A stretch of DNA of 38,369 nucleotides from contig JAPKCI010000036.1 of assembly GCA_028823035.1 (NCBI GenBank), positions 1 through 38,369 on the forward strand, read 5' to 3'. The DNA is from Rubripirellula sp. (lineage in GTDB: Bacteria; Planctomycetota; Planctomycetia; Pirellulales; Pirellulaceae). Positions 1 through 38,369 of the stretch are shown in pieces. The notes under the pieces are model-generated. The model had not been told where the DNA came from. It saw only the letters and a list, made by a program, of their open reading frames with translations, and searched no databases. How positions within the stretch are numbered: the first letter of the stretch is position 1; every line of letters starts with the position of its first letter. A program made the translations under genes and the position numbers.

Positions 1-249
1 TTGAGTACTGACGGTGTCTGGGCAGCGGTCAAAGAAGAAGCGGCGAAGGTGGTTGAGGGTGGGCCTTTCAAACCACTTACTGAGTTGATGGAGAACTTCA
101 TCAATGCTGGCGGCAGAGTCGTTGCATGTGCTCCCTGTTGTAAAAAACGTGGGATCGAGCCGGAGCAACTATTCGACAAAATCGAGATCGCTGGTGGCGC
201 GGTGTTGGTGGAATGGCTTAGCAATGGATCTCCAAACGTCAGTTACTAG
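1..249 (+). CDS. DsrE/DsrF-like sulfur-relay protein, C-terminal part (cut by window edge)
   Basis: The frame is open from base 1 and ends at TAG 247-249, giving 82 residues. The start lies before the window, and the TTG at base 1 is probably an internal Leu codon in the phrase STDGVW. The remaining sequence fits the second half of a DsrE-fold protein: an amphipathic helix, then GGRVVACAPCCKKRG with three cysteines in the strand-turn where DsrE/YchN proteins carry theirs, then a short hydrophobic strand. Family members are about 110-120 residues and handle persulfide sulfur, often with TusA. The next gene, 14 bases downstream, is a TusA-OsmC fusion, which supports a sulfur or selenium transfer role. 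The family call is fairly secure; the substrate is unknown. Confidence 0.72.
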   Translation: MSTDGVWAAVKEEAAKVVEGGPFKPLTELMENFINAGGRVVACAPCCKKRGIEPEQLFDKIEIAGGAVLVEWLSNGSPNVSY

Positions 250-263
250 GTGTCGTATATCTC

Positions 264-998
264 ATGGCAAGGGAAGATATTTCAAACGCCGACCACATCT
301 TCGATGGTGGCTCGATGGACTGTGGTTCCGGGTTGATTCTTTTGATCCGCCAAAACATGTTGAAAGTGCCTTCAGGAGGTATTCTTGAAGTGCGCAGCAG
401 TGAGCCAACGGTGGAGTCAGAGTTACCACCTTGGTGCCGAATGGCTGGGCATATCCATCTGCGAAGTCTCAAGAGTGGAAAAGAAGCCTGGCAGCACTGG
501 GTTCAACGCGGAACCGGTGATGAAGCAGAACGCATTGAGCTTGAAGCTGACAAAAACAAAGCACAACAGTTTCAGTGGAATCTGCGTGCACGGGCAACCG
601 ATGTTGAGACAACCGTCTATTCGAGAAACTTTTCCTGGAAGACGGGCAGCACGATCGATTTTGATCATGCTGGAGAAACCATCAGCACGCTTGAGCATTT
701 CTTTGGTGCGTTGCTTTCCGATGTTATCTACTGTTTTTCAGTGCGTTGCAGCCAGAATGGGATTTTGCTCGATGAGTTGGAAGGCACTGTGAATGGAACG
801 CTCAATAGTCCATTGGCAGCGGTTGGGGTTGAGCAAGGGGATTCATCGGTGAAAAAGATTAAGCTTGTGGTTTACATTACTTCGCCAGCGGCTTCGGCTG
901 ATGTTCAGCGGGAATGGAATCAGGCTTTGACCAGTTCTCCCGTGTTTCAAACATTGCAGAAATCCTGCGAGATTGATTCCAGGATCGTCCTCCTCTGA
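264..998 (+). CDS. TusA-like / OsmC-like two-domain fusion protein
   Basis: This is a 244-residue cytoplasmic protein without signal peptide. Residues about 12-65 resemble the TusA/SirA fold: MDCGSGLILLI is where canonical TusA has its CPxP loop, followed by a strand with LEVRSSEPTVESELPPWC. The usual CPxP is replaced by DCGSG, with the Cys near residue 20 kept and a second Cys near residue 58. Residues about 100-244 match the OsmC/YhfA hydroperoxide-reductase fold, with ETISTLEHFFGALLSDV and two cysteines in YCFSVRCSQ. TusA proteins relay persulfide sulfur; OsmC domains use paired cysteines to reduce peroxides. It lies between a DsrE-like gene and a MetE-like methyltransferase (12-base gap), so the three are probably one operon. 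The ATG at 264 has no clear Shine-Dalgarno sequence, so the start is tentative. Confidence 0.78.
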   Translation: MAREDISNADHIFDGGSMDCGSGLILLIRQNMLKVPSGGILEVRSSEPTVESELPPWCRMAGHIHLRSLKSGKEAWQHWVQRGTGDEAERIELEADKNKAQQFQWNLRARATDVETTVYSRNFSWKTGSTIDFDHAGETISTLEHFFGALLSDVIYCFSVRCSQNGILLDELEGTVNGTLNSPLAAVGVEQGDSSVKKIKLVVYITSPAASADVQREWNQALTSSPVFQTLQKSCEIDSRIVLL

Positions 999-1009
999 AT
1001 GAGTTTCTG

Positions 1010-2170
1010 ATGCATTTCCCAGTGACACAAGTTGGCTCATGGCCGCGTTCCCCAAATCTGCTGTCCGCGCTTCGTGAGAAACGTAGTGGCCGAATGTCAG
1101 GCAAAGAATTCGACAAACTGGCAGACCAGGAAATAAAACGTTGTGTCGATTTACAGCATCAGGCTGATATCGACTTTGTCGTGGATGGTGAGCTTCGCAG
1201 AGACAATTTTTACTCTTTCATCACCGATAAGGTTGAAGGCACTCGGTTGATGTCATTGGCAGAAATGTTGGATACGATGGAAGACAAGGCTGCGTTTGAA
1301 GAGATGCTGCAGACGCTCGATGCACCGGCGTTTGCAATTCGCAATCCAACCTGCACTGGAAAACTGCAAAGACGCGAGTCGCTGGCGGTTGAAGAGTTAA
1401 AGTTTCTGCGCAGCTTGACAGATCGACCTGTCAAAGTAACGTTGCCGGGGCCCTATCTGCTAACCCGCGCGATGTGGGTCACCGCTTATTCCACTGACGC
1501 GTATGGTGATAAACCAGCGATGGCGGATGATATCGTCGCGATCTTGAGGGAAGAGCTTTCTGAACTCATCGCTGAAAATGTGGAATTCGTTCAGTTTGAT
1601 GAACCCGTTTTGACAGAAATTGTTCACAGCAGTGACGACAAACGTCGGACCTTCATGTGAGCGACGCTTGCAACCCGCCGTGATGCGGGTGACGAGTTGG
1701 CTTATGCGGCTGAACTGATGAATCAAGTCGTGGACGGGTTTGAAGATCAAGTGCGACTGGGAATCCACGTCTGCCGTGGCAACTGGTCTAAACGCGAAGA
1801 TGTACTGATTACCGGTGACTACCAGCCTCTGGTCGATTGCTTTTCGGAGATGAATGTCAAGCAACTTGTTCTGGAATATGCGACGCCGCGTGCCGGTGAT
1901 CTTGCCGTCATTGGCCGGGAATTTGCGGATCGCGAGATTGGACTGGGAGTGTGCAATCCTCGAACCGATTATGCTGAGTCCGTTGAGTTGATCGCTAGCC
2001 GGATTCGTGAAGCTCTCAGCTTTTGGTCGCCGGATAAGATTTTCCTCAATCCGGACTGTGGATTTGGTTGTTTTGCCAATCGTTGTGTCAATGAAGAGCA
2101 GATTGCATTTGAAAAGCTGAAAGCAATGGTGACCGCGGCTAAGTTGGCACGTGCGGAATTGTCTGCATAG
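1010..2170 (+). CDS. MetE-like (COG0620) methyltransferase, candidate selenoprotein with in-frame TGA at 1658-1660
   Basis: One reading frame of 387 codons (386 residues if TGA is decoded) is broken only by TGA at codon 217. Both halves match the cobalamin-independent methionine synthase II family: TQVGSWPRS near the start, QFDEPVL before the TGA, and after it the zinc-site residues His253 and Cys255 (HVCRGN), Glu289 (LEYATPRAG) and Cys350 (NPDCGFG). The Glu-to-Cys spacing of 61 equals that of E. coli MetE (Glu665, Cys726). The TGA sits in RTFM-x-ATLATR; family members I recall have Cys there (RTFMCxAL). A hairpin with bacterial SECIS geometry follows (1667-1696). The likely reaction is methyl transfer to or from a thiol or selenol. 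The alternative is a single nonsense mutation, but the 170 codons after the TGA show no decay. Start ATG at 1010. Confidence 0.72.
1667..1696 (+). promoter_or_regulatory. Candidate bacterial SECIS hairpin within the MetE-like reading frame
   Basis: Counting U of UGA (1658) as +1, bases 1673-1678 (ACCCGC) pair perfectly with 1685-1690 (GCGGGT), closing a six-base loop CGTGAT. The loop carries G at +23 and U at +24, the same positions as the essential G23/U24 of E. coli fdhF. A lower stem of four pairs (1667-1670 with 1693-1696) is separated from the upper stem by a two-by-two internal loop. The 18 bases between UGA and loop, and G as second loop base, satisfy the published bacterial SECIS consensus as I know it. 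A bulged U like U17 of fdhF is absent. Binding by SelB is inferred. Confidence 0.6.
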
Positions 2171-2507
2171 AAGAAAGTTAGCTGTGTTTCATGGTTCAAC
2201 TGAAGCCGATTTGGCAGTTGGTGAGATCCTGCAATCAATAATTTGTCAACAGTATTTCCGCATTGCAGGATTCATCGCATTGCCAATCAAGCGTGGGTGG
2301 AAAATCATGCAGTGCTGACAGTCACAACATTCTGGAATATTGTGCGCGAGTTCCCGAGCGATGGGCTGAATTGGGCCCCGGTTCGCACAGTGAGTCCAGA
2401 GCAGTCACCGCAAACAAATGTTTGCGCGACTGAAATTGCTATTTTGCCACAGTTCGTGCAGAGGCGATTTCAGCGGTGCTGTTTGTCACGACATTCTGAA
2501 TGAATCT

Positions 2508-2523
2508 GTCCGAGTTCTCGGAC
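2508..2523. repeat. Perfect short hairpin
   Basis: GTCCGAG (2508-2514) and CTCGGAC (2517-2523) are perfect inverted repeats around TT. No T-run follows on either strand, so it is not an obvious intrinsic terminator. Confidence 0.6.
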
Positions 2524-2530
2524 AACACAC

Positions 2531-2558
2531 TGTGATGGAGTCGATGTGATGGAGTCGA
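2531..2558. repeat. Tandem duplication of a 14-base unit
   Basis: TGTGATGGAGTCGA occurs twice head to tail (2531-2544, 2545-2558). It is an isolated duplication in non-coding sequence. Confidence 0.85.
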
Positions 2559-2867
2559 TGGGGCACAGGGGTTGAGCGGGCAAAAATGCGTGCCTGCAAG
2601 ACGATCGATCCGAGAGTCTTCACGAAGAGTGTTGCTTCCGGTGTACTCTTTTCTGACTGCGGAATTGGCCCTCCCCGCCAGTTCGCACGATGAGAGTCTC
2701 CGCCGGCATTTTCTTGCTGGCCAAAAAACGCAGTGTTCTAGGCGTTTTTCAATTTTCGGCGATTTTGGACCGCGCTCTCTGTCCCAGCTCTTCGGGCCGA
2801 ATTAGTCCGTGTTGCTTCCGTCTCAACCGTATTTGCTCTTCGAACGATCGCGCTCTCGGTTCACAAG

Positions 2868-2987
2868 GTGGCTCCTTGTTACCAAGCCGTTTGCTTCCGA
2901 CCCACCGCAAGCAACAGTTTACGAACTCTCCGGGTTACCGGTCGACTGGATCGGCTGACGCAGTCGATGGTCGTATCGTTGTTGAGT
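2868..2987 (-). pseudogene. Possible remnant of a transposase helix-turn-helix N-terminus
   Basis: Read on the minus strand, the translation contains TQQRYDHRLRQPIQSTGNPE, which resembles TQNRYDHRLKGLVRSTQD at the start of the frameshifted transposase at 7250. After a stop codon, weak similarity to the following GV.ST..GWL segment continues as VACGGSEANGLV. If real, this is a badly decayed copy of the same transposase family. The match is short and the call is tentative. Confidence 0.3.
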
Positions 2988-3166
2988 GTGGAGTGTGGAT
3001 TGAGTATGGCATGCCCCGATGTTCATGTCTTTGACCCTATTACGAAAGTCGATTCGTTCCGTACGAGATAGATTAGCGAGAACTCCTGAAGGCCGTGAGA
3101 AACAGCAGGGCACAAAGTGCCGAGACCGAGCGTGGGAGAACGCAGTCGGTGCGTGTGGTTGGTCTA

Positions 3167-4597
3167 TCACGCAATGATGTCATTGACCACATTTCCGTAG
3201 ACATCGGTAAGTCGGAAGTCGCGGCCGGCGTAGTTGAAGGTGAGCTTTTTGTGATCCAGCCCGAGCAGGTGTAGGATCGTCGCGTGCCAGTCATGAATGT
3301 GGACGGGATTTTCGACGGCGGAATATCCAAGTTCATCCGTGGCCCCATACGCTGTTCCTGGTTTCACTCCGCCGCCTGCCATCCAAATTGTGTAACCTTT
3401 GTTGTTGTGATCTCGGCCGGTGCCGCTCTGAGCGTACGGAGTCCGACCGAACTCGCCCGCCCAGATAACCAGCGTGTCCTTGAGCATCCCGCGTTCTTTA
3501 AGATCGGCAAGCAGCGCGGCGATCGGTTGATCTGTTGCAAGGCATGAATCAGCCAACGCGGTCTTTAGCATGAAGTGATGATCCCAGCCTTTGGGTGCCG
3601 TCAGTTCGATGAAGCGAACACCCGCTTCGGCCATGCGTCGAGCCAGCAGGCATTGTCGTCCGAAACGATCCGTGGGTTGGCCGCTCCCGATTCCGTAGCC
3701 ATCTAACGTCGCTGCGGATTCGGTAGACATATCCAGTAGACTCGGCACCTCGTCCTGCATACGAAAGGCCAATTCAAACGACTCGATTGCACCTTCGATT
3801 TCCGGATGATAAACGTCGCGTTGCAATTTCTGAGCGTTCAGATTGCGAATAAAATCCAACTGCCTTCGCTGTTGCTCCTTGGTCAGCAGCTTGTTCTCCA
3901 TGTCGCGAAGCGGAGCGCCGGATTCTTGATCGACGCCGAGCATCTTCGCGTAGAATTCGGGAATCTGATTCGTACCGATTTTTGTTGCCTGATAGACCGC
4001 GGGCAGAAAGGCGCTGCCGTAATTGCGGGCCCCGCCGTTTTCAGACGGTGGATTCAGCGTGATAAAACCGGGCAGATTCTTGTTCTCCGTGCCCAGTCCG
4101 TACAACGACCACGCTCCCATCGAAGGCCGCGTGAACTGAAAACTGCCGGTGTGCATTTGAATGAACGCCTGCGAATGATTCGGCAGATCGGTGTGCATGC
4201 TGTTGATGAAACACAAGTCATCGGCGTGCTGCGCGAGGTGCGGGCATAATTCCGAACACCACAAGCCGGATTCACCGTGCCGCTTGAATTTGAACGGTGA
4301 AGGCATCAACCCTTTGTTTCCGGCAATCGGGCTATCGGCTGTGCTTCGGCCTTCGTGATCGGCCAGCTTGGGCTTGTGATCGAACAGGTCAATGTGCGAC
4401 GGACCGCCATTCATCGAAAGAAAAATCACTCGCTTGGCGGTGGCGGGTAAATGAGTCCGCTTTGGAGCCAACGGGCCCCGAGCAGACGAATCGTCCGCGG
4501 CTACCTGCTGTGCCAGACTCGCAAAAGCAAGGTAGCCGAATCCCGACGACAGCGATTTCAAAGTGGCGCGGCGAGAGAATAGTGATTGCATGGTCAT
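3167..4597 (-). CDS. DUF1501 domain secreted protein (sulfatase-like fold)
   Basis: This is a 476-residue protein of the DUF1501 family, which is abundant in planctomycetes and related to the alkaline phosphatase/sulfatase fold. The N-terminus has a twin-arginine-type signal (SRRATLKSLSSGFGYLAF, cleavage near AQQVAA), so export by Tat is likely. Family signatures are FLSMNGGPSHIDLFDHKP, MHTDLPNHSQA, ENGGARNYGS, GEFGRTPYAQSGTGRDHN and the C-terminal HDWHATILHLLGLDH. It begins one base after the stop of the DUF1549/DUF1553 gene (minus strand ...TGA A ATG), so the two are translationally coupled. Such pairs are assumed to act together in the periplasm; the substrate is not known. ATG at 4597 is preferred; Met3 is also possible. 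Confidence 0.93.
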   Translation of the reverse strand: MTMQSLFSRRATLKSLSSGFGYLAFASLAQQVAADDSSARGPLAPKRTHLPATAKRVIFLSMNGGPSHIDLFDHKPKLADHEGRSTADSPIAGNKGLMPSPFKFKRHGESGLWCSELCPHLAQHADDLCFINSMHTDLPNHSQAFIQMHTGSFQFTRPSMGAWSLYGLGTENKNLPGFITLNPPSENGGARNYGSAFLPAVYQATKIGTNQIPEFYAKMLGVDQESGAPLRDMENKLLTKEQQRRQLDFIRNLNAQKLQRDVYHPEIEGAIESFELAFRMQDEVPSLLDMSTESAATLDGYGIGSGQPTDRFGRQCLLARRMAEAGVRFIELTAPKGWDHHFMLKTALADSCLATDQPIAALLADLKERGMLKDTLVIWAGEFGRTPYAQSGTGRDHNNKGYTIWMAGGGVKPGTAYGATDELGYSAVENPVHIHDWHATILHLLGLDHKKLTFNYAGRDFRLTDVYGNVVNDIIA

Positions 4598-4598
4598 T

Positions 4599-7052
4599 TC
4601 AATCGAGGTTACGAAACTCGGCCGTACATAGCATAGCCTGACAGAAACTCAACATCGTCACATCGTCATCGTTGTCCAAGAACGCTCGTGACTGTTCTCG
4701 TTCATCTTCGATGGGCGCACGCGAGAAGCACAATTCGAACGCCCGTTCGATCAGTTGGTTGTTATCGGAAGTTTCCTCCTGAAGTCGCGTGGCTAGCCGT
4801 TTCGCACGCTGCTGAACAAAGGAACTGTTCATCAGGTAAAACGCTTGAACGGGAACGTTTGTGGTTTCTCTCTCACCAGTAACGAGACTCGGCTCCGCAA
4901 AATCGAACAGGTTCAATACGTCCGGCAGCCGATCGCGAATCACCGGCAGGTAGACGGACCTATGAATGGAACCGTCAAGATCGCGTGGCAGCTTCTCAAT
5001 TAGTCCGATCAGCGAAATCGGACGATCGCCGACGACTGTTGCAACGAGTGAGCCTCCAGGTCGCTTGAGATCCAACTCGCCGGAAACCAATAGCATCGCA
5101 TCGCGGATTACTTCTGCTTCAAGCCTCCGCTTGGGCATCCTCCATAAAAATTGATTGTCTGGGTCTTTTTGGAACGCGTTTTGATTGAACTTCGATGACT
5201 GTCGGTACGTTCGTGAAAGTACCAATTGGCGAATGAGCCCTTTCGTTGACCAACCATCGTCCGCAAAACGCACAGCGAGCGTATCCAGCAAATCGCCATG
5301 ACTTGGATTGCTGCCGGTTGTGCCAAAATTGTCGACCGTCGAAACCAATCCCCGTCCGAATAGATGCTTCCATACTCGGTTCACGAAGACGCGGCTGGTG
5401 AGTGGGTGGTCTGGGCTAGTGAGCCATCGCGCCAATTCAAGACGGCCGCTTTGCTTTTTGGGTATCGACGGGGTGGCATTAACAGCAAACGCCTGCGGGA
5501 ACGCGCGTTGCACAGTGTCACCTTCGCGACCGATTTCGCCACGAGCAAGCAACGGTAGATCCATGATTTCGTCGTCCAGCACGCCCATCGCCACCGGCAA
5601 AGCCTCGCCCGTGTCGCCAAGTGTTTCCAGTTTGCCTTCAACGGGGCCAAGTTGCCATCGATTGGCCAGCACTTCTCGCAGTGTAAACCTCTTCTTCGGC
5701 TTTTTGCCCGCAAACGCTGCATCGCGAGCCGCATTGATCTCCGATCGAACGACGGCAAGTTCGGCCTGTTTCGCCTTCAGTTCCTCAAACTTTTTCGGTG
5801 GCAGCGATTTGTTGAAAATCTTCTGGCCGGAGACGCGCGGCAACACCAACGGATCGCCTCCCCGGTTGTTTGCCGGCGAGGTGAACGTGCCGAAGAATGT
5901 CTTAGTGCTGGCGAAGATTCCGGCTAGAGCGTAGTAATCTTCCATCGAAAAGGGATCGAATTTATGATGATGACATCGAGCACACGCGACGGAACTTGCC
6001 ATGACCGCACGCGTCAGCGAATCGACTTGCTCGTCAATAAGATCAGCGTTGAATTTCGCGTCGTTGCTCTCCCCAAGGTTCTTCGTGCCCACCGCAAGGA
6101 ATCCCGTCGCCGTCAGCAGTCGAGCGCGTTGGGAATCATCATTGAACGGCAGCAGGTCGCCGGCAATCTGTTCGGTCAGAAAACGATCGTACGGAATGTC
6201 TGCATTGACCGCGTCGATAACGTAGTCGCGGTATCGCCACGCATAGGGAAATGACACATTCGACTCGCCGCCGCTGGATTCGCCATACCTCGCAATGTCC
6301 AGCCAGTGCCGGCCCCAACGCTCGCCAAATTGAGGCGACTGCAGCAACCCATCCACTTCGATCTCAAGTGCCGATTCGATTCCAGACGACTTTGTCGCGG
6401 CAAGAAACCGATCCACCGCAGCAACCGACGGCGGAAGTCCGGCCAGATCAAAATGCAACCTGCGAAGCAACGTTCGCGGCTCTGCGTCTGCGGACGGCGC
6501 GAGCCCCTCTTTCGATAGCACACTCAAGACAAATCGATCAACGTCGCCGCGAGCCCACGAGTCATCTTCAACATCTGGAGCCGCTTTCGCCGAAGATGCC
6601 TGATAGGCCCAGTGATTTTTCGCCGCTTCGATGCCATTCCAAATTCCGTCAGATTCCGGTACATCATCCGTCCGCGGGTCGGGTGCTCCCATTTCGATCC
6701 ACTTGCGAAAATTGGCAATGATCGAACCCGAAAGCTTCGGCCCTTTTGGAGGCATCTTCAGGTCCGCATCGGTGTGCGAGATGGCCGTTAACAGCACACT
6801 AGCTTGCAGACGCTTGGGCACAATCGCAGGACCACGATCGCCGCCATTGCGAATAGACACGCGCGAGTCGACTCGCAGGCTGCCTTCGTTGTTCGCCCCC
6901 GCATGGCAATCGTAACAGTGCTTCACTAGCACTGGGCGAATCTTCGACTCGAAAAACTTCACACCACGAGCTTCTTGCAAAGAGTCTTCCACGCCGGATG
7001 AAACAGCCGCGGATCCGGCAAGACAGATCAATGCGTAAACAACTCGTTTCAT
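4599..7052 (-). CDS. Planctomycete cytochrome c / DUF1549 / DUF1553 secreted protein
   Basis: The protein has 817 residues with a Sec-type signal (RVVYALICLAGSAAVSSG). Domains run in the usual order. First is PSCyt1 with one heme motif CYDCH near residue 46 and DSRVSIRNGGDRGPAIVP. Then comes PSCyt2/DUF1549 with VDRFVLSVLSKEGL and FGERWGRHWLDIARY, with the CARCHHHKFDPF motif further on. A short linker follows, then PSD1/DUF1553 with LARWLTSPDHPLTSRVFVNR, NFGTTGSNPSHGDLLD and FYLMNSSFV. It is somewhat shorter than many relatives because the linker between DUF1549 and DUF1553 is compact. It heads a two-gene operon with the DUF1501 gene. The role in extracytoplasmic redox or polymer breakdown is inferred from the family. 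Start ATG at 7052. Confidence 0.94.
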   Translation of the reverse strand: MKRVVYALICLAGSAAVSSGVEDSLQEARGVKFFESKIRPVLVKHCYDCHAGANNEGSLRVDSRVSIRNGGDRGPAIVPKRLQASVLLTAISHTDADLKMPPKGPKLSGSIIANFRKWIEMGAPDPRTDDVPESDGIWNGIEAAKNHWAYQASSAKAAPDVEDDSWARGDVDRFVLSVLSKEGLAPSADAEPRTLLRRLHFDLAGLPPSVAAVDRFLAATKSSGIESALEIEVDGLLQSPQFGERWGRHWLDIARYGESSGGESNVSFPYAWRYRDYVIDAVNADIPYDRFLTEQIAGDLLPFNDDSQRARLLTATGFLAVGTKNLGESNDAKFNADLIDEQVDSLTRAVMASSVACARCHHHKFDPFSMEDYYALAGIFASTKTFFGTFTSPANNRGGDPLVLPRVSGQKIFNKSLPPKKFEELKAKQAELAVVRSEINAARDAAFAGKKPKKRFTLREVLANRWQLGPVEGKLETLGDTGEALPVAMGVLDDEIMDLPLLARGEIGREGDTVQRAFPQAFAVNATPSIPKKQSGRLELARWLTSPDHPLTSRVFVNRVWKHLFGRGLVSTVDNFGTTGSNPSHGDLLDTLAVRFADDGWSTKGLIRQLVLSRTYRQSSKFNQNAFQKDPDNQFLWRMPKRRLEAEVIRDAMLLVSGELDLKRPGGSLVATVVGDRPISLIGLIEKLPRDLDGSIHRSVYLPVIRDRLPDVLNLFDFAEPSLVTGERETTNVPVQAFYLMNSSFVQQRAKRLATRLQEETSDNNQLIERAFELCFSRAPIEDEREQSRAFLDNDDDVTMLSFCQAMLCTAEFRNLD

Positions 7053-7077
7053 GAAACACTGCTCTCTGATCTGCGCG

Positions 7078-7141
7078 ACAAAGCCTTGGCTTTGTGACTT
7101 GGAACTCGGTTCCTAGTTTAACGGACAGCCGTGCTGTCCGT
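7078..7141. repeat. Run of three adjacent hairpins upstream of the DUF1549/1553 operon
   Basis: Three perfect inverted repeats follow one another: ACAAAGCC-TT-GGCTTTGT (7078-7095), GGAAC-TCG-GTTCC (7101-7113) and ACGGACAGC-CGT-GCTGTCCGT (7121-7141). They lie 25-90 bases upstream of the minus-strand start at 7052, so they would fall in its leader or promoter. Whether they regulate the operon or are an intergenic repeat cannot be told from this sequence alone. Confidence 0.75.
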
Positions 7142-7249
7142 CACAACATTCTACACTTTGCAGCGAAAGTTCTCGCGCCACACAGGCTATCAACTGCCCA
7201 ATGCGACTCATTTGATTGATCTGCGTGACCCCGGAACGAAGAGGTGGCC

Positions 7250-7693
7250 ATGGAAACCAGAACACGCACGCAGAATCGATACGATCACCGTCTCAAGGGA
7301 CTCGTTCGTTCGACACAAGACATCCGCTGCGCCCTTCAGCAGGGTGTTGCTCCATCAACCGCTCGTGGCTGGCTAAGGGCGCCGGCCACCGAGGTCATGA
7401 CGGTCGATGTTGTTCAGCTTGATGCGATCAACCTACAAAACGAGGTCCTGCAGATTCGGGCTCGGCTTGGAAAGCTCAACGCGTTGCTACGAGTTATGAT
7501 CGTCGTGCTCAAACTCTCAGGGTACTCACTGAATCAGGCCATAGTTCCCGATCAAAACAGAAGCGATTGTTGTTACGTGCGATTGAGCGATCACGACCAA
7601 CGTTGCCATTGCGTTCGGTGTTGCAAGTCATACGCCTCTCACAGTCCCGATATCATGCCTGGAATCGAAAAGAAGAATGCCGAAGAAAGGTAG
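7250..7693 (+). pseudogene. Frameshifted, truncated transposase (helix-turn-helix N-terminus)
   Basis: The 5' part encodes RYDHRLKGLVRSTQDIRCAL and VAPSTARGWLRA, a helix-turn-helix as in N-termini of planctomycete transposases, then a leucine-rich segment (LGKLNALLRVMIVVLKLSGY). Around 7550-7560 the family-like sequence moves to another frame (KRLLLRAIERSRPTLPLRSV, then RLSQSRYHAWNRKEEC), showing a one-base frameshift. Sequence then stops abruptly at the 65-bp palindrome at 7697, with no DDE catalytic domain. The element is dead. The nearby ATG 7250 and GTG 7244 are both possible original starts. Confidence 0.6.
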
Positions 7694-7696
7694 AAG

Positions 7697-7761
7697 AAAG
7701 GGGACAGACACTTTTCAGCCACTGCTAAAGGCTAGCTGAGCAAACGATGCCTGTCCCCTTT
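7697..7761. repeat. 65-bp REP-like palindromic element, copy 1
   Basis: AAAGGGGACAG (7697-7707) and CTGTCCCCTTT (7751-7761) are perfect inverted ends of a 65-base unit. Its reverse complement matches 29983-30047 with seven differences by hand alignment. Identity is highest in the arms and the adjacent GCATCGTTTGCTCAGC. The form resembles REP elements mobilised by RAYT (Y1) transposases; no such gene is in the window. Confidence 0.85.
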
Positions 7762-7794
7762 TTCGCTTGGTTTAAGCGTGCGGTGGAATGCCCA

Positions 7795-7836
7795 TTCACA
7801 CCGCAGAGGTCACAGATTCGAATTCTGTATCGCCCA
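7795..7836 (+). tRNA. 3' half of a tRNA-Val(CAC) gene (fragment, likely integration scar)
   Basis: From 7795 the sequence reads as tRNA positions 32-73: anticodon loop TTCACAC (anticodon CAC), 3' anticodon strand CGCAG, variable AGGTC, T arm ACAGA-TTCGAAT-TCTGT (perfect 5-bp stem), acceptor strand ATCGCCC and discriminator A. The matching 5' strands (GGGCGAT acceptor, CTGCG anticodon stem) are absent upstream, so it cannot fold as a tRNA. Such 3' halves are typical products of integration by tyrosine recombinases that cross over in the anticodon loop. Confidence 0.65.
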
Positions 7837-7939
7837 CTTTTGTTAGTTACTGCCGAAACGCTACTTAGCGTTACCGCCACTTCGGCGTGCGGCTCGATGT
7901 TCAATCGTTGCAGGGTATTTCCATACCCCGTATCAACAA

Positions 7940-8143
7940 TCACCCCGGATTCCAATTTTGTAGGCTTTGGTACATCAAGTACATTCCGGCGAAACCAAAC
8001 GCGAGCAAAACAAGAAAACATATCCAGAAGCCAAGTACGGCTACTGTAAGCCTATTCATTCCCTGTTTTGCAGTGGCCGGTTTAAGGTTGACATGTGGGC
8101 TGCCGTTAGCCGATTCAGATCCGATTGGGAGTATGTCTGGCAT
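7940..8143 (-). CDS. Small hypothetical membrane protein
   Basis: The frame is 73 codons from ATG 8161, but AAGGA lies 6 bases before the internal ATG at 8143, so that start (67 residues) is preferred. The product has a polar N-terminus (SESANGSPHVNLKPATAKQG) and one hydrophobic segment (LTVAVLGFWICFLVLLAFG) near the C-terminus, consistent with a tail-type membrane anchor. I recognise no family. It lies just beyond a terminator-like repeat (8172-8228) on the same strand. Coding status rests on the ribosome site and the membrane segment. Confidence 0.5.
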   Translation of the reverse strand: MPDILPIGSESANGSPHVNLKPATAKQGMNRLTVAVLGFWICFLVLLAFGFAGMYLMYQSLQNWNPG

Positions 8144-8171
8144 TTTAGTTCCTTCGGACATTCGCTTTGTT

Positions 8172-8228
8172 GCAGCGGCGTAACAAGCATAAACAAAACC
8201 CCGCCGCTCGGGGTAGAACGACGGGGCA
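8172..8228 (-). terminator. Terminator-like repeat, copy 1, downstream of the Sel1 lipoprotein gene
   Basis: CCCCG (8199-8203) and CGGGG (8209-8213) form a GC stem around CCGCT. On the minus strand the stem is followed directly by TTTTG, an intrinsic-terminator layout. It lies about 200 bases after the minus-strand gene ending at 8417. A near copy is at 8913-8970. Confidence 0.6.
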
Positions 8229-8416
8229 GGGCTGTACTAGGTAGAGGGCGATTCGGGGCAGAAACCCGCCGAGTGTTTGCTGTTTTGCGAGAAAAAGTTT
8301 ACCTAGCGGTGGCCCATGGGCCAAATGGGAGTTGCAACCGACCAGCAACGGCAGAGAACTACTGTCAGTGGATAAGCTAACAGCCGATCAAGTGCCGCAG
8401 GTCGTGGATCTGGCTA

Positions 8417-8866
8417 TTAGTTTCCGCTGCCGTACTTTTCAAACAATTCGTTTGCCCGTTTCTGGGCTTCCGCAAGTTGCTCTGCGGTAAGTATTTCTTT
8501 AACAGTATCTCGGTATTTCTCGGCATTAATACTTCCGCCAGTCGCAGCAACGAAAAACCAAGCGTACGCTTCCGCGTAGTCCTGTGGCACGCCGTCGCCT
8601 TTGTCGTACATCAGACCTAGGTTGGTCTGAGCCTTCGCATCCCCCTGCTCTGCCGCCATGCGGTACCACTTCACCGCTTCAGCGTAGTCCCACTGACCGC
8701 CAACAGTTCCACCGTTTTCGTAAATCACACCTAGGTTGGTCTGAGCTGATTTATCCCCTGCAGTTGCTCTTTCTACCGTTCGTTCAAACTCTGTCTTTGA
8801 TGAACACCCACTCAGCGGCAACGAAAAGATAACCACGCAGACGCCGCAGGTTCTACAGATATTCAC
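8417..8866 (-). CDS. Sel1-repeat lipoprotein
   Basis: A GTG at 8866 after GGGGCGA gives 149 residues. The N-terminus is a lipoprotein signal ending in the lipobox LSGC (near residues 18-21), so attachment to a membrane by lipid is expected. Two Sel1-type TPR-like repeats follow: AQTNLGVIYENGG...AVKWYRMAAEQG and DAKAQTNLGLMYDKGDGVPQDYAEAYAWFFVAA, then a helical tail (LTAEQLAEAQKRANELFEKY). Sel1 repeats mediate protein-protein contacts; the partner is unknown. The frame remains open upstream to 9316, but that extension is antisense to the S49 peptidase signal region and lacks family sequence, so it is excluded. Similar terminator-like repeats lie on both sides of the gene. Confidence 0.82.
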   Translation of the reverse strand: MNICRTCGVCVVIFSLPLSGCSSKTEFERTVERATAGDKSAQTNLGVIYENGGTVGGQWDYAEAVKWYRMAAEQGDAKAQTNLGLMYDKGDGVPQDYAEAYAWFFVAATGGSINAEKYRDTVKEILTAEQLAEAQKRANELFEKYGSGN

Positions 8867-8912
8867 GCTCGCCCCACTCAAGAAGTACCAATTAACGCCA
8901 CCCAAACCTATC

Positions 8913-8970
8913 GCAGCGGCGTATCCAGCATAAACAAAAACCCCGCCGCTCGGGGCAGAGCAACGGGGCT
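8913..8970 (-). terminator. Terminator-like repeat, copy 2, upstream of the Sel1 lipoprotein gene
   Basis: It is nearly the same as 8172-8228: GCAGCGGCGTA, then AGCATAAACAAAA, then the stem CCCCG (8941-8945) / CGGGG (8951-8955), followed on the minus strand by TTTTTG. No minus-strand gene now ends just before it. It may be left from a duplicated neighbour of the Sel1 gene. Confidence 0.55.
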
Positions 8971-9100
8971 CCTTGGAAGGCACGATTTCTTCCATTTTCC
9001 CGTGGAAAAACCTTTCCAATGCTCGATGCCCCGCCCCGGCGAGACTAAGCTTGTGGCTCGGCAATCCTCTTTTGAATTCGCACTTCCAGTGAGTCCTGCT

Positions 9101-11041
9101 ATGCACCCTTCGGTCCGCTTCCGCTCCCTTTTGATGGTGATCCTGCTGTCGGTCCCTGCGCTCGCACAGGACAAGCAAGCCGAGGCAACGAAAACAGTCG
9201 ACGGAAAGGCCTCCAAGGCAGAGAAAACGGAACCTGCCTCCCCGCCCAAGACGAAACAAGCGGACAAGAAGGAGACAAAGAAGCCAACCCCGGCAGCAAA
9301 GAAAGAAGCCCCCCAACCGAAGATCGGCGTTCGCCAGATCAAGATCAGCGGCGACTACGTCGACTTGGTCCAGCCATCAGGACTTGACCCCCTTTCGTTG
9401 CTGGGTGGCGGTCCTGCCGCCCAGCGTTCCTTTTTCAAGCTGACACGCTTTCTCGACAGTTTCTCGGAAGACGATGATTTCGACCACTTGGTCGTGGACT
9501 TTTCCTCGGGGTTCTCCATGAATTCGGCTCAACTGGATGAGCTTTCACGTCACTTCAAGAAGGTCACGGATGCCGGCAAAAAGACGCACGCATGGCTGGA
9601 ATCGGCAAGCCGCGAGGCCCTCGAAATTGCATCCATGTGCGACACCGTCTACATGGCCGACTTCGGGGAGGTCGATTTACCATCCGTTTCGATGCAATCG
9701 ATGTTTTATCGCGACGCGTTGGATTTGGTCGGCGTCAAAGCATCCGTCGTTCGCGCCGGCGACTTCAAGGGCGCGGTGGAGCCGTATTTGAACGCACGGA
9801 TGAGCGATCACTTGCGTCAACACTATCTGGACATGCTGACGACCATCAACGATGCGGCGGTGGATCGCATCGCGAAAGGCCGTGGGCTCAAGACGGCCGA
9901 CGTGCGAGAACTGCAATCTCAGCGGATGTGGCTCGCAAAGGACGCCTTGGCCAAAGGGCTTGTCGACAAACTGGCACCCTACGGAGCGATGCAAAAAGCG
10001 ATCGGCGATGACATTGGTGAGAACCTGAACTGGGTCACCCCCCAGAAAGCAGCGAAGAAAGAGGTTTCGTTCTTTCAACTGATGGGTGAACTCATGGCCG
10101 GCAACAAATCAAGTGGTTCGGTCCAGGACAACACGATCGTTGTGCTGCACCTAAGCGGTGCGATCGTCGATCAGGGAGGCGCCGGTTCGATCGCGGCGGG
10201 ACCGACAGTGGAACGGATCCAAAAGCTGACGGACGAGGACCGGGTGAAAGGCGTTGTCGTCCGAATCAACTCGCCGGGCGGAAGCGCGACGGCCAGCGAG
10301 GCGATCCGCCAAGCATTGAAGAAGCTTGCCGAAAAGAAACCGACCGTCATTTCCATGGGAGACGTCGCCGCGTCCGGTGGATATTGGATCAGTTGCATCG
10401 GGACGCCGATCTACGCCGAACGGGGCACGGTCACCGGATCGATTGGCGTCTTCGCGATGAAACTCAGCGGTGGAGCTTTGATGCGACGCATTGGTCTGCA
10501 TACCGAAAACATTCATCTCGACGAATCCGCGAGCCTGTTTTCACTCGACCGAGGGTTCACGGAAAATGAATCCAAGGCGATGCAAAAGTCGATCGATTCG
10601 GTTTATGGACGATTCCTCAAGCTTGTCAGTGGGGCCAGAAAGATCCCCCTGGAAAAACTTCGCACGCTTGCCGGCGGCCGAGTTTGGTCCGGAAGCCAAG
10701 CGGTCCGCAAAAAGCTGGTGGATCAAATCGGCGGGGTCGACGACTGCATTCGACACATCGCCAAGAAGGCAGAACTTGGAGACGAATACAAGGTGACCCA
10801 TCGCCCGATCACCAAATCGGGCCTGGATCTCAGCAGCTTGTTGGGGAGTGAGGACAGCGACATCATCTCGATCGATCGTCTCGGGGGTAGACTGCTCCAG
10901 ACGAATTCCATCGCCGTCCGACTTCTGAAAACGCAAGGTCTCAACACGGATACATTGCAGTTGCTGATCAATGATTCTCTCGAAACGCATCAGAAACCAA
11001 CCGCTTGGCTGATGGGCCCTTCAAGTCTCTCGATCCGCTGA
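9101..11041 (+). CDS. sppA: S49-family signal peptide peptidase, two-domain SppA type
   Basis: Starting at ATG 9101 gives 646 residues with a clean signal peptide (RFRSLLMVILLSVPALAQ). The 33-residue upstream extension from 9002 would bury that signal, so it is rejected. A Lys/Glu/Pro-rich linker follows. Then come two S49 domains as in E. coli SppA: the first holds the general-base Lys223 in AGDFKGAVEPYL, the second the nucleophile Ser425 in GDVAASGGYWIS (E. coli Lys209/Ser409). Other signatures are VVVRINSPGGSATASEAI and GTVTGSIGVFAMK. SppA digests cleaved signal peptides at the membrane. Here the enzyme appears exported, with no obvious second membrane segment. It is an intact single gene with no operon partner. 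Confidence 0.93.
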   Translation: MHPSVRFRSLLMVILLSVPALAQDKQAEATKTVDGKASKAEKTEPASPPKTKQADKKETKKPTPAAKKEAPQPKIGVRQIKISGDYVDLVQPSGLDPLSLLGGGPAAQRSFFKLTRFLDSFSEDDDFDHLVVDFSSGFSMNSAQLDELSRHFKKVTDAGKKTHAWLESASREALEIASMCDTVYMADFGEVDLPSVSMQSMFYRDALDLVGVKASVVRAGDFKGAVEPYLNARMSDHLRQHYLDMLTTINDAAVDRIAKGRGLKTADVRELQSQRMWLAKDALAKGLVDKLAPYGAMQKAIGDDIGENLNWVTPQKAAKKEVSFFQLMGELMAGNKSSGSVQDNTIVVLHLSGAIVDQGGAGSIAAGPTVERIQKLTDEDRVKGVVVRINSPGGSATASEAIRQALKKLAEKKPTVISMGDVAASGGYWISCIGTPIYAERGTVTGSIGVFAMKLSGGALMRRIGLHTENIHLDESASLFSLDRGFTENESKAMQKSIDSVYGRFLKLVSGARKIPLEKLRTLAGGRVWSGSQAVRKKLVDQIGGVDDCIRHIAKKAELGDEYKVTHRPITKSGLDLSSLLGSEDSDIISIDRLGGRLLQTNSIAVRLLKTQGLNTDTLQLLINDSLETHQKPTAWLMGPSSLSIR

Positions 11042-11197
11042 CGAGCCCCCACGCCGTCCGTCGGGTACTCGCTGCCGAGCCTGTAATGACTACGCAGAGC
11101 CCCTGCGCCAGGTGGATGCTTCGGAATTCGATACCGTGGGCACATCAGCAAGTGGGCAGCACCCCTCACTAGACATCAGCGCAAAAGAAAAGCCCGT

Positions 11198-11393
11198 GCG
11201 GTCAAAAAAGTCGAACGAGCACTTTGTTCGGTGAAATCTGAGGTCGCGCCGGGGTATAAGATTAGATTTTGGGTCGAGACCGGATCTTATCTTGGCGCTG
11301 GCAGGAGCAAAACTGGCGAAATCGGGCACGTCGCGCAGCAGTGATGCACCAACTGGCTCAAAGCTAATGTGAAGTAACACGGGTCGCAGGGCA
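11198..11393 (-). repeat. 196-bp repeat, inverted relative to 31398-31593
   Basis: The reverse complement of this stretch matches 31398-31593 with about a dozen differences, starting at CCTGCGACCCGTGTTAC and ending near TTTTTTGACC. The other copy directly follows the stop of a broken integrase-type transposase, so this is probably a solo element end whose transposase has been lost. The rest of 11042-11456 shows no gene. Confidence 0.85.
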
Positions 11394-11456
11394 TAGCGCA
11401 AGTGCGATGCACTTAGTTCGATTTGACCAACAGCCCTCACTTTCTATGCGATCTTC

Positions 11457-12503
11457 ATGAAGCTTCATCGTCTCATTCCGGGTTGGACTCAAAGTCAACA
11501 AGCTTGGCGGTTTGCGAAGTTCGCCGGAGAATACCGCAAATTTCGATCCGATTGCCAGCCATCGCAACGGTCCACGCTAAGGTGGTCCGATCGTTATCCG
11601 TGTTTGGATGACCGCACTAGCGATACGGGTTTCGACCGGCACTATATCTATCACACTGCTTGGGCTAGTCGCGTCGTTGCTGAGATGAATCCCGACAAGC
11701 ACGTCGATATCGGATCGAGTATTTATTTCGCCACGGGGATATCAGCTTTTGTGCCCGTTGAGTTCTATGACTATCGCCCTGCGAACATCGAACTCAAGAA
11801 CCTCATCAGCGAGCAGGCAGATCTTACCGATCTGCATTTTGATTCGCAGAGCGTTTCATCACTTTCCTGTATGCATGTTGTCGAGCATGTCGGGCTAGGC
11901 CCCTACTGTCAACACCTTGACTATGTATCTCAGGACTTTGCGCAATACGTTCCTGACCAGCAAGCCGAGGGTCTGCACATGAAACAGTGGGACTACGGAG
12001 ATCTGGACATCATCTGTGACATCACCTCGATCCCCGAGCAAGACAATTCCTTTGATGCCGTTTTGTGCTCGGAAGTGCTTGAACATGTTCCCAACCCAGT
12101 CGCTGTGCTTCACGAACTCGCCCGATTGCTGAAACCAGAAGGGAGGCTGATTATCACCGCACCGTTTGTGAGCCTGACGCATTATGCCCCTTATCACTTC
12201 GCGACAGGTTTCAATCGCTATTTTTACCAACAACACTTGGGCGAGCTCGGTTTTCAGATCAATACTGTTTCGCCCAATGGCAATTTCTTCAAGCTCGTCG
12301 CTCAAGAACTAAGGCGTGTGAAGCAGGTTGCCATCGAGCATTCTCACGACCGCCCCAACGTAATCGAAAAATATTGCACAAAGGTCGTGTTATCGATGCT
12401 CAATCGGTTCAGCAAGAAAGACAATAGCTCTTCCGAACTTGCTTGTTTCGGCTTGCAAATCGTTGCTACGAAAAAAGCTTCCACTGCCTCCCGGGCGGCT
12501 TAA
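11457..12503 (+). CDS. Chimeric SAM-dependent methyltransferase (two family fragments fused in frame)
   Basis: The 348-residue frame is intact but joins parts of two methyltransferases. Residues 1 to about 148 look like a DUF268-type methyltransferase: a glycine motif HVDIGSS (82-88), PVEFYDYRP and SLSCMHVVEHVGLG (136-148), after which relatives normally continue RYGDP. Instead, PYCQHLDYVSQDF begins a different class I methyltransferase, lacking its own N-terminal glycine motif but with DIICDITSIP, FDAVLCSEVLEHVPNP (199-214) and the motif LLKPEGRLIITAP. The join is near 11900. Relatives modify sugars or glycans in surface-polysaccharide loci. Activity of the fusion is doubtful: the first part supplies the SAM-binding glycine loop and the second a complete acidic/post-motif region. 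The chimera reading is inferred from recalled family sequences. Confidence 0.65.
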   Translation: MKLHRLIPGWTQSQQAWRFAKFAGEYRKFRSDCQPSQRSTLRWSDRYPCLDDRTSDTGFDRHYIYHTAWASRVVAEMNPDKHVDIGSSIYFATGISAFVPVEFYDYRPANIELKNLISEQADLTDLHFDSQSVSSLSCMHVVEHVGLGPYCQHLDYVSQDFAQYVPDQQAEGLHMKQWDYGDLDIICDITSIPEQDNSFDAVLCSEVLEHVPNPVAVLHELARLLKPEGRLIITAPFVSLTHYAPYHFATGFNRYFYQQHLGELGFQINTVSPNGNFFKLVAQELRRVKQVAIEHSHDRPNVIEKYCTKVVLSMLNRFSKKDNSSSELACFGLQIVATKKASTASRAA

Positions 12504-12534
12504 CTTCACAAATCACGGAACGGACTCCATCGAC

Positions 12535-12876
12535 ATGCGAATTTTTTACGCCGCGCCAGACTATGCGCTTGACCGAAAGACAATCGTTACCAATCTATGG
12601 AGGGCGAATCTGTATGATTCGCTCGTCGATCTTGGGCATGACTTGGTCGAATTCAACATCGACTACGAACCACTCCGCTCCCTGCGCGATCCGCAAACCA
12701 CCGAGCAGCACGATAAGGTGCGGCAAAACCGAGCTAGATTCAGCGAACAGTTGCTGGATCAGGTCCGAGCGGCGCATCGCCAATCCCCGATCGACCTGTT
12801 CTTCAGCTACTTCTATTCGGCCTACGTTGAATCAGACGCGATTGCAGAAATCCGACGACTGGGAATTCCAACCGTT
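12535..12876 (+). pseudogene. CgeB-like glycosyltransferase, N-terminal fragment
   Basis: ATG 12535 starts a typical CgeB-family glycosyltransferase N-terminus: MRIFYAAPDYALDRKT, TNLWRANLYDSLVDLGHDLV, PIDLFFSYFYSAYVESDAI and EIRRLGIPTV. Relatives continue NWYCN and run several hundred residues, but here similarity stops after PTV at about 12876. The frame then crosses into a phage terminase gene in a different frame. The open frame continues by chance to 13290 with Ser/Pro-rich nonsense. A functional protein is unlikely. Confidence 0.7.
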
Positions 12877-13262
12877 ATCAGTTCTGCCGACAAAGCCCCC
12901 ACGCTTCGATCTTACTACCATCGCATGGTCGTTTCGTCGGCGCATCCTCGAATCCATTCAGCGAATACAAACGCCGGCCAGGCGATCGCGTCGGGCTCAA
13001 TTGGCGAGTCCCCTCGATCCACGGCAAGCGAGCGATCCGCCACGTCATCTACGACACGAACTGGTGGAAGTCCTTCACCCACGCACGACTCGCCGTCGCA
13101 ATGGGCGACCGAGGCTGCCTTTCCGTTTTTGGAACCCAGTCCGAAACCCACCGCATGTTCGCCGAACAAATCACCGCCGAGTACTTCATCAAAACTGAAG
13201 GTCGAGGCCGAACCGTCGACGAATGGAAAGCCCGCCCCGAGCAACCCGACAATGTGTGGGCT
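12876..13262 (+). pseudogene. Phage terminase large subunit (GpA-type) fragment
   Basis: In a frame different from both neighbours the translation is YQFCRQS, LLPSHGRFVGASSN, YKRRPGDRVGLNWRVPS, HVIYDTNWWKSFTHARLA, FGTQSETHRMFAEQITAEY and GRGRTVDEWKARPEQPDNVW. This matches the C-terminal nuclease part of GpA terminases, which cut and package phage DNA. It has no start and no stop of its own. It is cut at its 5' end by the glycosyltransferase fragment and at its 3' end (near 13256-13262) by a kinase fragment. It shows that prophage DNA once entered or recombined near this locus. Confidence 0.72.
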
Positions 13263-13972
13263 TGCTCTTCTTTGCTTTGACCGGCGATGAACCTGGAATC
13301 CTCCTTGACGAGCTTGGGCAAAAGCCGCACGAGCGCGGCCGTGCTAAATTCGATCCGGGAATCGATAGTTGGAAGCGCGAAACCTTACAGCAAATTTTCG
13401 ACAAGGGATTTGAGTGGCACCCCGATAGACGATGGGCGAGTGCGGACGCGCTCTTGGAGCAAGTGCGTCATTTGCTTAACACCTCGGTAAGTCCTGATGA
13501 GCGACTCAAGCTAGAAACCGAAGAACTCGTTCGACAATCCCAGATTCAAGCGAAACTTGACGTTCAAAATCAAGGAAAGGAAATGTCGAAGGAATTGCTC
13601 GATCTTGTCGAACGCATTCTAGTTCCAATTGCGGAAGGATCTGCGTCGGTTTTAAAGATTGAGACAACCGATACGGCGCTCGACTTTTCGTTTCCGGCTG
13701 ATAGTGAAGATGTCGCCCAAAAGACGATTTCGTTTCGGGAAAGACACCGTCAGGCTGGCGGCCTTTCGTTCTCGGTGAGAACGGCAATCGAGGACTCTCG
13801 CTTCGTCGTCACCTTGCAGCCGTACACCGGCGCGTCGATCATCTTTCCGAATGACCAGCCCGTTGAACTGGGCCGCTGGCAAATTGGGGACAGTGGCTTT
13901 CTTGATCAAGCACGTTCGCCACTTCAGCAGAATCTACTTGCCGCCATTGATGAGCTTCTTCGCAAGGGATGA
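13256..13972 (+). pseudogene. Ser/Thr protein kinase, C-terminal fragment
   Basis: Only the C-terminal part of a Hanks-type kinase remains: GLLFFALTGDEPG (subdomain IX region), then FDKGFEWHPDRRWASADALL (subdomain XI with its invariant Arg), followed by a non-kinase tail of about 160 residues that has a charged helix (EELVRQSQIQAKLDVQNQGK) and ends at TGA 13970-13972. The ATP-binding loop, catalytic HRD and DFG are missing. The join with terminase is at GTGTGGGC, a sequence both genes could encode (NVW in one, VWxLG in the other). No proper start is available, so it is scored as a fragment. Confidence 0.65.
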
Positions 13973-14310
13973 TCTGATGTCACGGTTGGGTGCATCTCGG
14001 CGTTCCCGACCAATACCGCATGTTCGGCGTTGATGAGCGGTTGGTGACAGCTGTCGAAAATGGGACAGCGCAATCTGTTTCCCAAGTGCGTTCCGGTGGC
14101 CGACGCCGGTGTGTCGCTTTCGTTCTGTGCGGTAACGAATCCGAGTTTAAGTAGACGGCTTTTAGGTTTCCCGGTTGGATACGCTACCAGCCCGCCAAAG
14201 CCGCATAGCTGGGTACACGTAGCTCCGCCTCTCTGAGACGGTGCCGTAGAACTCGAGTCTCTGAGAGACTCGGCGACGTGGCCCGATCCACTCAAACTTG
14301 TCCCAGACGC
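13973..14310. other. Gene-free interval with a 19-base palindrome
   Basis: I see no coding region. The interval carries the perfect hairpin CGAGTCTCT-G-AGAGACTCG at 14254-14272, with GC-rich flanks that repeat parts of the same words (CTCTGAGACGG, CTCGGCGACG). It could mark the end of the minus-strand gene at 14311, but there is no T-run. Confidence 0.5.
14254..14272. repeat. Perfect palindrome, 9-bp arms around one base
   Basis: CGAGTCTCT (14254-14262) pairs exactly with AGAGACTCG (14264-14272). It lies 39 bases beyond the stop of the minus-strand gene 14311-14688. Its role is unknown. Confidence 0.75.
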
Positions 14311-14688
14311 TTACGACTCGTCAGATTCCGGCGTCGTTTTGGGCCGCACCAAGCACTGAAAACCGACACAGGGGTCTTCAGATTCGCGATCGCCTTGCGC
14401 CTCTGCCAAGATTTCTTGAACCTGATTCAACCGACCCTGATTCAGAGCGGCAGAGATCACACGTTGCTGTCCATCAGAGCCAAACACCACCGTGGTCAGC
14501 ACCGCCACTGTGTCATCATGTTTCAGCGCGGTGATAATATTCTCACCGACTTGTTGTTCAGCATTCTTGATCGTGGTCACAAACTGAGCGATCTGGTCAG
14601 AATCAACCTGCTGAGCGATCTCCAGCGTCCCCGCCGCATTCTCTACAGGCGTCTCAGCATTCTCGTCACGCGAATCGTCAGAACTCAT
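14311..14688 (-). CDS. Acidic hypothetical protein
   Basis: This is a 125-residue soluble protein with an acidic, disordered N-terminus (MSSDDSRDENAETPVEN) and an Asp/Glu-rich end. The central part looks folded: IAQFVTTIKNAEQQVGENII, TVAVLTTVVFGSDG, and LNQGRLNQVQEILAEAQ. AAGG lies 6 bases before the ATG, supporting this start. I recognise no family. It sits alone between gene fragments and an FkbM methyltransferase on the same strand (86-base gap). No signal or membrane segment is visible. Confidence 0.6.
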   Translation of the reverse strand: MSSDDSRDENAETPVENAAGTLEIAQQVDSDQIAQFVTTIKNAEQQVGENIITALKHDDTVAVLTTVVFGSDGQQRVISAALNQGRLNQVQEILAEAQGDRESEDPCVGFQCLVRPKTTPESDES

Positions 14689-14774
14689 AATTGCCTTACG
14701 TCAAAAGGTTCAGGTTGGCGACCCGCCCCACGGTTGGCGCCACAGACCGTCAATTCACAACGACGATTCTAACC

Positions 14775-15449
14775 TCAAGCAGAATGTCGTTCGAGTCCCA
14801 GCACTTTTTTCATTGTTCCCAAAATGGAACGTGATTTGACGAATTCAGAGCGAACGTAAAATGCGTCTCCCCAAGACTTATGGTACTTGAAGTCGCTGAC
14901 CACACGCCGAAAGCCGAACGGATTGAGAAACTGATCGAGGTCCCCAATCATGCCGCAGCCTTCGTACAGTTCAGCCCGATTGACCTCGGTCATGATACAT
15001 TTCACATCGCCCAGTGTCCGAGTGGCACCGTGCAACGCCATCAACTCAGCTCCCTGGATGTCCATATTCAGAAGATCAATCGGAACGTCGAGGTCTTTGG
15101 TGAGTTCATCGATCGTGGTGCAGGGCACCTGAATCAACTTCTTTTCGACGATGTCGGGGTAAATTTCTTTGTGCTTCTTAAGTGGCAAAATTGAGCTACT
15201 CTGATCAAACGACGTCACATGAAATTCGGTCGTTCCGATATGATCGGAAATCGCCACGTTAAAACACTCTCGTTCCGGCAGATTCTCAGTCAGTACGGTA
15301 AAGACTTCAGGGTTTGCCTCGACGTAAATCGGACGCACGCCCAGTTGCTGGTACAGCTCGTCTTCCTGCCCGTGATGCGCCCCAACGTGTAACACCGCGC
15401 GGATAGGCAGTGCATATTCGGCAACCATCTTTTGCAAGTCAATAATCAT
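14775..15449 (-). CDS. FkbM-family methyltransferase
   Basis: This is a 224-residue class I SAM methyltransferase of the FkbM family. The glycine motif is VLHVGAHHGQEDELY (residues about 19-33), followed by PIYVEANPEVF (acidic loop end), FNVAISDHIGTTEFHV, TTIDELTKDLDVPIDLLNMDIQGAEL (family hallmark, about 110-135) and FGFRRV. FkbM enzymes O-methylate sugars or other hydroxyls; in a glycosyltransferase cluster the target is probably a surface glycan. It faces away from the GT11 gene to its right. No membrane segment is visible. Confidence 0.88.
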   Translation of the reverse strand: MIIDLQKMVAEYALPIRAVLHVGAHHGQEDELYQQLGVRPIYVEANPEVFTVLTENLPERECFNVAISDHIGTTEFHVTSFDQSSSILPLKKHKEIYPDIVEKKLIQVPCTTIDELTKDLDVPIDLLNMDIQGAELMALHGATRTLGDVKCIMTEVNRAELYEGCGMIGDLDQFLNPFGFRRVVSDFKYHKSWGDAFYVRSEFVKSRSILGTMKKVLGLERHSA

Positions 15450-15806
15450 CGCATTCTCACGAAGTGGTCTGTTGTCATTTTGCTAGCTTTTGCAAGCATC
15501 GAACCAGCGAAATCTGGGGCTATAACGTCTAGCAGGCATACTTTGCAGGCATACTTTGCAGGTTCAAGAGTGACGCACCGCTATCACTGTTCAACGAAGC
15601 CTATCTAGACGGTCGAGCTTATCAACTAGCAACCCTCACCTTGTCCTGGCAACCTCAATCGAGGATGCACGAGTGCCCACAGGGAGGAGAGCAGCCCGAT
15701 TTCTATTGCCTGCCTCGTCCGAAGGTATGTATTGTCCACCATCGGGATCATCCCGCAGTGAGCATCTCACAGAACATCAACTTTGCCGACGCCAAGGAAA
15801 CCAGCA
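15450..15806. other. Intergenic region between divergent FkbM and GT11 genes
   Basis: No gene is seen. Promoters for both divergent genes should lie here, but I cannot point to a clear -35/-10 pair. A 13-base unit AGGCATACTTTGC is repeated twice in tandem (15534-15546, 15547-15559). Confidence 0.45.
15534..15559. repeat. Tandem duplication of a 13-base unit
   Basis: AGGCATACTTTGC occurs twice without spacer. It is a minor duplication in a divergent intergenic region. Confidence 0.85.
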
Positions 15807-16706
15807 ATGAGCAATGGCACAATCACGATGAGCCGCCTCGGGTCGATGGGGCGATTCGCGAATCAAGTGATCCAGTACATGTTTCTGAAAACCTACGCTC
15901 AGGAGCACGGCCTGACCGTGCAGACGCCGGCGTGGTGCGGACAAACCCTGTTCGGGGCCAGCGACAGTGAAATTGACCGCGACCTTCCGCTATTCGAGGA
16001 ACTCTTCGACAAAGACCGTGGACGATGCGTCATTCCGCAACTCGACGAACACTTGCGAGACGTCAACGTGTCTGGGTACTTCCAGTACCACTCGAGCTAT
16101 TACCACCCCCACCAAAAACTCATTCAAAAACTGTTTCGCCCACTACCAGCGCTCCGCGATCAACTGCAACCAGGAATTGACCGTCTGCGCCAGCTAGGCA
16201 AGACCGTCGTCGCCTTGCACATACGGCGTGGCGATTATGGAATCGAGTACTTCTATCGAACCCCCTGCAGCTGGTATTTGGAATTGCTCGACGAACTGTG
16301 GGATCGGTTCGACTCGCCCGTACTCTTCATTGCTAGCGACGAACCAAGGGCAGTCACCCGAGAGTTCGCGTCTTACAGTCCGGTGACTGCCGGCGACCTC
16401 GGAATGAAACTTCCTGCCGCTCCCTTTTTTCCAGACTTTCACGTCCTGACAAATGCGGACGTCTTGGTGATGCCAAACAGTTCGTTCTCGTTTAGCGCCG
16501 CGATGCTGAATCAAAACCTTCAGCAGTGCTGGCGAAGCAAGCTCTCTGATCCGCTGGGTTCGCCCCCGTTTCAACAGATTGATCCATGGAACGCAGACTT
16601 TCTAGACACATCGGCAAGAGTCCAAGACTTTCCGGGAATCGCTGGGATCAGCCGCCCGCCGAAACGACGTTGGTACAACCAACTATTCAGTCGCAAGGCC
16701 GCCTGA
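15807..16706 (+). CDS. GT11 glycosyltransferase (alpha-1,2-fucosyltransferase-like)
   Basis: AAGGA eight bases before ATG 15807 favours that start over 15783, giving 299 residues. The N-terminal GSMGRFANQVIQYMFLKTY is the GT11 opening motif, and HIRRGDY (residues 138-144) is the family's HxRRxD donor-binding motif. The third region, with DVLVMPNSSFSFSAAML (family pattern xSNSSFSWWAAxL), is also present. GT11 enzymes transfer fucose from GDP-fucose, usually in alpha-1,2 linkage, to capsule, lipopolysaccharide or exopolysaccharide chains. No membrane segment is visible, so it is probably cytoplasmic or peripheral. Acceptor identity cannot be read from sequence. Confidence 0.88.
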   Translation: MSNGTITMSRLGSMGRFANQVIQYMFLKTYAQEHGLTVQTPAWCGQTLFGASDSEIDRDLPLFEELFDKDRGRCVIPQLDEHLRDVNVSGYFQYHSSYYHPHQKLIQKLFRPLPALRDQLQPGIDRLRQLGKTVVALHIRRGDYGIEYFYRTPCSWYLELLDELWDRFDSPVLFIASDEPRAVTREFASYSPVTAGDLGMKLPAAPFFPDFHVLTNADVLVMPNSSFSFSAAMLNQNLQQCWRSKLSDPLGSPPFQQIDPWNADFLDTSARVQDFPGIAGISRPPKRRWYNQLFSRKAA

Positions 16707-16891
16707 GTCCAACACACATCCTTCGCACCAACGCACTGCATCGGCATTTTTCGTTGTGCTTTCAGCAAGAGCTTTTGAATGAATCGCTTGACCGGCGAAC
16801 GTTCCTTTTGTTAAAGACGCTCTCAAAATCACAGGTCCGCTCTCTTATGTCGGACATTTAGACCACCGGTACTTCTAGGAGAAAGAGCCCT

Positions 16892-17734
16892 GTGAAACGC
16901 TATCTCAAACATGCTTACCGCAGGTTGTTCACCAATCGAGCTAGCTACAAGCTCAACTCGTTCCTCTTGGACTGCAGCCTGCACGGCCTCGGAATCCTGA
17001 ACTGCGAAGACTTCGTAAGCACAGGCGAAAGTCATTTTACGTCGACCACGCTACCCGATTGGTTTCGAAACGAGAACGATCTGACACTTTTTGATGTTGG
17101 TGCAAACGAGGGTGACTACACGCGTTTCATGTGCAAAGCGTTCCCAAGTAGCCGCGCGTTCGCGATCGAACCGCACCCGCAGACGTACGCGAGAATGGTC
17201 AGCTCCGTGCCGAACAACGTCACAGCACTCAACGTTGCGGCTGGCTCCCAACCCGGCAATTTGCAACTCTATGACTCCTCCTCTCACAACGGGACATCGC
17301 ACGCATCACTGTACCCTGAAGCGACTTCTAGCCAATCGAACACCACAGCTATAGAAATCGACATTGACTCCCTCGATCGCATCGCACTGGCGAATGAAAT
17401 TGATCACATTCATTTCCTAAAGATCGATACCGAAGGCCACGAACTGGAGGTCATCAAGGGAGCCCAAAGTTTGATTGCCAACGACGCAATTTCAGTATTG
17501 CAAATCGAGTTTGGTTCGCTCAATCTTCACAGCCGAATCTATTTCAATGACATCCGCATGCTGCTTCCTGGGTTTCATTTCTTCAGACTCTTGCCGAAGT
17601 CGTTAGTGCCGATCCAAGTTTCGCGACCCGTGAAATCGGAGATATTCGAATTCCAAAACATTATCGCGGTTGCACCCCAATTCGTATCAAACTGTGGGTT
17701 CAGACGGTACGACCTGCGAATCTCGGCCGCCTGA
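16892..17734 (+). CDS. FkbM-family methyltransferase
   Basis: GTG 16892 is preceded by AGGAG about 11 bases upstream; the product has 280 residues. The FkbM core begins near residue 65 with LTLFDVGANEGDYTRF, then AFAIEPHPQTYARM, VTALNVAAGSQPGNLQLYD and IDSLDRIALANEIDHIHFLK, followed by KIDTEGHELEVIKGA (hallmark region). An N-terminal stretch of about 60 residues precedes the core. It differs clearly from the other FkbM gene here, so it is not a recent duplicate. Sugar O-methylation is the likely role. It is followed in the same direction by a GT2-like gene after about 107 bases. Confidence 0.88.
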   Translation: MKRYLKHAYRRLFTNRASYKLNSFLLDCSLHGLGILNCEDFVSTGESHFTSTTLPDWFRNENDLTLFDVGANEGDYTRFMCKAFPSSRAFAIEPHPQTYARMVSSVPNNVTALNVAAGSQPGNLQLYDSSSHNGTSHASLYPEATSSQSNTTAIEIDIDSLDRIALANEIDHIHFLKIDTEGHELEVIKGAQSLIANDAISVLQIEFGSLNLHSRIYFNDIRMLLPGFHFFRLLPKSLVPIQVSRPVKSEIFEFQNIIAVAPQFVSNCGFRRYDLRISAA

Positions 17735-17841
17735 GGACTCCCGTTTCTGATGACAATTGAGCCACAAACCCCGCTGTTAATCACAAACCTGTTGACGGTT
17801 GAACGAATGGCGATTCTCTACACATTCAATTGGCGTTCGCA

Positions 17842-18813
17842 ATGCTAGACACTCCTGTCGCACTGTTTGTTTTCCGACGACCCGACGTAACTGCCCAGGT
17901 TTTCAAGGCAATTTCCATTGCCAAACCGCGCCAGTTGTTCATCATCTGTGACGGAGCGCGGGCGCATAAAGCAGGCGAGGCGGACCTAGTCTCTCAAACT
18001 CGCGACGTTGTCGCGGATGTCGATTGGCCGTGCCAGGTCGAACGCCGCTATTTAGACGACAACGTGGGATGTGCAACCTGCGTCTCGTCAGGACTCGACT
18101 GGGTATTCAGTCAAGTCGAGCATGCCATCATATTGGAAGACGACTGTGTCCCAAATCAATCGTTCTTTCCATTCTGCAGCGAGCTACTCGCAAAGTATGA
18201 GTCGGAACCGGACGTGATGGCGATCTCGGGCGATCACTTCTACGGGGACCAAACCTTCGGCGACGGCAGCTACTTTTTCACGAAGCACTTCCACTGCTGG
18301 GGCTGGGCAACGTGGCGTCGCGCATGGAAGAGCTACGATCACGAAATGAAGGGTTACGAACGATTTGCGCGAGACGTACTGCCTGACCTTTGTGTCTCCG
18401 AAAGAGAACGCCGATATCTGAGTTCAGGCTTTGAGGACATACACCATGGCCGCACGGATAGCTGGGCGATTCGATTCATGTATGCAGTGATGAATGCCAA
18501 GGGCTTATGTATCCAACCAAACCAAAACTTGGTGGCGAACCTCGGCGACGGTCAGGACGGAACCCACTGCAGTGGTGATGCAGATGCGAGATCAAATTGG
18601 ATGTTCAATATTCCGACCAAATCTCTGCTGCATGTCGCCCATCCCAAAGAGATTTCTCGCAGTATCGATGCGGAACTTTCCTGGGAAGCCTCGTTCATCC
18701 CCAAACGCCGGTCGATCAATCTATTTTCGCTCAGTGAATGGCAACGGCGATTTCGAAAATGGCGTTGTTCGATTGCAAAGCGACTTCCTCGCAAACCTGT
18801 GTCCGCTTCGTGA
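17842..18813 (+). CDS. GT2-like glycosyltransferase
   Basis: ATG 17842 is preferred to the TTG 17830; the product has 323 residues. The N-terminus TPVALFVFRRPDVTAQVFKAI and the nucleotide-sugar motif HAIILEDDCVPNQSFFPF (DxD-type acid residues) place it in the GT-A fold group with family 2 and HlpA-like transferases. HCWGWATWRRAWKSYD is a conserved acceptor-side motif of this subfamily. The C-terminal 40 residues are strongly basic. The substrate is unknown; it belongs to the surface-polysaccharide cluster. About 280 bases after it hold no gene, and the next gene faces it. Confidence 0.85.
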   Translation: MLDTPVALFVFRRPDVTAQVFKAISIAKPRQLFIICDGARAHKAGEADLVSQTRDVVADVDWPCQVERRYLDDNVGCATCVSSGLDWVFSQVEHAIILEDDCVPNQSFFPFCSELLAKYESEPDVMAISGDHFYGDQTFGDGSYFFTKHFHCWGWATWRRAWKSYDHEMKGYERFARDVLPDLCVSERERRYLSSGFEDIHHGRTDSWAIRFMYAVMNAKGLCIQPNQNLVANLGDGQDGTHCSGDADARSNWMFNIPTKSLLHVAHPKEISRSIDAELSWEASFIPKRRSINLFSLSEWQRRFRKWRCSIAKRLPRKPVSAS

Positions 18814-19090
18814 CGCCCGCGATCGCACAGAATAACGAAGTGCAACTGAGAGAGCATCCAGCGACGAAGTATGGGAACGTCCCAATTGACGGGACGCTTC
18901 CGGAATTCGCGAGCCGAGGCGCGTACGAAAAAGGCATGTCATTGAATACAATACGGACAGCATTTCCCGGTGACGAGACATCGCGTCACGACTAACCTTT
19001 GCCGTTCCCCGCTTTGCACATTGTCATGCGAGTTCAGAATTCGCCGACAGTATCAACCGCAGGAGCCGGCCGCGCAAGATGGCGGTTAAA

Positions 19091-20224
19091 TCAGGCGGCA
19101 CGCACCATCGTTTGAGCGGATTCGCCCGCGAGCATTTGCCGAACGCACTCAGACAGTTTTCCGGGGTCAACGACGATGTCACCCCAGTGGGCGGTTTTTC
19201 GCAAATCAGAACGCGTGCAAAGCATGTAGTAAAAATCGACATCTGCAGCGTCAGCCAGACTGAAGAAGCAATTTGGCGTCGGACCAATGGAGTCTCTCAG
19301 TTCGAGAACGCCGGTTCCCGGTCGCATCATGAACAAACTTGCCAGTCCTCCGCCATGATTGGAGACCAAATACCGAGCGTTTCTAGCCATAGCAATTTGC
19401 GTTTCCCAACTATGTTCCTCGGCGGTGAATTCCGTGAAGCCATGATTGCGCAGAACTGCAATCACCTCTCCTTCATTGGAAACTTTTCGACGTCCCGCAA
19501 GACGCCTTGAAATGTAAACGCGGTCGCCAAAATGGGAGATAGCATCGCCTGAGGCATCGGAGAGCGATAAAGTTCCACCTAAATACTTTGTGAAGCGATC
19601 CCTCAGACCAGCCATGATATTGGCGTCTGGATTCCCGGTCGAGGACAAGTGACTGGGGAACACAAGGTTGTCGCATTTGACTCGCTCAAAACGTCTGAGA
19701 AATCTGACTTCACCAAGGCCGAAGGGCTTCAAACTCTCTAAGAAAAAGCCGTATCTACGGAATTTGCACGGCAACAGCAAAGTGAGCTTCGATAAATCAC
19801 AGGCTTCCGACGCAAATTGCAGCCTAGAGAGTGCATCACAGGTCCAATGAAAATAGCCGCAACTCCAATTGTCCGTGATGTAGATCGCCGGCGACTCAAG
19901 ACGACTCCGTCGCTGGACCGGGCGTTCCACTGCCGCCCGCCAGTGCCCTCTCCGTCGCCGCCATTTCTCTGCTTCCTCAATCGTCACAAATGACTCCGGA
20001 AGATATTCCCCATCCATCCGAAGCGGCCCTCTTCCGAAAACTTCGACATCATGCATTAGCTTGACGGATGCATGCGGCATCGCGTATTCGGTGGTGCGTT
20101 CAAACATCGCGTGGTCGTTGCTGTCGAAATTCTTTGGGTACGGGCGATTGACCACGTACGATTCACGCTGATGCGGCCGAACAATCTCGATGGAACTATC
20201 TCGCGTCGCGTGCTTTCGATCCAT
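19091..20224 (-). CDS. GT61-family glycosyltransferase (DUF563)
   Basis: The 377-residue product has the hallmarks of GT61: AIYITDNWSCGYFHWTCDAL (residues about 112-131), LLLPCKFRRYGFFLESL, RVYISRRLAGRRKVSNEGEV (about 243-262) and ARYLVSNHGGGLASLFMM (about 290-307). The family transfers xylose, GlcNAc or related sugars. No signal or membrane segment is visible. It is the only glycosyltransferase on the minus strand. The region upstream of ATG 20224 remains open in another minus frame with a helical sequence (VPFLVKVLRYFPDAQRKLAQ), so the true N-terminus could be longer if a frameshift lies near 20180-20224; this is uncertain. Confidence 0.87.
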   Translation of the reverse strand: MDRKHATRDSSIEIVRPHQRESYVVNRPYPKNFDSNDHAMFERTTEYAMPHASVKLMHDVEVFGRGPLRMDGEYLPESFVTIEEAEKWRRRRGHWRAAVERPVQRRSRLESPAIYITDNWSCGYFHWTCDALSRLQFASEACDLSKLTLLLPCKFRRYGFFLESLKPFGLGEVRFLRRFERVKCDNLVFPSHLSSTGNPDANIMAGLRDRFTKYLGGTLSLSDASGDAISHFGDRVYISRRLAGRRKVSNEGEVIAVLRNHGFTEFTAEEHSWETQIAMARNARYLVSNHGGGLASLFMMRPGTGVLELRDSIGPTPNCFFSLADAADVDFYYMLCTRSDLRKTAHWGDIVVDPGKLSECVRQMLAGESAQTMVRAA

Positions 20225-21080
20225 GCTGTTATTTTCTTGGCGATTCGTTGGGCGAGTTTACGTTGGGCGTCTGGGAAATAGCGAAGTACCTTTACCAAGA
20301 ATGGAACTTCAAGGGACGTACGCCTTGCTTCCCTACACCAGAAACATCCATCCGGGGGACGCAGCCTGATGGGATCTACTTTTAGGTAAATGGAGGCAAT
20401 ACAGTCAAGAGGATCACGCGATGCTAGCAATGTGAGTTGCGGCTACTTGAACCGCAATTGAATCCCTCCAGGGCTCACCGCATGTTCTGGTGTCTACGAG
20501 TCTGTAGCTCAGAACACAACCGCACGGATAATCATGCTGCCACCCGCCCCGCACGTAATTAGCTTCCGGATGATACGTCTCTCGTCGCTTGGTCACGAGG
20601 CAAATTAGGTTCGAAGCTTTCGCTTTTTATGCCGATGCCAGGCAACGAACACGTGACCTGAGCAAGCCGGGAATAGAGAGCCCGCACGGCGATCGCCCCA
20701 CCCTGATGGTGCAACTGCCGGCACGGCCCCTGCCGAAACGCTCGGAGTCTCGCTTCTGGTGGCACGGGCCGACTTGTTGCTGTCAGAAGTGCAACTCATT
20801 ACGAACGCTCGTGTTTTACTAACGCTGCGAATGATTGCGATTGACATGAACTTCCATGATTTGAGAGAAGTACCTGAACCGAGCCATCGTTGGGACTTCG
20901 AACAAATCCGCAACAGCCGCACCAATTTGGTGCCTCGAATTCGGTGCAACCCACCATTTGATTCTAGGCGTCAGACGTTAATTTCCGAGAAATTGCTATC
21001 AATTTCGCACAGCGATTTTACGTAAGCTCGCGGCTATACCCCAAAACGACACTTCAACCAAGCAAGGCAAACCCGTCGTG
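20225..21080. other. Gene-poor interval of about 850 bases
   Basis: Several open frames of 60-125 codons exist on both strands but none shows family features, and I assign no gene. Promoters for the divergent GT61 and TylF genes should lie within it. No repeats of note were found. Confidence 0.45.
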
Positions 21081-21908
21081 ATGTTGCAAACTCTTAAAAA
21101 GTGGAACAAAGGTCGGCGCGAGCAACGCAAGCAAAGGCGTTTGAATACACGCGAGGGTTACCCCACAGACTTGAACGACGATACCGTCGAAACGATCATG
21201 CAAGTCCGAGACTGCACCATGACCTCAATCGAACGGCTCAATGGCCTGTGCGAGGCCGTTCGATACCTCAGCGAAAACAAGATCGAAGGCGACATTGTCG
21301 AATGCGGCGTTTGGCGTGGTGGCAGCATGATGGCGATCGCATCGATGTTGAGCCGTTTTGACGACCAAGATCGCGAGCTTTTTCTGTTTGACACGTTTGA
21401 AGGCATGAGCGAACCCACCGAACACGACGTCTCGATTGGCGGGGTGACTGCAGAGACGTTGCTAGATGAAGAAGATATCGGTGACGCCAAATCGGTCTGG
21501 TGCGTTTCGTCTTTGGCAGAAGTGAAGTCGAACATGGCCAAGATGGATTACCCGACTGAAAAAGTACACTTCATCCCAGGCAAGGTGGAAGACACAATCC
21601 CTGCAAACGGACCTGGGAAAATTGCTTTATTGCGACTGGACACGGACTGGTACGAGTCAACCGCTCATGAACTCGAACATTTCTTTTCGAGATTGGTCGA
21701 CGGCGGCGTCCTAATTGTTGATGACTACGGCCACTGGCAAGGTGCTCGCAAGGCAGTCGACGAGTACTTTGAGAAGCATGGGATCGGCATGCTACTTCAA
21801 AGACTTGACTACACGGGCCGAATCGGCATCTACCATGCTGAAGTGAAGCGGACTCCGATCGTAAACGCCGGGCACTCCATGGGGAGGGCGAATCGTGAAG
21901 CTGCTTAA
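21081..21908 (+). CDS. TylF/MycF-type O-methyltransferase
   Basis: Starting from ATG 21081 (GTG 21078 is also possible) gives 275 residues. The family is recognisable from MTSIERLNGLCEAVRYL, GDIVECGVWRGGSMMAIASM (glycine motif), LFLFDTFEGMSEPTEHD, LLRLDTDWYESTAHELEHFF and GGVLIVDDYGHWQGARKAVDEYF. The last two contain the acidic residues that bind Mg2+ and the catalytic Asp of MycF. TylF and MycF methylate sugar hydroxyls of macrolides; in this cluster a surface sugar is more likely. Its 3' end overlaps the next methyltransferase gene by 14 bases, so the two are translationally coupled. Confidence 0.9.
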   Translation: MLQTLKKWNKGRREQRKQRRLNTREGYPTDLNDDTVETIMQVRDCTMTSIERLNGLCEAVRYLSENKIEGDIVECGVWRGGSMMAIASMLSRFDDQDRELFLFDTFEGMSEPTEHDVSIGGVTAETLLDEEDIGDAKSVWCVSSLAEVKSNMAKMDYPTEKVHFIPGKVEDTIPANGPGKIALLRLDTDWYESTAHELEHFFSRLVDGGVLIVDDYGHWQGARKAVDEYFEKHGIGMLLQRLDYTGRIGIYHAEVKRTPIVNAGHSMGRANREAA

Positions 21909-22758
21909 TGTCGGTTGTGGACGTCGGTTCCATCCCGACTGGACAAACATCGATTTGGTCGCGTCGAGCCCAGAGGTGCGCGAGTACGACCTCAGGAAAG
22001 GCCTGCCTTTCCCTGACGGATCGTTTGATGCTGTTTATCACTCTCACGTCTTGGAGCATCTCGATCCGACTTCGGCCGAAGAGATGCTACGCGAGTGTGT
22101 CAGAGTCCTGAAGCCTGAAGGGGTTTTGCGGATCGTCGTTCCCGATTTGGAAGGGATCGCCCGAGAGTACCTGCGGACGCTCGAATCCGCGGCAAGCGAC
22201 CGTGATAACCCAGCTGCGGTCTTCTCACATCAATGGATGACACGAGAACTTCTGGACCAAATGTGTCGCCAGAAATTGGGTGGCGAGATGGGGCAACTGA
22301 TGCGTACCAGTCACGAAGCTGAACAGGCCTATATTTACTCGCGCATCGGACAAGAACTCGGTGGCAATGGTAGCGTTGGCCGCAAAACAATTTGGCGGCG
22401 AGTCAAGCAATTAACGCTGAGTTTGCGAAAACGAATCGCCCTTACAGCAGTTTCTGTGATCGAAGGTAGCTCAGGTCGAATGGCTTATCGAGAAGCCCGG
22501 TTTCGACAAAGTGGAGAGATCCACCGCTGGATGTACGATCGTGTGTCGCTGACTCAGCTGGTCCAGTGTCTCGGGCTCGAGTCAGCCAGGGTCTGCTCGG
22601 CGAGTGAAAGCAAAATCCCTGGCTTCTCTTCGTACGGGTTGGACAGCGATTCTAATGGTGCAAGAAAGCCAGACTCGCTATTTTTCGAGTCTGTCAAATC
22701 GACGGCCGCTTGTCGCCAAACGAATTTCCCGCAGTCCAACCTCCGCTCCGCTGCATAG
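21895..22758 (+). CDS. Class I SAM-dependent methyltransferase
   Basis: GTG 21895 overlaps the TylF gene and starts directly in the fold: MKLLNVGCGRRFHPDWTNID (glycine motif at residues 4-9). Then come GLPFPDGSFDAVYHSHVLEH (acidic post-motif, about 38-57), RVLKPEGVLRIVVPDLEG (about 75-92) and a long insertion of about 100 residues rich in Arg and Gln. MYDRVSLTQLVQCLGL is the typical last element. It is about 287 residues. Family members act in glycan or lipopolysaccharide loci. Coupled translation with the TylF gene suggests two methylations of the same glycan. Confidence 0.87.
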   Translation: MKLLNVGCGRRFHPDWTNIDLVASSPEVREYDLRKGLPFPDGSFDAVYHSHVLEHLDPTSAEEMLRECVRVLKPEGVLRIVVPDLEGIAREYLRTLESAASDRDNPAAVFSHQWMTRELLDQMCRQKLGGEMGQLMRTSHEAEQAYIYSRIGQELGGNGSVGRKTIWRRVKQLTLSLRKRIALTAVSVIEGSSGRMAYREARFRQSGEIHRWMYDRVSLTQLVQCLGLESARVCSASESKIPGFSSYGLDSDSNGARKPDSLFFESVKSTAACRQTNFPQSNLRSAA

Positions 22759-22838
22759 CTACAAAGAACCGCAACTGTCCAAGGATGGACGTGTGCTCTT
22801 AGACCAGTTTTCACGTTCCCAACCCTCAGTGATTAACA

Positions 22839-24128
22839 ATGATTGTTGACCATCTTTGCCATGGCGTCTCCGGAGGTGCTGCCGGTGCTGCCGTAAGGAT
22901 TCATCGGGGCCTACTTGGTGCTGGCATTCATAGTCGTTTCTGGCATTCGCCCAAGGTGCAATCAAGCGATTCCACACCGAATTGCCAACCAATCACATGG
23001 CCGACCGATAAAAGCCCGACCGCGGAACGCATCGTATCGTCCGTCAACCGAACACTGCGTGACGGCTGGACAAAGTTGCGTCACTACGGAAACTGGGCCC
23101 CGGGAGAAGAATACTTCAGCACCGGAAACATGCGTCAGACGACTAATTTCCCGGCGTCGCAGATCGACGGCGATATCCTCGTCTTACACTGGCTGGGCAA
23201 ACTGGTTGACTATGAGAGTTTCTTTTCGACTGTTCCGCCTGGACGTCCAGTTGTGTGGGTGATGCACGACATGAACCCGTTCACCGGGGGATGCCATTTC
23301 AGCAACGGCTGCGATCAATTCACCAGTGGCTGCGGTCACTGCCCGATGATTTCCAAGGCCCACACACTTGATATCACAGCGACAACGTCCTCGCTGAAGT
23401 CCAGCTTGTATCGAAACATTGATCTGCACGCAGTTGCCCCGAGCACATGGCTTAGTGGTGCAGCAGCAGCTTCGAAAGCAATGTCGGTGGTATCAAGCCA
23501 TCGCGTAATTCCTTATGGAATCAACATTGACGTTTTTCGCCCAGAAGAAAAACTCGCAGCTAGAAAAGAGCTTGGTTTGCCTCTCGACCGGCAGATCATC
23601 GCGTTTGGTGCCGATAGCGTTACGAACGCTCGCAAAGGCTTCCGTTTCCTGGAAGACATTTGGCCCCGGATTGACGCAGCTAACACGATGGGTGTCATGT
23701 TTGGCGGCGGCAGGATGGCAAAACTAAACGCCACAGCTGAGATTAGGCATTTCGGCTATATCCGCGACGCGCATTTGCAGCGAAGCCTCTACAGTGCGGC
23801 GGATGTTTTCGCTCTGCCTTCGCTCGAAGACAATTTGCCGCAAACCGGATTGGAATCGATGGCATGCGGTACGCCTGTCGTTGCTTTCGACACCGGAGGG
23901 ATTCCCGACTATGTACTGCCCGGTAGAACGGGAATGCTCGCGAAACTCGGCTGTGCCGATTCGCTGTTTGAAAATATCCATTGGATTTTAGACCATGACA
24001 CCGAGCGTCTAACGATGGGAAGCAAAGCACGGCGTCTGATCGAAACGAATTTTTCGCAGCAAGTAGAAGTCAACCAATATCGTGACCTATTTGCCTCGAT
24101 TCTTCCAAAGATGAAAATGGCCGCGTAG
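22839..24128 (+). CDS. GT4-family glycosyltransferase (WcaC-like)
   Basis: The 429-residue product has the GT-B layout. The N-terminal domain opens HGVSGGAAGAAVRIHRGLLGAG and includes LHWLGKLVDY, VWVMHDMNPFTGGCHFSNGC and a Cys-rich CDQFTSGCGHCPM. That part resembles the WcaC-like subgroup and its possible metal-binding cysteines. The C-terminal GT4 domain has VIPYGINIDVFRP, IIAFGADSVTNARKGF, DVFALPSLEDNLPQTGLESM (with the E-x7-E motif) and GTPVVAFDTGGIPDYV. GT4 enzymes are retaining transferases using nucleotide sugars. It is the last intact gene of the polysaccharide run. Confidence 0.9.
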   Translation: MIVDHLCHGVSGGAAGAAVRIHRGLLGAGIHSRFWHSPKVQSSDSTPNCQPITWPTDKSPTAERIVSSVNRTLRDGWTKLRHYGNWAPGEEYFSTGNMRQTTNFPASQIDGDILVLHWLGKLVDYESFFSTVPPGRPVVWVMHDMNPFTGGCHFSNGCDQFTSGCGHCPMISKAHTLDITATTSSLKSSLYRNIDLHAVAPSTWLSGAAAASKAMSVVSSHRVIPYGINIDVFRPEEKLAARKELGLPLDRQIIAFGADSVTNARKGFRFLEDIWPRIDAANTMGVMFGGGRMAKLNATAEIRHFGYIRDAHLQRSLYSAADVFALPSLEDNLPQTGLESMACGTPVVAFDTGGIPDYVLPGRTGMLAKLGCADSLFENIHWILDHDTERLTMGSKARRLIETNFSQQVEVNQYRDLFASILPKMKMAA

Positions 24129-24479
24129 CACGGTAGATGCCTGCGCCATGAGTTCACAAGTGTTAACTTTGCATGTTCTGCCGCAAGCCGAGCGGCCTGG
24201 CATCGGCGGACTGTACTGCCTAAGAAACGGTGCCTGCCTGCAAAACGGTGCCGTAGGATCGAGCGTACCCGTTCAGTCCAGCCTCCTGCTGCTAAGTGCG
24301 GCATCTCTCCGTCGTCAACGTTCGGCCCGCAGGCAAAGATTGAAAAAAACGTTCAAAAAACGCGCAATGCCGGTGGCTGTATGGGCACATTGCCCAACGG
24401 TGGGGCCGCTGGCGACATGATCGCTTTGTTGCGTTGGTCTCCTGTGCTTGATTGAGCTTGGCGGGAAACGGTGGTGGTG
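24129..24479. other. Gene-free interval
   Basis: A short frame starting at 24148 shows no family features. AACGGTGCC occurs twice (near 24226 and 24245). I see no promoter or terminator I can defend. Confidence 0.4.
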
Positions 24480-25367
24480 ATGACTTGGATTCGGCTGCGG
24501 ATTGATTTGGGGTGGCGGGATTTGTTGGCTGCCGTGGGGTTTTCGTGTTCCCGGGGCGGACGCGAATTGGCTGCTCAGGAGACTGCTCAGGCTTGGGATC
24601 CTGCGGACGAGTGCTTGATCACACTTTCGGTTCGGAGTGGGCTGGATTTGCTACTGCGGGCATTGAAATTGCCCCGCGGGAGCAAGGTACTGTTCACGGC
24701 TCTGACGGTTCCGGGGATGATCGAGATCGCTGAGGATCATGGATTACGCGTTGGTGCCGTGGATATCACGACCGAAGGCCAAATTTGCGCACACTCGTTG
24801 CAGTCCGCCATCGATCCGGACACTCGGATGATCGTCGTCGTTCATTTGTTCGGTGGCAGGACCGATTTGACGCTCGCCGCTGAACTGGCTCAGTTGCACG
24901 GCCTGGTTCTCGTCGAAGATTCCGCCCAACGTTTCTGTGGCCCTGGAGATCCCGGTGACCCGCGTTCGGATGTGGTGCTGCACAGCTTCGGACCAATCAA
25001 ATCGTGCACGGCGCTCGGTGGCGGCGTCGTCCGGGTCAAAGATCAGTCGCTTAGGAAACGGATGCGGCAAATCTTGGCGACCGATCCGGTGCAATCAGCC
25101 GCTCGTTTTCGAAAACGTGTTGTCCGCTTCGGAATTCTGAAACTGTTGTCCGGACGAATCGCGGCGAGCGGCGTGATCGTAGTTTTGCAGTGCCTGAGGA
25201 TAGACGCCGACGCGGCGTTGACGACGCTAGCAAAAGGATTTCGCGGATCCGATTTTGTCAAGCAACTCCGTTACCAACCGTCGACTCCGCTGCTGAGATT
25301 ACTGCGTCGCCGATGGGGACGCGAATCCGACCGATCACGCGACTTGACGGTTCAGCGGGGCCGCTAG
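24480..25367 (+). pseudogene. DegT/DnrJ/EryC1 aminotransferase, 3' end decayed
   Basis: About 285 residues match PLP-dependent sugar aminotransferases of the DegT family: CLITLSVRSGLDLLLRALKL, VLFTALTVPGMIEIAEDHGL, MIVVVHLFGGRTDL, GLVLVEDSAQRFCG and the PLP-lysine region HSFGPIKSCTALGGG. Relatives are about 380-400 residues. Here family-like sequence fades after FVKQLRYQPSTPLLRLLRRR and the frame ends in unrelated GRESDRSRDL. In other frames downstream there are weak echoes (ELIGVASSGTAV), so frameshifts plus loss at the border of the mobile-element zone seem likely. It would have made an amino sugar for the polysaccharide. ATG 24480 is chosen over GTG 24471. Confidence 0.7.
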
Positions 25368-25716
25368 CAAGCGTTGCATCTCGGCCGAGCTTGTGAACTA
25401 ATCGGCGTCGCAAGTAGCGGCACGGCAGTTCGCACCAACGCCGCATTTTTCAACTGGATAACGAAACCGTTCGCTCGTTAGCGCGAAGGTTTTTCGGTCA
25501 ACGACAACACTCACTCCTGTGCAGGAACCTCTTTCTAACAACCGAAAAGGTTCTTTCTTTGCTAATGCCAGACATAGCCGTTACTTGCAGAGTAGGTGCC
25601 GCGACGCCGTTCTCTAAAGCAGTATCACCAACAACCACGCTGTCACAAGAGACAGGCTTTAAGAAACACCCGATGAGCTTGCTGGAACAGAGCGTGATCG
25701 TGTCTAGACCGGAATC
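25368..25716. other. Junction stretch without recognisable gene
   Basis: It lies between the decayed aminotransferase and the inverted transposase fragment. The minus frame running through it continues the transposase frame but no longer resembles it. A small hairpin GAACCT...AGGTTC lies near 25525-25552. Nothing else is supported. Confidence 0.4.
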
Positions 25717-26097
25717 CTGCAGAACATCGCAATGCGACTTGAAGAAGGTTGCCCAGCTGGGCGTTTGCCTGCGGATTGGCGATGGTTCAATGCCGTGTGC
25801 TTTGAGGATGTTAACGACTGAGATTTTGCCAATTCGGAATCCCACGTTCCTCAGCTGGCTCTGAATCCCTTTGTATCCCCAACTCTCGTTCTCGCTGGCC
25901 ATGCGAAGAACTAGGTCTACGACTTCTTGATCGATACGAGGTCGACCCGTAGCCTGACGCAAACTCGAAGGCTGTTCAGGCTTTTCGATGAGTTCTCGAT
26001 GCCAGCGTAGGATCGTGTCAGCTTGAGCAACGACAGACAGCTGCTCAAGTTGATGTCTTCCAAGAAACTTCCCCTTGACGGCCAATCGGCGTCGTTG
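25717..26097 (-). pseudogene. Integrase-type transposase, internal fragment
   Basis: About 125 residues on the minus strand match the N-terminal half of the planctomycete integrase-core transposase also seen at 30312-31392: QRRRLAVKGKFLGRHQLEQL, DTILRWHRELIEKP, SWGYKGIQSQLRNVGF and VNILKAHGIEPSPIRRQ. Sequence stops at HCDVLQ, where the other copy continues with IDFTTVEV (first catalytic Asp), so the whole catalytic core is missing. The right edge meets the IS3 fragment at about 26097 in opposite orientation. It is a diverged relative, not a recent duplicate of the 30-kb copy. Confidence 0.75.
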
Positions 26098-27290
26098 GCG
26101 CCAGAAGTATGGTGGCATGAAGTCAGGGATGGCCAAGCAGCTTAAGTCTCTGGAGAAAGAGAACGCACGTCTGAAAAAGATGGTTGCCGAGCAGGCAATC
26201 GATATGGAAACCCTCAAGGAGGCGGCCAAGGGAAACTGGTAAGCCCTGAACGTCGTCGACGCACGGTATCCACCGTACGGCGCCGTCTGGAGCCAGAGAG
26301 GATCTCGGAGCGACGTGCGTGCCGCGTTCTGGGTCAACCACGCAACACCCAGCGATATCAGTCGCGTCGGGCGGAAGATGAACCGGCTTTGCTAAAGGAG
26401 ATGCGTTCGCTGGCTCGACAACGTCCACGTTTTGGATCTGGACGCATTTATCGGTTGCTGACGCAACGAGGCTGAATTGTAAACGAGAAACGTGTCCATC
26501 GACTTTGGAAGCAAGAGCATAAGCAAGTCCCACGAAAACAACATCGCAAGCGACAACTTCCTGGAGGAGGCGAGAATGGTTGCGTGCGTCACCGTCTCCG
26601 GTACAAGAATCATCTGTGGTCGTATGATTTTGTGACGGATCGGACCGAGGACGGTCGTCAACTACGGTTGTTGTGGTGATCGACGAGTACACGCGAGAAT
26701 GTCTGGCGATTGAAGTGGGTCGTTCGTTCACCGCTCAGGACGTGATGGGTGTTTTACAATACCTGTTCGCCGTACGCGGCACGCCCGAACACATTCCCAG
26801 TGATAACCTTGGCCGTAACACCGGCCCTGAGTTCGTATGCAAGGTGATTCGCCGTTGGCTGGAAGAAGCCGATGTCAAAATATTGTTCATCGCCAAGGGC
26901 AGTCCCTGGGAAAACGGCTATGTCGAATCGTTCAATGGCACGCTTCGCGACGAGTTGTTAAACCGTGAAATCTTTTTGAGATTCGAGGAAGCTTGCTGGG
27001 TGATTGATCGATGGCGACTCGACTACAACCATCACCGCATCCACAGTTCATTGGATTATCAAACCCCTGCCGCGTATGCGGCTGGCTGTGTTCTTCCGGC
27101 TTCGGCTACGCCTCAGCCTCCAGAACACAGCCGAATTACCAACCCCGATTCTCTCACTCAACCTGGTGCAAAGACCGGGGGGGTAGTCAACACAGCTCAT
27201 TGGGCTACTGCTCGCCCGCACCCGAGACGAGAGTGCCAAGTCGTTTTTTAAATTTCGCTACGCTCAATTTAAAAAACGGATTGTCTCAAA
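26098..27290 (+). mobile_element. Broken IS3-family insertion sequence
   Basis: The 3' end of orfA is present to TAA 26240-26242 (KYGGMKSG, then LEKENARLKKMVAEQAIDM, ETLKEAAKGNW), then orfB from about 26236 to 27251. OrfB has the SPERRRRTVSTVRRRLEPER and HRLWKQEHKQ segments, VVIDEYTRECLAIEVGRSF (Asp), IPSDNLGRN (Asp) and WENGYVESFNGTLRDELLN (Glu), i.e. a full DDE core. Lesions: the N-terminal half of orfA is missing, an in-frame TGA lies at 26473-26475 where the family has Trp, and one base is lost near 26672, shifting the frame. It cannot make transposase without repair. A strong hairpin closes its right side. The exact ends were not resolved. Confidence 0.82.
27242..27278. terminator. Bidirectional hairpin terminator at the end of the IS3 orfB
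   Basis: CGTTTTTTAAATT (27242-27254) and AATTTAAAAAACG (27266-27278) are perfect 13-base inverted repeats overlapping the orfB stop codon. The A/T-rich arms provide a U-run on either strand. Confidence 0.65.
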
Positions 27291-27325
27291 AAGCGAATGT
27301 TCTAAGCTAAAAACTGGTATCGTTC

Positions 27326-27757
27326 GTGGGGGAAGATCACACGCAAGCCAGAATTCATTTGACATTTCCATCAAACATGATTGCATTAGACGAAAGAATT
27401 TACATTTCTGGAAAGTCAAACGATGCGTATATAATTGTATATATCGAGCAAAAAAAAGTTACGGCTAATCATATAGATGAGAGTTTTGATTACTTGATCA
27501 AAATCATCGACGACAAGAACCTTCACGTTATCTTTGACTTAACTCAGGCCACTCCTCCTAATGCAGAAGTAAGAGATCGATTAAGACAAAGATTAAATTT
27601 GCTTGAGGATCGTATCTTGTCCTATAGCATCGTGACAGGCAAGAATTATCTCATTAAGGTTGCAGTTAAATTTGTTGCAGCCTCCATTGGTATAAACAAC
27701 ATGAGCTCCTATGCCTCGATTGCCGATGCAAAACAGGCGATATTAAGTGCAAATTAG
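27326..27757 (+). CDS. Small protein of unknown family, upstream partner of the histidine kinase
   Basis: The frame gives up to 143 residues from GTG 27326; ATG 27377 (126 residues) is an alternative, and neither has a convincing ribosome site. AT-rich codon use sets it apart from all genes to the left. The middle part alternates strand and helix (YIIVYIEQKKVTANHIDESF, LHVIFDLTQATPPNAEVRD, VAVKFVAASIGIN, SIADAKQAIL), recalling small STAS/SpoIIAA-like regulatory folds, but I cannot assign a family. It overlaps the kinase gene by 11 bases, so it is co-translated and probably belongs to the same signalling unit. The N-terminus may have been altered by the neighbouring IS. Confidence 0.6.
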   Translation: MGEDHTQARIHLTFPSNMIALDERIYISGKSNDAYIIVYIEQKKVTANHIDESFDYLIKIIDDKNLHVIFDLTQATPPNAEVRDRLRQRLNLLEDRILSYSIVTGKNYLIKVAVKFVAASIGINNMSSYASIADAKQAILSAN

Positions 27758-29753
27758 ACAACACGAATTGTCCGATATTTTATCGCAAATTCTGCATGGC
27801 GGCAAAAACGCATTAACAATTGCTGACATAGATGAAATTGAATCTCCAGAAGAAAAAACAATTGCTTACGGTCTGATTTGCCTAGCGGAAGATGTCGAAT
27901 TCCATAGAAAAAGAAAAGATGAGGCAATTAACAATTTAAAGACAGCGTTATCCTCGGCGACCATACTCGCAGTCACAGATTTGAAGGGAAAAATAAAAGA
28001 GGTTAACCACCGATTTATTGAACTAACTGGCTATGAAGAAGATGAGTTAATCGGAAGCACTTTCGATCTCCTGAATTCGGATTTCCATGAAACATCTTAC
28101 TTTAGTAATTTGTGGGAAACGATTAATGAAGGAAGGGTTTGGCAAGGAGAATTTCGATATGTAAATAAGTACGGCGATTATTTCTGGGTCGACACCAGTA
28201 TCTTTCCAATCACACATGAAGGCGATCGGATCGTAGAGTTTTTATCAATATCAACTGATAAAACCGAACGTATTAAAGCTGAAGCGGAATCAGAATCTGT
28301 TGCCAAGGAATTGCGTCAGTTCATTGAAACCGCCAATGCGCCTATTTTTGGGATCGACAGCAACGGGCTGGTAAACGAATGGAACCAGACTTCTGAAGAA
28401 ATCACAGGATTCAAAAAAGAGGATGTCCTGGGTAAGGATTTGGTTGAGACTTACATCACCGGAGATTACCAAGAAGCGGTAAAGAATGTATTAGACAATG
28501 CGCTAAATGGACAGGAAACGTCCAACTACGAATTGCCGCTGTTTACCAAAGACGGACGCCGGGTAATAGTGCTCCTGAACGCATCTACTCGTAGAAATCC
28601 GGCCGGTGAGATTACTGGGGTGCTGGGTGTCGGCCAAGACATCTCTGAAATGCATGCACTGCGAACAGAATCAGAATCTGTTGCCAAGGAATTGCGTCAG
28701 TTCATTGAAACCGCCAATGCGCCTATTTTTGGGATCGACAGCAACGGGCTGGTAAACGAATGGAACCAGACTTCTGAAGAAATCACAGGATTCAAAAAAG
28801 AGGATGTCCTGGGTAAGGATTTGGTTGAGACTTACATCACCGGAGATTACCAAGAAGCGGTAAAGAATGTATTAGACAATGCGCTAAATGGACAGGAAAC
28901 GTCCAACTACGAATTGCCGCTGTTTACCAAAGACGGACGCCGGGTAATAGTGCTCCTGAACGCATCTACTCGTAGAAATCCGGCCGGTGAGATTACTGGG
29001 GTGCTGGGTGTCGGCCAAGACATTACCACTCTTAACCAATACAAAGAAAACTTGGAAAATACCTTACTAAGTTTGGAAGATAAAAATGTTGAATTAGAGC
29101 GTTTTGCATTTGTCGCTGCGCATGACCTGAAATCACCCCTGATTGGCATCGGCGGTTTGTCGCAAGTACTTTCTGAAACTTATAGTTCTCAGTTGGATAC
29201 TGAGGGTAGGGAAATGCTCAGGCTACTTTCAAGAACAAGCGATACACTAAGAAACCTTATTGACGGATTGCTAGAATACAGTAGATGCGAGAGTGTATTA
29301 AAAGAGAATAAATCTCAGGTAAAATTCAATGGTTTGATAGATGAACTTTCTGGGCTTTTTAGTTATGAGCCAAAACTGACACTCCAACTAAAAACTTCAC
29401 TTACTGAGATGAGAATAAATAAAGCTGTTTTAATGCAAGTTTTGATAAATCTTGTCACTAACGCGATCAAATATAATGACAAGGAAAATGTAGAAATAGA
29501 AATCGGCGTATCAGCATCAACCACTCATTACGAGTTTTATGTGCAAGACAATGGTTCCGGAATATCTCCTAAATACCACGAAACGATTTTTGATCTTTTT
29601 GAAACCATTGTTTCAAAAGATAGGTATGGCATGAAAGGTAACGGAATAGGTTTGGCAGCAATAAAGAAATTAGTAGAAAAAAGTGGCGGCTCAATAAAAG
29701 TAGAGTCAGCACTCACAAAGGGAGCGAAGTTTCTCTTTGCATTTAAAAAATAA
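27747..29753 (+). CDS. PAS-domain sensor histidine kinase with duplicated PAS module
   Basis: The 668-residue product is predicted soluble, with no membrane segment. PAS1 spans about residues 66-180 (TILAVTDLKGKIKEVNHRF, ELTGYEEDELIG). PAS2 (about 187-305) and PAS3 (about 314-432) are identical over 356 bases of DNA. HisKA contains VELERFAFVAAHDLKSPLIG with phospho-acceptor His459. The HATPase_c domain has VLINLVTNAIKYND (N box), VQDNGSGIS (G1) and YGMKGNGIGLAAIKKLVE (G2). Such PAS kinases sense small ligands or redox state and phosphorylate a response regulator; none is encoded nearby. AT-rich codon use and flanking dead transposases point to transfer from a lower-GC donor, perhaps Bacteroidota-like. 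It overlaps the preceding small gene. Confidence 0.92.
   Translation: MQIRQHELSDILSQILHGGKNALTIADIDEIESPEEKTIAYGLICLAEDVEFHRKRKDEAINNLKTALSSATILAVTDLKGKIKEVNHRFIELTGYEEDELIGSTFDLLNSDFHETSYFSNLWETINEGRVWQGEFRYVNKYGDYFWVDTSIFPITHEGDRIVEFLSISTDKTERIKAEAESESVAKELRQFIETANAPIFGIDSNGLVNEWNQTSEEITGFKKEDVLGKDLVETYITGDYQEAVKNVLDNALNGQETSNYELPLFTKDGRRVIVLLNASTRRNPAGEITGVLGVGQDISEMHALRTESESVAKELRQFIETANAPIFGIDSNGLVNEWNQTSEEITGFKKEDVLGKDLVETYITGDYQEAVKNVLDNALNGQETSNYELPLFTKDGRRVIVLLNASTRRNPAGEITGVLGVGQDITTLNQYKENLENTLLSLEDKNVELERFAFVAAHDLKSPLIGIGGLSQVLSETYSSQLDTEGREMLRLLSRTSDTLRNLIDGLLEYSRCESVLKENKSQVKFNGLIDELSGLFSYEPKLTLQLKTSLTEMRINKAVLMQVLINLVTNAIKYNDKENVEIEIGVSASTTHYEFYVQDNGSGISPKYHETIFDLFETIVSKDRYGMKGNGIGLAAIKKLVEKSGGSIKVESALTKGAKFLFAFKK
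28287..28642 (+). repeat. 356-bp direct repeat, copy 1 (PAS2)
   Basis: Bases 28287-28642 equal 28668-29023 at every position I compared, including third codon positions. The period is 381 bases (127 codons), so the reading frame is kept. Identity stops sharply at both ends. Confidence 0.95.
28668..29023 (+). repeat. 356-bp direct repeat, copy 2 (PAS3)
   Basis: It is the second copy of the duplicated PAS segment; the 25 bases between the copies encode the linker with ISEMHALRTE. Perfect identity implies a very recent duplication, gene conversion, or an assembly effect. Confidence 0.95.
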
Positions 29754-29813
29754 AGGTTGCCAACAAAAGGCAGTCAAAACGAGTGCGGCAGCGAGCATGA
29801 TTTTAGTTTCCAT
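29754..29813 (-). pseudogene. Possible signal-peptide stub of a lost gene
   Basis: On the minus strand ATG 29813 begins METKIMLAAALVLTAFCWQP, which looks like a secretion signal. It runs straight into the 3' end of the kinase gene and soon stops. It could be the start of a resident gene cut when the AT-rich segment arrived. No clear ribosome site is seen, so this is weakly supported. Confidence 0.25.
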
Positions 29814-29982
29814 ACTGATGACTTTTGGAATCGTTGTTTCCTGAATTTGTTCGAGACAAATGTCTTGAGCACAATCAATTCAACGAGAGCTTGCTGGATT
29901 TCCTCGCAAGTTTTTTTGCAATAATCTGGGATGGAATATTGCAGAGATCTGCACCACCTCTGTTTACACGGTCAGCAGAGTA

Positions 29983-30047
29983 AAAGGGGACAGGCATCGT
30001 TTGCTCAGCAAGCATTTGGTAGTCGCAGAAAAGTGCCTGTCCCCTTT
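29983..30047. repeat. 65-bp REP-like palindromic element, copy 2
   Basis: AAAGGGGACAGGCA (29983-29996) and TGCCTGTCCCCTTT (30034-30047) are perfect 14-base inverted ends of a 65-base unit, equal in length and opposite in orientation to 7697-7761. It lies between the kinase gene and the broken transposase. The rest of 29814-30311 holds no gene. Confidence 0.87.
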
Positions 30048-30311
30048 CTTCTTCTGCGAGCAAAACGAGCAACGTCCCCGTGGGGTCAAAATACTCAGCC
30101 GAGCGTTAATCACTGCTAAAAAGGCGACTTCCTAGCATTGCCGGCCTCACATCTCGGCCGAACTCAGTGTCGTATCGATACCCTCATTGTCCCCGCCACC
30201 CTTCTCACCGGAACGGCGTGAAGCTTCGATTCCTCATAGGGTTGGTCACGCAACTTTACAATCCGACCACCACCAATGAACGTCTCGGATTTGGTCATCC
30301 AGAGACACCGA

Positions 30312-31392
30312 TAAAACTCGTTCTGCAACCGTGGCAGTTGATGCTGATCATTCTTACCGGCTGGGTCAGTCGACAACAACAAGAAGTCATTTGAATACCT
30401 TCGCACCGAGAATGCCGTTCTCAGAGAATCGATCGCAAGCATCGAATCTTGCTAACCGATGACCAGCGACGGCGTTTGGCAGTCAAAGGAAGGATTCTCG
30501 GTCGCAAACAACTCGAGCAGGTTGTGACTCTGTTCACAACCGGCACGATCCTGCGCTGGCATCGTCAACTGTTGGCCAATAAGTGGAACTACTGCGGCCG
30601 AAAAGAGAAGAGACCGGGGCGACCAAGGATTCGCCAAGTGATCGTTGATTTGACCGTCAAATTCGTGAAGGAGAACCCAACGTGGGGCTACGATCGCATC
30701 AGCGGTGCGCTATCGAACATTGGCTATCACATCTGCGACTCCACCATTGGAAACATCCTCAGAGCTCACGGCATCGAACCAGCACCGACACGCCGTCGCA
30801 CAGGATCCTGGGAATCATTCCTCAAGGCGCATTGGGACGTGATGGCTTCGATCGATTTCACGACCGTGGAAGTCTGGACCAAGGGCGGCCTGAAAACGTT
30901 CTATTTGCTCTTTGTCATGGAGCTAAAAACGCGTCGCGTCAACTTCGCGGGCTGCACCACCAATCCGAACGAAGCGTGGATGAAAACGATCGCCCTCGAA
31001 CTGACCAATCACGAGGACGGTTTTCTCAAGGACAAGCAGTACTTGATCATGGACTGCGATGCGACGTTCAGTAAGTCTTTTCGTGCTTGCCTGTGACGCG
31101 AGGGCGTGAAGCCAGTACGACTGCCACTACGAAGCCCGAACTTGAATGCACACCTGGAGCGATTTTCCGGGTCTCTGAAAGCTGAATGTCTTCACAAACT
31201 TTTCTCTTCGGTGAGACCGCGACACGAAGATCCGTTGGTGCGTTCGTCAAGCATTATCACACAGAACGGAATCATCAGGGTTTGGACAACGAACTGATCG
31301 TGCCGATGGACCGTCCGCCTGACATGGAAGCTGAGATCGAAACGACAGCACGGCTTGGAGGTTTGCTTCGATCGTATCAGCACGCTGCTTAG
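30312..31392 (+). pseudogene. Integrase-core transposase, multiply broken
   Basis: Pieces in three frames assemble one planctomycete transposase: LVLQPWQLMLIILTGWVSRQ, then a frameshift near 30388, EYLRTENAVLRES, another near 30440, then DQRRRLAVKGRILGRKQLEQ through SIDFTTVEVWTKGGLKTFYL (first Asp) and YLIMDCDATF (second Asp). TGA 31094-31096 then interrupts in frame, followed by [20 protein letters not shown] (catalytic Glu). A further frameshift near 31200 leads to [20 protein letters not shown] and the stop at 31390-31392. At least three frameshifts and one nonsense codon make it inactive. The 196-bp repeat that also occurs at 11198-11393 starts six bases after it. Confidence 0.85.
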
Positions 31393-31397
31393 CTTGG

Positions 31398-31593
31398 CCT
31401 GCGACCCGTGTTACCTCACATTGGCTTTGAGCCAGTCGGTGCATCACTGCTGCGCGACGTGCCCGATGTCGCCAGTTTTGATCCTGCCAGCGCCCAATTA
31501 AGATCCGGTCTCGACCCAAAATCTAATCTTCTACCCCGGCGCGACCTCAGATTTCACTGAACAAAGTGCTCGTTCGACTTTTTTGACCCCACG
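31398..31593 (+). repeat. 196-bp repeat, copy directly downstream of the transposase
   Basis: It matches the reverse complement of 11198-11393 with about a dozen differences. Its position right after the transposase stop suggests it is the right-hand end region of that element. Within it TAAGAT...ATCTTA forms a small inverted repeat in the other copy. Confidence 0.85.
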
Positions 31594-31780
31594 CCCTGCT
31601 TGATACGTTTCGGAATTTTCTTCGCTCACCGGCGCTGGAGTTTCGGATTCAATATCAGACATTTCAGGAGGGTGCCAGTGCTGCATGATGGCAGTTAGGT
31701 TTAGCGGTATCGAATCCCGAAACTTCGTAGGCGAAATTCCATGGACGCTTCTATCTTGATTCTGTTTTGACGGACCATTG

Positions 31781-34261
31781 TTATCGTCTCGTGAAATATT
31801 CTGACGAGACGATTGCCAAGAGAATATCGCGTAGTCGGAAGTTGGCATCAGCGGACTGCTCATAGAGCAAGTCAAGGTTCCCGCGATCGCGAAAAGTCAG
31901 CTGGCGTGCCATTGCATAGGAAAGCATATTTTCAACGAAAGCTCGCGAAAACTTAGCTTTATCTTCCAGCAAGATGGTCTTCAGGCCTTGTGGCCCCTCA
32001 AAGGCTCGGCCGTCCATATGAACCGTTCTCGTATCCACAGGAAAGCGTTCTGTTTTATCGCCGTCGTTCTCGCGCGTGGCGACATAGTTGCTTATGTCCT
32101 TGTACTGGTCGCGCCAGCGTCCGATGACGTCGAAGTTCTCCAAAGCGATTCCGAGGGGATCCATCTTCCTGTGGCAGCTATTGCAGTTGGCGTTCTCTCG
32201 ATGCGCATCGATCGTCTGTTTAATCGTCTCCGTTTTCGTCGGTGGACTGAGTGCTGCGATTTCCAAGTTTGCCGGTGTCTCCAGGTGATCACCGTAGAAG
32301 CTTCTCAGTACCCATGCGCCGCGATAAAACGGATTGGTGTATTCCCCATTGTTGGTCGTCATCAGCATGAAGCCGGCCTGTGAAAGAAGGCCTCCGCGAT
32401 ATTGATCGTTCTCGCCAAGCATCACCTTGGAGAATTCCGAAGTAATTTCTTTGGGCCTGTAATCGATCGGTGACACTTTGCTTGCCCCCGGTCTCTTGCT
32501 TAGCTTTGCGGTCGGGTGTCCTTCGATCTGATAAATGTAGTTGAGCTCCGGCGTGATCATTACAAAATCGGAGTCGATAAAGTTCAGCACGCTCAGGTTG
32601 CTTGATAGCACTTCCTGAAAAAACTCCACCGGTTCTTCTTTGATCTGATCTCGGACAAGGTCAAATTCATCAACAGTGAAGATGCTTACGTCCGGTTCGA
32701 TGATCTTGAGCTTTTCAATATCGAGCCATTGATAAACATAGTCACTGGCAAACCGATTGGCTCTTGCGTCCTGCAGCATTCGTAGCGTCTGCTCGCGTCG
32801 GACTTGGGGATCCTTCAGCTTTTCCTGCCTCGCCAATTCGAAAAGCGTCTCGTCGGGCAAGGAGTTCCACAGGAAATACGACATACGTGCAGCGATCGCG
32901 TGCTCATCCAGAGGTCCCGATACGCCTTCCTGCTTATAAAGGAAATTCGGGGAACATAACATTCCGCGAATGCCTGCTTGCAGACCGGAGTAGATGCTTC
33001 GACCAAGGGCGAACTCTTTCTTCGCATGGGTATAGAATTGTTGCATTTCAGCGTCGGAGACGGGACGGCGAAACAGTTTCGGTACAAGCCGGTTCAGAAT
33101 GGCCCGGCATGCTTCATAGCCCGCAGAAGCATCGATGTCTTTGCAATAATTTGTATAGAAGGGCGTCTTGGGTGGCCAAGACTCATACACCGGCCCCGTG
33201 ATGGTCGCTGTCTCAATGCAGAACATCCGCTGGGGATCGCCCCCTTTGACTGAATTGCATCTCAAGACAATGGTGTCTTCGGACGAAAGCCGCGTCGTGA
33301 ACCCTTCACTGGGATCGAACTCCTGCCAGGCAGCATTTTTGTTAATGACAGTTACAATGCTTTGTCCCGCTCCAGTGTTCTTGCGAAGGAAGTAGCTCAT
33401 CGAGTGGGCAACTGATGGCGTGTCTTCGATATCGCTATCTGAAACTTCCTTGACGGCAGGCAATCTTTCTTCAGTACGGCTGCCACGAACAAACTCGGCC
33501 GTGATATAGAATCCCTGTGGCACAATCCGATAGACACCGCTCGTTCTGATCGATGGATTGATTTTAATTTGGGTGGCAGGAGACGCAAAAACCAGCGGAC
33601 GCGAATCTCGTTCAAGGGACGGAGCAAACCCATCGGTATTGTCTTTGTGGCTGAGCGAATCAATGTCTGTGTTTTTCGTTGAGTAGACAACGGCGTGTGG
33701 AGCAGGTTTGTCGCTGACGACACTCTCTGCAATCCGGTTTGCCGCGTTAAAGTACGCCTCCATATCGACCACAGACAGGTGCAGGTTGTCGGCATTGTTA
33801 TTGAAGCCAGCGTCGATGTTGTCCAGTGGCAGTCGGTCCAGCAGAGAGAACTCTGTACCAAAGACATCGTTGACGGTGTTTTGATACTCGACTCGGCTTA
33901 ACCGTTTGAGCATTCCGGGCTTCTGCTTTTCTGCGCGGACCCGCAGTTGATTGCCTAACGCATTTAGCAGTGCCTTGGACTGACCGGCTTTTGGATGTTT
34001 CACCGCCTCTTCCGGCGGCATCTCGCCACTCTCGATCGCCGTATAAATTTCCTCCAGCAGGCTTGCGTCCTGCCATCGCTGCACGTCAATTTGGTCCAGG
34101 CGAAGGCCGGATTTCGGCGCGTCCGGTCCATGGCATGAAACACAAAACGTATCGAAGAACAACTGTGATTGCTCACGAACATCCGCACTGCAACTCGAAG
34201 CACGAGATCCAACAATCAGCGACAGCAAAACAACCGTTTTGGTGATCTTGTAATTCAGCAT
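31781..34261 (-). CDS. DUF1587/1592/1588/1585 cytochrome c-type secreted protein
   Basis: ATG 34261, four bases after the DUF1552 stop, gives 826 residues beginning with a secretion signal (ITKTVVLLSLIVGSRASSCSA). The longer frame from 34426 only overlaps the DUF1552 gene and is rejected. PSCyt1 has the heme motif FCVSCHG and GEMPPEEAVKHP. DUF1587 follows (LKRLSRVEYQNTVNDVFG), then a carbohydrate-binding-like middle, DUF1595/1592 (LVPKLFRRPVSDAEMQQF, RMSYFLWNSLPDETLFELA) and DUF1588 (YRGGLLSQAGFMLMTTNNGE, ANCNSCHRKMDPLGIALENF). DUF1585 closes it (FVENMLSYAMARQLTFRDRG). The family is exported and planctomycete-enriched; substrate unknown. It is operonic with DUF1552. Confidence 0.93.
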   Translation of the reverse strand: MLNYKITKTVVLLSLIVGSRASSCSADVREQSQLFFDTFCVSCHGPDAPKSGLRLDQIDVQRWQDASLLEEIYTAIESGEMPPEEAVKHPKAGQSKALLNALGNQLRVRAEKQKPGMLKRLSRVEYQNTVNDVFGTEFSLLDRLPLDNIDAGFNNNADNLHLSVVDMEAYFNAANRIAESVVSDKPAPHAVVYSTKNTDIDSLSHKDNTDGFAPSLERDSRPLVFASPATQIKINPSIRTSGVYRIVPQGFYITAEFVRGSRTEERLPAVKEVSDSDIEDTPSVAHSMSYFLRKNTGAGQSIVTVINKNAAWQEFDPSEGFTTRLSSEDTIVLRCNSVKGGDPQRMFCIETATITGPVYESWPPKTPFYTNYCKDIDASAGYEACRAILNRLVPKLFRRPVSDAEMQQFYTHAKKEFALGRSIYSGLQAGIRGMLCSPNFLYKQEGVSGPLDEHAIAARMSYFLWNSLPDETLFELARQEKLKDPQVRREQTLRMLQDARANRFASDYVYQWLDIEKLKIIEPDVSIFTVDEFDLVRDQIKEEPVEFFQEVLSSNLSVLNFIDSDFVMITPELNYIYQIEGHPTAKLSKRPGASKVSPIDYRPKEITSEFSKVMLGENDQYRGGLLSQAGFMLMTTNNGEYTNPFYRGAWVLRSFYGDHLETPANLEIAALSPPTKTETIKQTIDAHRENANCNSCHRKMDPLGIALENFDVIGRWRDQYKDISNYVATRENDGDKTERFPVDTRTVHMDGRAFEGPQGLKTILLEDKAKFSRAFVENMLSYAMARQLTFRDRGNLDLLYEQSADANFRLRDILLAIVSSEYFTRR

Positions 34262-34265
34262 GATT

Positions 34266-35495
34266 TCACAGTTGGATGATTTTCTTGCTATTGCCGAAGT
34301 GGTCTCGCTGGATGCCAAAGTTTTGGAGTATCGACAGGTAGAGATCGCAGGTCGTCTCACCTTTGCGAATGACATGGCCACCGTGATTTGTGAATTGTCC
34401 GCCTGCGACGAACACCGGAATTTCATTCCCGTTATGAGGCCCCATACTCTGACTCACACTGTTGTTGCCTGTGGCGACGGTGACCGTCTCATCCATCAGC
34501 GTGCCGCCGGACTCGACGTTTGTGCTGGCGAGTTTGTCGTAGAAGTTTGAGAGCAGCGAAAAGAACGACGAGTCATACTTCGTCAGGCTGTTGCGTGCTT
34601 CCTCGGATTTCGGCACGTTGTGCGTTGTGATGTGATGGTCGTTGTCGAGCCCCGTCATATAGAAATTGACCACCCGCGTGATGTCGAATCTGAATGCCTT
34701 GTAGATCATGTCGAATGCAATACCTCGCTGAATCTGGCGTGGGTTTTCCAGGAATCGTTTCCTGTCAACGTCGGTCGCAAGGAAGTTATTCTCGAATTGA
34801 GGTGCGACCGGGAACTCGACATCATGCCGCGGCTTGCTGAGCCACTCAATCGACTTGTTGAGTTCCTGCTCTGATTCGCGCAGCGCAGCGAAGTATTCTT
34901 CCAGTCGCTGCCGGTCCTTGCCCGACACCCGCGCCATCAGAGATTTTGCCTCTTCGAGAGAACCGTCAAGAACGCTCTTCTTATGAGCCAGCAGTTGCTC
35001 CTGCGTTTTCCGGTCGGTCCTCGCGAAGAGTGTCTCAAACAGGACTCTTGTCGATTGAATTGGCGTGACCGGCAGCCTGTTCCGCCAGGATGCAACGATA
35101 TGGTGATGGGCATGGCTGATAAAAGTGACGACATTTCTAACGCGGGTCAAATGGCCAATGTGGTCCGCAACAATCTGGTCCAGTGAGTCCGGGTTCGTCG
35201 TGGTGTTGCCGACAAAGCACTTGTGGTCGCGGACATGGTCTCCGCCAAACTTCATTTTTGAATAGAGCGTGAAATGGTCTCTGTGGTTTTTCAGAGGCTC
35301 CATGTGTTCGCTAAATGCGTAGTCTGCACCATCGGTTTGCGGCAAGACGTCCGTGAAAAAACCGTAGCCCATACTGACACAAAAAAGCCGTTTGACCTCA
35401 GTTTGTTCCTGAGTGGAGCGATCCTGCCCAAAGCTCTCTAGTGACGGCAGGAACAGCACACAGCCAGCTGACTTTAGAATCTCACGACGTTTCAT
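34266..35495 (-). CDS. DUF1552 domain secreted protein
   Basis: ATG 35495 (Met7 of the longest frame) is preferred because GGAGAGG lies about 9 bases upstream; it gives 409 residues. The N-terminus is a Tat-like signal with KRREILKSAGCVLFLPSLES. Family features are RLFCVSMGYGFF, ADYAFSEHMEPLKNHRDHFT, GDHVRDHKCFVGNT, SLDQIVADHIG, ARVSGKDRQRLEEYFAALRE, DMIYKAFRFDITRVVNFYMT, GLDNDHHITTH and NHGGHVIRKGETTCDLYLSI. The DUF1552 fold is related to DUF1501/sulfatases. It is followed after four bases by the DUF1592-type gene. Here DUF1552 is upstream; in many planctomycetes I recall the opposite order. Confidence 0.93.
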   Translation of the reverse strand: MKRREILKSAGCVLFLPSLESFGQDRSTQEQTEVKRLFCVSMGYGFFTDVLPQTDGADYAFSEHMEPLKNHRDHFTLYSKMKFGGDHVRDHKCFVGNTTTNPDSLDQIVADHIGHLTRVRNVVTFISHAHHHIVASWRNRLPVTPIQSTRVLFETLFARTDRKTQEQLLAHKKSVLDGSLEEAKSLMARVSGKDRQRLEEYFAALRESEQELNKSIEWLSKPRHDVEFPVAPQFENNFLATDVDRKRFLENPRQIQRGIAFDMIYKAFRFDITRVVNFYMTGLDNDHHITTHNVPKSEEARNSLTKYDSSFFSLLSNFYDKLASTNVESGGTLMDETVTVATGNNSVSQSMGPHNGNEIPVFVAGGQFTNHGGHVIRKGETTCDLYLSILQNFGIQRDHFGNSKKIIQL

Positions 35496-36102
35496 AAAGT
35501 TAGACCTCTCCATTGTGTTGCAAAATCACTGTTGAGCCGCTACTCCCAAGGTTGCTTGCATCAGTTTAGTCGATGGTGAGTTCTTTGTCTTTCCGTGCAT
35601 AAACGTACCAGACAAAACCATGGAAAGCACAGCGAGGATCAGAAGGACCTTTGCCGCCGACTGGAAGAGCACGAGAATGCTTCACAGTACTGGATGGACG
35701 AAGGCATCAACCTGACGGAGTTGGCCAATCGGTCGCAGGCTCGTTCGAAAAGCAGCCTGCCAGTGAGTGACGTCGATTGCTCGATTTCGTACTATCGAAC
35801 TCCGCGTGGGGTGACGGTGAGATGACCGTCAGATTTCGCGAACCCTTTGATCTGATTGCACTTGGGGCGACGGAGCTGAAACAGAAGAAGGCCGCCGGAA
35901 TGGACTCCGACGACCTTCATCAATTTAAGTACACCCCACTGGATTCGAACCAGTAACCTTCGGTTCCGTAGTAGGCTGAGAATCGCAGGGACAAACGCGG
36001 TGGAAAGGCTTGCTGCAGTTAGGTTTATGAACAGGGATATCGCTTTCGCGAACCATTGCAGGCTATCGCATTTTTACGCAGTTTCAAGTGGTAACTGGGG
36101 CG
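35496..36102. other. Gene-poor interval with a tRNA fragment
   Basis: No gene is supported. A 44-codon frame at 35822-35956 (MTVRFREPFDLIALGATELK) ends inside the tRNA fragment and has no family match. The promoter of the DUF1552 operon should lie near 35500-35600, but no clear boxes are seen. Confidence 0.45.
35930..35971 (-). tRNA. 3' half of a tRNA-Arg(ACG) gene (fragment, likely integration scar)
   Basis: On the minus strand from 35971 the sequence reads as tRNA positions 32-73: loop CTACGGA (anticodon ACG), 3' anticodon strand ACCGA, variable AGGTT, T arm ACTGG-TTCGAAT-CCAGT (perfect), acceptor GGGGTGT and discriminator A. The required 5' partners (TCGGT before the loop, ACACCCC acceptor) are absent. 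It is therefore a half gene, breaking at the same tRNA position as the fragment at 7795. Confidence 0.65.
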
Positions 36103-36313
36103 TTAAGTGGTAGAGAGTGGTAGTCGATCTGTTGACCTTCGGCTTCGCATAAGCAAGTCGCTCGCCGGAGTGCGTGCCGATTTGGATCCCGTGCGACCGA
36201 AGGCATCGTAACCAACATCATCGGCAATAATGATAAGGACGTTGGGACTTTCTGCCGCGACGATTTGCATTGGAAGAGCCGCGCCTAAAAGCACAATGAA
36301 GAGTAGGGTCTTG
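36103..36313 (-). pseudogene. Sulfatase N-terminal fragment
   Basis: The frame KTLLFIVLLGAALPMQIVAA is a signal peptide, followed by SPNVLIIIADDVGYDAFG, the N-terminal metal-binding Asp-Asp region of formylglycine-dependent sulfatases, and GSKSARTP. Similarity then ends at about 36180 and a stop follows; the catalytic C/S-x-P-x-R is missing. An ATG overlapping the SGNH stop codon (ATGA) is one base out of frame: removing one A from its AAA run would give a perfect start MNKTLLFIVLL. The gene was thus coupled to the upstream hydrolase and has since lost its start and most of its body. Confidence 0.75.
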
Positions 36314-36315
36314 TT

Positions 36316-37338
36316 TCATGATTCGTTTTCGCTGCCAAGATTGAATTCCAACACTGCCTCGTAGGCCATCCGCTGCAAATAGGCCTTCTCTTCGTTGTCG
36401 AAGACCACGGTTGGTTCTCCGCCATCGGGATCTTTTCCGTCCTTTAACTTGGTCTCAGTGACCGAATTGAACGCGAGCTCTTCGGGACGGTTTCCAGTAA
36501 TCGCCGCGTAGAAGAGGTTGGCGACCAGAAAGGCACAGATTTGATTCGGATGGCCATCGTTGTGATAGCGAAAGACGAGATCGCTGCCCGGTTTGTCGCT
36601 GTCGCCCGTCTGAATGTTTTTAATCGCCAAGGGCACGGGAATCACGGCTTTTGGCTGCAAGGCCTTTGCCATCCGTAAGCCCACCGCCGTATCGCGCTCG
36701 GCGGACGCCACGTTATACGGCTCGGTCACCGGGGCCTCGTTCTGCGTTTCGGGTGAGGTCATGTAGAGAATCACCTCGCCGCCCTGCGCTTTCACGATCT
36801 CGGCGAGCTTCGTGGCGTAGCGCTCATACCCCTGATTCGGTTGCTCCGACACATCGCGCCAACTCTGCAGGACCACGTAGTCCCACTCGGTCTTGGGATT
36901 GTCCCGAAGCAGGGCTTCGTGATTATTGATGGCCCGGGTGATGTGCTTGTGGATGTCGGCAAAGGGCACGTTCGTTTTGCCCAGCGCCGCCCAATGTTGT
37001 TTCCACTCCTCGGGATTGGGTGCAGTGTCGGACTTGAGAAATCCCTTCATCGTCGCGATGCGCTGGGTGATCGTCTTTTCAGTGAGAGTGCTCTGTTCAA
37101 TGAAACTCTGGCTGAAGTAGTAGGTCGAGTGCTTGAACATATTCTGCCCGCCGTAGATGACGCGCTGCACCTGCACGTCGGCGGTGGGATCGCCTTCTTC
37201 GAGAATCTGCTCCACGAGGCCGGCAATGTCGTGCCGAGCCGTGAAGCTGTTTCCAAGAAAAAGGATATTCAACTCCTCCGCAGACGATGGTACTGCTGAA
37301 GCAACAGCAAGGAGCACGATCGCGATTCTTAAGATCAT
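36316..37338 (-). CDS. Secreted SGNH/GDSL-type hydrolase
   Basis: ATG 37338 (Met22 of the longest frame) is chosen because it starts a good signal peptide (MILRIAIVLLAVASAVPSSA); it gives 340 residues. Block I is LNILFLGNSFTARHD with the likely nucleophile Ser31. WDYVVLQSWRDVSEQPNQ fits the middle of the DUF4886-like SGNH group, and YHNDGHPNQICAFLVA near residue 280 supplies the catalytic Asp-x-His pair. Such enzymes remove acyl or acetyl groups from carbohydrates. The neighbouring sulfatase fragment overlaps its stop codon, suggesting a former operon for sulfated, acylated polysaccharide breakdown. Confidence 0.85.
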   Translation of the reverse strand: MILRIAIVLLAVASAVPSSAEELNILFLGNSFTARHDIAGLVEQILEEGDPTADVQVQRVIYGGQNMFKHSTYYFSQSFIEQSTLTEKTITQRIATMKGFLKSDTAPNPEEWKQHWAALGKTNVPFADIHKHITRAINNHEALLRDNPKTEWDYVVLQSWRDVSEQPNQGYERYATKLAEIVKAQGGEVILYMTSPETQNEAPVTEPYNVASAERDTAVGLRMAKALQPKAVIPVPLAIKNIQTGDSDKPGSDLVFRYHNDGHPNQICAFLVANLFYAAITGNRPEELAFNSVTETKLKDGKDPDGGEPTVVFDNEEKAYLQRMAYEAVLEFNLGSENES

Positions 37339-37764
37339 TGAATGAAGTTTCCGGGGAACAAAAACACGAACTAACAGCGTTTGGACTCGTCTCTCGCCCA
37401 CATTTTTCGAAGACCATGTGATCTTGGTGCGTAGGGTCGAATCGCCCGATTGTCACAACAAAAACGCTCATTTGCAATGAAGAACGAGTCACAAGTACCC
37501 AAATTCGGGTTGCCTGGATGCGAAAGATAAAACCCTCAGCCACAAAACGAGTCGCGACTGGGGATTCTCGGTCAGGCTGAGCTTGATAAGAGTGTTGATT
37601 GACTCAGGTCCAGTCAGCTGTATCGCTGGTTTTCGCAATGTTTTGGCGAACCTGGGCAACAGGCACCCCTGTTTCTCTGGATCGGGCCTATCAACACCCA
37701 CGGGGCGGCGACGAGATTTGCAGGTGCCGATCCCAAACGTCGTTTTTTTCGTTAGACTGCGTTG
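37339..37764. other. Gene-free interval
   Basis: It lies between the divergent SGNH gene and the truncated phosphotransferase. Short frames have no family features. No hairpin or repeat stands out. Confidence 0.4.
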
Positions 37765-38001
37765 ATGAATAAGCGACTCACCAAACTCAGCAAGTATTTA
37801 ACGTACATTCTTCGCCATGAACCGCACTCGATTGGCTTGAAGCTCGATGAAGAAGGTTTCCTGAACGTCGAAGAGCTCGTGAAAAATGCGAACGCATCGG
37901 GCAAGAAGATCACAATCGAGCAGGTAAACCAAGTCGTCGCCGAAAACGAACAAGAACTGTTCACACTCAGTGACGACGGACAACGCATTCGAGCGAATTG
38001 A
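37765..38001 (+). pseudogene. kptA: RNA 2'-phosphotransferase (KptA/Tpt1), N-terminal half only
   Basis: The 78 residues match the N-terminal winged-helix domain of KptA: KRLTKLSKYLTYILRHEP, GLKLDEEGFLNVEELV and ELFTLSDDGQRIRAN. Full enzymes are about 180 residues and continue QGHS into the NAD-binding catalytic domain. Here TGA follows directly after IRAN, and no frame downstream carries the rest. KptA removes the 2'-phosphate from RNA using NAD. Without the C-terminal domain the transferase reaction cannot occur; a small RNA-binding product remains possible. ATG 37765 is preferred to TTG 37762. Confidence 0.8.
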
Positions 38002-38369
38002 TTCTGCACCAATTGTGAGTCTGCAGACCATTGATATCCCCGGTTCGATCAATCGGTTGCCTTGTGCAGTTAAGGTGCAGAACGCCTTATCGATACCGCC
38101 AATGATGCGATTGAAGCTTTTGTGCTGGCTGAACAAACGGCCATCGAGAACTTCGTCACCTGTAACTTCCACCTGCTTGATCAAGCGATTACTTGGACCG
38201 GGGAAAGAAAAGGGGACGGCGGTCGATTCTATTGCGGTCCAAGACTCATCACCGAATGGGCGATCACGTTGAACGCACCGTTGCACTCAATCAAAACCGA
38301 CCGCCGTCCCCTTGAGTCCTGCCCAATGGAAACACGGATTACTGGATTGTCCTTCCAGCGACTCCCAAA
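38002..38369. other. Window end: unassigned sequence with a REP-like palindrome
   Basis: After the KptA fragment a plus frame (ERLIDTANDAIEAFVLAEQT, then AIENFVTCNFHLLDQAITW) near 38076-38200 looks protein-like, but it has no start I trust and no family I recognise. It runs into the palindrome at 38210-38313. Confidence 0.35.
38210..38313. repeat. 104-bp REP-like palindromic element, diverged third member
   Basis: AAGGGGACGGCGGTCG (38210-38225) and CGACCGCCGTCCCCTT (38298-38313) are perfect 16-base inverted ends. The outer AAGGGGAC/GTCCCCTT is shared with the two 65-bp elements, but the inner arm and the 72-base centre differ. Confidence 0.8.

Follow-up and report, generated by a model that had tools for sequence, protein, structure and literature searches.

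A predicted MetE-like selenoprotein encoded with TusA- and DsrE-like sulfur carriers in the planctomycete Rubripirellula

Background

The core methionine synthases MesA–MesD and the C-terminal half of MetE share a barrel fold, a set of H-C-E-C zinc ligands and the Ser, Glu and Asp residues that bind homocysteine. The protein described here, encoded by a gene of Rubripirellula sp. with an in-frame TGA, has the same fold and residues and, like these proteins, is without the folate-binding N-terminal domain. It differs from them in a 12-position insertion, in a TusA partner or fusion, and in low scores against NCBIfam models.

Other described systems resemble parts of this locus. The selenophosphate synthetase SelD, itself often a selenoprotein, is likewise a selenium-metabolism protein with a reactive Sec or Cys in a flexible loop, and the available part of PMC13188914 describes the form of selenium that SelD uses in vivo, and its donor system, as incompletely elucidated. 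SelD belongs to another family and has a different chemistry, and the likeness is an analogy only. Two known selenoproteins annotated as methyltransferases, arsenite methyltransferase and MduS, are presumably SAM-dependent enzymes. They fall under NF008823 and PF13649 and are not PF01717 zinc enzymes (PMC13188914, part available). The TusA-DsrE fusion YedF (TIGR03527) also combines TusA and DsrE in a selenium-linked setting, as the accessible text of PMC5322559 has it, whereas TusA and DsrE are separate genes in the operon around the MetE-like gene and have MetE-like and OsmC-like partners. Selenoproteins of the OsmC-like and DsrE-like types, listed in the accessible parts of PMC2398784 and PMC13188914, belong to the same domain families as the carriers found here; in contrast, the DsrE and TusA/OsmC genes of this locus have no in-frame TGA, and the predicted selenocysteine is in the MetE-like protein.

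Results and discussion

Reading frame, protein family and fold

The window – the whole stretch of DNA that was analysed – consists of 38,369 nucleotides (contig JAPKCI010000036.1 of assembly GCA_028823035.1, Rubripirellula sp.). The MetE-like gene lies on its forward strand at 1010–2170, as do the other features given below unless noted. As an initial annotation of the window had it, this is one frame with a single TGA: translation gives 386 residues and a TAG stop, and the sole in-frame TGA is at 1658–1660, codon 217.

The protein is a member of the superfamily defined by the MetE catalytic domain, PF01717, which it matches at 117.2 bits (curated cut-off 21). It is not a full-length MetE, with 103.8 bits against the 929.95 of TIGR01371, and it has no match to the folate-binding N-terminal domain PF08267 at E ≤ 0.001. 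Nine NCBIfam models matched, all of them far under the curated methionine-synthase cut-offs; the best was NF003317, at 176.7 versus 406 bits. An ordinary MetE was rejected on the missing PF08267 and on these low scores. The name 'methyltransferase' would be a provisional one for this protein, taken from its family membership.

The catalytic positions of the family, with roles as given in the available part of PMC7857596, were compared in 69 distinct loci, read as a set of 53 and a further 16. The homocysteine-carboxyl binding position, Ser10 (1037–1039), is Ser in 51 of 53 (two gaps) and 16 of 16. The two homocysteine-amino binding positions are Glu61 (1190–1192; Glu in 52 of 53, one gap, and 16 of 16) and Asp197 (1598–1600; 53 of 53 and 16 of 16), the latter at the end of barrel strand 6. 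The zinc ligands align with those of the MetE family – His253 and Cys255 (1766–1774), Glu289 (1874–1876) and Cys350 (2057–2059), each in 53 of 53 and 16 of 16. The initial annotation had called these four ligands intact downstream of the TGA, and they are kept in all 69 loci.

An AlphaFold model of the 386-residue protein has a pLDDT of 85.4, and the structures that it most resembles are those of MetE and MesD (3RPD). In the model barrel strand 6 is followed by an inserted loop, and Sec217 sits in it. The insertion consists of 12 extra profile positions, which carry the motif R-T-F-M-U/C and are gapped in MetE 4ZTX. Since the neighbouring residues 209–215 have pLDDT below 50, we infer only from the place of the insertion after strand 6 that Sec217 may lie near the zinc site.

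Codon 217 in related genes

Codon 217 is TGA in 13 of the 69 loci and a cysteine codon in the other 56 (47 TGC, 9 TGT); no locus has any other residue. The set of 53 contributed 13 TGA, 32 TGC and 8 TGT, and the further 16 contributed 15 TGC and 1 TGT. Together they cover 50 of the 51 genomes of the phylum that have the enzyme; in the remaining one (G373) the match ends ahead of codon 217. The initial annotation had given the family a Cys at this site, in the motif RTFMC, and had proposed that Cys/TGA pairs be sought in other planctomycetes. Both are present there, with the motif of the Cys relatives spelling R/H/T, T/S/C, F-M-C.

A search of 199 Pirellulaceae genomes gave matches of some kind in 76. 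Nine of the 199 have full-length matches with one TGA, and eight have stop-free forms of 40–46% identity (one partial), with Cys at the aligned site in 8 of 8. Across the phylum, 54 of 392 genomes matched at E ≤ 1e-45, and 51 of the 54 scored above 200 bits; an internal TGA was found in three of these 51, the genome of the window, G245 and G377. A scan of genome contigs gave five close relatives, all five with TGA, three of which are contigs already among the other matches. More distant PF01717 proteins (13 loci aligned) have gaps or no alignable motif residue at the site of codon 217.

G187, a genome from the same genus, has only fragments of the gene (G187:C86:16269-16529), 62% and 74% identical; a TGA and a TAG occur in one of them. 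These are probably a decayed copy of the selenoprotein gene; SelA and SelB matches are nonetheless found in that genome.

A maximum-likelihood tree was made of 52 proteins with the TGA codon masked, one partial row and the 16 later-read loci being left out. It has two Sec clades, one of 11 rows and one of 2, with Cys lineages between them, and the same two clades are found in a tree with five outgroups. The Cys/Sec label needs two changes on the tree, the starred branches force two, and a single change suffices in none of 200 bootstrap trees. There have been at least two changes between Cys and Sec; either two gains, or one gain and losses, would fit this count.

Selection on either side of the TGA was compared by pairing the window gene with each of ten Sec-type relatives. 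With L009, pN/pS is 0.084 before the TGA and 0.092 after it. More distant pairs are somewhat higher after the TGA, with a maximum of 0.41 versus 0.29 before (L022), and the second Sec clade (L101 and L102) has 0.29 before and 0.26 after. Purifying selection is similar on both sides of the TGA – coding selection continues past the UGA.

A hairpin after the UGA

A bacterial SECIS element is a stem-loop soon after the UGA with a G within the first two bases of its loop. A SECIS-like apical hairpin is found at 1673–1690. Its 6-bp stem is ACCCGC/GCGGGT (1673–1678 and 1685–1690), and its loop is CGTGAT (CGUGAU in the RNA; 1679–1684). Counting the U of the UGA as +1, the loop has G at +23 (1680) and U at +24, just where the initial annotation placed them, an arrangement that we take to be like that of E. 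coli fdhF.

The folding energy depends on the segment. The 46 nt at 1655–1700 gave z = −1.5, with 14 of 200 shuffles folding equally well, a 61-nt stretch gave z = −2.5 (2 of 200 shuffles as good), and the 48 nt from the UGA gave z = −3.7. Over such 48-nt segments the mean z was −2.1 in the 11 main-clade Sec loci versus +0.5 in 40 Cys loci. Folds were weak in the second Sec clade (z = +0.74 for L101 and −0.25 for L102) and in one main-clade locus, L059 (z = +0.45); in the best fold of L102 the G is not among the first two loop bases. Fold energy by itself is weak evidence for the hairpin.

The strong evidence is synonymous constraint. Across the 11 Sec-type genes, mean codon entropy is 0.146 over the hairpin codons 222–227 and 1.373 over the 178 other codons whose amino acid is invariant; none of 100,000 degeneracy-matched draws was as low, and the two lowest-entropy of 66 scored six-codon windows fall on the hairpin. 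The covariance folding that had been suggested gave a divided result. Consensus folding of the 11 main-clade loci does yield the hairpin, with the stem and the loop G common to all 11. Covariation did not appear, because the stem is nearly invariant: none of the eight consensus pairs in these 11 loci has a two-sided change, and the one change seen is a C-G to U-G in one locus. In the second Sec clade codon identity peaks just after the UGA, and a hairpin in its two loci is not convincing. An Rfam scan of window positions 1–3000 gave no match, and a promoter and terminator scan gave nothing beyond shuffles.

Selenocysteine machinery

The genome of the window (7.4 Mb, 99.6% complete) has selA, selB, selC and selD, the four genes for which a search had been advised. 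The selB, selA and selD genes are side by side on contig C325, and tRNA-Sec, with anticodon TCA, is on contig C398; the sel genes are on another contig than the selenoprotein gene. SelB was found at E ≤ 1e-50 in 8 of the 9 Sec-type Pirellulaceae genomes and in 8 of the 8 Cys-type genomes. The TGA-bearing genome with no SelB match at this threshold (G024) is 78% complete, and SelA is present in it.

The SelD of the window's genome (L067:7676-9832, G000:C325) is fused to a pyridine-nucleotide-disulfide oxidoreductase. The fused protein scores over the selD and Nterm_to_SelD cut-offs and below the TIGR04369 'fusion_not_SelD' cut-off.

Decoding of the UGA

The initial annotation proposed that the UGA is read as selenocysteine, and this reading is supported by the Cys/TGA pairs, by selection, by the constraint on the hairpin and by the sel machinery. 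Two of the findings that it had named as refuting the proposal, a genome lacking the machinery and homologues with a residue other than Cys, did not turn up. With hardly any doubt on our part, the TGA at 1658–1660 is predicted to be read as Sec by the organism's own SelA, SelB, SelD and tRNA-Sec, steered by the hairpin at 1673–1690, giving a zinc enzyme with Sec217.

Decoding of the UGA as another amino acid, by a Trp code or a suppressor, is very improbable: it would account for the open frame and for nothing beyond it, the relatives have Cys and never Trp (69 loci), the upstream TusA/OsmC gene terminates in a TGA of its own (996–998), and the genome has the Sec genes, among them one for a tRNA-Sec whose anticodon is TCA. 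Such readings were rejected on these grounds. That the TGA is an ordinary stop, in a pseudogene, a split pair of genes or an assembly error, is scarcely credible and was likewise rejected, since for all that a stop codon is there and G187 has only TGA/TAG-bearing fragments, the same TGA recurs in 13 distinct loci of different genomes, similar purifying selection and the constrained hairpin follow it, and the zinc ligands are downstream of it.

The initial annotation knew of no firmly described selenoprotein in this family. No MetE-like or PF01717 entry is found in the available part of the 2026 table of 119 prokaryotic selenoprotein families and subfamilies (PMC13188914), and none of the matching NCBIfam models is a selenoprotein model. 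Nor was a MetE-like selenoprotein found among the titles listed, in part the best matches only, from the literature, or in passages of PMC9312934, PMC12013277, PMC5322559 and PMC2398784. This negative applies to the literature apart from the S9 Table of PMC4807772, which gives selenoprotein candidates of strains P1 and P2 and where a MetE-like protein may figure.

A conserved operon of sulfur carriers

The MetE-like gene is the last of a conserved operon – a TusA-like gene, DsrE, TusA(/OsmC) and the MetE-like gene – which is also found around the Cys versions. At the start of the window, positions 1–249 are the 3' part of a DsrE-like gene whose start is beyond the contig end and whose stop is the TAG at 247–249. 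It matches PF02635 at 35.6 bits on 1–243 and shares 85% identity with its DsrE counterpart in locus L056. Wherever an operon locus has a DsrE match (28 loci), the CxxC motif, CAPC in the window, is kept. The gene at 264–998 immediately precedes that of the selenoprotein and codes for a TusA-like and OsmC-like fusion of 244 aa, with Pfam scores of 26.1 bits for TusA and 23.3 for OsmC, just below the curated cut-offs of 28.6 and 27.5. Cys20 and Cys58 of this fusion are kept in 29 of 29 operon loci, a comparison from which L059, L108 and L111 were left out; the window, L063 and L065 lack the small TusA gene or have it truncated, and there the match for it is the other TusA. A YedF identity was rejected, as TIGR03527 matches neither the 264–998 protein nor the DsrE fragment of the window, nor does it match DsrE or TusA from L056.

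Among the 11 loci of the main Sec clade, DsrE and TusA/OsmC are upstream in 10, and a further small TusA gene is found in 9 of the 11; the window is cut at this point and L059 is without it. In the Cys-type Pirellulaceae loci, TusA is fused to the enzyme in all six fetched (of eight genomes), and DsrE adjoins in five of these six. Phylum-wide, 14 loci were fetched (2 Sec-type, 12 Cys-type), and DsrE is found in 12 of them, with none nearby in L108 and L111. L059 (G117) has no carrier genes beside its MetE-like gene. In the same genome, TusA/OsmC-like (42% identical) and TusA-like matches are found ~104 kb from the selenoprotein gene (G117:C2:562596-563889).

A transglutaminase-like gene is near the TusA-DsrE-MetE cluster in 7 of the 14 phylum loci (L101, L102, L103, L107, L109, L110 and L112) and in none of 20 other planctomycete MetE-like loci searched, three of which are duplicates of named contigs. 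In the available part of the paper on Porphyra planctomycetes (PMC4807772), the Sec operon of Rhodopirellula strain P2 likewise appears together with a transglutaminase-domain gene.

Elsewhere in the window, at 3167–7052 on the reverse strand, a DUF1501 protein adjoins a PSCyt1/PSCyt2/PSD1 protein, both planctomycete-type genes. This pairing is common.

Link to selenium genes

SelA (E ≤ 1e-40) is found in 49 of the 51 phylum genomes with the MetE-like family, the exceptions being G408 and G460, and in 193 of the 341 without it (Fisher p = 2e-9, with related genomes counted as independent). Within the Pirellulaceae the figures are 16 of 17 (not G133) versus 90 of 182 (p = 2e-4, kin again counted as independent). 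Because most carriers have the Cys form, Sec in the MetE-like protein is not the cause of this association.

A search of plasmids gave 28 records, the best three being from Paracoccus at ~41% identity and the other listed rows at no more than 31%. Presence outside the Planctomycetota is known from this plasmid search alone, because the genome-contig scan gave the five close relatives described above; a scan of viral contigs found no relative. The neighbourhoods of three of the 28 records were examined. In plasmid pFER4 of P. ferrooxidans the order is transglutaminase, cysteine desulfurase (on the opposite strand), TusA, DsrE, two unknown genes, TusA-MetE(Cys), selA and trxB; the TusA-MetE motif is RSFMC, and selB is ~8 kb from TusA. 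The genes are arranged alike in the single P. versutus plasmid fetched. TusA-MetE is thus directly upstream of selA-trxB in both Paracoccus plasmids examined, and physical linkage of the MetE-like gene to sel genes was found in Paracoccus only. Around the Rubrobacter relative (31%), none of the annotated genes is a carrier gene.

The Paracoccus selenium island spans 6121–15571 in L123 (CP038202.1), and the same region is found in L122. Its 168-aa and 522-aa proteins have no Pfam or NCBIfam match at E ≤ 0.01.

Possible function

The operon and the link to Sec genes suggest a role in sulfur or selenium handling. Taken whole, and with the exact reaction left aside, a selenoprotein in a chalcogen-relay context is the likely account of this locus. 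From the operon, the fusion, the co-occurrence with SelA and the linkage to selA, the enzyme may be the end of a conserved chalcogen relay that serves selenium metabolism, a proposal we hold to be evenly balanced. The order of the relay would be TusA-like, DsrE, TusA(/OsmC), MetE-like.

A chemistry for the relay can be proposed, as a speculation that we rather doubt. The carriers would hand sulfane sulfur or selenium, as a persulfide or perselenide, to Sec/Cys217. This residue would then pass the chalcogen to, or strip it from, a homocysteine- or methionine-type substrate that Ser10, Glu61, Asp197 and the zinc hold in place. Examples would be the release of selenium from selenomethionine-like compounds or the formation of a selenol for SelD. 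Sec would take the place of Cys where it is of advantage to have a better nucleophile or to resist over-oxidation.

The conserved homocysteine-binding residues suit methyl transfer no less well than they suit chalcogen transfer. The protein could be a selenoprotein that transfers methyl groups, as a core folate-independent methionine synthase or a thiol methyltransferase, with Sec217 tuning the site or shuttling the methyl, the carriers delivering sulfur for a sulfur substrate, and the sel link being a shared-lineage effect. This is a serious possibility, which we nonetheless incline against. The zinc and homocysteine-binding residues are kept, as it would have them, and MetE and MesD 3RPD are the closest structures; against it, 17 of the 20 carriers tested have a MetH match (14 above the curated cut-off), including the genome of the window, and therefore the MetE-like enzyme is mostly not the needed methionine synthase. 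The Paracoccus genes next to selA-trxB also speak against it, and we know of no TusA-DsrE-TusA carriers or TusA fusion that are partners of a methionine synthase; a literature search combining TusA, DsrE, methionine synthase and fusion found no paper. The three of the 20 carriers with no MetH match are G118, G319 and G413. G319 and G413, which have the Cys form and the carrier operon, are rated 100% complete, a point in favour of methyl transfer, and the family might be the methionine synthase of these two genomes.

The MetE family also includes zinc thiol transferases such as epoxyalkane:coenzyme M transferase. An enzyme of this kind, joining a small thiol or a persulfide bound to a carrier to an electrophile in detoxification or cofactor synthesis, could be supplied with sulfane sulfur by the carriers; it is an unlikely reading, as the kept homocysteine-binding residues are not obviously needed for it and the link to Sec genes is left unexplained.

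Returning to the chalcogen relay, the operon could be an undescribed route of selenium trafficking, in which two TusA-type carriers and DsrE would give selenium, as perselenide, to a MetE-derived zinc enzyme that makes or releases the selenium donor for SelD or SelA and that in some lineages would be a selenoprotein itself. We put this forward tentatively, as a possibility less probable than not.

Conclusions

If UGA 217 is read as predicted, the MetE-like protein would be a new selenoprotein family within PF01717, and a zinc thiol enzyme, unlike the thioredoxin-like oxidoreductases. In genomes that have TGA at this codon, the MetE-like gene as called is probably truncated. If the trafficking role is also true, the companion operon would be a concrete candidate for the system that donates selenium to SelD in vivo.
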